Source of the DNA: Fimbriimonadia bacterium
GTDB lineage: Bacteria; Armatimonadota; Fimbriimonadia; Fimbriimonadales; JABRVX01
DNA: 64,000 nt
Assembly: GCA_039961735.1 (NCBI GenBank)
Contig: JABRVX010000009.1
Location: 62,001-126,000 of the forward strand
Reading direction: 5' to 3'
In this document: positions 1-64,000 of the stretch, in pieces
How positions within the stretch are numbered: the stretch's first letter is position 1
Layout of the letters: each line of letters starts with the position of its first letter
The notes under the pieces: model-generated
Seen by the model: the letters and a program-made list of their open reading frames with translations, nothing else
What the model was told of the DNA's origin: nothing
The model's database searches: none
Position numbers and translations under genes: made by a program

Positions 1-350
1 ATGCCGATCGACAGTCCGGCGCCGGCAACCTGGCCGCCCATGTACCAGCCAGAGCCCGTGTCCACCACATCGCCAAGCCCTCCGAGGTCCCTAACGATCT
101 CCGTGGCGCCGATGGACAGGAAGTCCCCCATCCCCGCGAAGAAGTCGGTGAGGTTGTCGAACCAGTCCCTCGGCTTAGGAGTGATCCGCGAGACAAGGTC
201 GGCGACTTCCTCCATGTCGTAGCCCGGCCCGTCCGTGGTCCAAAGTCCGGCCCACCACGGAGCCGGCGTGGCCGCGCGCAGACCGGCTGGGTCGGCGGCT
301 TCCACAGGGTTGTTGGCGCAGTAGGCACAGAGGTTCGTCGCTGAGTCCCG
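1..350 (-). pseudogene. Displaced RHS core end with a second C-terminal tip (partial, leaves the window)
   Basis: The minus strand from about 350 down to 1 reads, in a frame without its own recognisable start, a fragment with the RHS core signature NLCAYCANNPVEAADPAG, followed by about 80 residues unlike the tip of the neighbouring RHS gene (PWWAGLWTTDGPGYDMEEVA and onward). Bases 289-326 are identical to 1449-1486 inside the intact core, so the fragment is a direct-repeat copy of the core end joined to a different tip. It begins just after the stop of the immunity candidate. In RHS and CdiA loci such orphan tips are stored downstream and can replace the expressed tip by recombination; that role here is inferred. 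The toxin part proper lies outside the window. Confidence 0.6.
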
Positions 351-357
351 GAGTCAC

Positions 358-819
358 TCACGGCACAAACTCCATCGTCAGCATCCCGATCCAGGTGTGT
401 CCTGGCGGTGTGGGGCCGTCTGAGAGGTCCCATCCACCCCACGAATGAGCCATGAGATGATCGTGATCGGCCACTCCGCGTGCCAAGTGCCCTTGGAGGA
501 CTCCTTGGATGACCGCGAGCCCTCGCGAGTCGGCAGCGATGCGTAGCTCAGTGCGCTCCGCCAGGCTGACCAGGATGTAGTGGTCCTCCGTGGTGGCCTC
601 CGTGGCTGTCAGAATTACGGCGTCTATCAGCCTGTTTCTCCCCCAGCGGGGCGTAGCGCAGGTCTCATCAGCGCCCAACGCCGAACTCCCCAGAAGTCTC
701 TCCCCGCCAGATACTGCCAGCGCGCCGAGCGTGTCGGCCAGCAAGCGTCCACCATCGGCGTTGTAGAACAGATACGCCGTGGGTTCTGGCCGTGAATCGT
801 CAATCTCTGCGCTTATCAT
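358..819 (-). CDS. Candidate immunity protein for the RHS tip
   Basis: A 153-residue protein without signal peptide or membrane segment. Its ATG overlaps the TGA of the toxin-tip frame by four bases (ATGA at 816-819), the typical toxin-immunity arrangement, and it sits between the expressed tip and the stored orphan tip. The C-terminal third is rich in His and Trp (DHDHLMAHSWGGWDL). I do not recognise the family with certainty; several small RHS immunity families have this size and composition. The predicted role is to bind and neutralise the adjacent tip in the cytoplasm. This rests on position and overlap, not on homology. Confidence 0.5.
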   Translation of the reverse strand: MISAEIDDSRPEPTAYLFYNADGGRLLADTLGALAVSGGERLLGSSALGADETCATPRWGRNRLIDAVILTATEATTEDHYILVSLAERTELRIAADSRGLAVIQGVLQGHLARGVADHDHLMAHSWGGWDLSDGPTPPGHTWIGMLTMEFVP

Positions 820-1193
820 CGGGCTTGCTCCACTACCGCATCGGCCAGCGTCGCTTTCTCGGGCCTTGGTTGCCCGGGGACCCTAGGGTAGTTCACATCC
901 ACATGAGGGCCATGAGGTGGACCGTGATCAGGATCCAGGTGATAGGAGAAGCCAGACCTTGGGTTGACGTAGCCACCTCGTCCAGAGACCGGATCAGGAC
1001 CTCTTGGGACAAGCCCCTTCTTCCGAAACATCTCATCCAGTTCCTGTGGTGACTTGCCTTTGAACGGGCTCTGCCACCCTCCGCCTCCTCCGCCACCGGC
1101 TGCTGCCCCAGCGAGGCCGACGCCGATCCCGACGTAGTTCTCTAGGACCTGCTCGGCGCCTCTCGCGGCCGTTTGTCCGATGGCACGAGCCCC
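816..1193 (-). pseudogene. RHS C-terminal toxin tip, out of frame with its core
   Basis: In the frame ending at 816 the minus strand encodes a plausible continuation of the RHS protein: a linker (ARAIGQTAARGAEQVLENYV), a glycine-rich hydrophobic stretch, and about 85 C-terminal residues with SPQELDEMFRKKGLVPRGPD, GGYVNPRSGFSYHLDPDHG and HGPHVDVNYP. His- and Asp-rich endings of this kind occur in polymorphic-toxin tips of predicted nuclease activity; I am reminded of the type-24 toxin class but cannot verify it. Upstream of about 1193 this frame is meaningless, while the RHS core reads well in another frame up to the same point. One extra G in the four-G run (1190-1193) would join them. The ORF alone has no good start. 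Confidence 0.55.
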
Positions 1194-2008
1194 GTTTCCG
1201 TACTGGTCATCAGATCGGCAAGTTCGTCGCCTTCCTCGGTACCGTCGCGGTACGGGTCGCCCGTGATCGCCTCGAAGCCAGCCGTTCCAGGCGCCAGCTT
1301 CGTCTGGTTGTACCCCAGAACCCACTTCAGCGCCTTCCACGGCAGGCTCAGGAGCCATTCGGTACCGCCCACGACGCAATCCCACCAGCTCTTCTCATCG
1401 GACAGATTGCTCGCCCGCCCCAACGCCGCGAAGTGGCGCAGGCCGTCGGGGTCGGCGGCTTCCACAGGGTTGTTGGCGCAGTAGGCGTAAAGGTTGGGGT
1501 GGCCGCCGGACATGCCGATGGGGTCGCGCTGAAGCCAGCGGCCCACCGTGGGGTCGTACTCCCTCGCCCCGGCGTGGTACAGCCCGGTCGGCGCGATGTA
1601 CCGGTACCCGACCGACCCGTTCCAGCGGAAGGGGTTGTCGTTCGCCACGTTCGAGTGGCTCGCAACCAGGCTCCCCCACGCGTCGTAGGTGAAGGTGCGT
1701 GATCCCGCACTCATCAGCCGGTTGGTGTCGTAGGTGAACGTCACCCCGGCCCGACCGGTAAGATTGAAGCCATCGTCGTAGGCGTACGAGTCGGCACCCG
1801 GTCCCGACTCGCTGCCGAGCTGCCCGATAACCGGCGTAGGCGGCGCCATGCGTCCGCCGCCGGTAAAGGCACCCCCGGCTCGCCACTGCGTCTGTGGCGT
1901 CTGGTCTGGAATCGTGCTCTGCGCCCGGACAAAGGCAGCGCTCGGTGCGAATAGCACTACAAGTAACGCGATTCCTCTTGTCACGAAGGAGACCATCATC
2001 GTCCGCAT
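1142..2008 (-). CDS. Short secreted RHS-core protein (frame breaks near its C-terminus)
   Basis: Start ATG at 2008 is chosen because GGAGGG lies eight bases upstream and it gives a signal peptide (MRTMMVSFVTRGIALLVVLF, then A-rich to about residue 30). A Pro/Gly-rich segment is followed by only two or three YD-type repeats (FTYDTNRL, FTYDAWGSL) and one RHS core (YHAGAREYDPTVGRWLQRDP, then NLYAYCANNPVEAADPDG). This is far shorter than full-length RHS proteins, which carry dozens of repeats and form a shell. After the core it continues through DELADLMTSTETG and then runs into a short out-of-frame tail; the true tip is in the next frame. It may be a genuine mini-RHS toxin or a remnant of a larger gene. 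Confidence 0.6.
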   Translation of the reverse strand: MRTMMVSFVTRGIALLVVLFAPSAAFVRAQSTIPDQTPQTQWRAGGAFTGGGRMAPPTPVIGQLGSESGPGADSYAYDDGFNLTGRAGVTFTYDTNRLMSAGSRTFTYDAWGSLVASHSNVANDNPFRWNGSVGYRYIAPTGLYHAGAREYDPTVGRWLQRDPIGMSGGHPNLYAYCANNPVEAADPDGLRHFAALGRASNLSDEKSWWDCVVGGTEWLLSLPWKALKWVLGYNQTKLAPGTAGFEAITGDPYRDGTEEGDELADLMTSTETGLVPSDKRPREAPSRS

Positions 2009-2141
2009 GAACGAACCCTCCGTTGTCGTTTCGCCAGTGACGCTTCGCGAAATGGCGTACACGGTCATTCTGCCAGCATACGGCTTCTTCCTGCCAGGTA
2101 CTTTTACGGTGTTGCGCTTTTTGACGCGCAGCCCAACCGCA

Positions 2142-2174
2142 GCCGGCCCGGGGGAGTTGGTTGCCCGGGCCGGC
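2142..2174 (-). terminator. Terminator-like hairpin after the por operon
   Basis: Perfect 11-bp inverted repeat (GCCGGCCCGGG at 2142-2152, CCCGGGCCGGC at 2164-2174) with an 11-base loop, 32 bases past the porAB stop. There is no clear T tract, so it may be a 3' stabilising stem or a weak terminator. It also separates the por operon from the RHS locus. Confidence 0.5.
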
Positions 2175-2205
2175 GGTTGTCGGGTCTAAGGAGGAGGGAG
2201 GTGCG

Positions 2206-4428
2206 TTACAGCGTCGGGTCCTCGTGCATCGCCTTCAGGCGTCGCCAGCGGCGGTCCACCTCGGCCTGCAGGTCCGCGATCTCCTGAGCATGGTTCTCAC
2301 CGCGCAGGTACACGCCGGCTTTGCCCATTTCGCCGAACAGCTGGTCCACCGGGATTTTCTTCCCCAACGCCTCGGGGTCATAGTTCAGCTTCGTGATCCC
2401 GTTCTCGATCTCCAGTAGCGGGAAGAAGCAGCTATCCAGAGCCTTTTGCACGATCTGCGGGCCGGACCAGTCGGGTGTCACCCAGTTGAGCGGGCACGCG
2501 GAAAAGGACTTGGCGAACACGAAGTTGCCGTCGCGCACCATCTGCTGCGCCTTCCGCGCCTTGCGGATGGCATCCTCCACGTGCGTCTCGGCTATGGTCA
2601 CGATGTAGCGGCAGTGTGTGCCGCGCATCAGTTCGATCATGTCCTTATGGTGGAAGCCCTTGCCACCCGGCGAGGTGGTGGTGAACAACCCTTTGGGTGC
2701 CGTGTAGCACAGCTGCGCGCCGGTGTTCGCATACACGTTGTTGTCGTACTCGAAGTAGATGAACGGGTGATTGCGAATGGCCGCGCTAAGAAGTTGGTCG
2801 AGGCCGATGTCGCCCGACCCGTCGCCGCCTACGGCGATAACCGTGGTCTCCTCGGTGATCAGGCCCTTGGAGCGTGCCAGGCGGTACGTCTCGACGATGC
2901 CTACCGCGGTGGACGAGTTGTTGTGGAACAGATTGTGCATGTAGGGAACACGGAACGACGTGTCCGGGAAGCCCGTGGTGACAACCATTCCGCATCCGGT
3001 GTTGAACAGCAGGACCGTAGGCCCGTCGATCCCCGAGAGGAAGATGTCCAGGTTCACGAACGCGCCGCACCCAGGGCAGGATTGGGGATGCGCGATGCGA
3101 TGTGGCATGTCCGAGGCCAGCGTGCGAAGCGTCTGGATGTTTACTCGCTCACCCAGCCCTTCGTTCACCACGAAGTCATTCGGGTCTTCCGGTTCGAACC
3201 GCTTCGGCGGCAGCTTCTCTGGCGAGCCTGGCCAGTGGCCGTAGTAGTCGAACTTGGGCACGTCTTCACCCCGGTTCGCGGCCATGGCCTGCTCGAACAG
3301 CTTCTCCGCATCCTGCCAGGTGAAAATCAGTCCCCCGAGACCGTAAACACGGGTCAGCAGCCGGCAGTGGTTGCGCTTTTCTTGTAGCACAGTGGCGATC
3401 TCGTTGGTGACCCATCCGGCCGGGCCACCGTACTGATCGGCGCGTTCGGCTATAAGCGCCGTCTTCGCATCCTTGAACGCGTCAGCGACCTCCCTGGAAG
3501 GGAAGGGGCGCAGCACGCGGAGCGAGATGGAGCCGACCTTCTCGCCCTTCTCGCGCAGCTTGTCCACGGCATCGCAAACGGTCTCGGACGCAGAGCAGAG
3601 AGAGAACATCACGGTTTCCGGCTTGTCCTCCATCCTGTAGGTGTCTATGACGTCGTACTTGCGGCCCGAAAACGCGGCGTAGTCCTCCAGGATGCCAGGG
3701 ATAACCTCCATGGCTTCCTTCATTGCCAGGTGTAGTTGGTACTTGTTGTTGATCAGGTCGTCGTTCATGTAGGGCCCGAAGGTTTTCGGGTTATGGATGT
3801 CCAAGATGGATGGGCGCGGAGGCTTCGGTCCAACCCATGCTTTCACGTCATCGCGGTTCGCGAAGATCTCGATGCGTCGGGTTCCATGGCTGGTGAAGAA
3901 GCCATCGTACACCACCATCGCCGGCAGGCTAACGCGCTCTGCCCACTTCAGCGCGATGATGTTCATGTCGTACACTTCCTGCACGTTGTTGGCGAGCAGG
4001 ATCAGCCATCCCGTACCCAGCGTGTGTAGGAAGTCCGAGTGGTCGCACTTAATGTTCAGCGGGGCCGACACGGCGCGCGCGGCGATGTTCATCACCATGG
4101 GCAGTCGCAGGCCGGAAAGCACCGGCAACTCCTCGAACTTGAGCAGCAACCCTTGCGACGAGGTCACGTCTACGGCCCTCGCGCCTGCCGCAGCGGCGCC
4201 CGTACACACGCCGATGGCCGCCAACTCGCTGTTCGCAGGCACGAACACCATTTCCAGCTCGCCCTTGGCGATCTTTGCGGCGACCGCTTCCCCCACTTCG
4301 CTGGACGGCGTAATCGGATAGAAGCCCTCGAGGTCGTAGCCGATTGCAGCGATGGCCTCGGCGGCGGCGTAGTTGCCACTCAGGACGGCCACCTTCTGTT
4401 CGGCAGTCTTATGCGTTAACAGCGTCAC
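2206..4428 (-). CDS. Pyruvate-type 2-oxoacid:ferredoxin oxidoreductase, fused alpha-beta subunit
   Basis: A 740-residue fusion. Residues 1-400 are the alpha part (YPITPSSEVGE, TSSQGLLLKFEELP, NIKCDHSD, GGPAGWV), which holds the substrate/TPP pyrimidine domain. Residues from about 440 are the beta part: CPGCG (C451, C454), a GCGM motif, the TPP motif GGDGSGDIGLD with YDNNVYANTG, and a late Cys in SACPLNW completing the usual four cluster ligands. The reaction is pyruvate (or a related 2-oxoacid) + CoA + oxidised ferredoxin to acyl-CoA + CO2 + reduced ferredoxin. It overlaps the gamma-delta gene by 20 bases and ends a three-gene operon with a ferredoxin. In most four-subunit enzymes alpha and beta are separate genes. 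Substrate specificity cannot be fixed from sequence; pyruvate is the best guess. Confidence 0.9.
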   Translation of the reverse strand: MTLLTHKTAEQKVAVLSGNYAAAEAIAAIGYDLEGFYPITPSSEVGEAVAAKIAKGELEMVFVPANSELAAIGVCTGAAAAGARAVDVTSSQGLLLKFEELPVLSGLRLPMVMNIAARAVSAPLNIKCDHSDFLHTLGTGWLILLANNVQEVYDMNIIALKWAERVSLPAMVVYDGFFTSHGTRRIEIFANRDDVKAWVGPKPPRPSILDIHNPKTFGPYMNDDLINNKYQLHLAMKEAMEVIPGILEDYAAFSGRKYDVIDTYRMEDKPETVMFSLCSASETVCDAVDKLREKGEKVGSISLRVLRPFPSREVADAFKDAKTALIAERADQYGGPAGWVTNEIATVLQEKRNHCRLLTRVYGLGGLIFTWQDAEKLFEQAMAANRGEDVPKFDYYGHWPGSPEKLPPKRFEPEDPNDFVVNEGLGERVNIQTLRTLASDMPHRIAHPQSCPGCGAFVNLDIFLSGIDGPTVLLFNTGCGMVVTTGFPDTSFRVPYMHNLFHNNSSTAVGIVETYRLARSKGLITEETTVIAVGGDGSGDIGLDQLLSAAIRNHPFIYFEYDNNVYANTGAQLCYTAPKGLFTTTSPGGKGFHHKDMIELMRGTHCRYIVTIAETHVEDAIRKARKAQQMVRDGNFVFAKSFSACPLNWVTPDWSGPQIVQKALDSCFFPLLEIENGITKLNYDPEALGKKIPVDQLFGEMGKAGVYLRGENHAQEIADLQAEVDRRWRRLKAMHEDPTL

Positions 4429-5422
4429 CGGTCTTCACTTCCTTTCTTCCTGCTGGGTTCTCTGCCACCAGGTCTAGATGCTCGGCCTCGATGGCCTGGG
4501 TCAGCGCCTTGCCCTTCTTGGTCTCCGGGCAGACATAGATGCACCGAAGGCACCCTTTGCAGAAATCGTAGTCGATCCCGATCATCTGGCCCCCGGAGAA
4601 CACCACCGAGCCTGGGTCGGGGCAGGTGAAGTAGCACTTCACGCAGTGGATGCAAGCCGCGGCATCGAAGATTGGTATGAGGCCCGCGCGCATCGTCTTC
4701 GTAGAGCGGATGTTCAGGTGCTCGACGTTCTCCACGACCGCACCAATCTGCTGGTTTTCATAGCCGATGTCGGGCTTGCGGTCGTAGTCTACGGGCACGA
4801 GCGGATACTTGCCGTCCGCTGGGTAGGAGGCAAACACGCTGTGCGTAGCAGCCGCCTCGTAGGCCGCCAAGTTCGCATCCTTCAGCTTCGGCCACTGCCC
4901 GGCGATCATCTCCTTCATCTTGTCGTCCGAGAAGCCCAGCGTGTGGGCTAACAGCGCAAAGAGCGGGATGTTGATGCGCGACTTCGTGCTCGTGGCGATC
5001 TCTGTCGCGTCCAAGCAGATAATGCGGCCGCTGTGCAGCTTCAAGCGTTCACGCACTTCGTCCGGCGTCAGGCGGGTGTTGACGATCACCGTTGCGTTCT
5101 CCTGGAGTCCCTCATTCAGGCGCATTGCCTGGATCAGGTGCTCGCGAAAGACGACCAGAATGTGCGGGGTCCTCGTGGGTCCGACTTGCCGCACGGGCGT
5201 GCCTACTTCACACAGCTTCACCGAGACGGAGGTCGGAGTGCCCTTCTTCTCGGAGCCGTATGCCGCGTCGTACCCGCCGTCCAGGTCCATCACCTGAACC
5301 GCCGTGTCGAACAGCATCTTGCCGAGCGAATTGGCTCCATCCCCGCCCAACGCCACCATGGAGATGTTGCAGAAACCTAGTTCGTCTCGATAGGGCAATC
5401 GAGACTCGTTCGAGTTGGACAT
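4409..5422 (-). CDS. 2-oxoacid:ferredoxin oxidoreductase, fused gamma-delta subunit
   Basis: 337 residues. Residues 15-190 are the gamma domain (ALGGDGANSLGKML, AYGSEKKGTPT), which contacts CoA. The C-terminal 110 residues are the delta, 8Fe ferredoxin-like domain with CIHCVKCYFTCPDP and CKGCLRCIYVCPE, binding two [4Fe-4S] clusters that pass electrons from the TPP site to free ferredoxin. The start has a good ribosome site (GGGAGGAACG) upstream. Together with the alpha-beta fusion it makes a complete enzyme from two polypeptides. It lies between the small ferredoxin gene and the alpha-beta gene, overlapping the latter by 20 bases, so translation is probably coupled. Confidence 0.9.
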   Translation of the reverse strand: MSNSNESRLPYRDELGFCNISMVALGGDGANSLGKMLFDTAVQVMDLDGGYDAAYGSEKKGTPTSVSVKLCEVGTPVRQVGPTRTPHILVVFREHLIQAMRLNEGLQENATVIVNTRLTPDEVRERLKLHSGRIICLDATEIATSTKSRINIPLFALLAHTLGFSDDKMKEMIAGQWPKLKDANLAAYEAAATHSVFASYPADGKYPLVPVDYDRKPDIGYENQQIGAVVENVEHLNIRSTKTMRAGLIPIFDAAACIHCVKCYFTCPDPGSVVFSGGQMIGIDYDFCKGCLRCIYVCPETKKGKALTQAIEAEHLDLVAENPAGRKEVKTGDAVNA

Positions 5423-5470
5423 GCTTATCGTTCCTCCCTATCGTTGCGGCGGTAGCGTTCCTCTCCGAAG

Positions 5471-5734
5471 TTAGTCGCGCGGGAACCGTTCCGGGTGGAG
5501 TTGGACAGCCTTCGCCATCAGTTCTTCAGACGTCTCACGTCGGTTGGGATCGTCCTGGATGCCGTCCACGGGACAGACCTCGGCGCAATGAGGTCTGTCG
5601 TAGAAGCCCACGCACTCGGTGCATCGCTCTTCGCGTACCACGTAGATGGTCCCGTCGAGGACAATGGCGTCATTCGGGCACTCGGGCTGACACAGCCCAC
5701 AGGCGATGCAGTCTTCGGTGATTAGCCTGGCCAT
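5471..5734 (-). CDS. 2[4Fe-4S] ferredoxin (YfhL/FdxA-like)
   Basis: 87 residues from the ATG at 5734, which follows a GAGGGGGG ribosome site; longer readings add only low-complexity sequence. Two clusters are predicted: CIACGLCQPECP near the N-terminus and CTECVGFYDRPHCAEVCP, where eight residues separate the second and third Cys, as in Allochromatium-type ferredoxins of low potential. It is the first gene of the por operon, making it the likely electron acceptor of that enzyme. It is also a candidate donor to the divergently encoded complex I that lacks its NADH module; the second role is inferred from location. Confidence 0.88.
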   Translation of the reverse strand: MARLITEDCIACGLCQPECPNDAIVLDGTIYVVREERCTECVGFYDRPHCAEVCPVDGIQDDPNRRETSEELMAKAVQLHPERFPRD

Positions 5735-6088
5735 CGTTCTATTCCCCCCTCGGTTCGCTCCGATGACGGTCTCGAAACCCGTCCGCCCCCCACAGGCGAG
5801 ATCCGGGGCCTGAGCCGGGAACCGACATGGGCTTGCGGGCGGAAGAGGCAACATTCTGAGGCGGTCCCTTACCACCTCTAATTATCGAGCGCGCGCCCAA
5901 CTCAGTATAGCATGAGCGCGAACCTGCCCGAGGGGATTCGTGCTTTTTTGCGCAACTAAGCAGGCAAAGGTCCCATGGGCCCTGGCCACTTCGCTGCGAT
6001 GGGGTTCGGACGATTATTGGAAGGAGTGACGAGGGCTCCGCAGAAGTCCTTAGCAACCATTACTTTTCTCATCGGAGAGCCGGCAAAA
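5735..6088. promoter_or_regulatory. Divergent intergenic region between the por and nuo operons
   Basis: No credible gene in these 354 bases; the reading frames here are low-complexity extensions. It must carry the promoters of both operons. A -10-like TATACT on the minus strand (5904-5909) lacks a good -35 box, and I see no convincing plus-strand promoter. A GGAGAG ribosome site precedes nuoA (6074-6079). Confidence 0.5.
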
Positions 6089-6448
6089 ATGCTGATCGTG
6101 CTGATCGTTTTCACGGTGATGGGGTTGGCGTTTATTGCGACGACCCTCTTTGTTTCGCGTCTCTTGAGGCCGTCGAACCCCACGCCGGTGAAGCTGGAGG
6201 CCTATGAGTGCGGCCCACAACCGTTCTCGTCCGCATGGCGCCAGATGAACTTTCATTACTACACTTTTCCGCTGCTCTTCGTGCTCTTCGATGTGGAATC
6301 TGCGTTTCTTTTTCCCGTAGCCGTGATCGCCTCATCCATGCTTAAAGGAATGCAAGTCGTGGTCTTCGTGGAGATCCTGGTATTCGTGGCGATCTTGGTC
6401 GCCGGATGGTTCTACGCCTGGAGGGTGGGAGGACTAGAGTGGGAGTAG
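6089..6448 (+). CDS. nuoA: Complex I subunit A
   Basis: 119 residues from the ATG at 6089, selected because GGAGAG lies nine bases upstream and the product then has the usual NuoA length; an in-frame start at 5975 would add an unrelated tail. Three membrane helices are visible. The conserved loop [12 protein letters not shown] and the helix start [15 protein letters not shown] are diagnostic; the loop lies near the quinone chamber with NuoH and NuoD. It is the first gene of an 11-gene operon with mostly four-base overlaps. Confidence 0.93.
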
Positions 6449-6452
6449 TCGG

Positions 6453-6989
6453 ATGAGCAACCTCAGCGACATGCTGGTAAAAGTGCCGGGCGGAAGCATC
6501 CTTGTCGGCCCGATTGACGAGATCTTCAAGTGGGCGCGCAAGTCCTCGATGTGGTCACTCACCTTCGGACTATCTTGCTGCGCCATCGAAATGATCTCGA
6601 CGGCAGCGTCTCACTACGATCTCGATCGGTTCGGGATCCTATTCCGCGCGACGCCGAGACAGGCCGACGTGATGATCGTAGCGGGATGGGTCTCTGTGAA
6701 GATGGCTCCGCTCATCCGACGTCTGTACGAGCAGATGCCGGAACCCAAGTACGTGGTGGCGATGGGAGGCTGCGCAAGCGCCGGCGGACCGTACCGAGAC
6801 TCCGAGACCATCGTGAAGGGCGTGGATAACATCGTGCCTGTAGACGTATACGTCTACGGCTGTCCCCCGCGGCCCGAAAACCTGATCCACGGTCTGCTGA
6901 TGCTGCAGGAGCGAATCAGCAATGAGTCGCTCGTCCGCGATGTCGAAGACCCGTCCGCCAGACCAGAGCCCATCGTGATCCAAGCATGA
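6453..6989 (+). CDS. nuoB: Complex I subunit B, N2 cluster
   Basis: 178 residues. The tandem cysteines C42-C43 in GLSCCAIEM, plus the later Cys in GGCASAGG and YGCPPRPE, are the four ligands of the terminal [4Fe-4S] cluster N2, which hands electrons to quinone. The remainder follows the family closely ([15 protein letters not shown]). It starts four bases after nuoA and overlaps nuoC by four bases. Because NuoE, F and G are absent, cluster N2 must be reached through NuoI and an external donor. Confidence 0.95.
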
Positions 6990-7495
6990 GTGAGACCGCG
7001 GACCTAGGCTTCCTTCCCCAGTTGCAGGCACGCTTTGGCGATGCAATATCGGCAGCTGAATGGACTGGACGCGATGCCAGGGTCACCGTAACGCTGGATG
7101 TCCTGCCGGACCTGCTTCGCTTCGCCCGCGACGAGTTGGACCCTCCGATGACGTATCCCGCGATGCTGACCGCCTACGACACTGGCGAGCAGATGGTCCT
7201 CGTCTACCGGCTTGCGTCGCTAGAACGCCGGCAGTCGCTCCTGATTCACACGTCTCTGTCACGAGCGGACCCCGTCGTGCCAACGTCAACCTCTCTGTGG
7301 CCCGGGATGAACTGGCACGAGCGTGAGGTCTTCGACATGTTCGGCATACGCTTCGAGGGACACCCCAACCTCGCGCGCATTCTGCTACCGGAAGATTGGG
7401 AGGGTCATCCCTTCCGAAAGGATTACGTCTCCGTTCCGAGCGGCGATCCTCTCCGAGGTCCGCAACCTGCGGACCCGGTGGGAGGTGGCAAGTGA
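6986..7495 (+). CDS. nuoC: Complex I subunit C (30-kDa subunit)
   Basis: 169 residues with the signature [18 protein letters not shown] and the downstream [15 protein letters not shown]. It is a structural subunit of the peripheral arm that packs against NuoD. The separate nuoC and nuoD genes differ from E. coli, where they are fused. ATG overlaps the nuoB stop by four bases and its own stop overlaps the nuoD GTG by four. Confidence 0.94.
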
Positions 7496-8622
7496 ACGAG
7501 GCACCCACTACCCTCGAAACGCGCGAGATCGTCTCCGAGGGCATGGTAATCAACATGGGTCCGCAGCACCCCTCGACGCACGGGGTGCTGCGGCTCATAC
7601 TTACGCTCGACGGCGAAGAGGTGATCGAGTGCGAGCCGGTGATTGGCTACCTACATCGTGGTCTGGAAAAGTTTGCAGAGCGCAGACCGTACGCTCACTT
7701 CATTCCCTTCACGGACAGGTTGGACTACCTCTCCGCCCTTTCGTGTAACCTTGCATGTGCGCAGGCCATCGAGCGCCTCGCAGGCATCGAAGTTCCCGAG
7801 CGAGCCAGCTACCTACGCGTGGCCTTGATGGAGCTCAACCGTATCGCCAGTCACCTGGTGTTCCTCGGCACTTTCGGAGCGGACATAGGCGCAACGACCG
7901 TGCTGCTGTATGCCTTCCGCGAACGCGAGCTGTGCCTGGAACTACTGGAGGCTATTACCGGCGCGCGGCTCACCTACAATTGGGTCCGAGTGGGAGGCCT
8001 GCCCGCGGACATGCCGGACGGTTGGGATGCCGGAGTACTGGAGTTCTGTGAGCACCTGATAAGGCGCCAGGAAGAGAACGAACGCCTGCTCTCGGATAAC
8101 CCCATCTTCCGCTCACGCACCGAGGGATTGGGTGTGATCCCACCAGAGATGGCAATAGCCTATGGCTTGTCCGGGCCGACGCTCAGGGGCTCTGGCGTCG
8201 CGCATGACGTGCGCCGGTTCTGGCCCTACGAGGTGTATGACCAACTCGACTTCGAAGTGGTCACCGAGGATGTTGGTGACGTGTTCGCGCGGTATCGGGT
8301 TCGGCTCCGAGAGATCACCGAAAGCGTTCGAATCTTGCGACAGGTATTCGACCGAATGCCCGAAGGACCCATCCGATCGAAGACGCCGAAGGTGCTGAAG
8401 CCACCGGCCGGTGAAGCCTATTCGTTGGTAGAGAGCCCGAGGGGAGAGATCTCCTTCTATATGGTAAGTGACGGTTCGGCAAATCCCGTTCGCTGTCACA
8501 TCCGAGCGCCTTCTTTCTGCAACCTGACCATCCTGCGCGATTTGGTGTTGGGGCAGAAGGTGGCTGATGTGGTGGCGATACTCGGCAGCCTGGACATCGT
8601 GCTCGGCGAGGTGGATCGTTGA
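7492..8622 (+). CDS. nuoD: Complex I subunit D (49-kDa subunit)
   Basis: 376 residues from a GTG at 7492, preceded by GGGAGGTGG; a longer reading from 7396 runs through nuoC and is unlikely. [14 protein letters not shown] and [16 protein letters not shown] mark the N-terminal part that forms the quinone site with NuoB. The family descends from the NiFe-hydrogenase large subunit; I see no hydrogenase-type CxxC pairs at the ends, so it is a complex I subunit and not a hydrogenase. Its stop overlaps the TTG start of nuoH. Confidence 0.94.
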
Positions 8623-9650
8623 AAGAGTGGTTGGCGTCCGTGTTGCAAGGAATGCCCTACGCGCAAGCGTTCGTGCACGGCGCGATCATCATCACATTCA
8701 TCCAAGTCTCGGTCCTGCTACTCATCTACATGGAGCGAAAGGTGGCAGGTTTCATCCAGAGCCGTGTTGGACCTTTGCGAACCGGGCCCTACGGCTCGCT
8801 GCAGACGCTCGCCGATGCAATCAAGCTGATGGCCAAGGAGGACATCGTCCCCGCGGCAGCAGACCGCTTCTTGTTCCTCTTAGCCCCTTTCATAGTGCTG
8901 CTACCGACGTTCTTGGTGTTCAGTGTACTGCCGTTTGCCGAGAGCTGGTTGGTGCAAGAGTTCAGCGCAGCCCTCATCTTCATCGTTGGTGCCTCCACGA
9001 TGGCAATCACTGGCATCATCATGGCAGGTTGGGGCACGAACAACAAGTACTCGCTGTTAGGTGGGATGCGATCTGCTGCCCAACTCATCAGCTACGAAAT
9101 TCCGATAGTCCTCGCGCTGCTCTGTGTCACCTTCTACGCGGGTTCGATGAACACCGTAGAGATCGTGGCGGCACAGGCCGGTGTGCGATACTTGTTCGGA
9201 ATCCCGCTGCCGAATTGGTTCATCCTACATCCGCCTCTCATGCTCGCCGCGCTCATCTACTACATCGGCCAGTTGGCCGAGACCAACCGCACTCCCTTCG
9301 ACCTTCCGGAGGCGGAGTCCGAACTCGTGAGCGGCTTCCACACCGAGTACTCGGGGATGCGGTTCGCGTTCTTTTTCCTCGCGGAGTTCGCGAACACGTT
9401 CTTCGCTGCTGGTCTGGGTATCGTGCTATTCTTCGGCGGATGGGACGGTCTCGGTGGCAACTGGGGTGCGCTGTGGTTCCTAACCAAGAGCTACGTGGGG
9501 GTGTTTTTCCTGATGTGGATTCGGTGGACCCTGCCGAGAGTGCGCATTGACCAGTTGTTAGGCTTTGCGTGGAAAGTTTTAGTGCCGATGGGCCTGATCG
9601 CTGTTCTTTGGACCGCTGCGGCGGTGGTGTTCGGGGGGACGGCACGATGA
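8619..9650 (+). CDS. nuoH: Complex I subunit H
   Basis: 343 residues, about eight membrane helices, starting with TTG at 8619 overlapping the nuoD stop. Conserved loops RVGPLRTGPYGSLQTLAD and ETNRTPFDLPEAESELVSGF are diagnostic. NuoH couples the quinone cavity to the proton channels of the membrane arm. The TTG start is inferred from the overlap pattern of this operon; a later Met would remove the first helix. Confidence 0.94.
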   Translation: MKEWLASVLQGMPYAQAFVHGAIIITFIQVSVLLLIYMERKVAGFIQSRVGPLRTGPYGSLQTLADAIKLMAKEDIVPAAADRFLFLLAPFIVLLPTFLVFSVLPFAESWLVQEFSAALIFIVGASTMAITGIIMAGWGTNNKYSLLGGMRSAAQLISYEIPIVLALLCVTFYAGSMNTVEIVAAQAGVRYLFGIPLPNWFILHPPLMLAALIYYIGQLAETNRTPFDLPEAESELVSGFHTEYSGMRFAFFFLAEFANTFFAAGLGIVLFFGGWDGLGGNWGALWFLTKSYVGVFFLMWIRWTLPRVRIDQLLGFAWKVLVPMGLIAVLWTAAAVVFGGTAR

Positions 9651-10180
9651 CCGCACTCACCTCGCTAATCGTCGGCTTCGTGAACATTCTGAAGGGCATG
9701 AGCGTAACGCTCGCCAACTTCGGTGCGCGCAAGGTCACCGTGCAGTACCCGCAGCAGCGACGAAGAGTCAGTCCTCGCTATCGCGGAATGTTCTATCTCA
9801 AATGGAATCCAGAGAAGGAACGTCTCAACTGCGTCGGCTGCACGCTGTGCGCTCAAGCGTGCCCGACGGACGTGATTACAATGCACAAGGTGGGGAAGGG
9901 AACTGATGCCGGAGTGGACGAGTTCACGATGGATCTGGGTCGGTGCATGTTCTGCGAACTCTGCGTGGAAGCATGTCCCTTCGATGCCATCTACATGGGG
10001 CAAGAGTACGAGTTCGCGACGTACCAGCGGGATCAGTGCGTGATGACGATCGACGCACTCGCACAGGGAGGCGACGCCAACGTACGACTGAACAAAGAGA
10101 CGCTGCTGCGGCTCGAGCAGGAAGCCGAGAAGAAGCGCGCGGCACGGGCAGAAGGTCATGAAGCGGAGTCGAAGGACTGA
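9647..10180 (+). CDS. nuoI: Complex I subunit I, 8Fe ferredoxin subunit
   Basis: 177 residues from the ATG at 9647, which overlaps the nuoH stop by four bases. Two [4Fe-4S] motifs, CVGCTLCAQACPTD and CMFCELCVEACPFD, bind clusters N6a and N6b. The C-terminal 30 residues are charged (EQEAEKKRAARAEG) and not conserved. In an 11-subunit enzyme this subunit is the natural docking point for reduced ferredoxin, consistent with the ferredoxin and Por genes next door; docking here is inference from known 11-subunit complexes. Confidence 0.94.
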   Translation: MTALTSLIVGFVNILKGMSVTLANFGARKVTVQYPQQRRRVSPRYRGMFYLKWNPEKERLNCVGCTLCAQACPTDVITMHKVGKGTDAGVDEFTMDLGRCMFCELCVEACPFDAIYMGQEYEFATYQRDQCVMTIDALAQGGDANVRLNKETLLRLEQEAEKKRAARAEGHEAESKD

Positions 10181-10764
10181 TGGAGATCGTGCTGTTTTAC
10201 GGCATAGTGGGATTGGTGCTGGCTTCAGGAGCGGCAGTGGTCCTGCTGAAGAACCTGGTGCACGCGGGACTGTGGCTGATCGTATGCTTTCTAGGAGTTG
10301 CCTGTCTATTTCTAATGCTCCAGTCCGATCTGCTGTTCGCGATACAGCTAACCATCTATGCAGGCGCCATCCCCATTCTGCTGCTGTTCGTTCTGATGCT
10401 GACGCGAGAAGTGATGAGTGTCGAACAGCGGGCGCACTCGCGCATGTGGCCACTCGGCACGGGTACCGCGTTGGCATTCCTGGTCATCGCGTTGCCGAAA
10501 ACCGAGGGCATGAGTACTAGCGCGGCATTGCCGCCGGTGCCGACCGACCTAACGGAGCAGATCGGTCGCGGCTTCCTCGGCGAGTACGTACTGCCGTTCG
10601 AGGTGGCATCGCTATTGCTGTTAGCAGCGCTGGTTGGCGCGATCTACCTGGCGCGTGCCGAGAAGGCCCCCGCTATGGCGAATCGCGACAAAACACCCAC
10701 GGAGGAAAAGATTGGAAGGGATACCGCTTCAGCACTGGCTGATCGCAGCAACGTTGCTGTTTAG
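10180..10764 (+). CDS. nuoJ: Complex I subunit J
   Basis: 194 residues with five membrane helices; ATG shares one base with the nuoI stop. The conserved segment QSDLLFAIQLTIYAGAIPIL is the helix with a pi-bulge in the family. The C-terminal 30 residues are hydrophilic, and their coding sequence overlaps the start of nuoK. Confidence 0.93.
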   Translation: MEIVLFYGIVGLVLASGAAVVLLKNLVHAGLWLIVCFLGVACLFLMLQSDLLFAIQLTIYAGAIPILLLFVLMLTREVMSVEQRAHSRMWPLGTGTALAFLVIALPKTEGMSTSAALPPVPTDLTEQIGRGFLGEYVLPFEVASLLLLAALVGAIYLARAEKAPAMANRDKTPTEEKIGRDTASALADRSNVAV

Positions 10765-11026
10765 CATGGGATTGTTCGGCGTCATCGCGCGCCGCAACAC
10801 CATCGCGCTGCTGATGTCCATCGAGTTGATGCTTGCTGCGGCGAACATCAACTTCTTGGCGTTCTGGCGCTATCGGTGGGTGGGCCGTATCGAAGCGCCG
10901 GTGTTCGTTACGATCATCATACTGGTAGCAGCGTGTGAGGTAGCCGTCGGTCTCGGCATCGTTCTCAGCATGTTTCGCCGGTTCCGGTCTGCCGACGTGG
11001 AAGACTTGAAGGAGATGCGGGGCTAG
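10712..11026 (+). CDS. nuoK: Complex I subunit K
   Basis: 104 residues if translation begins at TTG 10712, which follows GGAGG at 10701-10705; this matches the usual length of about 100. Longer readings in this frame add a basic tail inside nuoJ. Three helices carry the conserved membrane glutamates (MSIELMLAAANINF and ACEVAVGLG) that are part of the proton path. It overlaps the end of nuoJ by 53 bases, the largest overlap in the operon. Confidence 0.92.
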   Translation: MEGIPLQHWLIAATLLFSMGLFGVIARRNTIALLMSIELMLAAANINFLAFWRYRWVGRIEAPVFVTIIILVAACEVAVGLGIVLSMFRRFRSADVEDLKEMRG

Positions 11027-11029
11027 GGC

Positions 11030-12928
11030 ATGAGAGAACTGGCGGGGCTCATCCCTCTACTACCGCTGGCTGGTGCGTTCGTGACGGCGTTGTTCTTCGT
11101 CACGCGGCGCGACAACGGAACGCTAGCAGCGATGCCGGTCCTGCTGACAACACTAACAAGTGTCGTGCTGTCATGCTTCACGCTTGGAGGCTTACTGCAC
11201 GATGGACCGAGCGGAGAGATGCAGGCTTGGCTGGCGGTCGGTGACTTTCAGTTGACCGTAGGCTACACCATAGATGCCCTAAGCGTTACCATGGTGTTGG
11301 TAGTCACGTTCGTCGCCTTCCTGGTGCAAATGTTCTCCATAGGCTACATGCGTGGCGACGACGGGTTCGCACGGTACTTCACCTACATGGGTCTGTTCGC
11401 AGCCGCGATGCTTGGCCTCGTTCTCGCCGACAACCTGTGGCTCATCTACGTGTGCTGGGAACTGGTGGGCATCTGCTCCTACCTGCTGATCGGCTTCTGG
11501 TACCGCAATCCTGCCCCAGCGAACGCAGCGAAGAAGGCTTTTATCGTCACTCGCTTCGGCGACCTCGGCTTGCTCGGCAGTGTGATCTTGCTAGGCGGCG
11601 CTGCCGGCACCTTCGAACTAGGTGCGTTGCAGGAAAGAATCGCAGCGGGCCCTATCGGTGTGGGTTGGCTCGCGGGTGGAGATTTCCTTACCCTCTGCGC
11701 GTTGCTGCTGTTCTTCGGAGCGATGGGCAAGAGCGCGCAGTTCCCCCTACACGTGTGGCTTCCCGATGCAATGGAAGGTCCGACTCCGGTGTCCGCGCTC
11801 ATCCACGCTGCGACTATGGTGGCAGCCGGGGTGTTCCTGGTAGCACGCACCTACTTCCTGTTCGCCGCCGCACCCGGTGCACTCGACGTGGTGGCATGGG
11901 TGGGTGTGATCACCGCAGTGATGGGGGCCACCATCGCTCTAGTTCAGTACGATATCAAGAGGGTGATGGCGTATTCCACCATCAGTCAGCTCGGGTACAT
12001 GATGCTGGGGCTGGCGGTCGGCGGTGTCACGGTAGGCATCTTCCACCTGGGCACTCACGCGTTCTTCAAGGCGCTGCTGTTCCTCACAGCGGGCAGCGTG
12101 ATCCACGCCTTGCACCACCGCCAGGACCTGCGGGAAATGGGTGGTCTGCATTCGAGAATGCGTATCACGTCGTTCACATGCTTGGTCGGTGCGCTCGCCC
12201 TCGCCGGCATTCCACCACTCTCCGGCTTCTGGAGCAAGGATGAGATCTTGGCGTCTGCTCTGCACGCCAGCACGTTGTTCTACGCGCTCGGGGCGGCAGT
12301 GGCAGCCCTAACCGCTTTCTATATGTTCCGGATGTGGTGCCTGGCATTCCTGGGCGAGCCGCGCACGCCTGCGGCAGAGCATGCCAGAGAGAGCCCGTGG
12401 GTGATGACGATTCCGCTGACGGTCCTGGCGCTCGTCGCGATCGTAGTTGGTGCGGTCAACCTGCCCTTCGGTGCGTGGGCACACGCACTCATGAGGTTTC
12501 TGGAGCCGGGCACGACCCCACATCCATTCAGCTCTTCTGCAGCGTTGCCCGCTTTGGCGCTGTCCCTGCTCGGATTGGTAGTCGGCGTCGTCCTCTATAG
12601 CCGTGCGCCGGCCAGGGACCCCGTCACCCGCTTGCCGAGCCCCGTGTACCAGTTTCTAGTGCGCAAGTGGTACGTGGACGACTTCTATGAGAGGGGAGTT
12701 GCGCGTGTAGCCGTCGCTTGGGGTGTGGCGGTGGCGTGGTTCGACAAGTACGTAGTAAACGGATTGGTGGACTTCACCGCGTGGTTGTGCGGTGTTGGCG
12801 GTGGATTGCTGAGACTTGCCACGAGCGGTCAGCCGCAGTTCTACGTCGCCGTGCTCGTCCTGTTCGCGGTGCTGTTGGCTGTGTGGTTTCGGTTCGGAGG
12901 AGGGGTCGTGTGGGTGAGGGCGTGGTAA
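11030..12928 (+). CDS. nuoL: Complex I subunit L, proton-pumping antiporter-like
   Basis: 632 residues, about 15-16 membrane helices. Conserved features include WELVGICSYLLIGFWY with the key Glu, FPLHVWLPDAMEGPTPVSAL and HALHHRQDLREMGGL. The C-terminal part (about 480-632) corresponds to the long lateral helix and final anchor that ties the antiporter subunits together. The ATG lies three bases after nuoK; its stop shares one base with the nuoM start. Confidence 0.95.
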   Translation: MRELAGLIPLLPLAGAFVTALFFVTRRDNGTLAAMPVLLTTLTSVVLSCFTLGGLLHDGPSGEMQAWLAVGDFQLTVGYTIDALSVTMVLVVTFVAFLVQMFSIGYMRGDDGFARYFTYMGLFAAAMLGLVLADNLWLIYVCWELVGICSYLLIGFWYRNPAPANAAKKAFIVTRFGDLGLLGSVILLGGAAGTFELGALQERIAAGPIGVGWLAGGDFLTLCALLLFFGAMGKSAQFPLHVWLPDAMEGPTPVSALIHAATMVAAGVFLVARTYFLFAAAPGALDVVAWVGVITAVMGATIALVQYDIKRVMAYSTISQLGYMMLGLAVGGVTVGIFHLGTHAFFKALLFLTAGSVIHALHHRQDLREMGGLHSRMRITSFTCLVGALALAGIPPLSGFWSKDEILASALHASTLFYALGAAVAALTAFYMFRMWCLAFLGEPRTPAAEHARESPWVMTIPLTVLALVAIVVGAVNLPFGAWAHALMRFLEPGTTPHPFSSSAALPALALSLLGLVVGVVLYSRAPARDPVTRLPSPVYQFLVRKWYVDDFYERGVARVAVAWGVAVAWFDKYVVNGLVDFTAWLCGVGGGLLRLATSGQPQFYVAVLVLFAVLLAVWFRFGGGVVWVRAW

Positions 12929-14397
12929 TGGACTTCCTGAATGCCCATCTGCTCTCCATCACGTTCTGGTCGCCCTTCGTAGCCTGCCTGATCCTGTTGA
13001 TCGTGCCGCCGGAACGAAAGACGCTGTCGCGCATGATTGCACTCGTCGCCGCGCTCATTACCCTATGCACGGCAACCGCTCTGTGCCTGGGCTATGATGG
13101 AGCGCGTGGGGGTTTTCAGTTTGTCGAGAACTATGAGTGGCTGCCCGGCCTGCCCGTCCGCTACCTATTAGGCGTGGATGGGATTAGCCTATCGATGGTG
13201 CTACTTACCGCTATCATCATCACGGCGGGAGTCTTCGCCTCATGGACCCTGGAGAATCGCTCCAAGGAGTTCCTTACGCTGCTCATGTTCTTGGTCACGG
13301 GCGTGTTCGGCGTATTCGTATCGCTGGACCTGTTCTTCTTGTTCCTGTTCTACGAGATCGCGGTGCTGCCGATGTATCTGCTCATCGGTGTGTGGGGCAC
13401 GGGGCCGAAGGAGTATTCGGCCATGAAGCTGACCCTATACCTCATGCTCGGCAGCGCGCTGATTCTGACCGGCATCCTGGTCTTGCAGTACCTTCATCCG
13501 TCGCAGTCTTTGGACCTATCAGAACTCTCGCGCGGGACGTCTATTGCCTTCGAGACGCAGAGGCTGCTGTTCCTCGCTTTCTACATCGGCTTCGGCGTGC
13601 TCGCCGGTATCTGGCCATTTCACACATGGTCGCCCGATGGCCACGCTTCTGCGCCGACTGCAGTCTCGATGCTGCATGCCGGCGTTCTGATGAAGTTGGG
13701 GGCATATGGTGTGTTGCGGATGTGTGTAGGTGTGTTGCCCGACGCCGCACGCGAGATGATGCCGCTCGTTGCGGTGATCGCTGCGATCAATATCGTGTAC
13801 GGTGCTTTCTCGGCGATGGGGCAGAAGGACCTGAAGTACGTGATAGCCTATTCTAGCGTGAGCCACATGGGAGTGGTGATGTTGGGCATCGCCGCGATGA
13901 ACGCCGTGAGCATCAACGGCGCCGTAATGCAGATGTTCTCACACGGCATCATGACGGGCTTGTTCTTCGCACTGGTCGGCTTGGTGTACGAAAAGACCCA
14001 TATCCGCGACATCACGCAAATGGGTGGATTAGCTCGTCAGATGCCGGGAATCGCTATTGCCTTCGTAGTGGGCGGCCTCGCCTCGTTCGGCCTGCCTCTA
14101 ACAAGCGGTTTCATCGCCGAGTACCTGGTGTTCTTCGGGTCCTTCCAGACCTTCCCGTTCGTTACCGCAGTAGCGCTGACAGGCATCGTGATCACCGCGG
14201 CATACGTGTTGCGCGTAGTGCAAAAGGTGTTTCTCGGTCCAATGCCGGACCGATGGCGAGGAACCCCCGACGCGAGCCGCACGGAATGGGTGGCACTGTC
14301 ATCCCTTGCCGCGCTCCTGATTATCGTAGGTGTGGTGCCCGGACCGCTCACGGAGCTGATCAACACCGGCATTCGGAATCTGGGAGTGCAACTGTGA
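12928..14397 (+). CDS. nuoM: Complex I subunit M, proton-pumping antiporter-like
   Basis: 489 residues from ATG 12928 (TAATG overlap with nuoL; GAGGG upstream). About 14 helices, with FYEIAVLPMYLLIGVWG carrying the conserved Glu, FHTWSPDGHASAPTAVSML, and SVSHMGVVMLGI. Readings that begin earlier inside nuoL contain only arginine-rich out-of-frame sequence. It is one of three antiporter-type subunits in the membrane arm. Confidence 0.95.
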   Translation: MDFLNAHLLSITFWSPFVACLILLIVPPERKTLSRMIALVAALITLCTATALCLGYDGARGGFQFVENYEWLPGLPVRYLLGVDGISLSMVLLTAIIITAGVFASWTLENRSKEFLTLLMFLVTGVFGVFVSLDLFFLFLFYEIAVLPMYLLIGVWGTGPKEYSAMKLTLYLMLGSALILTGILVLQYLHPSQSLDLSELSRGTSIAFETQRLLFLAFYIGFGVLAGIWPFHTWSPDGHASAPTAVSMLHAGVLMKLGAYGVLRMCVGVLPDAAREMMPLVAVIAAINIVYGAFSAMGQKDLKYVIAYSSVSHMGVVMLGIAAMNAVSINGAVMQMFSHGIMTGLFFALVGLVYEKTHIRDITQMGGLARQMPGIAIAFVVGGLASFGLPLTSGFIAEYLVFFGSFQTFPFVTAVALTGIVITAAYVLRVVQKVFLGPMPDRWRGTPDASRTEWVALSSLAALLIIVGVVPGPLTELINTGIRNLGVQL

Positions 14398-15818
14398 TAC
14401 CGATTCAGGTTTGGACGCCCATCCTTCCCCATCTGGTAGTTACTGGCTTCGCGCTCCTGGTTCTCATCCTTAGGGCAGCGCGTGGGCGCGATGGCGGGCC
14501 GGACGCCTTTGCCGCATGGCTTGCCACCGCTGGATGCCTCGTGGGCATCGTGTGCTTGGCCGCCATTCCCAGCTCCGAGCAGTCCCTCGTGTGGATGGAC
14601 GACTATGCCCGCTTCTTCAGCGCGGTCTTCCTCATCGCCGCTGGCGTCGTCTGTCTCGCGTCAGTGCAGCACGGATTCTCGGGGGAGTTTCATTGCCTGC
14701 TGCTGCTCTCGGCGGTAGGAATGATGTTCATGGTGTCGGCATCCAGCTTGCTCATGCTGTTCTTGGGCCTGGAGCTTTCGACGATATGCTTGTTCGTGTT
14801 GGCAGGTTTCCGCCGCGCAGACCGCAAGTCGTGCGAGGCAGCCGTGAAGTTTCTAACCGTAGGTGCGACCGCTTCCGCACTGTTCATATTCGGCGCGAGC
14901 TGGCTGTATGGAGCGGCCGGATCGACGGACTTTGCCGCTTTGCGTGCGCTCTTTTCCGACCAAGTTCCAAGCTACTCTTGGCTCGGTGTCGTATTCGTCC
15001 TGGCGGGATTCGGATTCAAGATATCGGCGGCCCCGTTCCACCTCTGGGCGCCGGACGTCTACGAGGGCTCGTCTTCCATGGTAGTAGCGTTCCTGTCCAC
15101 GGCGTCGAAGGCGGCGGCGCTGGTTGCGCTCGTACGAGTGCTACTCGTGGCGCTAGGGCTCGCGACGTCGGGTTGGTTGCCTATCATCTCGGTGCTTGCC
15201 GTGCTGACCATCGTCCTCGGCAACCTCGTCGCAATCGTGCAGACCAATGTGAAGCGGTTGCTCGCCTATTCCGGTGTGGCACAGGTCGGCTTCCTGCTGA
15301 TCGCCGTTGCGGCAACGGCGGCTCCGGCAGCGCGCTCAGTGGCTGGCATGGCATTGGCCCTCTACCTGCTGCTGTACGTATTCGCAAACGCAGGTGCGTT
15401 CCTCTGTGTTCATGCGGTTGGGGAAACCAGCGGCACACACCAACTGAGTAGCTATGACGGACTGAGCAGGCGGAATGCCCCGCTGGCATTTGCGCTCCTA
15501 ATCTTCCTGCTCTCTCTCGCCGGAGTCCCGCCGCTGGCAGGGTTCGTAGGGAAGTGGTACCTCTTCACGGCCGGAGTGCAAGGCGGCCTTTGGTGGTTGG
15601 TGCTGCTCGGCGCCGTTGCTAGTACCGTGTCGCTGTACTACTACCTAATCATCGCAAAGAGGATGTATATCCACGACCCCGTGCAGGGAGCACCTTCTAT
15701 CAGCGTTTCGCGTGCTCTTGCAGTCTCGATCGGAGTGTGTGTTGCCTTCACTGCCATCATCGGTCTCTATCCGGCCCCGTGGATCGAGTTGGCACAGCTG
15801 ATAGGACGGACTCTCTAG
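14394..15818 (+). CDS. nuoN: Complex I subunit N, proton-pumping antiporter-like
   Basis: 474 residues from GTG 14394, overlapping the nuoM stop by four bases. GLELSTICLFVLAGF carries the conserved Glu; FKISAAPFHLWAPDVYEGSS and LLAYSGVAQVGFLLIAV are family signatures. It is the last gene of the operon and is followed directly by a convergent gene with a four-base tail-to-tail overlap, leaving no room for an intergenic terminator. No nuoE, F or G follows. Confidence 0.95.
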   Translation: MIPIQVWTPILPHLVVTGFALLVLILRAARGRDGGPDAFAAWLATAGCLVGIVCLAAIPSSEQSLVWMDDYARFFSAVFLIAAGVVCLASVQHGFSGEFHCLLLLSAVGMMFMVSASSLLMLFLGLELSTICLFVLAGFRRADRKSCEAAVKFLTVGATASALFIFGASWLYGAAGSTDFAALRALFSDQVPSYSWLGVVFVLAGFGFKISAAPFHLWAPDVYEGSSSMVVAFLSTASKAAALVALVRVLLVALGLATSGWLPIISVLAVLTIVLGNLVAIVQTNVKRLLAYSGVAQVGFLLIAVAATAAPAARSVAGMALALYLLLYVFANAGAFLCVHAVGETSGTHQLSSYDGLSRRNAPLAFALLIFLLSLAGVPPLAGFVGKWYLFTAGVQGGLWWLVLLGAVASTVSLYYYLIIAKRMYIHDPVQGAPSISVSRALAVSIGVCVAFTAIIGLYPAPWIELAQLIGRTL

Positions 15819-17158
15819 TCCAACGGAGTGGTGCCATCCGGCAGTCGTGTCACGAGAAGCTTGTCCACACGCACACCGTCCATATCTACCACTTCTATTC
15901 GAAGGCCTGCGACCTCGAAGTGGGCTCCGGTGCTCGGCGCACCCGCCAGCGCCCTCCTCGCTAGACCCCCCAGTGTCTGAAGGTCCTTCTCCCCTAGCGC
16001 CTGTCTGTCCAAGCCGACTCGCTCGCTGAACTCCTCCAGCGGCATCAGGCCGTCCACCAGCCATGAGCCGTCTTCGCGTTGCTGAAACCAATCCGACGGG
16101 TCTGTCACCGAGGGCAGTTCGCCAACCATTGCCTCCAGGATGTCGTTGAGTGTGATCAGTCCCTCGACGCTCCCGAACTCGTCGAGCACCAGCGCGAGAC
16201 CAGCCCTGCTTCCCCGAAAGTTTTCCAGCAGGCGGAGAACCGTGATGTTCTCCGGGACGTACAGCGCTTCATCGGCCATAGCGCGAAGGTCTGGGTGCTC
16301 TCCACGCACTCTCGCTCCATACAGGTCGCGGATGCCTACGATCCCGATAGTCTTATCCAAACTACCTTCGCAGACCGGGAAGAAGGAGTGTGGTGTGTCT
16401 GCGATCTTCTTGTCATTGATATCCCACGCCGCGAGCGCATCGAGCCAGACAATGTCCGGTCGCCGCGTCATCAGTCTCGCGGCCTTCGTCTCGTCGAGAC
16501 GAGCCGCCCGTTGCAGTATCTCGCTCTCGATTGGTTGTAGAGCGCCAGACTCCGCACCTTCCTGCAGCGCCAGGCGCACGTCCTCCTCGGTGACTAGGTG
16601 TGTGTCGGTGGGCCGGAGTCGCAACACGGCAAGCACGCCGCGGCTGCTCACCGATAGCAGCCACACCAGTGGAGCCGAGAGCCAGGAAATGAGAAGCATC
16701 GGTCCCGCAACCGCCTTGGCGACACCCTCAGGCGCGCGAAGGGCGATCTGTTTGGGGACGAGTTCTCCAAAGATCAGCGAGAAGTACGTTATGATCACTA
16801 CCACGATGGCGATGGCCACGGCATCCGCTCGTCCGTGCAGCCAATCCATTCCTCGGAAGTACTCTGCTAGCTTCCCCGCGACCGTCGCGCCGGCGAACGC
16901 ACCCGCCAGCACACCGACCAGGGTGATACCGACCTGTACGGTCGAGAGAAAACGCTCTGGTTGTTCCGACAAGCGCAGAGCTGCGAGGGCGCTACGGTCT
17001 CCCATCTCCGCCCGAGCACGCAGCCTGCTTTTCCGCGCGGCAACGAGCGCTAGCTCCGACATGGCGAAGATGCCGTTCAGAAGAATCAGTACCCCGATGA
17101 TACTTAGCTCGGCAGCGATGGAAGACACCTGCAGAGAGTATTTTGCACCAGCCGGCAA
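15815..17158 (-). CDS. CNNM/CorC-type membrane protein with CBS pair
   Basis: 447 residues. An N-terminal CNNM domain has about four membrane segments and an ARKSRLRARAEMGD stretch typical of the HlyC/CorC family, ending near residue 200. A CBS pair follows (about 215-340, LVLDEFGSVEGLITLNDILE) and then a CorC/HlyC C-terminal domain from about 360. Members act in Mg2+ or other cation homeostasis; the transported ion is not evident here. It lies 27 bases after korB on the same strand, so it probably belongs to the korAB transcript, an unusual partner. It converges on nuoN with a four-base overlap. Confidence 0.85.
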   Translation of the reverse strand: MPAGAKYSLQVSSIAAELSIIGVLILLNGIFAMSELALVAARKSRLRARAEMGDRSALAALRLSEQPERFLSTVQVGITLVGVLAGAFAGATVAGKLAEYFRGMDWLHGRADAVAIAIVVVIITYFSLIFGELVPKQIALRAPEGVAKAVAGPMLLISWLSAPLVWLLSVSSRGVLAVLRLRPTDTHLVTEEDVRLALQEGAESGALQPIESEILQRAARLDETKAARLMTRRPDIVWLDALAAWDINDKKIADTPHSFFPVCEGSLDKTIGIVGIRDLYGARVRGEHPDLRAMADEALYVPENITVLRLLENFRGSRAGLALVLDEFGSVEGLITLNDILEAMVGELPSVTDPSDWFQQREDGSWLVDGLMPLEEFSERVGLDRQALGEKDLQTLGGLARRALAGAPSTGAHFEVAGLRIEVVDMDGVRVDKLLVTRLPDGTTPLD

Positions 17159-17185
17159 CTCTCCCGCTGATCGGAGCAGAGCGTG

Positions 17186-18043
17186 CTAGACAAACCGGTT
17201 GAACAGGTCGTCTAACGTGTCGCCTCGTGCTAGACCGTGCTCCGCCCGCTTCACCAATACCTCTTCGAACGTAGGTTTCCTTACCTGCAGTAGAAGCCCC
17301 AAGTAGATGGGATTGGTAGATGCGGCTCGCTCGAAGGCTTGGACGCGGTCCGAGACGTCGTGGTCCTCGGGAAGCGGCGCCACCTTCTCCTTGTACGCGT
17401 CGAACGTGTCCTGCTTATTGAATGTCACGCACGGGCTGATCACGTCTATCCACGAAAAGCCTTTGTGCTCGATGGCCGCAGCAATCAGTTCTGCAAGGTC
17501 GTTCGGCTTGCCAGAGAACCCGCGTGCGATGAAGGTGGCACCGTACGTGATGGCCATTTCCAATGGGTTGATGGGATTCTCGATGCTTCCTTCTGGCGAC
17601 GACTTCGTGACGAAGTGTAGGGAACTCGTTGGCGAGACCTGGCCCTTGGTCAGGCCGTATATGCTGTTATTCATCACGATATAGGTGATGTCCGGGTTGC
17701 GGCGGCAAGCGTGAGGTAGGTGGCCCGCACCGATCGAGTATGCATCGCCGTCGCCGCCTACCGCCACAACGCACAGGTCAGGACGAGCGGCCTTGATCCC
17801 GGTTGCAGTGGGCAGCGTGCGCCCGTGAACGCCATGAAGCCCATAGGAGGCGATGAACAGCGGCAGCCTGCTGGAACAGCCGATTCCCGACACCATCACC
17901 AGCTTCGCGGGGTCCAGGTTCAGCTTGACATACGCCTTGACCACCGAGCTCACGACGCCGTGATCGCCGCAGCCTGGGCACCATATGGGCTTCAGTTCGG
18001 CTCGGTAGTCGCTCGTAGACCTCGCGGCAACCGTGTCAGACAT
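17186..18043 (-). CDS. korB: 2-oxoacid:ferredoxin oxidoreductase beta subunit
   Basis: 285 residues. CPGCGDHGV near the N-terminus, a GIGCSS motif and a later Cys in ISPCVTFN are the usual cluster ligands. VGGDGDAYSIGAGH and MNNSIYGLTKGQ form the TPP-Mg site. With korA this makes a two-subunit enzyme oxidising 2-oxoglutarate or a similar 2-oxoacid with ferredoxin reduction. It overlaps korA by eight bases. No separate ferredoxin (korD) is encoded beside it, so it may use the ferredoxin of the por operon. The 2-oxoglutarate specificity is a family-level guess. Confidence 0.88.
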   Translation of the reverse strand: MSDTVAARSTSDYRAELKPIWCPGCGDHGVVSSVVKAYVKLNLDPAKLVMVSGIGCSSRLPLFIASYGLHGVHGRTLPTATGIKAARPDLCVVAVGGDGDAYSIGAGHLPHACRRNPDITYIVMNNSIYGLTKGQVSPTSSLHFVTKSSPEGSIENPINPLEMAITYGATFIARGFSGKPNDLAELIAAAIEHKGFSWIDVISPCVTFNKQDTFDAYKEKVAPLPEDHDVSDRVQAFERAASTNPIYLGLLLQVRKPTFEEVLVKRAEHGLARGDTLDDLFNRFV

Positions 18044-19820
18044 GCGCAGCCTCCTCCCTGTAAACGGTGCGGATGTACTCCAGCGCAGTTGCCGGCTCGA
18101 TAGGCATGCCGGTGTCCCTAGTGAATGACTTCACTGACAAGCCGCATTGCGCCCGTACCATGTTGGCGAGCTGCCCGCTCCAGTTCATTTCGATGGCGAG
18201 CAGCTGGTCCACTCTTTCTGCAAACCGCTGGATCTGCACGAACGGCAGCGGATGCACCATCTTCGGCGCGCACACCGCAACCTTGATCCCCAGCTCCCGC
18301 GCGCTTTCCAGTGCCTCGCGAACGGGTGCAACGCACGAGCCCCACGCTATTACTCCCACGTCTGCGTGCCCCTCCTCTCCGAATGTGTACACGAACTCGT
18401 CCGCATGGTGCTCGAGAAGGTGACTGAGCTTCCGGAATCGCTTGGCGGTCATCAGCGTGGTCGCTTCGGGGGAATAGGCGGGGTCGCCGTGTTCGTTGTG
18501 CTCCAAGCCGGTGGCGGTGTACTGGAGCCCGGGGGTGCCCGGCCGCGGCATGGGCGAGATGCCGTCCGGCGTGTTCTCGTATCGCCGGAACACGTGCCCG
18601 CTCTCCGCCTGGCTTCCATCCGAGCCGAGCCATCCGTCCGGGACAACTTTTCGCTCCCACCGAGGAATCCGGTCGGGGTCGAAGCGAGGCACCGAAACCT
18701 TCGATGCGGACAGTGCTTGCTCCGACAGAATGATCACCGGCACCTGGTAGCGCTCCGAGATGTTGAACGCCTCTATGGTCGTGTAGAAGCAGTCCTCGAC
18801 GCTGATTGGCGCGAGCACTACTCGGGGCGACTCGTTGTGCACACCGAATGCAGCGAGGTTCAGGTCACCCTGTGAGGTCTTGGTCGGCATGCCCGTGCTA
18901 GGACCGCCGCGCTGCACGTCCACGATCACTACCGGGATCTCGGCCATTCCCGCCAAGTTGATCTGCTCTACCATAAGGGACAGCCCGGGGCCCGAGGTGG
19001 CGGTCATCGCTTTGTGCCCAGCGTAGGAGGCTCCGATGCACATCCCTAGAGCGGCGATCTCGTCCTCCGCTTGGATCATGTGGCCGCCGAATCGCGGAAG
19101 CTCCACGGCCAGCGTCTCCATGATCTCGGATGCGGGCGTGATCGGATAACCTGCGTAGAGGTGCATTCCCGATGCGATGCCTGCGAGCGCCACAGCCTCG
19201 TTGCCAGTTACCAGCATCGCGTCCACCGGGTCGCCGACGGGCAATGGCTCGATCTCGCTGGCTGACTGCTCCTTGATCTTGTCGCGGCCCGCCCGGAAAG
19301 CGCGGAGGTTCAGGTCAACTACCTCTGCACCCTTGCGCTCGAACTGAGAGCTGACGAAGGCTTCGGCAAGGTCCGCCGGCCCGCCCAACGCGGTCCAGAT
19401 GGAGCCGAAGCACACTACGTTCTTGGCGAGCCGGAACCCGATCTCCTTGGTGGCGATGTGGGTGAACGGAACCGGCATCAGGTGAACGCCGGGTGTCTCG
19501 TCTATATGCACGGTATCCACGTCGTACACCAGAATGGAGCCTGGCGCCATGCCGGACTTGTAGCGGTCGTACCCTTCTTGGTTGAGGGCGACCATGATGT
19601 CGGCTTGGTCTCCGGGGGTCAAGGGGGAGTCGCGATCGATGCGAAGCTTGAACAGCACCGTGCCACCGCGAATCTCTGCGGGGAAGGTCCGGTAGCTGAA
19701 CACCTGATAGCCGATCCGCGTGCACGCCCGTGTGATCATTTCCCCGAGGCTTACGATGCCCTCGCCCGATTCGCCCGCAATCCACACGGACAGCTTGACC
19801 TGCCGGTCCGACTTAGCCAT
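18036..19820 (-). CDS. korA: 2-oxoacid:ferredoxin oxidoreductase, fused gamma-alpha subunit
   Basis: 594 residues. The gamma domain fills about 1-190 (IAGESGEGIVSLGEMIT, YRTFPAEIRGGT) and the alpha domain about 205-594 (GNEAVALAGIASGMHLYAGY, PITPASEIME, ATSGPGLSLMVEQINLAG, QRGGPSTGMPTKTSQGDL). This gamma-alpha order is the normal KorA layout, unlike the alpha-beta and gamma-delta fusions of the first enzyme. The ATG is preceded by CTGAGG at a rather long distance, so the ribosome site is weak. It heads the korA-korB-CNNM group and is divergent from an ACT-domain malic enzyme. Confidence 0.88.
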   Translation of the reverse strand: MAKSDRQVKLSVWIAGESGEGIVSLGEMITRACTRIGYQVFSYRTFPAEIRGGTVLFKLRIDRDSPLTPGDQADIMVALNQEGYDRYKSGMAPGSILVYDVDTVHIDETPGVHLMPVPFTHIATKEIGFRLAKNVVCFGSIWTALGGPADLAEAFVSSQFERKGAEVVDLNLRAFRAGRDKIKEQSASEIEPLPVGDPVDAMLVTGNEAVALAGIASGMHLYAGYPITPASEIMETLAVELPRFGGHMIQAEDEIAALGMCIGASYAGHKAMTATSGPGLSLMVEQINLAGMAEIPVVIVDVQRGGPSTGMPTKTSQGDLNLAAFGVHNESPRVVLAPISVEDCFYTTIEAFNISERYQVPVIILSEQALSASKVSVPRFDPDRIPRWERKVVPDGWLGSDGSQAESGHVFRRYENTPDGISPMPRPGTPGLQYTATGLEHNEHGDPAYSPEATTLMTAKRFRKLSHLLEHHADEFVYTFGEEGHADVGVIAWGSCVAPVREALESARELGIKVAVCAPKMVHPLPFVQIQRFAERVDQLLAIEMNWSGQLANMVRAQCGLSVKSFTRDTGMPIEPATALEYIRTVYREEAAHV

Positions 19821-20074
19821 TTTACCGGTTAACCTCAGATGAACTCATCTTCCTGCGCGCGAGGCGATGCTCCAGCCTATACCATTCCATTATGCAACGG
19901 CTAAAACCCCTTCGCTACTCTAAATGCCGATTCCTGCCCAGCAGGGTAGGTTGGTGCTAGGCTGGCGACCGGTCGAATGATACCCGTTGCACTTGAGTGA
20001 TATTTCACAAAGGCCCCAAATGCCCTCGACGCCCTTGCGCGATAATACACAATGTTAGTGGAGCGTGTTGTCCA

Positions 20075-21472
20075 ATGCCTGCTTGCTCGCCATCCTTCAG
20101 CCTCACGGTTCGATTGCGCATCCCGAACGTGCCCGGCATGTTTGCCCGTATCGCAGAGGCCATCGGCGGATCGGGAGCGGCTCTGGGCTCTATTGACTTG
20201 GTTTCCGCCAACCACACCCACAAGGTGCGGGATGTAGACATCCTGGCATCGAGCGAGGAACACCAGTATCAGATTTTGGAAGCCATCGCAGGAGTTGGGG
20301 GTGTCGAAGTGCTCGAGGTGCACGACCGAACCACCCAAGTGCACGTTGGCGGCAAGTTGGAAGAGCATCCCCGGTATGCCTGCAAGACCTACGACGACCT
20401 TTCCATGCTCTACACGCCCGGCGTCGCTCGAATATGCAAGATGATCAAGGACAACTCCGCGTTGGCACGGCGATACACCATTCGCGGCAACACCGTGGCC
20501 ATCGTCACCGACGGAAGCGCGGTTCTCGGCCTGGGCAACATCGGTCCGATTAGTGCTCTGCCCGTCATGGAAGGCAAGGCCGTCCTGTTCAAGCAGTTTG
20601 CAAACGTGGATGCCTTCCCGATCTGCTTGGACACGCAAGACGTCAACGAGATTGTCGAGACGGTCGAGCGCATCGCACCGGTTTTCGGAGGCATCAATTT
20701 AGAGGACATCTCCGGGCCGCGATGCTTCGACGTGGAGGAGCGCCTGGCCGAGCGACTGGACATCCCGGTGTTTCACGATGACCAGCACGGAACTGCGGTT
20801 GTCGTCGTTGCGGCTCTGATCAACGCGCTGAAGCTGCTCCGCAGCAGGGCCGAGGACCTTCGCGTGGTGGTGGCCGGCGCGGGTGCTGCCGGGACGGCCG
20901 TGAGCGCGCTGCTCCTCGAAGTGGGCGTTCGTGACCTGACCGTTGTGGACGTGACCGGAATCCTTCACCCCGACGACATGCAGGGAGCGCACCCGAAGCG
21001 TAGATGGCTGGCCCAAGTCACGAACCCGCGACGGCTTCGAGGAAGCTTGGAGGATGCCGTTCGAGGTGCAAATATGTTCGTCGGTGTTGCCGCCCCGAAC
21101 ATTCTGTCGCTCGATGCCTTGCGCACCATGGCCCCTGATCCCATCATCTTCGCGATGGCCAACCCCGACCCCGAGATTCTGCCAGAACTCGCTCAGCAGT
21201 ATGCCGCTATTGTCGCGACGGGCCGTTCCGACTATCCAAATCAGATCAACAACGTCTTGTGCTTCCCGGGTTTCTTCCGCGGCCTGCTCGATTGCGGAGC
21301 GCAGCGCGTGACCCTGAAAATGAAGCTAGCTGCTGCACACGCGATCGCCTCCGTAGTCTCGGATGAGCAGCTCTCGGAGGACTTCATCGTGCCAAGCGTC
21401 TTCAATCCGATGGTGGCAGAGGCTGTGGCTAATGCTGTCTCGGCCAACTGCGGGTCCTACAGGAGATTGTAA
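20075..21472 (+). CDS. ACT-domain malic enzyme, copy 1
   Basis: 465 residues from ATG 20075; a longer reading from 19997 has a Cys-rich non-family extension. Residues 1-85 form an ACT-like domain (LRIPNVPGMFARIAEAIGG), then comes malic enzyme: [12 protein letters not shown], the metal site [13 protein letters not shown], the Rossmann motif VVAGAGAAGTAVSALL and FAMANPDPEI. The reaction is oxidative decarboxylation of malate to pyruvate with NAD(P) reduction. ACT domains usually bind small effectors such as amino acids, so allosteric control is likely. It is divergent from korA and can supply pyruvate to the Por enzyme. A close paralogue lies at 28.8 kb. Confidence 0.88.
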   Translation: MPACSPSFSLTVRLRIPNVPGMFARIAEAIGGSGAALGSIDLVSANHTHKVRDVDILASSEEHQYQILEAIAGVGGVEVLEVHDRTTQVHVGGKLEEHPRYACKTYDDLSMLYTPGVARICKMIKDNSALARRYTIRGNTVAIVTDGSAVLGLGNIGPISALPVMEGKAVLFKQFANVDAFPICLDTQDVNEIVETVERIAPVFGGINLEDISGPRCFDVEERLAERLDIPVFHDDQHGTAVVVVAALINALKLLRSRAEDLRVVVAGAGAAGTAVSALLLEVGVRDLTVVDVTGILHPDDMQGAHPKRRWLAQVTNPRRLRGSLEDAVRGANMFVGVAAPNILSLDALRTMAPDPIIFAMANPDPEILPELAQQYAAIVATGRSDYPNQINNVLCFPGFFRGLLDCGAQRVTLKMKLAAAHAIASVVSDEQLSEDFIVPSVFNPMVAEAVANAVSANCGSYRRL

Positions 21473-21500
21473 GCCACGCAGCTGTTGCAGTCGCAGGGTC

Positions 21501-21529
21501 TTGACACCCGGGCCGTTCGCCTGTATTAT
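21501..21529 (+). promoter_or_regulatory. Sigma-70 promoter giving a leaderless GH36 transcript
   Basis: TTGACA (21501-21506), a 17-base spacer, then TATTAT (21524-21529). Only six bases separate the -10 box from the ATG at 21536, so transcription would start at or next to the start codon. No ribosome-binding sequence precedes the ATG. Confidence 0.7.
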
Positions 21530-21535
21530 GTTGGG

Positions 21536-23992
21536 ATGCGGTTGATGCTCCGAGCGGCACTCATGCTTGCGGCAGTGTTCTCCGGTATTGGCGCGTTGGC
21601 CGAAAACCCCTGTCCGTTCTTCGAGGGTGACTTTGCACAAGTCTCGGTCGGCCCCGAGGGTTTCGTTCTCGAGAACGACATCTACCGCCGGGTGATCTCG
21701 CCAGAGATGCGCACAGTGTCACTGCAATACCAGGGCACGGAATTGCTGGCTTCTGCGACCGGCGAAGGAGAGGTTGTCCTCGCGAGTGGTGAGACGATCG
21801 AGGCGGCAGGCAGCACGGTTCTTGGCTCCGACGTGTCCGAGGCACGCGATTCGCTCGTTTTGAGGGTCCACTTGGAGCGCAACGGGCTCCGCTTCACACT
21901 GTGCTACAGGGTTTTTCGCGGCGATCGCCCGTGGCTCGCAAAGTGGTTCGAGTTTGCGGAGCCAACCGATGTATACAAGGTGCAACTGGACGACTTGCGC
22001 TTTCGCCCCGAGTTCGACCGCCAGGTGTACGGGGACTGGGGCGATAACGGCATCGTCGTCGGCGGGTCGGGTTACGCGTTCGGGATCCAAGTCAACGAGG
22101 GTATGCCCCTCGCGAGCTGCACCCGCTATTCGCTGGGCATCCGCTCGAGTCTGAAGGTGCAGGCGCAGGTGACGGAGACAGAGCCCTCGGTGCTCGCAAT
22201 ATGCCGTGGCAGCCGATTCACAGCGGCGTTCGCTCTGCAACTCTATTGGGGCGCCTACCTGTCCCACGCAAGAATGTCCAATAGGCCTATCGTGTTCAAC
22301 ACATGGTACGGCTACAAGTGGTGGCTGACTGAACAAGATTGTCTACGTGCGCTCGACAAGGTGGCCGATCTCGGTTGCGATATTTTCGTCGTAGACGACG
22401 GTTGGCAGAAGAAGTACGGGGACTGGGTGGCGACCCGTGATCGGTTCCCGGGCGGTCTCGAAGCACTAGGTGCCGCGTGTCGTGCTAATGGAATGGATTT
22501 CGGCTTCTGGATGGCACCGGCCCTGACTGCTCAGGATGCTCAAAGTTATCAGTTCAGTAACCTGGTGCTGCACCCTAATCAGACCCCCTACGCTCCTGGA
22601 GCAGGGTCCTTCCACGTCAACTGCTTCGCGAGTGCGTGGAAGGAACACATCACGGCACGCATCGTGGACGAGGTCCGCGCTTCCGGCGCGACGTTCATGA
22701 AACTCGATTTCACGCTGTTCGTAGAAGGATGCTACGCGCCGAACCACGGCCACACGCCCGGGGAGGCCACGGCTGCTCAGACGATGGCATGGAAGGACTT
22801 CATCGCAGCCGTCCGAGCCGAGGTTCCGGACTTCCACATCTACAGAACCGGAACGCGCGCGGAGCGGACGTCCTACAACGACTTTGGGTGGTACTCCGAT
22901 TGGCTCCTAGCATCGTTGTACGATCCGCGCCGCTACGAGAGTAGATGGTGGTATCGGAACGCCGATTCCACGCGGTATGCCGCCTACTACTCGGGTTTGC
23001 TGACTCCCAACTGGTGCCGTACAGGTACTTCGCCGATATCCATCCCATTCTGCGCCGACTCCCTCGGTGCCCTCGAGTACAACCTCACGTCGGTGTGTGC
23101 GTTGTTCTGCAACTTCGAACTCTCGAACATGGTGGAGTATATGACTTCAGAAGAGGAGTCGCTCGTTCGAAAGTGGATCGCCTGGTTCCGGGCAAACACC
23201 GACTACCTGGCGTATGCCCAGTTCGACACGGCCACCCCTCGCCCTTACGACCCCTGGAATGAGAGCCTTCATGGATCCGAGTGGGTGGATGGCGTGTACC
23301 ACCTGAGACCCAAGCTGCGTGGCCGCTACGGTTACCTGTGTTTCTGGAATCCTAGCGAGACCTCGAAGGTCGTCTCGGTGGATATCCTACCAAGCGAGTA
23401 CTTCCTGCCCGAGGACATAAACACGGCTTGGTTCCATGCGATGAAAGGCGGCTGGCAAGCACAGAATGATTCGGATCGTGTGAGGTGTCAGTTCGAGATG
23501 CCACCGCTTAGCTGGGAGATTATCGGTTTGATAGATCCTAGCGACCCCGAGTATCGCGACTTCGTGACCCTGCGCGGGCGAGTGGAGTTCAGCAATCGTT
23601 CAGAGCTGGCGCCTCCCGTGCCGATGATTACACTACGGATCGCCTCTGCAGCGGGAGTGATGTATCGTGAGGCTAGGCTGAACGAGGATGGGGAGTTCGA
23701 TGTGTTCGTGGAACTGCCGCGTGGTGAATATACGGTGTCTGCGAAGCCGACTCACTACCTCCGAAGCACATGCCGACTAGTTAATGACGGACTCGTCGGG
23801 GGATCGGCCGACCTCTCGCTAGTGAATGGCGATACGAACGGCGACAATGCAGTCGATATGCAGGACCTGAACTCGGTTCTGCTACACTTCGACCAGGCAG
23901 ACGACATGTCCGACCTGGATGACGATGGCCAAGTGGGGGTTCCAGACTTGGCGATCGTTCTAGTGTCGTTTGCACGATTCGGTGATCCCTAG
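21536..23992 (+). CDS. Secreted GH36-like alpha-galactosidase with dockerin-like tail
   Basis: 818 residues. A signal peptide (MRLMLRAALMLAAVFSGIGA) leads to a beta-sandwich N-domain and a clan-D barrel from about residue 255: NTWYGYKWWL, FVVDDGWQKKYGDW, and FMKLDFTLF, whose Asp is the expected nucleophile (KxD motif). After a beta domain, the last 60 residues hold two Ca-binding dockerin-type loops (NGDTNGDNAVDMQDLNSVLL and DLDDDGQVGVPDLAIVL). It would act outside the cytoplasm on galactosides or related glycans. The tail may bind a cohesin or simply Ca2+; no cohesin is seen in the window. Substrate is uncertain because clan-D families share these motifs. Confidence 0.75.
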   Translation: MRLMLRAALMLAAVFSGIGALAENPCPFFEGDFAQVSVGPEGFVLENDIYRRVISPEMRTVSLQYQGTELLASATGEGEVVLASGETIEAAGSTVLGSDVSEARDSLVLRVHLERNGLRFTLCYRVFRGDRPWLAKWFEFAEPTDVYKVQLDDLRFRPEFDRQVYGDWGDNGIVVGGSGYAFGIQVNEGMPLASCTRYSLGIRSSLKVQAQVTETEPSVLAICRGSRFTAAFALQLYWGAYLSHARMSNRPIVFNTWYGYKWWLTEQDCLRALDKVADLGCDIFVVDDGWQKKYGDWVATRDRFPGGLEALGAACRANGMDFGFWMAPALTAQDAQSYQFSNLVLHPNQTPYAPGAGSFHVNCFASAWKEHITARIVDEVRASGATFMKLDFTLFVEGCYAPNHGHTPGEATAAQTMAWKDFIAAVRAEVPDFHIYRTGTRAERTSYNDFGWYSDWLLASLYDPRRYESRWWYRNADSTRYAAYYSGLLTPNWCRTGTSPISIPFCADSLGALEYNLTSVCALFCNFELSNMVEYMTSEEESLVRKWIAWFRANTDYLAYAQFDTATPRPYDPWNESLHGSEWVDGVYHLRPKLRGRYGYLCFWNPSETSKVVSVDILPSEYFLPEDINTAWFHAMKGGWQAQNDSDRVRCQFEMPPLSWEIIGLIDPSDPEYRDFVTLRGRVEFSNRSELAPPVPMITLRIASAAGVMYREARLNEDGEFDVFVELPRGEYTVSAKPTHYLRSTCRLVNDGLVGGSADLSLVNGDTNGDNAVDMQDLNSVLLHFDQADDMSDLDDDGQVGVPDLAIVLVSFARFGDP

Positions 23993-24170
23993 TCTGGGCC
24001 ACCAGGTTGCGGCGTAGGTTGGGGACGGCACGAGGGAATGTTGTGTTGGCGTTGTGAGGCTTTGCGGCACAGTGGATAGGTATAAGCAGGACGGGCCCGC
24101 GTATCATGGCGGTCTGAATTCGACGCTATCTACGAGATACCGCATGCGACTTGAGATCAGGTGATATCCG

Positions 24171-26750
24171 ATGGCGACTCTGCATCCCGTGCCAGCTTTG
24201 AGCAAGAACACATATCTGGAAAAGCTGCGCTACATAGCCGACTTTATGTCGGGTCAGTACTTGCCCGATAAGCCGTGGTGGTACGGAAACTCGCCGGACT
24301 ACCCTTACGTGATGCCTGTAGGCACCATTCAGACCACCGATATCGCTGCACAGATGATCATTGCGATTTCGGTCCTGAAGCAGCATGGTATGGCCAGCCC
24401 GACGCTTATCGCGCAGGCAGAGGCGGCCGTGCAACAGATGATCTGGGTAGCTTATCAGCCTTCTGGGAAGTACGTGGACCGCATCATGGACGGCACCTTC
24501 GGTGGCACTCATGGTGCTACCTACTGCTGGACATGCGAAGCGCTGTCGAGGGCATACTTCACCTTCGACAACGTGGATAAGGACCGAATTCGTCAGGTGT
24601 TGGGGAACCTCTGGATGCATGAGCCCAACAGCTGGATGCCGAGAGAGCGCGAGCAAGCGATGAAGTGGGGTTTCATCCCAAAGTACTACTCGCATCTCGT
24701 CGGCACTCCGGGAATGCCTTCGAGGATGCAAGCACACCTCGACACTTACTGTGAAGTCGAAATGGCTCCGGGGGCGAGCTACTTCGACGGCTGGGAATAT
24801 CACTATGGAAGATGGAGCCCTCAAACGTTTCACACATCGAACCTCGCCTACTACGCCATTCAGGCCGTAGCCGGAATACGCCATCTGGATAGGTGGATTT
24901 CGGAGGGCTTGCTGACCGTCACCCCGGAGCAGTTGGAGAAAATCCGAAACGGTGCTGCACACATCCTCGCATCCTTCTCGATGGCTGGGAATCTGGTAGA
25001 CGTCGGTCAGTACATCACATCGCTCGACGGCGGCCTGGCATATCGCTCCACTCAAGGTGTACGAAACCGCGCTGATGCAATGGCGACGATTGCGGTCAAC
25101 CCGTCTCTGCACTGGTGGCCCGAGCTACCTAACTACTGCCGGTACCTGTGCGACCGCTGGCTGGAGCACCTAGGCGCACTGGATGGCGAGCTGCTCGGAG
25201 CAGGCGGCGCCCAACACCCTTGGCCAGGCGTGCCACCTGTCTGTGAGCACGGTGGACTGATGTACTCGTCCGGGGTTCCGTCCTATATCCAAGGACCGAA
25301 TAGTGCCACGCATACAGTCTCCGAGATGGCTATGGCGCTTGCCACGATCATAGATCTCGGTTCGGCCTTCTTCAACATTCAACCGAAGCATGTGGACGTA
25401 TCGTTCCGCTACAACCATGGCACCAAGGCATCGGTGGTGGTGACCCCCTCCTACGCAGCCGTGTTCCCATTCGGCAGTCTGCCTGCACAACAGAACTGGC
25501 CAGGGAATCGGGGTCCAGTACCATGTAACATCATAGATGCGAAGGGCGGAATGATCGGGCCTACCACTGCATACGGTGGAATGGTGATGCATGCCGACAA
25601 CGCAGCCAAAATGTTTGCCGCAGGCTACTCGAACGCTGCCGGCACCTCCTTCTGGTCCTCGCGCGGTGGCACCACGGGCGCCGACTCGTACCGCATCACT
25701 GATGCCAGTGGCGTAATCGACTCGTTCGACTACAATCCGCCTCCCCTCGACTTGGTGCAGCACCTCAGGACGCAGTGGACCGGAATGGCCATCGTCAGTT
25801 CGCGAACTACCCTCAAAACCGCCGATGCCTCCGTGGCAGCGCCTTACGACGTGGAGGAGACGTGGACCTGCTATCGCGACTTCCTTCACCGCAACGTGCG
25901 ATGGCGCCTGACGGGCCAGCTCGAGACTGCGGCCACCCCGTACCTTTACTTTGCGGCGGCGCTTAGGCCGGGCAGAATCATCGCAATGTTCCATGACGGC
26001 CCAGAGACGCTGTGGGATGGCACCACACCGCGCCAGCAACTACAATCCGGCCACAGCATCGCGACTTTGTCGCATATTCTTTTCAAGCGTGACAGCAGGG
26101 GTGGAACAGACTGGAACCACGGATACGTCGCAGTACCCCTCTCATCCAGCTTCACGCTCCCGACCACACAGAACAGCGTGCAGGGTAGGCGACCGGCTGA
26201 GTGGAACCATCCCATCAACCGTTGGTCGGAGTGTGGCGTTCGAGTTGTGTACGGCCAATCGGTGCCTCTGCCCGACGCTTCGGAAGCCGATTGGCTACTG
26301 ATCCCTTTGCATCCTTCGGACGGCGATTTCGATTCGACGGCCGTGCGTGCGGCGCTGTTCGCACGCACATGGTGGTTGGAGGGACGCAACTCCCACGCCT
26401 TCCGAATGTTCTTCCCTAACGGTGACAGCTGGGGCGCCACGCACGCATACGTGCAGGGTGACCAGGACTGCGTGCTCGCCTTGCCGGCCACCGGTCACTG
26501 CATGCTGTGGATCTCTGCAGGGCGCTCCTATCGTCTGATGACATCGGAAGACACGGTTGTCTCACTGTCCATCGCAGGGATGGATGGTGCTGCCGTGCGC
26601 GTACTCGGCTTGGGCCCGGTTCGGGTGCTCATGCTGCGGGAAGGGCGGGCATTCGTCGGTACGTTCGCACTGCAGGGCAGTACGATGTACGAGTTCGTCT
26701 TGCAGAAGGTGAGCGGGATCCAGACGTCGCCGCCCGTGCAGGATATCTAG
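24171..26750 (+). CDS. Large uncharacterised protein, possible toroid-plus-sandwich lyase
   Basis: 859 residues, not recognised. No signal peptide (MATLHPVPALSKNTYLEKLR). The first 400 residues are helix-rich with many Trp, Tyr and His (PWWYGNSPDYPY, YFDGWEYHYGRWSPQTFHTS), and the remainder looks beta-rich. This pattern recalls the alpha/alpha-toroid plus antiparallel beta-sandwich fold of heparinase- or alginate-lyase-type enzymes, but I see no certain catalytic motif. It follows the GH36 gene on the same strand after 178 bases, suggesting work on carbohydrate. An AGGTGA ribosome site precedes the ATG. The gap before it holds no clear promoter. Confidence 0.6.
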   Translation: MATLHPVPALSKNTYLEKLRYIADFMSGQYLPDKPWWYGNSPDYPYVMPVGTIQTTDIAAQMIIAISVLKQHGMASPTLIAQAEAAVQQMIWVAYQPSGKYVDRIMDGTFGGTHGATYCWTCEALSRAYFTFDNVDKDRIRQVLGNLWMHEPNSWMPREREQAMKWGFIPKYYSHLVGTPGMPSRMQAHLDTYCEVEMAPGASYFDGWEYHYGRWSPQTFHTSNLAYYAIQAVAGIRHLDRWISEGLLTVTPEQLEKIRNGAAHILASFSMAGNLVDVGQYITSLDGGLAYRSTQGVRNRADAMATIAVNPSLHWWPELPNYCRYLCDRWLEHLGALDGELLGAGGAQHPWPGVPPVCEHGGLMYSSGVPSYIQGPNSATHTVSEMAMALATIIDLGSAFFNIQPKHVDVSFRYNHGTKASVVVTPSYAAVFPFGSLPAQQNWPGNRGPVPCNIIDAKGGMIGPTTAYGGMVMHADNAAKMFAAGYSNAAGTSFWSSRGGTTGADSYRITDASGVIDSFDYNPPPLDLVQHLRTQWTGMAIVSSRTTLKTADASVAAPYDVEETWTCYRDFLHRNVRWRLTGQLETAATPYLYFAAALRPGRIIAMFHDGPETLWDGTTPRQQLQSGHSIATLSHILFKRDSRGGTDWNHGYVAVPLSSSFTLPTTQNSVQGRRPAEWNHPINRWSECGVRVVYGQSVPLPDASEADWLLIPLHPSDGDFDSTAVRAALFARTWWLEGRNSHAFRMFFPNGDSWGATHAYVQGDQDCVLALPATGHCMLWISAGRSYRLMTSEDTVVSLSIAGMDGAAVRVLGLGPVRVLMLREGRAFVGTFALQGSTMYEFVLQKVSGIQTSPPVQDI

Positions 26751-26762
26751 CTGCCTTACTGG

Positions 26763-28583
26763 TCACACCTCTTGGAGGTACTCCTTAATCCTACGGGCCA
26801 TGCTTTCGGTCATCGTAGGCACTGCAGCTAGCGCCTGAATCGAGGCATCGCGTATCGCCGCGACCGATCCGAACGTGCGAAGCAACAGTCGCCGCCGACG
26901 CGGCCCCACACCCGGGATCTCCTCCAGGACCGAACCCACCGCCCGCTTGGCGCGTAGCTTGCGATGGTAGCTAAGAGCGAAGCGGTGTGCCTCGTCTCTG
27001 AGGCGTCGCAACAGCATGAGACCTCGGGAATTGGCAGGCAGTGCAAGCGGCTCGGGGTTATCGGGTCGGAAGATCAGTTCCTGTCGTTTGGCTAGGCCTA
27101 CTGCAGGCACCGATAGCTCTACCTCCGACATCGCTTGCAGCGCGGCGTTCAGTTGTCCTTTGCCGCCGTCTATCACCATGAGGTCGGGAAGTTTCGTGAA
27201 CTTCTCGTCACCCTCAGCGGCGGCCCGGAGCCTGCGCAGAATCACCTCTCGCATCATCGCGAAGTCATCGGGACTCTCCGGGTTGAAGCGGATGCGAAAC
27301 CTCCGATACTCGTCTTTCGCCGCCTCCCCGTTCTCCATCACTACCATGCTGCCCACTGGGGCTGTGCCTTGGATGTTCGAGATGTCGTAACACTCGATGC
27401 GCATGGGCAGCGTCTCCAAACCTAATACCTCCTGCAACTCCGTCAGCGCCTGATCCACCCAAGCCTCTCGCTGCTCCAGATCGCTGCGGAATTCTGTCAA
27501 TGCGAGCTCGGCATTGTTCGCTGCCATCTCCACGAGCTCGAGCTTCTTTCCCCCACGAGGCACGTTCACCGTCACCGTGGTACCGCTCTTCTGGCGAAGC
27601 CACTGCTGAACGATGTTTCGCTCCTCGATCTCCACTGGCAGTAGCACCTCGCGCGGCACTTCTGCGGCGTCGGCATAGAATTGCTTCACGAATTGCTGCA
27701 CGGCAAGTTCCGGGCTGTCGTCAGGACCCGCATCCAAGAAGAAGCTGCGCTGGCCTACCAGCTTGCCGGAACGTACGTAGAACATCTGCACGCACGCCCC
27801 TCGCTCATCCTTTACGAGTGCTATGACGTCTTGGTCGCTATCCGGATCACCGAGCACCTTCTGCCGCTGCATCACGGCCTCGATGCTCGCTAGCTTGTCG
27901 CGAAGGGCGGCGGCACGCTCGAACTCCATGGCTTCGGCGGCGTCTTCCATCTCTCGGCGGACGCGCTGGGCCAGCTCCTCTTGTTTGCCTTCCAAAAACA
28001 GGACAACGTTGCGTATCACCTCGCGGTACTGACGCCGATCCGAAAGCCCGGCGCACGGCCCCAGACACTGCCCGAGGTGGTAGTAGAGGCAAGGTCTTTG
28101 CTCCCTCTTGTTCGTCCACACCTTCTGGCAAGGTATTAGCGGGAACAGCTTGTGCAACAACCGCACCGTGTCCCTCACGGCAAACGCGCTGGAGAACGGA
28201 CCAAAGTACCGCGTGCCCCCTTTCTTACGCAACCTGGTGAACATAACACGAGGGAACGGCTCGCCTAGCGTTACGGCGATGTAGGGATATGATTTGTCGT
28301 CCCGCAGACGCACGTTGAACGGCGGCCGATAGCGCTTAATCAGGTTGCACTCTAACACCAGCGCCTCTAGCTCCGTGTCGGTTACGAAGGTCTCCAGGTC
28401 GGCGACCCGTGACACGAGGCGTGCCACTTTGAGCGAGTGCTTGGCCGACTTCTGGAAGTAGGAGCGGACTCGAGAGCGCAGAGATACCGCCTTGCCGACA
28501 TAGAGCACGTCGCCGTCCGCGCCGCGAAAGAGATAACAGCCCGGCTCCTTGGGCAGGGACTTCAACTTAGCGGCTAGATCCAT
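26763..28583 (-). CDS. uvrC: Excinuclease ABC subunit C
   Basis: 606 residues from ATG 28583, preceded closely by GAGGGGGG; a start at 28601 would add six residues. An N-terminal GIY-YIG nuclease (GCYLFRGADGDVLYVGKA) makes the 3' incision, a UVR segment near 200-235 contacts UvrB, an RNase H-like domain (CYDISNIQGTAPVGSMVV and MVIDGGKGQLNAAL) makes the 5' incision, and helix-hairpin-helix motifs close the protein (LEEIPGVGPRRRRLLLRTFG). It takes part in nucleotide excision repair of bulky DNA damage in the cytoplasm. It converges on the 24.2-26.75 kb gene with only 12 bases between stops. Confidence 0.95.
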   Translation of the reverse strand: MDLAAKLKSLPKEPGCYLFRGADGDVLYVGKAVSLRSRVRSYFQKSAKHSLKVARLVSRVADLETFVTDTELEALVLECNLIKRYRPPFNVRLRDDKSYPYIAVTLGEPFPRVMFTRLRKKGGTRYFGPFSSAFAVRDTVRLLHKLFPLIPCQKVWTNKREQRPCLYYHLGQCLGPCAGLSDRRQYREVIRNVVLFLEGKQEELAQRVRREMEDAAEAMEFERAAALRDKLASIEAVMQRQKVLGDPDSDQDVIALVKDERGACVQMFYVRSGKLVGQRSFFLDAGPDDSPELAVQQFVKQFYADAAEVPREVLLPVEIEERNIVQQWLRQKSGTTVTVNVPRGGKKLELVEMAANNAELALTEFRSDLEQREAWVDQALTELQEVLGLETLPMRIECYDISNIQGTAPVGSMVVMENGEAAKDEYRRFRIRFNPESPDDFAMMREVILRRLRAAAEGDEKFTKLPDLMVIDGGKGQLNAALQAMSEVELSVPAVGLAKRQELIFRPDNPEPLALPANSRGLMLLRRLRDEAHRFALSYHRKLRAKRAVGSVLEEIPGVGPRRRRLLLRTFGSVAAIRDASIQALAAVPTMTESMARRIKEYLQEV

Positions 28584-28781
28584 ACCCCCCTCGTAGGCCA
28601 TTCAGTAGGGCGAGTATGTGGTTCTAGGCTGCGCCGAAGATTGCACGAACACTTGTGCAGAGTTTCGCCCACTGTCCCAGAAAGACCAGGCCATGGGCGA
28701 ATCTTGTGACGCCGAGCGCGGACTTGCGTGCAATCTGCCAGCCGTTTGGGCCACAATCGGACCCGAGGAGTGACAGCGAGA

Positions 28782-30170
28782 ATGATCACCACAGGTTCAC
28801 CGTCCTATAGTTTAACCCTTCGGATACGACTTCCGAACCGCCCGGGGTCGTTCGCGTTGGTGGCGGAGGCCATTGGGTCTACCGGCGCCATGCTCGGTTC
28901 GATTGACCTCGTATCCGCCGACCGCAACAACAAGGTTCGCGACGTGGTGGTTCTCGCGAGCAGTGAGGAACACGAGCAGAGAGTCGTCACGGCGGTGAAG
29001 GCAGTGCCTGGCGTGAAGGTGCTGCACGTCCACGACCGCACCACCCAGGTGCACATCGGCGGCAAGCTGGAAATCCAGTCGAAGCGCCCCCTTCGCAACT
29101 ACGACGACCTCTCCATGGTGTACACCCCTGGCGTGGCGCGCATCTGCAAAATGACCGAGAAGGACCCCGCTGCGATGCGACAGCTCACGATCAAAGGAAA
29201 CTCAGTCGCCGTGGTCAGCGACGGCACCGCGGTCTTGGGACTCGGCGACATCGGCCCATGTGGCGCGATGCCGGTTATGGAAGGCAAGGCAGTGCTGTTC
29301 AAGGAGTTCGGCAATGTGGACGCCTACCCCATCTGCCTCGCTACCAAGGACGTGGACGAGATTGTGAGGACGGTGGTGAACATCTCGCCCGGATTCGGCG
29401 GCATCAACCTCGAGGACATCTCTGCACCGCGTTGCTTCGATGTGGAAGACAGGCTGATCAGAGAGTGCGACATCCCGATCTTCCACGATGATCAGCATGG
29501 AACCGCCGTAGTGGTTCTCGCGGCGCTCCTAAACGCCCTCAAGGTGGTGGGCAAGACCATCTCCGAACTGCGGATCGCGGTTGCCGGAGCGGGCGCATCG
29601 GGCACGGCCGTGACGTCGCTGCTCATAGACGCCGGAGTGAAAGACATCGTGTGCGTGGGGCGTACGGGCATCCTGCATCCCGACGAAGTGAAGGACGCCC
29701 ACCCGAAGCGAAAGTGGCTCGCCGAGGTGACCAACCCGAGGCGCATCAAGGGGAGTCTCGCCGATGCAGTTCGTGGCGCCAACATGTTTATCGGGTTGGC
29801 ACAAGCGGGGCTCCTCTCCGTGGACATGCTGAAGACGATGGCGCCGGAGCCGATCATCTTCGCCATGTCGAACCCCGTACCGGAGATCATGCCCGAAGAG
29901 GCTGCTCCCTATGCCCGTATCATCGCCACCGGAAGGTCCGACTATCCGAATCAGATCAACAACGTGCTGTGCTTCCCGGGGTTCTTCCGAGGAATGCTGG
30001 ACTGCGGTGCGCGAAAGGTGACGACCGAGATGAAACTCGCGGCAGCACACGCGATCGCCAGTAGCATTCCAGAGGACCACCTATCGGAGGAACTGATCAT
30101 CCCGAGCGTGTTCAATAAGCACGTGGCCCGCGACGTGGCGAAGGCGGTAGCCTCCGTCGCCTGCGGGTAG
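28782..30170 (+). CDS. ACT-domain malic enzyme, copy 2
   Basis: 462 residues from ATG 28782 (GAGGAG upstream). Same layout as copy 1: an ACT-like domain over about 1-85 ([20 protein letters not shown]), then [50 protein letters not shown] and [10 protein letters not shown]. The two share most residues across the catalytic core but differ in effector-domain and C-terminal residues. Likely roles are separate regulation or different cofactor use; this cannot be settled from sequence. It is divergent from uvrC across about 200 bases. Confidence 0.88.
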
Positions 30171-30215
30171 CGATCACTGCCTGACACGCAGGACCACTAT
30201 GCCGAACACAACTCG

Positions 30216-30812
30216 CTACCGACGGCGGAACAGCGAGGGAGCAGCCAGCGCTAGCAGCGGTAGCACTAACATCGGCGACGGTTCCGGAACCAGCGTCGAG
30301 AGCCACAGGTTGTACCGATAGCTGCCACCCACGTTCTCCTTGTACAACCACAGCACATCGCCCAGCTCGTTCGTCGCCCATGCCTCGGGGAAGGGGGCGT
30401 TCGGAATGCCCGCGTCCACCGACAGGTTGAGCGAGCCGACGAACAAGCCGCTCTGCAGACTGCCATACCCGTACCACAACGGCGACTCCCCTGCAAAGCC
30501 GAGGGCATACGCGAACCTACCGCTGCCGAGCAGTTCCACCTCGTGAGGCTCGGAACCGAATACGCGCGCCGAGAGGTTCTCCTGACCTCGGAAGATGTTG
30601 AGGCGGCCTTGGGTCGTGGCACCGGCACCTTCCCATGCGTACGCCCCACTTCGGTTGACTGCGACCTCGCCTACCCCGCGGTTCGCACCCAGCAGGTCCT
30701 CACCGTCATAGGCGCCCAACTGCGCCTCGTGGCTCCGGCGTCCCGCCGGAGAGGGCCTGGGTCCCCGCCTTCGCGGGGACGACACGGTGCTGCGGCGTCC
30801 CGCCGGACACAA
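30216..30812 (-). pseudogene. PEP-CTERM protein remnant lacking its N-terminus
   Basis: The C-terminus has the sorting signal VPEPSPMLVLPLLALAAPSL followed by FRRR, the PEP-CTERM motif, membrane helix and basic tail that EpsH/exosortase recognises. The preceding 150 residues look like a genuine beta-rich secreted domain (GVGEVAVNRSGAYAWEG, GYGSLQSGLFVGSLNLSVDA). The first 27 residues of the open frame come from GC-rich hairpin repeat DNA, there is no signal peptide, and the frame opens inside the repeat. The gene has therefore probably lost its 5' end by repeat insertion or deletion. No exosortase gene is in the window. Confidence 0.6.
30734..30807. repeat. REP-like hairpin repeat cluster
   Basis: A palindrome TCCGGCG-TCC-CGCCGGA (30734-30750), a perfect hairpin GTCCCCGC-CTTC-GCGGGGAC (30761-30780), and a second copy of GGCGTCCCGCCGGA (30794-30807; first copy 30737-30750). 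The spacing and GC-rich stems resemble REP/BIME elements dispersed in bacterial genomes. It lies over the broken 5' end of the PEP-CTERM remnant. Confidence 0.6.
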
Positions 30813-30864
30813 TCATCGCCTAGACGGCGAAACCACGCTGGGTGATTGCCTGGCACCCACCGCC

Positions 30865-31986
30865 CTACTGCTGGCAGAGGTACCGTGTGATAGTGCTGGC
30901 CCGCTCCGACCAAGAGTTGGCTACCGCTGCTGCCCGTCGGTCGGCTTCTCGTTCTGGGTGGGCAAGCTCGTCCTCGAGCGCTTCGACGAACTGCGAGGCG
31001 TCCGCAGCCACCCGGACTAGAGGTCCGGCGGCATCGGCGAACGGTAGTGGGGTCGTTACCACCCCCTTGCCTGCCGCGAGATACTCATACAGCTTGAGGG
31101 GTGACACCCCTTCCGTGTAAGCGTTGATCGCATAGGGGATGATCCCGACGTCCATAGCTGCCACATACGCTGGCAGGATGTCGTAGGACCGAAAGCCCAG
31201 ATAGTGCAGATTCGGCGCAGTGGGCAGCGCAGCTTCGGCGGTATCGTCGCACACTCCCACCTTGCCTACCAGCACGAAGCTCCACTGCGGCCGCATTCGC
31301 GCCATCTCCGCCAGCAGCCCAAAGTCCAACTTATACGCATCCACCGCACCAGAGAAGCCGATGATAGGTCGCGGCAGGCCGGCCATTTCCTCCGGCACGG
31401 CGAGGTCCGTGCGGGCGAAGTGTTCGTAGTCCACTCCGTTCGGCACGAGTAGGTGTTTCGGATTCAGGTGCTTGCGCTGTTCCAGCAGCTTCGGGTTGCT
31501 AGGGAACACGGCGATCGCTTCCCGACAAAGCCTCTCATCCTCACGCCTGCAACCCTCCGGGTCCGCAGCGTAGAACGGCATCGTCGGATAGTCGTCGATG
31601 ACGCGATAAACGAATGACAGTTCCGGGAATACAGCTCGAAAACGTGCCTCGTTCGGGCTGAAGATCATCAGGTGTGTAGGCGCATCCCCCCACAGCCGCC
31701 CAGCGCAATCCAACACGGCTCGCCTCATAATCCGCCGCTCCATACCCGCTGTTAGCGCGAGGCGAGCGGGTAGGGAAGGGATGTAGGTCATCACCGCCAT
31801 GTTTTCTCTCGGCGAGCGTGTAGCGGTGCGTCCCCACTGCCAGGGTTGCAGTGTGCGGCTGTTCTGCCTATCGTGAACTTCGACCATCAGAACCCGATGC
31901 CCGATAGCGGCGAGAGCTCGCGGTAGCAGGACTGGGTTGGTAGGTATGGCCGGGTCCGCGTTGCCGACGAAGGTGATGAAGTTCAT
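30865..31986 (-). CDS. Glycosyltransferase, GT4/GT-B type
   Basis: 373 residues. The C-terminal GT-B half has LLVPNGVDYEHF, IIGFSGAVDAYKLDF, FVLVGKVG, and AYTEGVSPLKLYEYLAAGKG, where the E of the SPLKLYEYLA motif binds the donor nucleotide-sugar. Substrates are unknown; such enzymes build exopolysaccharide or glycoprotein glycans. The ATG directly follows the rimM stop, so it is the last gene of the ffh-rpsP-khpA-rimM transcript, where trmD would normally stand. Confidence 0.8.
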   Translation of the reverse strand: MNFITFVGNADPAIPTNPVLLPRALAAIGHRVLMVEVHDRQNSRTLQPWQWGRTATRSPRENMAVMTYIPSLPARLALTAGMERRIMRRAVLDCAGRLWGDAPTHLMIFSPNEARFRAVFPELSFVYRVIDDYPTMPFYAADPEGCRREDERLCREAIAVFPSNPKLLEQRKHLNPKHLLVPNGVDYEHFARTDLAVPEEMAGLPRPIIGFSGAVDAYKLDFGLLAEMARMRPQWSFVLVGKVGVCDDTAEAALPTAPNLHYLGFRSYDILPAYVAAMDVGIIPYAINAYTEGVSPLKLYEYLAAGKGVVTTPLPFADAAGPLVRVAADASQFVEALEDELAHPEREADRRAAAVANSWSERASTITRYLCQQ

Positions 31987-32502
31987 CTACCGTTCATCAT
32001 CGTCCAGCAGTCCTGGGATGGGGTGAATCACGATTCGGCCCCCTTCCAGATCAATCTGGGTGACCACGTGCTTCACGACAGGGATCAGAATGCCTGCGAC
32101 CTCGTACACGTCGTTGGCAGCGTTGTGGTGGATGTGTTCGAGACTCCCTAACAGCCTGCCGTCGTCCGTCCACACGGGTAGCCCGATCAGGTCGTCATCG
32201 TAGTACACGCCGGGTGGCAGATCGGCACGTTCCGAGTCGGGAAGGAACAACTCCATTCCACGCAAGGGCTCGACGTCCTCCACCCGATCCACTCCCTGGA
32301 ACTTCACCAGCACGCGCCCCTTATGCCATCGCACCCTGTCCACACGCATCTCGTGGGCGGTAGACGGATGTCGCCCGACCCAACAGCGCAGACCCTTCTC
32401 GTAACGCTCGGGTAAGTCGGTTAGGCACTCGACCTTGGCCTCGCCCCGCAAACCGAAAGGGGCCACTATCTGGCCGATCACGAACCACCCAGTTCGCGCC
32501 AC
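31987..32502 (-). CDS. rimM: Ribosome maturation factor RimM
   Basis: 171 residues. The N-terminal RimM beta-barrel has VIGQIVAPFGLRGEAKVECL, and the C-terminal PRC-barrel holds YYDDDLIGLPVWTDDGRLLG. RimM binds S19 and assists 16S rRNA processing and 30S head assembly. It lies five bases after khpA. The usual downstream trmD and rplS are absent here. Confidence 0.93.
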   Translation of the reverse strand: MARTGWFVIGQIVAPFGLRGEAKVECLTDLPERYEKGLRCWVGRHPSTAHEMRVDRVRWHKGRVLVKFQGVDRVEDVEPLRGMELFLPDSERADLPPGVYYDDDLIGLPVWTDDGRLLGSLEHIHHNAANDVYEVAGILIPVVKHVVTQIDLEGGRIVIHPIPGLLDDDER

Positions 32503-32507
32503 CGCTC

Positions 32508-32741
32508 CTATCCCGTGTCGAACTTGATGTGCACCTGCAGGTGCTGCTTCTGTGCCGCGGCACCTACGATGGTTCGGATTGCATCGGCTACGCGTCCCCG
32601 ACGGCCTATGATCTTGCCCACGTCGTCGGGTGCAACTTGCACTACGTACTCCAAGGAGTCACCGCGACGGGATTCTCGAATGCTGGCCTGCTCCGGCAGG
32701 TCCACAACCCGATGCACAAGGGTTTCCACCAGCTTTTTCAT
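32508..32741 (-). CDS. khpA: KH-domain RNA-binding protein KhpA
   Basis: 77 residues holding one KH domain with the IIGRRGRVADAIRTIV motif (GxxG loop GRRG). KhpA proteins bind RNA and, with KhpB/EloR in some bacteria, influence cell division and elongation. The position between rpsP and rimM is the standard one. The ATG is preceded by a purine-rich GGGATG context. Confidence 0.9.
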   Translation of the reverse strand: MKKLVETLVHRVVDLPEQASIRESRRGDSLEYVVQVAPDDVGKIIGRRGRVADAIRTIVGAAAQKQHLQVHIKFDTG

Positions 32742-32766
32742 GGGTTCATCCCCTCTTCGCTATGCC

Positions 32767-33270
32767 TCAGGACTGCTGCTCGGCGTCGCCCTCTACCGTT
32801 GCGGCAGGCTCGTCGCTGGTTGCTTCGGCAACTTGCGCTTCCGGCTCCGCGGGGGTCTCGGGCGAGGGCTCCTCGGCATGAGCCTCTGCGACCGGTTCCT
32901 CAGGTGCCACCTCCGCAGCGACTTCTTCCACAACGGGCTCGGGTTCCGGCGCGGGTCCGGCGGCAGGTGTTGCAAACGGCACGCTCTTGGGCTTGGGAGT
33001 GTACTCCTTGCCCTTCGCCTTCATGAAATCCGCCCAGACACCGGCTTCCTCCAACAGATACTTCGCGGTGTCCGTCGGTTGCGCTCCGACCGACAGCCAG
33101 TGCAACGCTCTTTCATGAACGATGCGGATCGTCGCCGGCTCGGTCAGCGGGTCATAGGTGCCGATGACTTCCTTGCTGCGTCCGCCGCGAGCGCGCTTGC
33201 TGTCCGTAACCACGACCCGATAGAAGGGGCGCTTCTTCGCCCCGATCCTGCTCAATCGAATACGAACCAT
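32767..33270 (-). CDS. rpsP: Ribosomal protein S16 with long acidic tail
   Basis: 167 residues. The first 80 or so form S16 (MVRIRLSRIGAKKRPFYRVV, then SKEVIGTYDPLTEPATIRI). The remaining 75 or more are low-complexity Ala/Glu/Pro, strongly acidic (EEVAAEVAPEEPVAEAHAEE), about doubling the usual size of 80-90. Comparable but shorter extensions are seen in some phyla. The tail is probably disordered and projects from the 30S body. It is 19 bases after ffh. Confidence 0.94.
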   Translation of the reverse strand: MVRIRLSRIGAKKRPFYRVVVTDSKRARGGRSKEVIGTYDPLTEPATIRIVHERALHWLSVGAQPTDTAKYLLEEAGVWADFMKAKGKEYTPKPKSVPFATPAAGPAPEPEPVVEEVAAEVAPEEPVAEAHAEEPSPETPAEPEAQVAEATSDEPAATVEGDAEQQS

Positions 33271-33289
33271 GCTTCTCTGTCAAGCCTCC

Positions 33290-34639
33290 CTACGATCTAT
33301 GAACCTTTCCTAGGTGCTTCATGCGCTTTCTCATGCCCATGACACCCTTCATCATCCGGCGCATGTCATGCAACTGCATGATCAGCGCGTTCACATCTTC
33401 CAGCCGCACGCCGCTTCCCGCAGCGATCCGACGCTTTCTCGAACCGTTCAGTATCTCCGGGTTCCGGCGCTCCTCCGGGGTCATGGCGAGAATGATCGCT
33501 TCCACCCGCGACATCGTCTTCCCCTGCAGCGCTTCCTTCGCCCCTTGCACCTGACCCATGCCCGGGATCAAGTCCACGAGCTTCTCCAAAGGCCCCAGCC
33601 TCTTCACCATCTTTAGCTGGTCCAGCAGGTCTTCAAAGGTGAGCTGACTCGTGCGAAGCTTGGCCTCGAGCTGCATCGCCTGCTCCTGGGAAATGGCCTG
33701 CTCCGCCTTCTCGATGAGCGATAACACGTCACCCATACCCAGAATGCGGCTCGCCGCCCGGTCCGGGTAGAAGGGCTCCAGTGCGTCCGTCTTCTCGCCC
33801 GTGCCCACGAAGCGGATAGGCTTGCCGCACACGGCCCGGATGCTCAGCGCAGCCCCCCCACGCGCGTCTCCGTCCATCTTCGTCAGGATCACGCCGTCCA
33901 GTCCCAACCGCTCGTGGAACGTCTGCGCCACGTTCACCGACTCCTGGCCCGCGCTGCCATCCACCACCAGCAGCGTTTCGTGCGCGCAGGTCGCCCGCTT
34001 CACCTCCGCGACCTCGGCCATCAGATCGTCGTCGATCTGCAGTCGCCCGGCGGTATCCAGAATCAGCGCGGACATGCCTCCGTCGCGTGCGGTGGAGGCC
34101 TCCAAGCAAGCCGCCAAGGCGTTTTTCGCCACGAGAACCGGGTCCGCTCTGCCCTCGGCCACGAACACCGGCGCCCCAACCTGCTCTCCCAGAACCTGAA
34201 GCTGCTTCACAGCGGCGGGACGTTGGAGATCGCACGCCGCGAGCATCACCGTCTTACCGAGACTCTGAAGCCACCGCGCCATCTTGGCCGCCGTCGTAGT
34301 CTTGCCCGAGCCCTGCAGCCCGCACAGAAGGAAGACTGTAGGCCCATCCGGGTTCCAGTTGACCTCGACTGGCTCACCACCAAGCAGTTCCACTAAGTGG
34401 TCGCGAACGATCTTCACCACCTGCTGGTCGGGCTGGAGCGATTCCCACACCCGCTCCCCCACCGCCTTCTCGCGGACGGCCTGCACGAAGTCCTTGACGA
34501 CTTTGTAGTTGACGTCCGCTTCGAGCAGCGCAACGCGCACCTCACGGAGGGCGTCCGTTACGTCCTTCTCCGTGAGACGACCCCGACCGCGCAACCGGCC
34601 GAAGATGCCACCTAGCTTCTGGGTAAGCGATTCGAACAT
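33290..34639 (-). CDS. ffh: Signal recognition particle protein Ffh
   Basis: 449 residues. The N domain is followed by the GTPase with GLQGSGKTTTAAKMA, ILDTAGRLQIDDDLM and TKMDGDARGGAALS, then a Met-rich M domain from about 300 that binds 4.5S RNA and signal peptides. It targets membrane proteins cotranslationally to FtsY and SecYEG. A TATACT sequence 12-17 bases upstream of the ATG and the lack of a ribosome site suggest a very short leader. It heads the rpsP-khpA-rimM cluster. Confidence 0.95.
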   Translation of the reverse strand: MFESLTQKLGGIFGRLRGRGRLTEKDVTDALREVRVALLEADVNYKVVKDFVQAVREKAVGERVWESLQPDQQVVKIVRDHLVELLGGEPVEVNWNPDGPTVFLLCGLQGSGKTTTAAKMARWLQSLGKTVMLAACDLQRPAAVKQLQVLGEQVGAPVFVAEGRADPVLVAKNALAACLEASTARDGGMSALILDTAGRLQIDDDLMAEVAEVKRATCAHETLLVVDGSAGQESVNVAQTFHERLGLDGVILTKMDGDARGGAALSIRAVCGKPIRFVGTGEKTDALEPFYPDRAASRILGMGDVLSLIEKAEQAISQEQAMQLEAKLRTSQLTFEDLLDQLKMVKRLGPLEKLVDLIPGMGQVQGAKEALQGKTMSRVEAIILAMTPEERRNPEILNGSRKRRIAAGSGVRLEDVNALIMQLHDMRRMMKGVMGMRKRMKHLGKVHRS

Positions 34640-34682
34640 GGAGCGGGAGCAGTATACCCAGGGCCATGCGCGTACCGGTCCC

Positions 34683-37526
34683 CTAAGGCTCGGCTCGCGG
34701 CAGTCGGAGGGAGTGCCTGCCCGCTTTCAGCTCGGCAGGCTTGCTGCTCAGCAGGTATCCCAGTGGCGCCTCCACTACGCCGACTACTCCTTCGGGCAAC
34801 TCCGCCTCCAACTCCATGCCGTCTTCCGTCAGGCTCCACCGAACCCCAATGGGCCCGTGGGGGGTGGGCACGCGCCCTTCGGCCCACGAGAGCCCCCGTA
34901 CCGATGGAGCGATGGACACCCGCGCAAAGCCTGGCTCCAGTGGCCGCACTCCGAGGACGTGAGTGCCGAGGAAGTACGCCGGCCCCGCACCCCATGCGTG
35001 GCAGTGGCTGCGGGTCCACCTGCCGCTTTCATAGAACGATGGGAACACCTCCCAGCAGGTCGTAGCGCCGCAATCCAGCATGAAACCCCACTTGTCGCGA
35101 ATTACGTTCAGCATGTCCTCTGTCCAGCCCATCTCCGCCAGCATCTCCAACCAGAAGAAGGCGAAGAACGGCGTACCGACACGCACCATGCCTGGCGGCG
35201 GATTCGTGAGTGCATCGTGCAATAGGATGGCGCGGTCCTTGCGTGCCGCGCGGTAGCGCAACGCGAGAATCTGGGTCTGCTGACTCACCACGTTGCTCAG
35301 GGAGCCGTCCGCCTTCAGGCAGTCCACGTAGGCACGCTTCTCCTCCGACCATAGGTTGGAGATAATGGCGTCGATGAGGACGTCGGCGGCACCGTCCCAT
35401 TGTGACGCCTCAGTCTCGTTACCGAAGGATCGTAGTAGCCGCGACAGGCTCCGCCACGATCCGGCCAGCAACAGGTTTTGGGGCGTGACCACTCCCTCGT
35501 TCGGCTGGTCCATCGGTGCCCAGTCGGTCAGATTCCACGCTTTGATGGCGAACAGTCCTTCTGCGTTTAGCATGGCCTTGGCGTTCTGCGCTTGTTTGAC
35601 GAGGGCAGGCAATAGCTCTTGGATGAGTCCGCGATCCCCGGTGTGCATGTAGTAGTCTTCGCATGCCAGCGCCCACAAGAAGGACCAGTTAGGGATGATG
35701 TTCTGCCATGCGCTCGGGCACTGCGACTCTACGAGCTTGGAGCGTTTGAGAGAGCGGGCCGCCAGGCGCAGGCAGCGCGCGCTCAGGTCGTACGCGCCGA
35801 AGCAGTAGTAGGCTGCGAGTGCCTCTGGTCGGCTGTCACCCACCCAGAAAGTCTGCTCGTAGGTAGGGCAGTCCGTGAATGTGTCCTCCATGCACATGCG
35901 CGTGGTGTGTGCGCACATCTCCCACACCCGATTGAGTGTGTCGTCGCTGCAGTGGAACGCGCCGACGGGCTCAGTGGGATAGGTGGCCTGAATGATGCGC
36001 ACGGCGTGCAGCTTCACCGGCAGGGAGTGATTTCTCACCGTGACGATCAGGTACCTCGCCCCACGACGCACGAACGAGCGGAAGGTCTGCCTGCCTCCCC
36101 GGCAGCGGTACCGCAGAGTGTTCTCCATGTCCCAGGGCAGATCGCGCACGCCCTCTTGATATGCCTCGAAGCCGAGGATGTCAATAGTCGTACCCTCTTC
36201 TGCCTCGACGTCGATCTCCCAGTAGCCGATGGTTAGCTTCTCGAACTCCAGAACGATCTCGGTGTCCCCGCCACCGGATGGCTCGATGGTAGTTCCGGAA
36301 CCCCTTACCAACCCCTCGTAAACCATGCGGTCAAGTGCTCGCACTTCTTCGGCATAGGCAACGTCCGCAGTCACGCAGTTGTGATGTACATCGAGTGCTG
36401 TCACCGCTTGAGTCATGGGTGCAGCAAGGGCGTTGAAGTCCTCGACGTCCCTACATCGCAAGAGTTTGTCGTATCTGAGGTCCGTTTTCGACAGGGCAAT
36501 CGTAACGAACTCGGCACCGGGTACGTTCGGTGCGCGAACACCCATCGAACGGCCTGCTTCCAGCACTGTTTGCATACGCCACTCGTGATGCTCCCCCGAC
36601 AAATTCCAGATGAACAGGTTCGGCCCTTGAGCAAGCGAAGCTCGGTACCTGCGCGAACCAGCCCAGGCAGGCAGTCGCGACGGTACCTGTTTCACTTGCT
36701 CCCCATTCACAGTAAGTGCGCCTGGCTCCGAGCCGACCCCGCGCATCTCCATCTCGATGGGCTGTCCGGTTGTCGACTCGGCCACCGTCACCAGCAGGCC
36801 CGACATCTCACGGAGATTTGAGGCGCGATAGCCGGGAAGTAGGTTTCGACGCAACGAAACCGACCATACCGTGCGAGGAGCACGCACAATCCGGGCCTCA
36901 CGTACTGCGATGGGTGTTAGTGGTTCCTCGGTCAGGAAGGGCACGTCCCTCGGCGAGATTCGGCTCCAGGGAGGGGCCCCCACGGGGCCGATGAGCGTGG
37001 CACGGTCCCAGAAAGAGTGATCGAACTCGGCACTGGTCCAGCTGTCGGTCGCAAGAGCGGCATCATACGCTTCGGCCCACCCCTGTTGGCAGCTAATCCT
37101 CAGCGTCTCACGAGAATACGCCGCAAACTCCCGAACGCGCCACGTCTGGTCAGAGGCCAAAATCGTACCGTCCGGGCCATCAATCTGCGCCAACAATCCC
37201 CCCCGACTGGGGATGTACTGGAAGTTCCCCACACCGAATTCGTGCACTAACACGGAGATCGCGTTTCGGCCGGTGTGAAGAAGGTGGCCCACGTCGTAGA
37301 TGTCGTAACGGTAGTCGTCAGGCCAAGCCCTAACAGGCCCCTGGCCCAAAAGCTTCCCATTCAGCCATACACGATATCGCGAGTCTGCCGTGATCCTCAG
37401 CTTCGCATCGGAAGCGGGATTCTGCAGGTCGAAACTCTTACGAAAGCAGAGCCACTGGTTCCACTGTGGCTCTTCGTGATCCGACCATATCCAACAAGCC
37501 TGCCATCGAAATCCATCCTCAGACAC
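34683..37526 (-). CDS. GH78-type alpha-L-rhamnosidase, apparently cytoplasmic
   Basis: 947 residues from GTG 37526, which has AGGAGG eight bases upstream and overlaps the carB stop by eight; an ATG at 37550 is possible. N-terminal beta domains ([34 protein letters not shown]) lead into an (alpha/alpha)6 barrel with [20 protein letters not shown], the GH78 acid-residue region. No signal peptide is seen, so it would act on imported rhamnosides. The arrangement after carB is odd. The motif departs from the common DCPQRDERLGW form, so substrate specificity may differ. Confidence 0.75.
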
Positions 37527-40500
37527 TCCTCTGTCCTCCTGCAGCAACATAGTCGGTCAGAGCCCGACAGCTCACTCGTGTGGGTCTGCGCTTCGCCTCG
37601 AGCGTTTGCACTAGCGCCTCTGCAGTGTCCAGCGACGTCAGACACGGGACTCCATGCTCCACTGACGCTCTGCGCAACAGCCGTGCCTGCTTCTCCACGA
37701 CCCGGTCCGGCGATGCAGTGTTGATCAAGAGCGCGACTCGTCCGCTCCGAACCAGATCCATGACGTCCGGTGAATCCTCCCCCATTCGCATGACACGCTC
37801 GGCTACGAGCCCCGCATCACGCAGGGCTGCGAACGTGCCTTGCGTGGCAGCCAGCTCGAAGCCCTCGGCAGCCAACCTCCGAGCGATCTCGATGGCTCGA
37901 GGCTTGTCCCGATCGGCCACCGTCAAGAGAGCCAGCCCTTCTCGCCTCGGGTACAGCCCTGCGGCCTCGATTGCTTTGGCCAACGCAGAAGGGTAGTCAT
38001 CGTCTACGCCCATGATCTCGCCGGTGGACTTCATTTCCGGCCCCAGCATCGGCTCCACTTTCGTAAGTTTCTGGAAGCTGAAAACGGGCGCCTTCACCGC
38101 GAAGATCTGCGTGGGCATCTCCGGAGCCTCGGGCAGCTTCTCGCCAAGCATCACTTGGACGGCCAGCCGAACGAGCGGCACCCCCGTCACCTTGCTGATG
38201 TAGGGCACCGTTCGACTCGCCCGAGGGTTCACCTCCAGTACGAACGGCACATCGTCGGCGATCAGGAACTGGATATTGAGCATCCCTCGCACGCCCAGTT
38301 CCAGGGCGATGCGCGCCGCGCTGTCTCTAATCCGCTCCTGAACACCAGGAGACAGCGAGATGGGCGGGAAAGATGCCATGCTATCGCCCGAGTGAATGCC
38401 TGCAGCCTCGATATGTTCCATGATGCCCGACAGGATCACGCGCTCCCCATCGCACACGAGATCGACTTCCGCTTCGCGACCCTGGATGAACTTATCCACC
38501 AGCACCGGCGCGTCGGACGAAGCTGCAGCCGCGTTCATCCATACCGCCTCCATCTCGGCCTCGTCATACACTACCGTCATCGCTCGACCGCCGAGCACGA
38601 ATGACGGACGGACTAGCACCGGATAGCCGATCTCTTTGGCCACCGCCATCGCATCTTCCACCGTCGAGACGCCTTTGCCAGGTGGTTTTGGCAGGTCCAG
38701 CCGAGACAGAAGCCGCTCGAACTGGTCACGATCCTCGGTCGCGTCCATCACATCGGCAGGTGTACCGAGAATACGCACTCCCGCCTCCGCCAAGGGTCTT
38801 GCCAGGTTGACGGCGGTCTGGCCGCCGAACTGTACGATCACCCCCTCCGGCTTCTCGTGGTCCACCAGGTTCAGCACATCCTCGAGTGTGACCGGGTCGA
38901 AGTAGAGGGCATCCGAGATGTCGAAGTCCGTGCTGACCGTCTCCGGATTGCTGTTGATAATGACCGCCCGGCGCCCCATCTCTCGCAGGGCCTTCACTGC
39001 GTGCACGCTACAGTAGTCGAACTCCACGCCTTGCCCGATGCGTATGGGGCCGGACCCCAGCACGAGCACACCGGAGCCGTCGCGCGGCGGCGTATCGTCG
39101 TTCTCACCCCAGTACGAGGCGTAGTAGTAAGGGGTTGCCGCCTCGAACTCCGCGGCGCACGTGTCCACCATCTTGAATGCCGGGGTCACTCCCAGCTCGA
39201 GCCTCGCCGCGCGCGCCTCCGACTCCGTGCGCCCTGTCGCGACACCAATCGTCCGATCGGAGAATCCCAAGCGCTTGATCCGGCGGAGCTTTACCGGGTC
39301 GCTTAGCACGGCTTTTCCGCTGCCAAAGAGTTCTCGTTCGGCCTCGACCAGGTTGCGCAGCTTACTCAGGAACCACCGGTCAATGCCGGTCAGTGCAGCC
39401 AGGTCCTCCACCTCGTTGCTGCGGCGCAGGTATTCGAGTACTGCCCAAAGTCTCTCGTCGGTCGGGACCCTTGCGGCATCGCGCAGTTTGTCGTCAGGGA
39501 GCTGCTGCATGACGGGGTAGCTCAGCCCGTCCGTGCCCAACTCCAGGCTGCGAAAGGCTTTCATCAGCGCGGCCTCGAAGGTGCGACCGATGGCCATCAC
39601 TTCGCCCGTAGCCTTCATCTGCGTGCCCAGCCGACGGTCGCCATGCCCGAACTTGTCGAACGGCCATCGCGGTATCTTCACCACACAGTAGTCGAGTGCC
39701 GGCTCGAAGAACGCCTTGGTCCTCTGGGTAACGGCATTCGGTATCTCGTCGAGACGAAGCCCCACGGCTATCTTGGCGGAGACACGTGCAATCGGATAAC
39801 CCGTTGCCTTGCTCGCCAACGCCGATGAGCGAGACACGCGCGGATTGACCTCGATCACGTAGTAATCGAAGCCGCTCGGGCTGACTGCGAACTGTACGTT
39901 GCAGCCGCCCTCTATGCCGAGGGCGCGAATGATGCGGAGCGCGGCGCTACGTAAAAGCTGATATTCGACGTCGGAGAGTGTCTGGCTAGGGGCGACGACG
40001 ACGCTGTCCCCCGTGTGCACCCCCATCGGGTCCAGGTTCTCCATGTTGCAAACGGTGAGGCAGTTGTCCGCCCCATCGCGCATCACTTCGTACTCCAGCT
40101 CTTTCCAGCCGAGAAGGCTGCGCTCCACCAGGATCTGGTTGCGCATCGAGAGGGTGAGGCCCCGCGCTCCGATCTCCAGCAGTTCCTCTGGAGTCTCTGC
40201 AACTCCTCCGCCTGTTCCACCGAGCGTGTACGCAGGCCGAATGATGCAGGGATACGGCGCGAACTGGGAAAGCTTCCTGAGCTCGTCCACGCTCTCCACG
40301 ATCCAGCTCTCGGGTACCGGCTCATTGATCTGCCGCATGGTCTCACGGAATAGCTCCCTGTCCTCCGCCCGATGGATTGCGTCGAGGGGGGTGCCGAGAA
40401 GTCGAACGCCGTACCGTTCGGTAATGCCGGTGTCGGCAAGTTGCGCCGCGAGGTTGAGGCCCGTCTGCCCACCGAGCGACGGGAGCAGAGAGTCCGGTCG

Positions 40501-40743
40501 TTCCTTGGCGATGATCCTTTCCAGAAACTCCGGGGTGAGCGGTTCGATGTAGACCCGATCCGCCATCTCGACGTCGGTCATGATGGTCGCGGGGTTGGAG
40601 TTGACCAGCACGACCGACACGCCCTCTTCACGAAGCGAGCGGCAGGCTTGGCTGCCTGCGTAATCGAACTCGGCGGCCTGCCCAATGACGATCGGACCGG
40701 AGCCGATCACTAACACCTTTCGAATGGAGGGATCGCGTGGCAC
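37519..40743 (-). CDS. carB: Carbamoyl-phosphate synthase large subunit
   Basis: 1074 residues from GTG 40743, matching the usual length; readings from 40863 add 40 non-family residues. Two homologous ATP-grasp halves are seen: [20 protein letters not shown] near the start and [20 protein letters not shown] near 555, with [20 protein letters not shown]-type and [16 protein letters not shown] metal sites. The C-terminal MGS-like allosteric domain begins near 940. It makes carbamoyl phosphate for arginine and pyrimidine synthesis with ammonia from CarA, which is not in the window. A promoter lies just upstream. Confidence 0.96.
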
Positions 40744-40770
40744 TCTTCCACCGGCCTGCGTGGCCTCGGC

Positions 40771-40800
40771 ATTGTAGCTAGCCGCAGTTGCCAAAGGCAA
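40771..40800 (-). promoter_or_regulatory. carB promoter
   Basis: On the minus strand TTGCCT (40795-40800), an 18-base spacer and TACAAT (40771-40776), 27 bases upstream of the carB GTG. A good sigma-70 match. Confidence 0.55.
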
Positions 40801-40941
40801 GGTAAGCCTAGGGCTACGTCGGCCACACGGCACGATACTGCCGCGTACGAGAAGGTCCCACACTAGGGCAGCGGCGCCAGTTGGCTGTGAGGCTTCGCCA
40901 CGCCCACAGTAGCCTCAGGTGATAACTGACAAACACGTGAT

Positions 40942-40974
40942 GCTGCTCGGCACCACAGGGCAGTGCCGAGCAGC
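40942..40974 (-). terminator. Hairpin between the octahaem cytochrome and carB
   Basis: Perfect 12-bp inverted repeat (GCTGCTCGGCAC at 40942-40953, GTGCCGAGCAGC at 40963-40974) with a nine-base loop, 30 bases past the cytochrome stop. There is no T tract, so it may end or stabilise the transcript. Confidence 0.55.
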
Positions 40975-41004
40975 ACCCAGTTGGAAAGCAACCCTTATCC
41001 GCGC

Positions 41005-42297
41005 CTAGTTCGCCTGCTTCTTCGCCCTACGCATCTCCTCGGCCAGAGTCTTGATCTCCGTTAGGTCACGCTGCATTTCGCTCCACCCGTACCACAACGC
41101 GTAGTCCGGGTTGGCGTGAAACGTGCCCTGGAAAGTACGCATCCGATGCTCGAGGAACATGACGAACAGCTTCTGCTCGATCTTCGTCGGTGCATCGTGG
41201 AAAGTCAGTAGGTCCGGGAAAGCTGCTCCGTAGCCTTCGGGCTTCTGCAGGGTTCCGTCCGCATAGAGCCCCGCGACGATGCGGATAGCCTCTGCCATCA
41301 GGTGGTCCGCTTCCTTGATCATCTCATCACCCTTTGCCAGCGCGTGACCAGCGAAGTTCGCCGAGTGGCACTGGTTGCATGTCTTGAGCATCTTGTCCCG
41401 CTCTCTCTGCCAGTCCTCTTGGGTCAAGCGGGCAATGTCTGCGGCCTTCACGGCTTCCAGCCTCGCCGTCGGTTTGCCGTCGGGGTCCAGCACGCCGAGT
41501 CCTTGGAGTATCGTCACCCTGTCTGCAGCCCACTGCTTGTCCTCGGGCATGGGCAGCCTAACCGCAAGAAAGCCCCAAGCGGTGCGCACGCCGTGATGCC
41601 CGTCCTGCATGTGGCACGTCTGGCACGTCGGAGCCGCCGTGCCCTCCGGCAAGACTCCGTTCTGCTTCAACAACGCCCGCACGCCATGCTTCGAAGAGGA
41701 GTACATCTCCCAGTGTGGATGGTCGAAGCCCATATGGCAGGTTTGGCAGGCTTGAGGCTGCCGCGCCTCCGCCAGCGAGAAGGCGTGACGGGTGTGACAC
41801 GAGTCGCACGAGGCCACGCCGAAGGTGTTGGGGCCGCCTTTGATCTGCTTGATCTCCTCCTCCGACTTGAGGCCGATCTTGTGGCAGCCGCCACATCCAG
41901 CCATTCCGATGGTCAGCGCCATCGGCTGATAGTGGATTGTCGGCATTGCCTTCATTGCAACCCAAGCCTTCGCGTGCTTGCCGCTCTTGAACTGCTCGAC
42001 CTGCTCCTCATGGCAGTCGTTGCAGGTGTTCGGCGTCGGAATCTTTACCTTCGCCACGTCGTCTGCGGACTTGTGTTCGTTGCCGTGGCACACCGAGCAA
42101 TCTATGTCGTTCTGACTGTGCTTGCTCAGCTTCCATTCCGCCACAATCTGGGGGGTCACCTTCAGATGGCAGGAAACGCAGTCGCTAGCTTGGTCTTGCT
42201 CGCCCTTCTTCGTGAAGTTTGCCAGTCCGAACCACGGCAGCGCGCTACCGATTCCCACAGTCGCCAGCGCAGCCAGTGCCGTTCTGCCAACACGCAT
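41005..42297 (-). CDS. Octahaem cytochrome c, hydroxylamine oxidoreductase (HAO)-like
   Basis: 430 residues from ATG 42297 (AGGAGG upstream). A signal peptide or N-anchor (MRVGRTALAALATVGIGSAL) precedes eight CxxCH motifs: CVSCH, CSVCH, CNDCH, CGGCH, CDSCH, CQTCH, CQTCH, CNQCH. Their spacing and the surrounding sequence (SGKHAKAWVAMKAMPTIHYQ, DHPHWEMYSSSKHGVRALL, HANPDYALWYGWSEMQRDLT) resemble the HAO-type octahaem family. True HAO oxidises hydroxylamine at a haem P460 made by a Tyr crosslink; reductive relatives lack it and reduce nitrite or hydroxylamine. Which applies here needs structure-based alignment. No other nitrogen-cycle gene is visible. It would be periplasmic. Its leader is long and structured. 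Confidence 0.8.
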   Translation of the reverse strand: MRVGRTALAALATVGIGSALPWFGLANFTKKGEQDQASDCVSCHLKVTPQIVAEWKLSKHSQNDIDCSVCHGNEHKSADDVAKVKIPTPNTCNDCHEEQVEQFKSGKHAKAWVAMKAMPTIHYQPMALTIGMAGCGGCHKIGLKSEEEIKQIKGGPNTFGVASCDSCHTRHAFSLAEARQPQACQTCHMGFDHPHWEMYSSSKHGVRALLKQNGVLPEGTAAPTCQTCHMQDGHHGVRTAWGFLAVRLPMPEDKQWAADRVTILQGLGVLDPDGKPTARLEAVKAADIARLTQEDWQRERDKMLKTCNQCHSANFAGHALAKGDEMIKEADHLMAEAIRIVAGLYADGTLQKPEGYGAAFPDLLTFHDAPTKIEQKLFVMFLEHRMRTFQGTFHANPDYALWYGWSEMQRDLTEIKTLAEEMRRAKKQAN

Positions 42298-42519
42298 CGT
42301 TGTCCTCCTACACCAGTAGAGTAGTACTTCGCTGCTTCGGAGACAAGCCGCCTGTCGGGCCAAAGCATGCGAACCTCGTCAGGATTCTGCGCATGCCGAC
42401 ATGAATCCTGCCCGGTTCTGAGTGAAAAAGCCCCTGCCCAAAAAGGGTGGGGAGAAGCGGTGCGGGGGAGGGCCGCTTCTCCCACAGGGGTGATATGGTG
42501 GGGTGGAGACCGGGTTTAC
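42298..42519 (-). promoter_or_regulatory. Structured leader with internal terminator before the cytochrome gene
   Basis: From the predicted start near 42519 to the ATG at 42297 is about 220 bases. It contains an 11-bp stem (GGGAGAAGCGG with CCGCTTCTCCC, 42450-42460 and 42473-42483), an outer stem CCCCTG/CAGGGG (42431-42436 and 42485-42490), and then CTTTTTC on the minus strand. A third stem, CAGGATTC/GAATCCTG (42380-42387 and 42403-42410), lies between the T run and the gene. This looks like a terminator hairpin plus another element, that is, an attenuator or riboswitch-like leader, or a short RNA ending there. I do not match it to a known riboswitch. Confidence 0.5.
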
Positions 42520-42525
42520 GGGTGC

Positions 42526-42555
42526 ATGGTATCACAGGGTCCGGGCATCTGTCAA
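42526..42555 (-). promoter_or_regulatory. Promoter of the octahaem cytochrome
   Basis: Minus strand TTGACA (42550-42555), 18-base spacer, TACCAT (42526-42531) preceded by TGA, an extended -10. Bases 42556-42721 upstream of it hold no gene that I can support. Confidence 0.65.
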
Positions 42556-42721
42556 GGCACTTTCGGATAGCTTTTTGGCAAATCTAGGCAAATTGCTCAA
42601 GATTCGGCACCATGAGTTCAAACTTCAGACATTTATCTATGCTAAGTATTCGCCCGTTAGCGCGATCTACGAACGCATTGGTCCTAAGATCGTTCTGCCA
42701 GTGAGATTGCCCGCGACAGGC

Positions 42722-43462
42722 TTAGGGGGTTGGCAGTTTCGTGCCCGACCCGCTCTCCACACCCCCCGGTTCGTGACGCACGAGATTGGCCGCTGCGAAG
42801 TCGGACTGAGGATCGGATCTGAATCCGTTCCGGTCGAGGAGCACCGTGAGAAGAATGTCGCGGTACATGCGAGCGCGTTCTATCGCACCCCGGAGGAGTC
42901 CCAACTTCTCTTCCTTCATCGGGTGCGTGACGCCGTGCAAGGGAACACGTCGGACGGGCCACCGTCTGCGCCTGGCATAGCGGTTGATGCGCACTTCGAC
43001 GTCCATCCGCGAGCAGTCGAGTCTCGGAACTTCGAGGAATAGGCTACGACGAATCGCTCGTTGGCCGCTGATGTTCGGAGAGACGCGCTGTGCGAGGTCC
43101 GTCAGAAAACGCCCGCCGCAGAAGCGACCGATAGACATGGCTGCCTCGCCACTCAGCACCGGCTCGAGCAACACGCTAACGTGGCAGGGCTGCAGGTTCA
43201 GAAGGTCCGCATCCAAGAAGAGCAGGACGTCCGCCGAGGTGACTGTCGCGCCGGCCCGCATCGCTGCGCCCTTCCCCACGTTGTGAGGGAGGCGGTAGAC
43301 GCGGACGTCCGGGTGGCGCATTGCGGCCCCCGCGGTTCCGTCCGACGAACCGTCGTCCACCACGATGATCTCGGACACCAACGGACACGCCGCAACGGCT
43401 TCCAAAACCTGGCAGATACGACCGGCCTCGTTGAACGCCGGGACGATGCAAGCGACCCTCAT
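42722..43462 (-). CDS. Family 2 glycosyltransferase
   Basis: 246 residues. GT-A fold: VPAFNEAGRICQVLEAV, IIVVDDGSSDGTAGAA and LLFLDADLLNL, the last carrying the metal-binding DxD. NVGKGAAMRAGA is the usual polyprenol-phosphate sugar transferase loop, so a dolichol-phosphate-mannose-synthase-like role with undecaprenyl phosphate is plausible. No membrane helix is evident. Its ATG overlaps the stop of the M48 gene by four bases, and it is the last gene of that operon. Confidence 0.82.
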   Translation of the reverse strand: MRVACIVPAFNEAGRICQVLEAVAACPLVSEIIVVDDGSSDGTAGAAMRHPDVRVYRLPHNVGKGAAMRAGATVTSADVLLFLDADLLNLQPCHVSVLLEPVLSGEAAMSIGRFCGGRFLTDLAQRVSPNISGQRAIRRSLFLEVPRLDCSRMDVEVRINRYARRRRWPVRRVPLHGVTHPMKEEKLGLLRGAIERARMYRDILLTVLLDRNGFRSDPQSDFAAANLVRHEPGGVESGSGTKLPTP

Positions 43463-44187
43463 TTCTTCGGGTCGGCTCCCTGTTGCTTCGCGATTTCCTC
43501 GTTTGCCTTCCTGATCCGGTCTTTGGTCAGAGGGTGGGTCCGGAGCATCTTGTCCAGATCTGAGGTGCCGCCCTTCTCTTTGCGCTCCAATTTGGTAAAG
43601 AACCGCGTCAGTCCGTTGGGGTCGTAACCTGCGTTGTGGAGGAACCGAATTGCCAAACGGTCAGCCTCGTACTCATCCTCACGGCTGAAGTGAAGCTGCC
43701 CCAGTAAGGCGCCGATCTGCGCTACGTCCTGCGTCGTGCCCTTGGTGCCGAGTCCGATGATGAGGTCTAGCCAGAACCCCTGGGTGTACATCTTAGCGAT
43801 GTGTCGTGCGTGGATGTGGGCAATCTCGTGTGCGACAACGGAGGCGACCTCGTCCACGTCGCCCTCCGACAGGTCGAGCAATCCCTTGAACAGATACACG
43901 GGTCCGCCAGGCAGGGAAAAGGCGTTGACTTCCTTGGAGTCGAGCACCTTGAAGGTGTAAGGGTACTCCTCCACCTTGTTGCTCGCGAGAACGCGCTGCC
44001 CAATCTCCTGCACCAAAGCCTGATCCGCAGGGTTTGGCGAGAGCTTGTACTCCTTCTCGACTTCCTGCGAAGCCTGCTGTCCGATGCGAATCTCCTCGCT
44101 CTTGGACATCAGCGCGGTACTCTTGCAACTCGATGTGACGCCGACCACGGCAAGCAGGCCAAGTGCGGCCAGCTTCGCCAGACGCAC
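43459..44187 (-). CDS. M48-family metalloprotease lipoprotein
   Basis: 242 residues from GTG 44187, giving a lipoprotein signal peptide with lipobox VTSSC; a TTG at 44226 would add 13 residues. The zinc motif is HEIAHIHARH, and the third ligand is in EYEADRLAIRF, typical of the Ste24/BepA/LoiP type. These proteases remove misassembled outer-membrane or periplasmic proteins. The lipid anchor fits a periplasmic location. It lies between the BioF2-like gene and a GT2 gene, all on one strand with small gaps or overlaps. Confidence 0.85.
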   Translation of the reverse strand: MRLAKLAALGLLAVVGVTSSCKSTALMSKSEEIRIGQQASQEVEKEYKLSPNPADQALVQEIGQRVLASNKVEEYPYTFKVLDSKEVNAFSLPGGPVYLFKGLLDLSEGDVDEVASVVAHEIAHIHARHIAKMYTQGFWLDLIIGLGTKGTTQDVAQIGALLGQLHFSREDEYEADRLAIRFLHNAGYDPNGLTRFFTKLERKEKGGTSDLDKMLRTHPLTKDRIRKANEEIAKQQGADPKK

Positions 44188-44209
44188 CGCCCCCCGACAT
44201 CCTCGTGGA

Positions 44210-45307
44210 CTACTCAGGCTTCGCAAAAAGGCTTCCCCCTTCGAAACGCGCTTTCAGACGACTCTCCACCACGTGCAGCCGCCGCTGCAGTTCACACTCC
44301 GCCTGGCCGAGCCAACCTCGGAGTGGCATTAGCAGCCGCCAATGCATCTCGGTGTGCTCAGCTTTCCACCTGCTCTTGTACTTCTCCTCCCCTCGGAGGA
44401 AGTCGAACCAGTCGCAGCCGTCGTCGATCGCGTCGCGAATCGCTCGGCCGACCAGCAGGGCACCAGGGCTTAGCCGGCTGTACGCGGGATCGAACCCTGC
44501 CTGGTAATACGCGAAGGTGCTGCCGTACTGCACTCCGTAGAGCATGGCGACCTTGCGACCCGACACTTCGAGTGCGTACAGCTTGAGCCAGCCGCGATCA
44601 GCGGCCTGCCGGGCCCAGTCCAGATGAAATGCGCGTGCTGCCCGGCTGGCAAAGGACCCGGGTAGGCCACGTCTGCGCCACCGGCTGGAATGGAGAGCGA
44701 ACAACGCATTCATTCCTTCCTCGACTTCGCCACGATCCAGTAGCCTGATCCGTCCACCCAAGGAAGCGAGATCACGATGCCCACGTTTCAGGTTCGAGCG
44801 CATTTTGGCCGACAACATGCGGCTGTACTCGTCCCAGCTGCGCGGCAGTCGTAGTTGCACGGCTCGGGCGTCGGGCGTACAGTGCTCGGCATAGCGCACA
44901 TGGATTGGACTCCCGTCGGGAATCTGGCGCAGGTCCAAGTAGGCCGCCGAAGCTCCTTCGAGTTCTCGCGCTACGAGATTGGCGACTACATCCAAGTGGC
45001 CGGGTAGGGCTATGACTCCCAAGTAGTCCGAGTTCCCGGAACCGATCCAGCGGAACGGTCGGCCCGGCGAACGACCAACGAATCCCGGCGCGATGCCAAT
45101 GGTCGAGTGACCATCCATGACCCGCAAAACCAATGGCGTTCCCGACCCGAAGTGGCGCCACCACGTCGAGTTCCATTCCCATGTCTGGAAAAAGGTGCGG
45201 ACGCCCCCCCTGTCTTGCAGGTCGCACCACTCCTCTCGAAGCGAGGCAAGTGCCTCCGGTCCCGCGATGAACTCGATGCTCGGGGCGGGTCGCTCAAGCG
45301 TAAGCAC
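44210..45307 (-). CDS. BioF2-like (CelD/GNAT-fold) acyltransferase
   Basis: 365 residues from GTG 45307. Tandem GNAT-type halves: FFQTWEWNSTWWRHFGSGTP in the first, and KMRSNLKRGHRDLASLG with MLYGVQYGSTFAYYQAGFDP in the second. Members of this domain family act in exopolysaccharide or cell-surface assembly, transferring acyl or aminoacyl groups; the substrate is unknown. It heads an operon with the M48 protease and a GT2 enzyme. TATACT with an upstream TGC lies seven bases before the GTG, and no ribosome site is present, suggesting a leaderless mRNA. Confidence 0.72.
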   Translation of the reverse strand: MLTLERPAPSIEFIAGPEALASLREEWCDLQDRGGVRTFFQTWEWNSTWWRHFGSGTPLVLRVMDGHSTIGIAPGFVGRSPGRPFRWIGSGNSDYLGVIALPGHLDVVANLVARELEGASAAYLDLRQIPDGSPIHVRYAEHCTPDARAVQLRLPRSWDEYSRMLSAKMRSNLKRGHRDLASLGGRIRLLDRGEVEEGMNALFALHSSRWRRRGLPGSFASRAARAFHLDWARQAADRGWLKLYALEVSGRKVAMLYGVQYGSTFAYYQAGFDPAYSRLSPGALLVGRAIRDAIDDGCDWFDFLRGEEKYKSRWKAEHTEMHWRLLMPLRGWLGQAECELQRRLHVVESRLKARFEGGSLFAKPE

Positions 45308-45410
45308 GGAGCGGAGTATAGCACGCCTTCTCTCGGCGCGCCGCCGATAATCCTAAGGGATATCCGCCCCGAGAGCCTATCGGGGTGCGACCGCAGGGGA
45401 GGGGGCAAGG

Positions 45411-46607
45411 ATGAAAGGTTGCGTCGCCCAGTGCAAGCGATTCTGGCTTTCTGAGACCGAGACTGCGATAGACAGGCACGTGCGAGCGCTGCGCCGACAT
45501 GCGGCCATCGTGTTCGCCCAGCAGAGACGCTTGCGGGCCGACTACCCGTATCCCGTACTCACCCCGCCGTCGAGAGCATCCCGAGGTCTGATCGAGTGGC
45601 TTACCAAGGGCCGACTGATGTCGCCGGCTGTCCGAGATTGGCACTGCCTGGAGTTCCTTTGTCGCGACGTTCGCCTGGTCCATGCACACTTCGCCACCGA
45701 TGGCATCTTCTATTCACGTGCAGCCGAGACAGCCGACGTCCCGATGCTTGTCTCTTGCCACGGCCACGATGTGTATCGCTTCCCCAAGCTCCTGGGCGGA
45801 CTCGGAAGCCGGATGCTCCGGCGGCTGTTCTCGAGAGTCGCGATGATTACCGCCGTGTCGGAGCACATGCGCCGAGCGATCATCTCGCTAGGCTGTCCGC
45901 CGGACAAGGTCAGAACCGTCCGCGTGGGAATTGACCTTACCGGGAGGGAGTTTCGCCCCCCGACGCCTAATCCTCTGCGCATCCGGATTGCCTGTGTAGC
46001 TGGACTGCGACCGAAGAAAGGCATCCCCTATCTCATCGAGGCGTTCGGCAAGGTCGCAGCCGAGCGCCAGGATGCAGAGCTAGTAATTGTGGGGGACGGC
46101 CCGATGCGCTCGAAGATCGAGTACTGCATTGAACGCAACCGCCTGTGGGGCAAGGTCGTGCTAACCGGTGCCCTGCGTCCTGACGAGGTCATGAGGGTGC
46201 TAGACACTGCTCACATCTACGCCCAGCCCAGTGTCACTGCGCCTGACGGCGACCGGGAGGGTATTCCGGCTACGCTGATGGAGGCGATGGCCCGAGGCTT
46301 GCCGGTCATCGCTACCAGGCATTCGGGCATCCCGGAACTCGTGGAGGACGGGGTCAGCGGCATTCTGGTAGACGAACGCGACGGATCAGCGCTTGCAGAA
46401 GCCATGTTGACCCTGATGGAGCGATCGCGAGATTGGGAGACAATGGCACAGGCCGGTCGCGCCTTCATCGAGCGCGAGCACGATCTGACGAAGCAAACCG
46501 CAGTCATCGAGGACCTCTACGACGAACTGCTGACCGTTCACGACAGTGCCGTCGTCATCCCCATCGGCCAGGTGAGGCCGGACGAAGCCTCTCGACCTGC
46601 TGCATAG
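45411..46607 (+). CDS. Family 4 glycosyltransferase (GT-B)
   Basis: 398 residues. N-terminal domain with VHAHFATDGIFYSR and LVSCHGHDVYRF; C-terminal domain with IACVAGLRPKKGIPYLIEAF, ELVIVGDGPMRSKIE, and EGIPATLMEAMARGLPVIAT, in which the first Glu and the second are donor-binding. It resembles exopolysaccharide GT4 enzymes such as the WcaL/AmsK type. Divergent from the BioF2-like gene over about 100 bases; an AGGGGGCAAGG ribosome site precedes the ATG. Confidence 0.85.
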   Translation: MKGCVAQCKRFWLSETETAIDRHVRALRRHAAIVFAQQRRLRADYPYPVLTPPSRASRGLIEWLTKGRLMSPAVRDWHCLEFLCRDVRLVHAHFATDGIFYSRAAETADVPMLVSCHGHDVYRFPKLLGGLGSRMLRRLFSRVAMITAVSEHMRRAIISLGCPPDKVRTVRVGIDLTGREFRPPTPNPLRIRIACVAGLRPKKGIPYLIEAFGKVAAERQDAELVIVGDGPMRSKIEYCIERNRLWGKVVLTGALRPDEVMRVLDTAHIYAQPSVTAPDGDREGIPATLMEAMARGLPVIATRHSGIPELVEDGVSGILVDERDGSALAEAMLTLMERSRDWETMAQAGRAFIEREHDLTKQTAVIEDLYDELLTVHDSAVVIPIGQVRPDEASRPAA

Positions 46608-46668
46608 AGTCTTGGCCTGAAGGAAGCTTCGTGCCGACGGTGAACCACGAGGCGGAGGTATTATCACC

Positions 46669-47766
46669 TTGCCGGTTCACATAGACGACATGCTGCGCGA
46701 CCTGGTGGCACGGGACGCGAGCGACTTGCACATCAAGGCCGGGAAGCGCCCCGTGATGCGCATCCATGGCCAGCTCACGGACACGGACTATCCTGCGCTG
46801 TCTGACACAGAGACCCAGGAGTTCTTGTACAGTATCCTGAACGACGAGCGTCAGCGGCGATACGAAGAGTATCGCGAGTTGGACCTCTCGTACGAGGTCA
46901 AAGGGGTTGCCCGCTTCCGCGTCAATATGTTCTGGCAGCGCGGGAAGCCAGGAGCCGTATTCCGAGTGATCCCGTTCAAGATCCGCACGATCGACGAGCT
47001 GCTGCTTCCGGAAGTGACCAAGAAGATTGCGTTGTTGCCGCGAGGGCTGGTGTTGGTTACGGGCCCGACCGGATGCGGCAAATCCACATCGCTGGCCGCG
47101 ATCATTGACTACATCAACACGAACCGGCGCTGTCACGTGATGACCATCGAGGACCCCATCGAGTATTGGCACGAAGACAAGATGAGCATCATCAACCAGC
47201 GCGAGGCCCACGTGGATACCCACTCCTTCCCGGATGCGCTGCGGCACGTGATGCGCCAGAACCCGGACGTCATCTTGCTCGGCGAGATGCGCGACCTGGA
47301 AACCATCTCGCTGGCAATCACCGCTGCGGAGACCGGGCACCTCGTTTTCTCCACCCTGCACACCGTAGACGCAGCGCAGACGATTGACCGAATCGTGGAC
47401 GTGTTCAACCCCGAGCAGCAGGAGCAGATCCGAACGCAGCTCGCGGTGACCATTCAGGCAATCCTCTCACAGGCTCTTCTCCCTCGAAGGGACATCGCAG
47501 GGCGCGTCGCTGCCTTCGAGGTGATGGTGGCGACCCAGGCGATCCGCTCGCTGATCCGAGACGGCAAAACCCCACAGCTTTACCTCGACATTCAGACCGG
47601 TTCCGAGCACGGCATGCAGACGTTGGACGGCGCGCTGCTGAAGCTGGTCAAGGAAGGACTGGTGGATTACGAGGTTGCACTATCGAAGTCCTCATTCCCG
47701 CAGGAATTCATCAAGCGGGCAAGTACGCTCGGACTAGTAAAGGAGCCCCCCGGTGCAGTCAATTGA
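46669..47766 (+). CDS. pilT: Type IV pilus retraction ATPase PilT, copy 1
   Basis: 365 residues from TTG 46669, placed nine bases after GGAGG. MLRDLVARDASDLHIKAGKR opens the PAS-like N2 domain, followed by Walker A GPTGCGKSTSLAAI, the Asp box TIEDPIEYWHEDK, Walker B ILLGEMRDLETI and the His box LVFSTLHTVDAAQTIDRI. A PilT-type AIRNLIRE-like motif (AIRSLIRDGK) supports a retraction rather than an extension ATPase. It drives pilus depolymerisation for twitching. It overlaps a second pilT by 14 bases; no other pilus gene is in the window. Confidence 0.9.
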   Translation: MPVHIDDMLRDLVARDASDLHIKAGKRPVMRIHGQLTDTDYPALSDTETQEFLYSILNDERQRRYEEYRELDLSYEVKGVARFRVNMFWQRGKPGAVFRVIPFKIRTIDELLLPEVTKKIALLPRGLVLVTGPTGCGKSTSLAAIIDYINTNRRCHVMTIEDPIEYWHEDKMSIINQREAHVDTHSFPDALRHVMRQNPDVILLGEMRDLETISLAITAAETGHLVFSTLHTVDAAQTIDRIVDVFNPEQQEQIRTQLAVTIQAILSQALLPRRDIAGRVAAFEVMVATQAIRSLIRDGKTPQLYLDIQTGSEHGMQTLDGALLKLVKEGLVDYEVALSKSSFPQEFIKRASTLGLVKEPPGAVN

Positions 47767-48961
47767 CGACCTATTGCGATACACGGTCGAGCACGACGCC
47801 TCCGACCTGCATCTGAAGGCCGACTCCACTCCCTATGTGCGTATCTATGGCGACCTGTACCCGGTCGGCGAGAAGACCTTCACCTCGGAAGAGCACACCG
47901 CCATGATCCGGGATATCCTGACGGAGCATCAGTGGCTGCAGTTCGAGCACGATCTGGAGCTGGACTTCGCGCACGAGATTCCAGGGCTCGCCCGATTCCG
48001 AGGCAACATCTATCAGCAGCGCAACCGCATTCAGGCCGCGTTTCGCGTCATCCCGCTGCGCATCCAGACGCTGGAGGAATTGCAAGCTCCCAAGGTGTGC
48101 GAGTACTTTGCCACTCGTCCTCGTGGCTTCGTGTTGGTGACCGGGCCTGCAGGGTCGGGGAAGTCCACGACGCAGGCGGCCATGATCCACCTGATCAACC
48201 ACACGCAGGCACAGCACATCGTTACCGTCGAGGACCCCATAGAGTTCGTCCACGAGGATGCGCGCTCGCACATTAACCAGCGCGAAGTGGGGCACGACAC
48301 GAAGTCCTTCGCAAACGCCCTGAAGTTCGTGCTCCGTCAAGACCCGGACGTGATCCTCGTGGGTGAGATGAGAGACCTGGAAACCATCCACCTCGCCATC
48401 ACCGCTGCGGAGACAGGACACCTCGTGTTCGGTACTTTGCATACGGTGGACGCCGTGCAGACCGTGGACCGCGTGATTGACGTGTTCCCGATGCACCAAC
48501 AGCAGCAGGTCCGGATGCAGCTCTCGGTCAACCTGGTGGGGGTCATCTCGCAGACGCTGATCAAGCGGGCCGACGGCAAGGGAAGGATCGCCGCATTCGA
48601 GACCCTGGTTGCCACTCCTGCCGTGCGCAACCTGATACGCGAGAACAAGAGCTTCCAGATCGGCTCCATCATCCAGACCGGCGCACGCCAGGGAATGCAG
48701 ACGCTCGACCAGAGCATTGCCAAACTGGTTCGGGCGGGTCTCGTCACTCAGGATGATGGGTATGCGAAGTCGAAGGACCCCGGCGAGTTCATGCGGCTGA
48801 TTCAGAGTTTCGGCGATCAGCCTGGGCCGCAGCCTCCGCAATCGGGTCAGCCCTCCGGCCCTCCCCGACCGCAAGGCGGAGTCCCCGGCCAACCGAATCG
48901 CCCCTCGGTCGGCGGGTACCGACCTCCTGACCAGCAGGGTGGCCCGGGCCAGGGGAAGTAG
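47753..48961 (+). CDS. pilT2: PilT-family ATPase, copy 2, with proline-rich tail
   Basis: 402 residues from GTG 47753. DDLLRYTVEHDASDLHLKAD, Walker A GPAGSGKSTTQAAMI, Asp box TVEDPIEFVHEDA, Walker B ILVGEMRDLETI and the motif AVRNLIRENK are all intact. The last 40 or so residues are Gly/Pro/Gln-rich (QPGPQPPQSGQPSGPPRPQG), absent from copy 1. Tandem pilT-pilU pairs are common in Proteobacteria; this second copy may play a PilU-like part, but the two here are similar enough that hetero-hexamers are possible. It converges on a GH78 gene. Confidence 0.88.
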   Translation: MQSIDDLLRYTVEHDASDLHLKADSTPYVRIYGDLYPVGEKTFTSEEHTAMIRDILTEHQWLQFEHDLELDFAHEIPGLARFRGNIYQQRNRIQAAFRVIPLRIQTLEELQAPKVCEYFATRPRGFVLVTGPAGSGKSTTQAAMIHLINHTQAQHIVTVEDPIEFVHEDARSHINQREVGHDTKSFANALKFVLRQDPDVILVGEMRDLETIHLAITAAETGHLVFGTLHTVDAVQTVDRVIDVFPMHQQQQVRMQLSVNLVGVISQTLIKRADGKGRIAAFETLVATPAVRNLIRENKSFQIGSIIQTGARQGMQTLDQSIAKLVRAGLVTQDDGYAKSKDPGEFMRLIQSFGDQPGPQPPQSGQPSGPPRPQGGVPGQPNRPSVGGYRPPDQQGGPGQGK

Positions 48962-49030
48962 GGACCAGGCAGCAGGAGTACGACCCGCCAGCACCGAGCC
49001 TCCGGGCGGATAGAGGCAGATGTTCTGAGC

Positions 49031-52000
49031 TCACTTCGCTGCCGTGAAGCTGTACTCCCCGGCCCGAACCCTGCACACCGCGGCACCGGCGATGGGATCG
49101 AGAGCCTTCACACCCGGCGCCTCGCTGAAGGGCCTGCCCGAAATGCGCGCGCTCGCGGGGTCACTCGTCGGCACGTACACCGTCGCTTCGCACCCCGCCG
49201 GCACGGTCACCCGCATCTCGAACTGGCCGTCAACCAAGCTCCATCTCACTCGAATCGGCCCGCGGATCGATCGGTATTCCGCCGTCGCCGTCGTGAGCGA
49301 GCCTCCCGGTACCGGCCGAATCTCGAACCGCCTCATCGCGTCGCCGTCCTCTATAACTCGGATGCCCGCCACTGCCTCGACCAGCCACTCGCCAATGCAC
49401 CCGAAGGCATAGTGGTTGAAGGAGTTCATGCCAGGGTTCTGAAAACCGCGGCCGGCAACATACCCATCCCAACGCTCCCAGATGGTGGTTGCGCCTTGCT
49501 CGATGGGGTAGCGCCAAGAGGGTGGCGTGCGGTTGTTCAGCAGCTTGTACGCCACATCGGTATACCCCCGCGCCACCAGTTGCCTCATCAGACAGCGCGT
49601 CGCGTGGAAGCCGGTGGAGAGGTGTCCGCCGTATGCCTCGATAGCCGCCAGCAGGTGCTCCACGGCTTTGGGCCGCAGCTCCTCGGGCAACAGGTCGAAC
49701 TCGAGGGCGATTGCGTATCCGGCCTGTGTGTCACCGAGGATCTTTCCGTCCGGCTGCACGTACTGCTGCACGAAGGCTTCCTGCACTTTGCGCCAGGCCG
49801 CTTCGTACCGTTTCTCCTCGTCGGGCTTCCCGAGAACCCCCGCCATCTTGCCGAGCAGGCGTGTGCTCTGTGCGAGGAACGCGGTGGCGAAGGCCTCCTT
49901 CGGCATCTCGCCTGTCACCTTCGGCATGTCCGGCAGCACAAGCGTGTCAGAGTTCAGCCAGTCACCGTAGTCGTTACCGCGCAAGTTCCGCCAGATGCCG
50001 TCCGGATTATTGGAGTGCACGAACTCCACCCACTTCTTCGCGGCATCGTATTGCTCGGCGAGTAGCCGCTTGTCGCCATAACGAACGTAGGCACTCCACG
50101 GTACGAACACCCCGGCATCCGCCCACGCCGGAGCTCCAGAGAAGCGGTGATTCGGATCGTACGGGTGGGGCGAGACGTCTCCGAACCGTCCGTCTCGGGC
50201 CTGGGCCTCGCGCACGTCTCTCAGCCACTTGGTGAAGAACGCTGCCATGTCCATGTTGAACATGGCCGTTTCGGCGAACGCCAGAATATCCCCCATCCAG
50301 CCGAGCCGCTCGTCCCGTTGTGGACAGTCGGTGGGCACGCTATGCATGTTGCTGCGCTGCGTCCAAAGCACGTTCTGCATCAGGCGGTTCAGCTGCGGGT
50401 CCGAGCACGAGAACTCCAGCGTCTCCATAGGGTTGGAGTGGACCACGCACGCCGTGATCTCGGGAGCCTCTGCCAAGCCCGCCACTTCGACGTACCGGAA
50501 GCCGTGATAGGTGAACCTTGGTTCAAACACCTCTCGTCCGCCGCCGCGGAAGATATACACATCTTGTTGGGCTGCAGTCCGCAGGTTCGTGGTGTACAGG
50601 CCGCCGTTCTCATCCCTCATTTCACCATGGCGCAGCGTCACCTGGGTTCCGGCAGGAGCACTCGCTGACATCCGGCACCAACCGGTCAGGTTCTGCCCGA
50701 AGTCTACGAGAAAGCTGTAAGGACCGAGCCGGGCGACCGATTGCGGCCTAACCTCTTGAGCCACGCGTATCGGCTCGTTCGGCTGCGGAGACATCCGAAC
50801 GTCGGGCCGTGCCAGCGCCACCGGGCCCCACGCACTATCGTCGAAACCCGCAATTGTCCAACCAGGCATCTCTCGCCGAGCATCATAGGACACGCCGTCC
50901 AACAAGTCGGCGAGGCGCCACGGCCCTTCTCGCGTACAGCGCCAACTCTCATCCGTCGCAATCGTCTCACGCCTTCCGTCCGCGAGTTCGAGCTCGATCT
51001 GGACAAACAGTGCCGGTGTCGGTCCGTAGATTCTCCTCGGAGGACCATCCGGCACTATCCCGGCCAAGCCGAGCCGTCCCGCGTACCATCCGTCTGCAAC
51101 GACGGCGCCAATCGCGTTCCCACCCGCGCTCAGCAGGTCAGTGACGTCGTAGGCCTGATACTGCACGCGCTGTCTGTAGTCCGTCCACTCCGGCGCTAGC
51201 ATCCGATCTCCCACGCGCTTGCCATTGACGAATAGCTCGTAGATGCCGAGCGCCGACACGTACGCCATCGCGCGCACTGGCGCGGCATCCAGGCTCACCT
51301 CGCGCCGAAACATCGGTATGGGCAAGGGTTCGGTGCCGAGTGGTCCGTGTGAGAGTAGGTCCCCATCTACCAGGAACTCACTCTTCCAGTGCGGGTCCTC
51401 CAGAGCATGGATGGACCAGACCTGGGCACCCTCCGAGACTACGGTATCGCCGTTCAGCACCTGTAGCTCGGCAAGGGCGAACGCAAACTCCGCTGGGCCG
51501 CGGCCCGCTAGCCTCGTCACTTGTAGCTTGACGTACCGGCAGTTGACGGCCGGGAAGCGGTACGTCTGGGCCTGATCGCCGGGGTTCGGGATGTCCTGCC
51601 CGGTCTCGTCCAGCACGATGTCCGAGCGTTTGAAGTCTTCTTCATCGCTGATGATGATGCGGAACCTGACCGGATAGAGAAAGCCGGGTGTGTCCTGCCA
51701 GTCGAAAGGTCGCGCAGGGAACAATCGCACGCCATCCACTCGCTCGGGCCGACCTAGGGCGATGGTAACCTCCTGCGTCGTGTCGGGGTTCCCCACCAAC
51801 TGCGTGTGAAAGCCGTTCCGAGCTGGCCTGTACTCCGGCACTGGCGTTGGCTCGATGACCCACTTGCCCTTCCAATCGCCGGGTTGGAGGAGACCCATGG
51901 CCCAACGGGCAGGGGCACTCCATTCCGATTTCCGCCCGGCCTCGTCCCAAATGCGGACCCGCCACCAGCAGACCTGACGAGACTGTAACGGCTTGCCACC

Positions 52001-52273
52001 GTACTCGATGTGGATGCTCTCGGGCGAGTCCACCTTGCCCGAGTCCCACAGATCGGCTATGCCGCTCCGCAAAGCCTCCAGTCTCCCAGCGACCTGGACC
52101 TGATATGCAGATTGACTCTCGCCTGCCGGTATCCAGTACAAGCGCGGTCTGGCGGAAACCACCGCCAGAGGCTCGGGCAGGTACTCACAGCGAAGGCTCG
52201 TCGGCGCACCAGGTGGGGAAGTGGTTTGGGCAGTCATGACGACTCCTAATAGCGCAATCAAGGGCTGAAGCAC
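49031..52273 (-). CDS. GH78 alpha-L-rhamnosidase, secreted
   Basis: 1080 residues from GTG 52273 with GAGG upstream. A short N-terminal hydrophobic stretch (MLQPLIALLGVVMTA) acts as a likely signal sequence. N-terminal Fn3-like and beta domains (PRLYWIPAGESQSAYQVQVA), then RVGDRMLAPEWTDYRQRVQY and the barrel with TDCPQRDERLGWMGDILAFA, whose acidic residues are the catalytic site of the family; a C-terminal beta domain follows (YAFGCIGEWLVEAVAGI). Hydrolyses terminal alpha-L-rhamnose from plant or bacterial polysaccharide. An inserted domain around 120-240 looks like a discoidin-type carbohydrate-binding module. It has a different active-site motif from the 34.7 kb copy. Confidence 0.87.
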   Translation of the reverse strand: MLQPLIALLGVVMTAQTTSPPGAPTSLRCEYLPEPLAVVSARPRLYWIPAGESQSAYQVQVAGRLEALRSGIADLWDSGKVDSPESIHIEYGGKPLQSRQVCWWRVRIWDEAGRKSEWSAPARWAMGLLQPGDWKGKWVIEPTPVPEYRPARNGFHTQLVGNPDTTQEVTIALGRPERVDGVRLFPARPFDWQDTPGFLYPVRFRIIISDEEDFKRSDIVLDETGQDIPNPGDQAQTYRFPAVNCRYVKLQVTRLAGRGPAEFAFALAELQVLNGDTVVSEGAQVWSIHALEDPHWKSEFLVDGDLLSHGPLGTEPLPIPMFRREVSLDAAPVRAMAYVSALGIYELFVNGKRVGDRMLAPEWTDYRQRVQYQAYDVTDLLSAGGNAIGAVVADGWYAGRLGLAGIVPDGPPRRIYGPTPALFVQIELELADGRRETIATDESWRCTREGPWRLADLLDGVSYDARREMPGWTIAGFDDSAWGPVALARPDVRMSPQPNEPIRVAQEVRPQSVARLGPYSFLVDFGQNLTGWCRMSASAPAGTQVTLRHGEMRDENGGLYTTNLRTAAQQDVYIFRGGGREVFEPRFTYHGFRYVEVAGLAEAPEITACVVHSNPMETLEFSCSDPQLNRLMQNVLWTQRSNMHSVPTDCPQRDERLGWMGDILAFAETAMFNMDMAAFFTKWLRDVREAQARDGRFGDVSPHPYDPNHRFSGAPAWADAGVFVPWSAYVRYGDKRLLAEQYDAAKKWVEFVHSNNPDGIWRNLRGNDYGDWLNSDTLVLPDMPKVTGEMPKEAFATAFLAQSTRLLGKMAGVLGKPDEEKRYEAAWRKVQEAFVQQYVQPDGKILGDTQAGYAIALEFDLLPEELRPKAVEHLLAAIEAYGGHLSTGFHATRCLMRQLVARGYTDVAYKLLNNRTPPSWRYPIEQGATTIWERWDGYVAGRGFQNPGMNSFNHYAFGCIGEWLVEAVAGIRVIEDGDAMRRFEIRPVPGGSLTTATAEYRSIRGPIRVRWSLVDGQFEMRVTVPAGCEATVYVPTSDPASARISGRPFSEAPGVKALDPIAGAAVCRVRAGEYSFTAAK

Positions 52274-52354
52274 TTTGCAACCTCGCCCTCGACTTCGACG
52301 CGATAATGGGGCTCCCTTCGTGCCCCCGCGTGTTGCCCCCCAAAGTCCGAGATT

Positions 52355-53296
52355 CTAACTGCCGGGAGGTGCAGCCTGCAGTAAGCCGTCCAGCGCCCGC
52401 CGCAGGTCGTCCACGCTGAAGATGGCGATCGCGCCAACATCATGCAGTGCCGCGAGATAGCTCCTAGAACATCTTCCGCCTACCAGAATCGGATAGTCGG
52501 CGCCGACGCAAGCTCGGAGGGCGCGCAGCTCGTTCACGGTAAAAGGGTCGTCCGGCGGATAAGAGATGCTCAGAGCGATAGCTCGCGCTCTCGACTGCTC
52601 GGCGGTAGCGGCCAGCTCGGTGGCCGGAGTGCTGGCTCCCAGGTACACCACGCGCCAGCCCCAAGCGGTTGCGAGCAGCGATGCGGACAGTGCGCCGATT
52701 TCGTGCAGTTGCCCGGCAGGAGTGCCGGTCACTAGGACTGGAGCGCCAGGCGCAGGTCGACTCTCCTCCAACAACCCACCGAGAAACGTCCGAACGACCG
52801 ACGAGGCCACGTGCTCCTGTCCGACCCGTACATGCCCTTCTGCCCACGATTCGCCAATCCACTCCATCAGCGGGGCGATCACCTGGGAGACGAGAATAGG
52901 GCGGCTTAGGGCGACGGCAGCTCGCCGAAGGCCCCGTTCCAAACCTTCCGGGTCAAGATCTGCTACAGCATCCTTGCATCGCTGGAGAAGGTCGCCTGCG
53001 TCCGACGAGAGTGTCTCCTTGGCCGGGAGACTGCTCACGGAGCGGGCCGTTCGGGCCAACTCCCTCAAGGTCTCGGTAGGCAGACGGGCGATTTGACCTA
53101 TGCTGTGTCCCGCAGCGACGGCATCGCGCAGCAGGGCGAGGCGCTCGAGGTCCTGGTCGGAGTAGAGACGACGGTTGGTCCCCGTGCGGACCGGATCCAC
53201 AGCGGCATACCGCCTCTCCCACATGCGGATCAGGTGGTGCGACAGCCCCGTCGCCCGCGATATCGCACGAATCGTATACATGGGTTCGTCGGGCAT
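52355..53296 (-). CDS. CarH-like B12-dependent MerR-family photoreceptor regulator
   Basis: 313 residues. MerR DNA-binding domain at 1-70 (YTIRAISRATGLSHHLIRMW, then ERRYAAVDP), a helical bundle about 100-175, and a cobalamin-binding Rossmann domain from about 185. The diagnostic Wx9EH is present (W151, E161, H162) and the lower axial His is H198 in GQLHEIG. In CarH, adenosylcobalamin makes a DNA-bound tetramer, and light breaks it apart, relieving repression. The 53296 ATG sits six bases from TAATAT with no leader; an ATG at 53281 is the alternative. It is divergent from a fasciclin operon, not from carotenoid genes. Light response is inferred from motifs. Confidence 0.85.
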   Translation of the reverse strand: MPDEPMYTIRAISRATGLSHHLIRMWERRYAAVDPVRTGTNRRLYSDQDLERLALLRDAVAAGHSIGQIARLPTETLRELARTARSVSSLPAKETLSSDAGDLLQRCKDAVADLDPEGLERGLRRAAVALSRPILVSQVIAPLMEWIGESWAEGHVRVGQEHVASSVVRTFLGGLLEESRPAPGAPVLVTGTPAGQLHEIGALSASLLATAWGWRVVYLGASTPATELAATAEQSRARAIALSISYPPDDPFTVNELRALRACVGADYPILVGGRCSRSYLAALHDVGAIAIFSVDDLRRALDGLLQAAPPGS

Positions 53297-53302
53297 GCCT
53301 CC

Positions 53303-53331
53303 ATATTACTCGGCCGTCTAGATTTTGTCAA
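53303..53331 (-). promoter_or_regulatory. carH promoter, predicted leaderless
   Basis: Minus strand TTGACA (53326-53331), 17-base spacer, TAATAT (53303-53308); six bases later the ATG at 53296. Within it, TCGTTGACA and ATCTAGACG, 11 bases apart, resemble the repeats at the divergent promoter, so autoregulation is possible. Confidence 0.65.
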
Positions 53332-53439
53332 CGATCATCTTCCTCGCAATGGCGCCGGCTTCTTGTCGCTCATGGCGCCCGGTGAGGGAAAGCCAGCAAT
53401 GCACCCCGGCCAGAAGGCTGGGAGAGTGGCCGACGAAAA

Positions 53440-53493
53440 AAGTAGAAAAAATATAGACAGGACCTTGACAAACTTTTAGCGATGCTATATAAT
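53440..53493 (+). promoter_or_regulatory. Consensus promoter with 11-bp-spaced repeats, candidate CarH operator
   Basis: TTGACA (53465-53470), 17 bases, TATAAT (53488-53493): a perfect sigma-70 promoter for the DUF378-fasciclin operon. Three 9-mers fit AnnTnnA(C/A)A with an 11-base period: AAGTAGAAA (53440-53448), ATATAGACA (53451-53459), ACCTTGACA (53462-53470). CarH-type tetramers are known to bind such 11-bp direct repeats over the -35 box; I quote that from memory. The A-tracts may also act as an UP element. Confidence 0.6.
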
Positions 53494-53578
53494 TCGCCTC
53501 GTCAGTTCGCTGCAGCGGCGCACGACCCCGGGCGCTCGATGCAGCCGAGAAAAACATCGCGCACAGGAGACGCAAGAA

Positions 53579-53800
53579 ATGAAGACACTAGACGTTATCG
53601 CAGCCATTCTACTAGTCATCGGCGGCCTCAATTGGGGCTTGGTCGGCGTCATGCAGTTCGACCTCGTTGCCACTCTGTTCGGCGAAGGCTCCATCCTGAG
53701 CCGCATCGTGTACAGCCTCGTCGGTCTCAGCGCCCTGTATCAGGGACTGCAGTGGAAGGCCATCCAGACCCGTTGGAACGTCGCGCCCTCTATGGGCTAG
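53579..53800 (+). CDS. DUF378 small membrane protein
   Basis: 73 residues, two membrane helices. The family signature is [20 protein letters not shown] followed by [17 protein letters not shown]. Function is unknown; it is common beside stress genes. A clear AGGAGA ribosome site precedes the ATG. It is the first gene of the operon controlled by the consensus promoter, with an approximately 80-base leader, and is followed by two fasciclin genes. Confidence 0.85.
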
Positions 53801-53852
53801 CCCCGACTCGAATCACGCAACCAACATCAACCAAAGCACAGGAGGAAAACCA

Positions 53853-54404
53853 ATGACCAACTCAGCCACCAAATTCGGGATTCTCGTTTTCGCATCAATC
53901 GCGGCAGTCACCGTCAGTCTCGTTCCGCCCGCAAACGCGGACAGCTCTTGCTCCTCAGGCGGCATGAAAAACGTTGCCTATGCGCCCGACGCGAAGAAGG
54001 ACATCGTGGACACCGCGATCGCTGCCGGCAACTTCAAGACGCTCGTCGCGGCCGTCCAGAAGGCCGGTCTGGTCGAGACCCTGAAGGGTGACGGCCCGTT
54101 CACCGTGTTCGCTCCGACGGATGAGGCCTTCGCAAAGGTTCCGAAGGCCACGCTCGACGCTCTGCTCAACGACAAGGCGAAGCTGACGCAGGTGTTGACC
54201 TACCACGTCGTTGCCGGCTCGGTCAAAGCCAGTGACGTCGTCAAGCTAAAGTCCGCCAAGACCGTGAATGGTCAGTCTCTGAGCATCTCCGCTACTAAGA
54301 ACGGCGTCAAGGTCGGTAATGCCAAGGTTCTCAAGACTGACATCTCGGCTTCGAACGGTGTCATTCACGTGATTGACACCGTGCTGCTTCCCAAGTTCAA
54401 GTAA
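53853..54404 (+). CDS. Secreted fasciclin-domain protein
   Basis: 183 residues. A signal peptide (residues about 1-29, [16 protein letters not shown]) precedes one fasciclin (FAS1) domain: [53 protein letters not shown] and [11 protein letters not shown], the usual H1 and H2 boxes. FAS1 domains mediate surface adhesion or bind small hydrophobic molecules; some cyanobacterial and orange-carotenoid-related systems use them as carotenoid binders. With CarH control such a light-protection role is tempting but unproven. ACAGGAGGAAAA precedes the ATG. Confidence 0.9.
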
Positions 54405-54414
54405 TCGCATCATC

Positions 54415-54439
54415 GGGGGCGGTTGTTCTGGCCGCCCCC
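54415..54439 (+). terminator. Intercistronic hairpin between the two fasciclin genes
   Basis: GGGGGCGG (54415-54422) and CCGCCCCC (54432-54439) with a nine-base loop. There is no T tract and the gene order continues, so partial termination or RNA stabilisation is more likely than full termination. Confidence 0.45.
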
Positions 54440-54473
54440 CGGAAGAAACCTAAGTACAGAAAGGAATCGCAGA

Positions 54474-54875
54474 ATGCCAAACATCGTAGAAACCGCCGCC
54501 AACGCAGGGACCTTCCAGACCCTAGTCACCGCCGTACAGCACGCCGGTCTGACCGACGCTCTCTCCGGCTCGGGCCCGATGACTGTCTTCGCACCGACAG
54601 ACGAGGCTTTTGCCAAGTTGCCCGCCGGCACTGTCGAAGGCCTACTTCAGGACATTCCGAAGCTCCAGGCAATTCTGAAGTTTCACGTCGTGCCCGGTCG
54701 CATGGGATCGGCAGAGGTGGCAACCGCACGGGAGATTCCAACGCTCAACGGTCAGAGCATCTCGGTAGACACATCGAACGGAGTGAGAGTCAACGACGCT
54801 AACGTAGTTACCGCCGACATCGAGGCAGAGAACGGGATCATTCACGTGATCGACTCGGTCATCTTGCCGAACTGA
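54474..54875 (+). CDS. Fasciclin-domain protein without signal peptide
   Basis: 133 residues from ATG 54474 (AAAGGAA upstream). A single FAS1 domain from residue 3 ([65 protein letters not shown]). It starts directly at the domain, with no signal sequence, unlike its neighbour, so it is either cytoplasmic or exported by another route. The two domains differ enough that duplication is not recent. It is the last gene of the operon. Confidence 0.85.
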   Translation: MPNIVETAANAGTFQTLVTAVQHAGLTDALSGSGPMTVFAPTDEAFAKLPAGTVEGLLQDIPKLQAILKFHVVPGRMGSAEVATAREIPTLNGQSISVDTSNGVRVNDANVVTADIEAENGIIHVIDSVILPN

Positions 54876-54900
54876 TTTCACACTCCTGCCGCGCAGGCTC

Positions 54901-54927
54901 GCGCCCCGGCCCGAAGAGCCGGGGCGC
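54901..54927 (+). terminator. Terminator-like hairpin after the fasciclin operon
   Basis: GCGCCCCGGC (54901-54910), seven-base loop, GCCGGGGCGC (54918-54927), 25 bases past the stop. Followed by mixed sequence, not a T run. Confidence 0.55.
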
Positions 54928-55017
54928 GGCCATTGCCTTGCGTGAACCGAAGGACATCGACCGCTCACGACGAAGCTAAGTTGGCCAACACCCCGAGGAC
55001 TGAGGAGCATAGCGATC

Positions 55018-56019
55018 ATGATCCACTGTATGGCCGCCTTCGAGCCCAAGTCCGAGCTGCGACCGCACACCTACGAGCCTACGCCCCTAGGCCCGTACGA
55101 CATCGAGATAGGGATAACTCACTGCGGGATTTGCCATAGCGACATCCACTTGATCGACGATGATTGGGGCATCAGTGAGTATCCGCTCGTGCCCGGCCAC
55201 GAGGTTGTCGGGACCGTGCGGCAGCGAGGTTCTCTCGTCAGCGAGCCCGACCTCGGTTCTCGTGTGGGCTTGAGTTGGCAGTGCGGAAGCTGCCTGCAGT
55301 GCGAGTGGTGTGTGGCAGGAGACGAAGCCAACTGCCCCACGCAAGTGGCAACATGCGTTGCCCGTCCAGGGGGCTTCGCTCAGAGCATCCGAGTGGATAG
55401 CCGGTTCGCCTATGCGATCCCTGAAGCGCTGGGATCGGAAGGGGCCGCGCCGCTGCTCTGCGGTGGCATCACCGTCTACACACCTCTCCGCAATCATGTT
55501 CGTCCTGGCCACCGCGTGGGAGTGATCGGCATCGGCGGACTGGGTCACCTCGCGCTTCGGTTCGCTAACGCGATGGGTTGCCATGTGACGGCATTCTCCA
55601 TCTCTCCGAACAAGCGGGAAGAGGCGAAGCGGTTCGGTGCGCACGAGTTCGTCGTGTCCACGGACGAGAATGCCATGAAGGCGGCGAAGCAGTCGCTCGA
55701 CCTCTTGCTCACTACGGTACACGTGGACCTGAACTGGCAGGAGTGGCTGAAGCTGCTGCGTCCCCACGGCACACTGTGCTTTGTCGGGGCGTCGCCCAGC
55801 CCGGTGAGCATTGCTCCAATGAGCCTTATCGTGGACGACCTGAAGGTGAGTGGCAGTCACACAGGCAGTCGGCACGAGATGCGCGAGATGCTTAGCTTTG
55901 CAGCTCGTCATGGGATCGAGGCACAGGTCGAAGTGATGCCTTTGGCAGAGGCTAACGCCGCCATCGCAAGAGTGAGAGAGAATAGAGCCAGGTACCGGAT
56001 GGTGCTGTCCATCGGCTAG
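55018..56019 (+). CDS. Zinc-dependent alcohol dehydrogenase (YahK/CAD-like)
   Basis: 333 residues, GAGGAG ten bases upstream. Catalytic zinc: GITHCGICHSDIH and the PGHEVVGTV histidine. Structural zinc: CGSCLQCEWCVAGDEANC. NAD(P)-binding GIGGLGHLALRFA. This is the group that reduces aldehydes such as cinnamyl or benzyl aldehydes with NADPH. Cytoplasmic. Not obviously cotranscribed with the fasciclin operon because a hairpin lies between. Confidence 0.9.
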   Translation: MIHCMAAFEPKSELRPHTYEPTPLGPYDIEIGITHCGICHSDIHLIDDDWGISEYPLVPGHEVVGTVRQRGSLVSEPDLGSRVGLSWQCGSCLQCEWCVAGDEANCPTQVATCVARPGGFAQSIRVDSRFAYAIPEALGSEGAAPLLCGGITVYTPLRNHVRPGHRVGVIGIGGLGHLALRFANAMGCHVTAFSISPNKREEAKRFGAHEFVVSTDENAMKAAKQSLDLLLTTVHVDLNWQEWLKLLRPHGTLCFVGASPSPVSIAPMSLIVDDLKVSGSHTGSRHEMREMLSFAARHGIEAQVEVMPLAEANAAIARVRENRARYRMVLSIG

Positions 56020-56070
56020 GCGGTCCCGGCGGTTCCCCGGGGCTGCAGAGGGCTGGTGTACACTTGCCGC

Positions 56071-57729
56071 ATGAGCGCGAACCCCCGCTGGCTGCAGTCC
56101 TATTCCGGAGTCCGTGCCGTAGTCGGACAAGGCCCTGACGTTCTCGACGAGGACAAGCTGTTCGCGTTTCGCCATGCGTACTGCTATGCTGTCTCGCGTC
56201 TCCAGGCGTGGCCTTCTCCCGAGGCACGATTCGTCTTCGCGCGCGACCCTCGGCCGACCGGCTCAGCTTTGGCAGCCGAACAGGCGGCAGGGGTCGCGGC
56301 GGCATGCAGAGACCTCGGTGTGCAGGTCGAGGTGATCGACCTGGGTGTTGTCACTACGCCGGTATGGCAACACGCTGTTCGTGTGTTCGAGGCTCATGGT
56401 GGGGTTATGGTAACAGCCAGCCACAACCCGCTCGACAACAACGGGTGGAAGTACGCGACCGGTGTGGAGACCCACGGCGTGGATCCTGCACCTCCCGGCG
56501 CGCTCCTCTCGCCTGCCGAAATGGGCAATCTCATTCGCGCTGCGAACTCCTTCTCCCCGAAGCGCACCTCAGTCGAAGTGCAGCGCACAGAAAAACGGGC
56601 CGAGGCAGTCCAGCATTATCTCCAGTTCATCCGAGATGCGTTCCGGGTACGAGCCTCTGCTGGATCGGTGGTTCTCGATCCGAACGGGGGTGCGGCCTGT
56701 GGTATCGCAGAGGAGCTGTTCGAGTCGCTGGGTGTGAAGCCGATCGTGGTGAACGGAGAGATCGGTCGGCCCGGTCATCTGATCGACGTAGAGGCAGGCG
56801 GGCCGCCGGGTAAGGGGCATGTGCTGGATGCGCTCGCCGAGCAGGTACGCGCAGAGGGCGCGCTGTTCGGGCTCGCTTACGATTTCGACGCCGATCGCGG
56901 CAACCTAACCTACCTTCGGACGGATGGCGCGACGGCTATCCCATCGCCTCAGGCGGTAGCGGCTATCAACACGGCCATCGCCCTCGCCGTCCACAAACGA
57001 TCCGGTGACTCGCGGCCTGCTGCGGTCGTGCTGTCGGACGGCACCTCGTGTCGCGTCTGGCGCATTGCAGAGGCGTTCGGAGCGCGGGTCTCCGAGGTCG
57101 AGACCGGCGAGATCAACGTGGTGACCCAGATGCGTGAGCTGGAGGAGCAGGGTTACGCTGCGGTCGTCGGGGTCGAGGGACCTAACGGCGGCACTGTGTT
57201 CGCCGGCACGACCTGTCGCGACGGGTCATTGGTCGGAGCCGGAGCCTTGCTCGCAGGCACCGATGAGGCTTTGCGCTCGCTCGTACGTGAGACACTTGCC
57301 CCGAACAAAGCGCCCGGTCCTGGGCTCGCGGGCTTCATCTCGCTGCTGCCGTATGCACGCTCCATAGCCGAGCGGCGGACCACCGAACCCATGGAATGGT
57401 CGCGCTTCGTGGACCTTCTGGAGCAGCGTACGCGGGAGCGCTTCGCCGAGCGGCTGGCGTCGGACTGGAGCGACTACGCTTTCAGCTACTCGTACACGCG
57501 CTACGCAGGACCAGAGCGACCCCATGTGGCGCTCTACGGCTGGAAGCTGTGCCTGTCGAGCACGGAAGGGCAGGGGTTCCTCTGGGTCCGCGCATCGAAG
57601 ACCGAGGCTGGAGTGCTACGTATGATAGCGGATGCGCCCGACGAGCCGCGCGCTATCGCACTGCTTGCGTTCGGCTCTCATCTGCTTGCGGGTGAGAGCC
57701 GAACTAGGGCTTCTTTCTCGGCCGACTAG
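56071..57729 (+). CDS. Phosphohexomutase (phosphoglucomutase/phosphomannomutase family)
   Basis: 552 residues from ATG 56071; a GTG at 56056 is possible. The phosphoserine motif TASHNPLDNNGWK is near residue 116, and DFDADRGNLT is the Mg site. The sugar-binding loop, usually GEESGH or similar, reads GVEGPNGG here. Interconverts hexose 1- and 6-phosphates, probably supplying nucleotide-sugar synthesis for the envelope genes nearby. TACACT sits six bases before the ATG and no ribosome site is seen, a leaderless-type start. It converges on the phosphodiesterase gene with a 26-base overlap. Confidence 0.8.
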   Translation: MSANPRWLQSYSGVRAVVGQGPDVLDEDKLFAFRHAYCYAVSRLQAWPSPEARFVFARDPRPTGSALAAEQAAGVAAACRDLGVQVEVIDLGVVTTPVWQHAVRVFEAHGGVMVTASHNPLDNNGWKYATGVETHGVDPAPPGALLSPAEMGNLIRAANSFSPKRTSVEVQRTEKRAEAVQHYLQFIRDAFRVRASAGSVVLDPNGGAACGIAEELFESLGVKPIVVNGEIGRPGHLIDVEAGGPPGKGHVLDALAEQVRAEGALFGLAYDFDADRGNLTYLRTDGATAIPSPQAVAAINTAIALAVHKRSGDSRPAAVVLSDGTSCRVWRIAEAFGARVSEVETGEINVVTQMRELEEQGYAAVVGVEGPNGGTVFAGTTCRDGSLVGAGALLAGTDEALRSLVRETLAPNKAPGPGLAGFISLLPYARSIAERRTTEPMEWSRFVDLLEQRTRERFAERLASDWSDYAFSYSYTRYAGPERPHVALYGWKLCLSSTEGQGFLWVRASKTEAGVLRMIADAPDEPRAIALLAFGSHLLAGESRTRASFSAD

Positions 57730-58738
57730 GCTCCGCCACCGCGCCTTTCTCTCGGATGAGCGACTTGCCGTCCAGGCGCGGATGGAAGGACGCGAGGTCG
57801 AGGCCGAAGGCATCCAGAATCGTCGGTGCAACGTCCACTCGCTTACCAGGTACCAAGCCTCGAGGGTCGTTGGTCGCGAGTGTCACGTACGGTGCGTTCC
57901 TGTGTGTCTTCTGTCCCTCGTCGAACCCGTGGTCGGCGGTGACGTACACGATGGTCTTGTCGTAGATGCCCAACTTCCGCAGCTTGGCGAGGATGCGCCC
58001 CGTCCACCGGTCATTGGAGATCAGCGCATCGTTGTACTGCTTCGAGTTCTCGCCGAACTTGTGACCGTTGTGGTCTACGGAAGCGAAGTGGACAAAGAAG
58101 AAGAACGGCCGGTCGCGATACTTCTCCAACAGCTCGAGCGTCAGCTCGCCGACTTTGTCGTCTTCGATTAGCCCGTTGCGCCAGAAGTCGAGTGTGGACG
58201 AGACATTGTAGTAGGGCTTACCCGGCACCACGAGGTACGGTTTACCGCCTTCGTTGACGATGCTGCCTCCCCCTTGCAGAAGCTGCCGTCGGCGTTCCGG
58301 CGTGATGTTCGGGCGCACAGGTCGCTTAATCGGCGGCCCGTCATCAACGTTGCCCATCTTCCCCACGACAGCGACCGTAACGAAGCGGCTCGGTCCGAAG
58401 TGCTGCTCCAGCCGCTCGAATACGGTGAGGCCCTTTGGGATGGGCTGGAAGCGGCGGTTGCTGTACACCCCGGTGACCTCGGGGCTGTAGCCCGTCAGGA
58501 TCTGACTCCATCCAGCCTTCGTGTCGGTGACGCCCTCGATATCTATGTTGACCAGCGCGCCTTCCTTGGAGAGCCGTGCTAGGGTCGGCAACTCGCCTCG
58601 ATGCAGGCACTCCTGGATGTGCGCACGCTGAGCCCCGTCCCAGCCGACTAGGATTACGTTGCGCGTGGGCTCACCCTCAGTGGGCCCCCAGGCGCCTGCA
58701 GCGAGCAGTAGTAGCACCCATGCACCCAATAACCTCAT
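57704..58738 (-). CDS. Secreted alkaline-phosphatase-superfamily hydrolase
   Basis: 344 residues from ATG 58738 with AAAGGTGG upstream, giving a signal peptide (MRLLGAWVLLLLAAGAW). An earlier ATG at 58828 would bury it. Metal and nucleophile motifs of the nucleotide-pyrophosphatase/sulfatase type: VILVGWDGAQRAH, VTDTKAGWSQILTG (Thr or Ser nucleophile region), HFASVDHNGHKFG and YVTADHGFDEGQKTH. Would hydrolyse a phosphodiester, phosphonate or sulfate ester in the periplasm; the substrate is unknown. It lies alone on this strand, antisense in its last 26 bases to the mutase gene. Confidence 0.78.
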   Translation of the reverse strand: MRLLGAWVLLLLAAGAWGPTEGEPTRNVILVGWDGAQRAHIQECLHRGELPTLARLSKEGALVNIDIEGVTDTKAGWSQILTGYSPEVTGVYSNRRFQPIPKGLTVFERLEQHFGPSRFVTVAVVGKMGNVDDGPPIKRPVRPNITPERRRQLLQGGGSIVNEGGKPYLVVPGKPYYNVSSTLDFWRNGLIEDDKVGELTLELLEKYRDRPFFFFVHFASVDHNGHKFGENSKQYNDALISNDRWTGRILAKLRKLGIYDKTIVYVTADHGFDEGQKTHRNAPYVTLATNDPRGLVPGKRVDVAPTILDAFGLDLASFHPRLDGKSLIREKGAVAEPSRPRKKP

Positions 58739-59173
58739 TGCCTTGCCACCTTTGTGCCTCTTTGCACAATAATTGGTAGACGTCGCCTGCTCCCCAGAGT
58801 TCAGGTTGCTCAGTGCCAGTCGTGTCATTTCCAGCTAGTGGCGTTCGAGCCTCCAGGATAGTACACCTGCCCGCTGACGACCGATCGGTCGTTCTTTGAC
58901 CACTTCTGGAAGTCCTGTGCACTCGCCCTCACGGTCGAAGGTGACGAACATCGGGAAAGCGATTCCTCGGGATCACCGAGGTGGTCGTCACGCTGCCGGC
59001 TTCTCAGGGGGATGGGTGGACCTGCCGGATAGATTGCGATGTCACGGAGACCGGCTTGGTCGGGGCCGTTGGCGCGTTGTCGGGTGTGCGCGGCAGAGGG
59101 CGAAACGGCTCCTACGAGCGGTTTGGGCCGGGCAGGGGCTTTCGGACCAGTCGGGCCGGCTCTCATCGCAGGT
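58739..59173. other. Region without a supported gene; possible gene remnant
   Basis: These 435 bases separate two minus-strand genes. The only hint of coding is a short minus-strand stretch reading VRASAQDFQKWSKNDRSVVS and continuing to GGSNATSW just before a stop at 58825-58827, with no start nearby and no recognised family. I see no tRNA or clear promoter beyond TACTAT at about 58858. Confidence 0.4.
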
Positions 59174-59650
59174 CTAGAACGGTTGGACGCGGATTAGCAC
59201 GAGGATGCAGGCGAGTGCGAGGACCGCGAGCACTGGCACGGCAGCCAACCATGATGGCCGCGTCGCCTCGGGGGAGCGAATCAAGTCGTACAGTTTGGTC
59301 GCAGCCACGAAGTGTACGGCGACCAATACAATGACCAAGCCCAGCTTGGCGTGGAACCAGCCCTGCTGTAGCTTGTGGGGCTCGAAGACGATCAACGACC
59401 ACAGCCCGCCAACGAGCAGGAGCAGAAAGCCCGGAGCAACCGCCCAGTTGTGCAGAGACCGTACCACCGAAAGCGCGGCTCTGCGTTCGTCTGTGTTTTG
59501 CGTTGCTGCGGCGCGCCAGACGAGGATGGTCATGCTGAGCAGCCCGCCAACCCAGGAGATCACCCCGAAGACGTGCAAAATCCAAGCTGCATGGTGAGCC
59601 GCTACTGCTCCCTCCGGTGCGGTAGCCACCGGCAGCAATCCGAACAACAT
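59174..59650 (-). CDS. CopD/HemJ-like membrane protein
   Basis: 158 residues from ATG 59650, with AGGAGG six bases upstream; the longer frame beyond it has no family match. Four membrane helices with conserved histidines in the pattern HHAAWILHVFGVISWVGG, RSLHNWAVAPGFLL and GWFHAKLGLVIVLVAVHF, like haem- or copper-associated families CopD and HemJ (protoporphyrinogen oxidase). Which applies is not clear from sequence. It is divergent from the lipid A acyltransferase over about 100 bases. Confidence 0.65.
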   Translation of the reverse strand: MLFGLLPVATAPEGAVAAHHAAWILHVFGVISWVGGLLSMTILVWRAAATQNTDERRAALSVVRSLHNWAVAPGFLLLLVGGLWSLIVFEPHKLQQGWFHAKLGLVIVLVAVHFVAATKLYDLIRSPEATRPSWLAAVPVLAVLALACILVLIRVQPF

Positions 59651-59747
59651 GCTTTTCCTCCTTCTGGCCCGATCGTACCGGCTTCGCGACCTCCCGGGCA
59701 CGAGGGGACGGGATGGAAGGAACGGAACCGCGCTCCGGCGTGACACA

Positions 59748-60671
59748 ATGGGGCCGGAGCATCGGTACTTGAAGAGGACGATCCTATTCCTTTCCGGGTT
59801 GGCCCTCTGGCTGTTTCGAGGGCTGTTTCGACTGTTGCCCCACCGTGTCGCGGTGGGCCTCGGCGCGGTCGTCGGCACGTTGGTCTACGCCGTCGCGCGC
59901 CGTAGGCGGGCTTTGGCCCTGGCCAACCTCGGTGCCGCATTTCCGGAGAAGGAGCCGCAGCAGATTGCCGAGATGGCCAAGAGGGTCTTCGAGAACTTCG
60001 GGCGCACCGCGGCGGAGTTCCTGCGAACCAGACACCTCAGTGCCGAGACGGTGTCCAACCTCGTGGAGATTGAAGGTCTTGAGAAAGTGGACCGTGCCCT
60101 GCAAGAAGGAAAGGGCGCACTGATGATCACGGCCCACTTCGGCAACTGGGAGCTGATGGCGCGCTACTTGACTGACCGAGGCTATCGGCTGTCTGTGGTC
60201 GCGCGGGACGCGAACGACCCCCGAACAACGGAAATCGTCAACGAAATTCGGAGAGAAAACGGGTATCAGGTGTTTAGTCGAGGGAACGCCGCCAAGTTCA
60301 TCCTGGGGTGCTTGCGCCGCAACGAGTTGGTCGGCATCCTACCCGATCAGAACGCAGGAGATGTCTTCTTACGGTTCTTCGGGAGGGAGTGCGGTAGCGT
60401 GGTCGGGCCTGCCGTCATTCACCTCCGGACCGGCGCACCGCTGATTCCAATATTCTGCGTTCGGCTTCCAGGTGACCGCCATCGCATCGAGGTGCATCCG
60501 CCCATCGAAACGGCTCTAACCGGCGATACCGACCGGGACGCTAAGGCAATAATGGAGGAGGTCCAAGCGGCGATCGAACGGCAGGTGCGGCGCTATCCCG
60601 ATCAGTGGCTGTGGTTCCATGACAGGTGGAAGTCCGCGCGCAGAAGGGAAGAGGCTGCCGGTGTCGGTTGA
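59748..60671 (+). CDS. Lipid A biosynthesis acyltransferase (LpxL/HtrB family)
   Basis: 307 residues from ATG 59748; earlier readings run into the divergent gene. An N-terminal membrane helix (LFLSGLALWLFRGLF), the catalytic box ITAHFGNWELMAR (HxxxxE in the form HFGNWE) and LPDQNAGDVFLRFFGREC, the second conserved block. It transfers a secondary acyl chain onto lipid A precursors, or a related lipid, at the inner membrane. It begins the LPS-type operon with two GT9 genes and a heptose adenylyltransferase. Confidence 0.85.
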   Translation: MGPEHRYLKRTILFLSGLALWLFRGLFRLLPHRVAVGLGAVVGTLVYAVARRRRALALANLGAAFPEKEPQQIAEMAKRVFENFGRTAAEFLRTRHLSAETVSNLVEIEGLEKVDRALQEGKGALMITAHFGNWELMARYLTDRGYRLSVVARDANDPRTTEIVNEIRRENGYQVFSRGNAAKFILGCLRRNELVGILPDQNAGDVFLRFFGRECGSVVGPAVIHLRTGAPLIPIFCVRLPGDRHRIEVHPPIETALTGDTDRDAKAIMEEVQAAIERQVRRYPDQWLWFHDRWKSARRREEAAGVG

Positions 60672-61689
60672 TATGTCCTCGGTTCGGAATGTCTTGATGG
60701 TCCGGCTGTCGGCCATCGGAGACGTGATGCATACGATGCCGGTGGCGGCTGCGTTAAAGCGCTCTTTCCCGCACATCCGTCTCACCTGGGCCGTGGAAGA
60801 TCGTTGCGTGGAACTGGTCGAGTGTAACCCCTATGTGGACGAGGTCTTCTCGCTCCCTCGCCACGCATGGCGAAAGCGTCGCTTAAGCCCAGGTACATGG
60901 CTCAACGGTGCGACACGGCTGTTCGAACTGCGGCGCAGACACTTCGACCTGGCGCTAGACTTACAGGGTCTGCTTAAGAGCGCGGTCGTCGCCTTTGTCT
61001 CGGGGGCGCCAGTGCGGCTGGGCTACCATTGGCAGAGGGAGGGCGCGCGGTTTTTGGTGAAAGGGGTGCCACCAACCAAGGGTTCTGCGCACGTCGTGCA
61101 GCAGTATCTCGACGTAGTTCGCTACCTCGGTGGCGAAGCGGAGCCTGTGGACTTCGGCCTCCACGTTCCCGATGCGGCCACGACCTCGGCCAGGCGCCTA
61201 CTGCAAGATCTCGGTGTGTCCTCCCCCTACGCAGTCATCAACCCTTCCGCAGGGCACCCAACGAAACGTTGGCCTCCGGAGAACTTTGCCGTCGTGTGCG
61301 AGCGATTGCACGCAGAGGGCGTGGCACCGGTGCTGGCTGGACATTCTTCGGACGCGCCGATTGCCGCTGCGCTCCGGACCGCCTGCCCGTCCCCCGTGGC
61401 AGACGCAGTTGGTCGCACCAGCTTGGTCGAACTTGCAGCGCTGCTTCGCGATGCGTATGTGCACATCGCGGGCGACACGGGTTCTATTCACATGGCTGCA
61501 GCCCTCGGGGTCCCGCTCGTGGCGCTCTATGCGGCGACGGACCCGTCACGAAGTGGTCCTTACGGTAGGCTGGATAGTGTGGTCTCTGCGTATCGTCCCG
61601 ACGGCGGGGGTGCTATCGAAGAACTATCGGTAGACGCAGTCTGGGAACGAACTGTCCAACATCTGCACTCGGTGAGGAGCAGTGCTTGA
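60661..61689 (+). CDS. GT9-family heptosyltransferase, copy 1
   Basis: 342 residues from GTG 60661 (GAGG upstream; ATG 60673 is possible). LMVRLSAIGDVMHTMPVAAA is the GT9 N-terminal motif, DLALDLQGLLKSAVVAF and GLGVP-like HIAGDTGSIHMAAALGVPLV the donor site. It adds L-glycero-D-manno-heptose to the LPS core or a similar sugar. It overlaps the acyltransferase by 11 bases and copy 2 by eight. Confidence 0.85.
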   Translation: MSVDMSSVRNVLMVRLSAIGDVMHTMPVAAALKRSFPHIRLTWAVEDRCVELVECNPYVDEVFSLPRHAWRKRRLSPGTWLNGATRLFELRRRHFDLALDLQGLLKSAVVAFVSGAPVRLGYHWQREGARFLVKGVPPTKGSAHVVQQYLDVVRYLGGEAEPVDFGLHVPDAATTSARRLLQDLGVSSPYAVINPSAGHPTKRWPPENFAVVCERLHAEGVAPVLAGHSSDAPIAAALRTACPSPVADAVGRTSLVELAALLRDAYVHIAGDTGSIHMAAALGVPLVALYAATDPSRSGPYGRLDSVVSAYRPDGGGAIEELSVDAVWERTVQHLHSVRSSA

Positions 61690-62695
61690 TCCCAAACGCA
61701 TCCTCTGTGTAACCAAGTCCAGGTACATCGGTGACACCGTCCTCGCGGTCCCGGCTATGCGCGCCCTACGCGAAGCCTTCCCGAATGCCGAGATGGATCT
61801 GCTCACCGGTCCAGCCGCTGCTGCCACCATGGCCGAGTGCCCATGGTTCAGTCGGATACTCGTCGAGAAGCCAGGTGCGGAGCGCTCACCCGTTGCCGTG
61901 CTTCGTAGGGCTCGTGAGCTGCGAACTCGTAACTATGACCTGTCCGTGCTGTTCAATCGTTCTGTCCGGAGCGCATTCCTCGCTTGGCTCGCAGGCATCC
62001 CAACGCGGGTCGGCTTTTCCGTAGAGATGCGTGGGCCACTTCTGACTCACAGGGTGCCCTACGACCGATCGCAGCACGAGATCGAGTGCATGATGGACAT
62101 TGTCGAGGCCGCGGGCGCCAGATCCGACGATCTCCGGCTGGAGCTGTGGGTCAGTCCAGAGGAGCGTGGAATCTGCCACATGCACGGTCTCTCGCCAAAA
62201 GCATACGTGTGCTTCGCCTGCGGCGCAAACGAGCCGCATTTGCGGCTGTGGCCGTCGGAGTACTTCAGTCGCGTTGGAGAAGAGATCGCGCGTTGGGGAT
62301 TTCGCATCGTTCTCCTGGGTAGCGAAGGAGAGCGAGCCGCAACGAGGCCTGTCGTCCAGGCGCTGGGGAACGCCGCACTAGATTTGTCCGGACGAACGAC
62401 CATTCGAGAGGCTCTCGGCTGGGTATCGGAAGCTGCCCTCTACGTCTCGGCGGAAACAGGTCTCTCGCACTGCGCAGTCGCGCTCGGAACCCCGAGCGTC
62501 GTGGTCCACGGCCCAACGAAGTGGCAGAGATGGGGACATCAGACGGAGACCGCCGTTGCGCTTTGGACCGACCTTGGCTCACCCAATCCAACGCCACAGG
62601 AAATCCAAGCTTGTCTTCGAGCCGTTCATCCCCAAAGAGTGATCGAGGCAGCGCGGACACTGATCAAGGAGCCCTCTTTTGCCCCGCGCCCTTAG
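61682..62695 (+). CDS. GT9-family heptosyltransferase, copy 2
   Basis: 337 residues from GTG 61682. The N-terminal motif LCVTKSRYIGDTVLAVPAMR is a variant of copy 1, with FSVEMRGPLLTHRVPYDRS and VSAETGLSHCAVALGTPSV. The Arg/Ser replacement of the usual start suggests a different acceptor from copy 1. It overlaps both neighbours and continues the LPS-type operon. Confidence 0.83.
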   Translation: MLDPKRILCVTKSRYIGDTVLAVPAMRALREAFPNAEMDLLTGPAAAATMAECPWFSRILVEKPGAERSPVAVLRRARELRTRNYDLSVLFNRSVRSAFLAWLAGIPTRVGFSVEMRGPLLTHRVPYDRSQHEIECMMDIVEAAGARSDDLRLELWVSPEERGICHMHGLSPKAYVCFACGANEPHLRLWPSEYFSRVGEEIARWGFRIVLLGSEGERAATRPVVQALGNAALDLSGRTTIREALGWVSEAALYVSAETGLSHCAVALGTPSVVVHGPTKWQRWGHQTETAVALWTDLGSPNPTPQEIQACLRAVHPQRVIEAARTLIKEPSFAPRP

Positions 62696-63176
62696 GAGCA
62701 AGATCATCCCGCCGGAGGAAGTGCAATCACTTGCCGACCGGCTGCGGCGAGAGGGCAAGAGCATCGTGTTTACCAACGGCTGCTTCGACCTTCTGCACAC
62801 CGGCCACGTATGCTATCTGGCAGAGGCCAGGCTGCTGGGAGACTGTCTGATCGTGGGGGTCAACTCGGACGAGTCGGTACGGGCCATCAAGGGACCGGGC
62901 CGCCCGTTTTTGCCACTCGAGGACCGGCTCACGATGCTTGCTGCCCTAGAGTCGGTGGACGCAGTGACGTGGTTCGAAGAATCGACCCCGGACTTGCTCA
63001 TTCGAGCTATTCGGCCGACAATCCATGCGAAGGGTGGCGACTATCGGGTGGAGGACCTTGGCGAGGCCGATCTGGTTCGCGAGCTAGGAGGTCGCGTCGT
63101 CGTTCTGTCCCTCGTGGAGGGCAGGTCCACCTCGTGGCTTCTGGATCACATCGGGCGGCGCCTGTCCGGTAAGTGA
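62679..63176 (+). CDS. rfaE2: Heptose-1-phosphate adenylyltransferase
   Basis: 165 residues from TTG 62679, placed seven bases after AAGGAG. Nucleotidyltransferase motif FTNGCFDLLHTGHVCYLAEA, then VGVNSDESVRAIKGPGRPFL and AKGGDYRVEDLGEADLV. It makes ADP-D-glycero-D-manno-heptose from heptose-1-phosphate and ATP. The kinase half (rfaE1/HldE N-terminus) is not present here, so the enzyme is the split form. Its last 93 bases lie antisense to the end of plsC. Confidence 0.88.
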   Translation: MPRALRSKIIPPEEVQSLADRLRREGKSIVFTNGCFDLLHTGHVCYLAEARLLGDCLIVGVNSDESVRAIKGPGRPFLPLEDRLTMLAALESVDAVTWFEESTPDLLIRAIRPTIHAKGGDYRVEDLGEADLVRELGGRVVVLSLVEGRSTSWLLDHIGRRLSGK

Positions 63177-63995
63177 GGCCAGATCCTCCCCGATTCGCTG
63201 TACGATGTCCTGGATGCTGGGAGGCCCGTCAGTTCCCTCGAATGCGAGGGGCTTTCCGAAGCGGATGGTAACGGGTCCGCGGGCCTTGCGCGGTCGCAGG
63301 GTGCCGTACCGGACAATCTGGTTCGTGCCGACGATTCCCGCGCATACGCACGTCGCGCCCGTTCGGCGAAGAATCAGTGCTGCCCCAGGGAGGATGGGCA
63401 GCAACTTGCCGCTCTGCGAGCACTCGCCCTCCGGGAAGATGATCACACATTCGCCGCGAAGCAGGAGTTCCTCGGCTCGTCGCAGGGCCCGGCGATCCGG
63501 GGCACCCCTGCGCACCGGGATGCTGCGGTACAGCCGCACCACCAGCCCGATGACGCCCATATTGAACAGCTCCTCTTTGGCCAGGAACCAAGATGGGCGG
63601 GGTACGGCATGAAACATGGCAGGTGGGTCGGCGTCCGAGATATGGTTTGCACAAACTAACACCGGGCCGCGACGCGGGACGTGTTCGCGGCCCTCGACAC
63701 GCAGCGGCCCGAAGATGAGGAAGGCCACTGTGGTGAGCAACTTGCCGAACGGATAGAGCAGCACAAGAAACAAAAGGCTCGACAGACCGGTCCTAAAGCG
63801 GGCGCCCGGCTTCGAAGATGCTCGATCCACTGCCTTTGCTAGTAGGTGGACGGCTGGTGAGGGAAGCGATGCGAAGTTCGTATGCGCCTTATCGTGCCGG
63901 ACCTGGACCGCATTACGATGGACTCGGTGGTCGCGCCGCGCCTCGAGTATTTCACTCCTCTCATCATCGGCCCATCGGTTACGCCGGTCGCGCAA
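63084..63995 (-). CDS. plsC: 1-acyl-glycerol-3-phosphate acyltransferase (PlsC family)
   Basis: Up to 303 residues; the start is uncertain because the first 60 residues are charged and non-family, and the frame may begin inside 63790-63840 or continue upstream. A membrane helix ([15 protein letters not shown]) precedes the [12 protein letters not shown] box (NHxxxxD) and the [12 protein letters not shown] box. It acylates lysophosphatidate to phosphatidate in the inner membrane. Convergent with rfaE2, sharing 93 bases in opposite senses, and the C-terminal 30 residues ([14 protein letters not shown] onward) are the part within the overlap. Confidence 0.75.
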
Positions 63996-64000
63996 AAGAG

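Follow-up and report, generated by a model that had tools for sequence, protein, structure and literature searches.

An intrinsic-terminator hairpin in the leader of an HAO-like octahaem cytochrome gene from a Fimbriimonadia bacterium, possibly acting as a read-through brake

Introduction

Sites of premature transcription termination in 5' untranslated regions (5' UTRs) have been mapped in Escherichia coli (eLife 2021, PMC7815308) and Pseudomonas aeruginosa (PMC8297930), and Rli51, located in the leader of the Listeria gene mpl, is both an attenuator and a small RNA (PMC11394854). Given that these systems amply document early termination within leaders, the terminator described here belongs to a known kind, of which it is a new instance from one genome. 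Here we present the features of this leader, which precedes the gene of an HAO-like octahaem cytochrome c in a 64,000-nt stretch of DNA (the window; contig JABRVX010000009.1, positions 62,001 to 126,000), together with the explanations that may account for them.

Sequence data and methods

Promoter, terminator, order, spacing and the accompanying statistics were computed. Promoter-like sites were scored with an E. coli-type matrix at each position of a 577-kb sample of the same genome (1,147,016 positions; 18% of the genome), consisting of one entire contig (C9) and the beginnings of 20 further contigs (L094-L105 and L113-L132). Regarding the relatives of the upstream glycosyltransferase gene, 6 of 11 were readable on the right strand; the other 5 lay on the opposite strand and were disregarded. 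A summary of the features is shown in Table 1.

Table 1. Features of the octahaem cytochrome locus (positions in the window)
Feature	Positions	Strand	Description	Basis
Glycosyltransferase (GT2) gene	42722..43462	(-)	upstream; ends 166 bp before P1 and 238 nt before the inner hairpin	
Promoter P1	42526..42555	(-)	TTGACA-18-TACCAT, TG-extended, sigma-70-type	sequence and score
P1 -35 box	42555-42550	(-)	TTGACA	
P1 -10 box	42531-42526	(-)	TACCAT; 18-nt spacer ends in TGA	
Terminator stem	42431..42490	(-)	three-way junction	-34.1 kcal/mol; pair probabilities 0.93-1.0 in full leader
Outer 6-bp stem	42490-42485 / 42436-42431	(-)	CCCCTG / CAGGGG	
Inner 11-bp stem	42483-42473 / 42460-42450	(-)	GGGAGAAGCGG / CCGCTTCTCCC	
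U-tract	42424..42430	(-)	CTTTTTC (C, TTTTT, C after the outer stem); a ~96-nt RNA would be expected to end here	sequence
Remaining leader	42298..42423	(-)	structured, with 8-bp stem and Shine-Dalgarno AGGAGG	sequence; folding (z = -2.5)
8-bp stem	42410-42403 / 42387-42380	(-)	CAGGATTC / GAATCCTG	
Imperfect palindrome	42356-42342		GACAGGCGGCTTGTC; overlaps the P2 -35	
Weak alternative promoter P2	42318..42346	(-)	TTGTCT-17-TACTCT	score 10.1
Octahaem HAO-like cytochrome c gene	41005..42297	(-)	430 aa, 8 CxxCH, N-terminal signal-like stretch	
GC-rich hairpin	40941..40975	(-)	13 bp, 29 nt past the cytochrome stop codon	

Terminator, promoter and remaining leader

The leader carries a real and clear-cut strong intrinsic-terminator hairpin, which by sequence and folding has the make-up of a Rho-independent terminator, i.e., a stable GC-rich stem followed by the U-rich tract. 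The 11-bp stem also has a TTTTT of its own 5 bases downstream (42444-42440), a feature absent from the earlier note on this DNA, and since this run is enclosed by the 6-bp outer stem, the structure is a three-way junction and not a plain hairpin: the outer stem holds two elements, namely the 11-bp stem (42483-42450) and a small hairpin, CCC-TTTTT-GGG. Of 20,000 shuffles of the leader, 13 contained a perfect arm of at least 11 bp, and 2 combined an arm of 9 bp or longer with TTTTT. The energy is the lowest among the 30 U-tailed intergenic hairpins of the 577-kb sample, and the folding z was -3.7 for the 96-nt piece and -3.3 for the whole leader. The hairpin is single-copy in the genome, and a repeat or mobile element was rejected on this ground.

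P1 scored 14.15, which corresponds to rank 26 among the 1,147,016 positions. The E. coli-type consensus is evidently in use in this genome, because 23 of the 26 top-scoring sites were intergenic, whereas only ~10% of the sampled sequence is. Sites scoring at least 14 numbered 19, compared with 0.45 expected from shuffled intergenic DNA, and the estimated false-discovery fraction at the score of P1 was ~0.02; when the 424-nt intergenic stretch that carries P1 was shuffled, 19 of 2000 sequences attained its score. The predicted transcription start is at ~42519, 29 nt ahead of the terminator stem.

Between the U-tract and the cytochrome ATG at 42297 lie 126 nt of structured leader, in which the Shine-Dalgarno sequence precedes the start codon. 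When the read-through transcript was modelled, the Shine-Dalgarno sequence was found to be partly paired, some of it with the extreme 5' end (probabilities ~0.3-0.5); this pairing is given little weight. The strong promoter (TTGACA-18-TGA-TACCAT, 42526-42555), the 11-bp stem within a 6-bp outer stem followed by CTTTTTC and the additional 8-bp stem after the T run had all been claimed in the earlier note, and all were recovered at the positions given there, the promoter with a false rate of ~2% and the nested stems beyond chance expectation.

A segment of the remaining leader (42369-42338; 32 bases, 88%) resembles a stretch of L110 in which a phosphotransferase-like gene encodes the motif NMLWREGRLVS; this likeness is probably due to chance, or possibly marks a gene remnant.

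Cytochrome gene and its neighbours

The claim of an HAO-like octahaem cytochrome downstream was borne out by the eight CxxCH motifs and by matches to chains of HAO structures at E values of ~1e-29 to 1e-31. In oxidative HAO, what we take to be the tyrosine cross-linked to the P460 haem stands at a position where the pairwise alignment (NPDYALWYGW in this cytochrome versus NPGGWTYTEGW) places a leucine, although tyrosines are nearby; a leucine so placed would fit a reductive rather than an oxidative enzyme. The 13-bp hairpin behind the gene is probably the cytochrome's own terminator, and the gene thus looks like a single-gene transcription unit. Upstream on the same strand lies an operon of an acyltransferase, an M48 peptidase and the glycosyltransferase. 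Recurrent neighbours among the octahaem orthologues are few (DUF438/hemerythrin, NapH-like ferredoxin and ResB), and none of them adjoins the cytochrome gene of the window, so that a conserved neighbourhood was rejected.

Hairpins elsewhere in the genome

End-of-gene hairpins in the 577-kb sample are perfect GC-rich stems of 10-14 bp, mostly located 20-45 nt past stop codons and followed by T-poor tails (mean 3.3 T in 10). The leader hairpin is likewise a perfect GC-rich stem, but lies 238 nt past the upstream stop codon and is followed by TTTTT. This lineage may terminate transcription in a manner other than the textbook mode. U-tailed terminators being rare in the sample, a strong one within a leader is conspicuous, which, if the terminator works, would matter for the reading of this genome.

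A GC-rich stem of this kind between a strong promoter and a gene at most 450 nt away was observed in 2 of 34 cases, namely the cytochrome and a homoserine dehydrogenase on contig C17 of this genome (L128:10500-12027). The latter has the joint top-scoring promoter of the sample (19.8); its leader holds an ORF (MATMRMRHATLDVATPAHILSGAIRRR) and, 20 nt ahead of the start codon, a GC-rich hairpin of 11 bp, and is a candidate attenuator of the threonine/methionine type without a U tract. Several intergenic copies of a repeated inverted element, CGTCATGCTGAGC...GAAGCATGACG, were noted as well (L113, L118 and L132).

Relatives and conservation

The distribution of the cytochrome gene is patchy: among 113 genomes from the order, 4 carry the gene or a close orthologue and no further one from the same family turned up, and 80 orthologues with 67-78% identity are spread over many phyla. 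Coding DNA aligns readily (69-72%), whereas comparison of the window leader with the 80 orthologue leaders yielded no convincing sequence similarity, and the leaders of the three same-order orthologues hold no counterpart in either sequence or placement. A DNA search for homologous leaders in 291 genomes of the phylum returned two short matches, in L109 behind a PQQ-domain-like gene and in L110 within a coding gene; both are chance-like and were rejected, and apart from them the ~96-nt RNA has no relative there.

Regarding orthologues with a divergent upstream gene, terminator-like hairpins occurred in 4 of 12 leaders, as compared with 3 of 75 leaders of neighbouring genes (Fisher p = 0.006, or p = 0.026 when L028, the start of which is uncertain, is excluded); tandem orthologues showed no such excess (3 of 31 versus 16 of 115). 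The excess was found post hoc and is a hint at most. L022, L088 and L070 have their top promoter-like site past the terminator, and the order promoter, terminator, gene was seen among the inspected orthologue leaders only in L069.

Exact TTGAY-N4-RTCAA boxes (FNR/DNR type) are present in the orthologue leaders L077, L083, L088 and L091. Boxes of this type within one mismatch were found in 8 of 81 orthologue leaders and 22 of 477 controls, a weak excess; the leader in the window has no FNR/CRP-type box within two mismatches. Visual inspection of L002 and L003 revealed palindromes that might just as well be terminators of the upstream genes, and no claim is made for them as regulatory boxes.

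Capacity of the leader for switching

When the growing RNA was folded, a 5-bp stem formed first (-6.5 kcal/mol) and was superseded by the 11-bp stem, after which the outer stem formed. The 5-bp stem was the sole rival in the folding of the leader, and a competitive antiterminator fold was not found. With the 11-bp stem forbidden, the first 110 nt folded at best at -19.2 instead of -43.8 kcal/mol, a cost of 24.6 kcal/mol. Nor was a leader peptide found: there is no ATG in 42519-42424, and a single GTG frame exists, which begins at the hairpin and lacks a Shine-Dalgarno sequence, so that a ribosome-mediated attenuator was rejected for want of a short ORF ahead of or overlapping the 5' arm of the terminator. 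A known riboswitch or other Rfam RNA was likewise rejected, since no family matched the window at its gathering score (the best sub-threshold score, anti-hemB with 19.4 of 49.5 bits, is chance-like). Judging from these folds, a self-contained RNA switch in the leader is unlikely, and with neither a competing antiterminator nor a leader peptide, any regulation of read-through needs a trans factor.

The proposal of the earlier note, a candidate attenuator or new cis-regulatory RNA, thus stands in part. P1 (42555-42526), the terminator (42490-42424) and the ATG (42297) follow each other as expected of a leader attenuator, and this order supports the statement that a terminator so placed implies conditional read-through or a short RNA. 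The switch and the new class of RNA were not supported, there being no competing fold, leader peptide, Rfam match or similar orthologue leader; the mutually exclusive folds that had been suggested as a check did not appear.

Interpretation

We tentatively favour, at slightly less than an even chance, the explanation that the hairpin is an intrinsic terminator in the 5' UTR which acts as a brake on read-through and releases a ~96-nt RNA. Transcription would start at P1; once ~90 nt have been made, the 11-bp stem would fold, followed by the 6-bp stem around it, whereupon the majority of polymerases would release the RNA at CUUUUUC. The cytochrome would be made only from the fraction that reads through, and the terminator would thereby cap the output of this costly eight-haem protein at a low level; regulation, if any, would be exerted by a trans factor such as a protein, a small RNA or a polymerase-modifying factor. 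That P1 is the promoter of the gene, that termination is incomplete and that expression is affected are steps which we infer. The reading draws on the position of P1 among the best promoter-like sites, which are concentrated between genes, on the strongest U-tailed intergenic hairpin of the sample, which is beyond chance, on its distance from the upstream stop codon as compared with end-of-gene hairpins, on the structured leader past the hairpin, on the terminator-like hairpin that the cytochrome has of its own, and on the presence of only one weak promoter-like site after the leader hairpin. Against it stand the missing similarity among orthologous leaders, including the three same-order orthologues that lack the hairpin, and the cost of forbidding the 11-bp stem, which speaks against an RNA switch. 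A terminator this strong might also allow almost no read-through, which would favour a separate promoter such as P2.

The possibility that P2, rather than P1, could serve the cytochrome gene leads to the next explanation, a stand-alone small RNA gene of ~96 nt (P1 to 42424), with the cytochrome transcribed from P2 just ahead of the Shine-Dalgarno sequence; we consider it possible but on the whole doubtful. A promoter, fewer than 100 nt and a strong terminator are classic small-RNA anatomy, and if P2 alone drives the cytochrome, the stretch from P1 to the terminator is a small RNA gene. Regarding a transcription start downstream of 42430, which the earlier note had named as speaking against its proposal, P2 (42346-42318) is what was found; it would yield a very short 5' UTR, and a palindrome overlaps its -35 box. 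However, P2 is weak: the false-discovery estimate is 0.52, i.e., about half of the intergenic sites at such scores are expected by chance, and when the 133-nt stretch carrying it was shuffled, 92 of 2000 sequences attained a score of 10.0. The short RNA, too, is without a relative in Rfam or, apart from the chance-like matches, in the phylum genomes.

It is improbable that the hairpin instead terminates the upstream operon, giving it a long 3' UTR and insulating the cytochrome gene. The operon is on the same strand with no gene in between and no other stable hairpin right after the glycosyltransferase stop codon, and the hairpin would block upstream read-through in any case, but a strong promoter intervenes between stop codon and hairpin, the distance is far from the typical 20-45 nt, terminal hairpins of this genome mostly lack T runs, and none of the 6 right-strand glycosyltransferase relatives has such an intergenic hairpin after the gene.

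An undescribed class of regulated cis-acting RNA (riboswitch-like or with a protein-bound antiterminator) that conveys a nitrogen or redox signal to the cytochrome is very unlikely, because the significant folding of the whole leader and the excess of hairpins in divergent orthologue leaders are set against the absence of a competing fold, the little room that 29 nt offer for a sensing domain, the uncertain start of one of the four positive leaders and the different order of elements in three of the inspected orthologue leaders. Just as unlikely is a dedicated regulator, in which the three-way junction of the ~96-nt RNA would be opened by a protein or small RNA upon a nitrogen-oxide or redox signal. 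To our knowledge, no riboregulation has previously been described for an HAO-like octahaem cytochrome.

Comparison with known systems

If the terminator works, early termination serves in this little-studied bacterium as a brake on an expensive multihaem cytochrome, and a nitrogen-cycle type of enzyme joins the leader-controlled genes as a clean and easily tested case. The succession of promoter, hairpin with U-tract in the leader, and gene is the same as at the sites in E. coli and P. aeruginosa, which can also yield short RNAs (PMC7815308, PMC8297930); the 3' ends were measured there, whereas the terminator of the cytochrome leader is predicted from sequence and folding. With Rli51 the leader would share an RNA of ~100 nt arising from early termination, and read-through into the gene, but two alternative folds are predicted for Rli51, a terminator and, with greater stability, an antiterminator (PMC11394854), to which the cytochrome leader has nothing comparable, its terminator being the fold that prevails.
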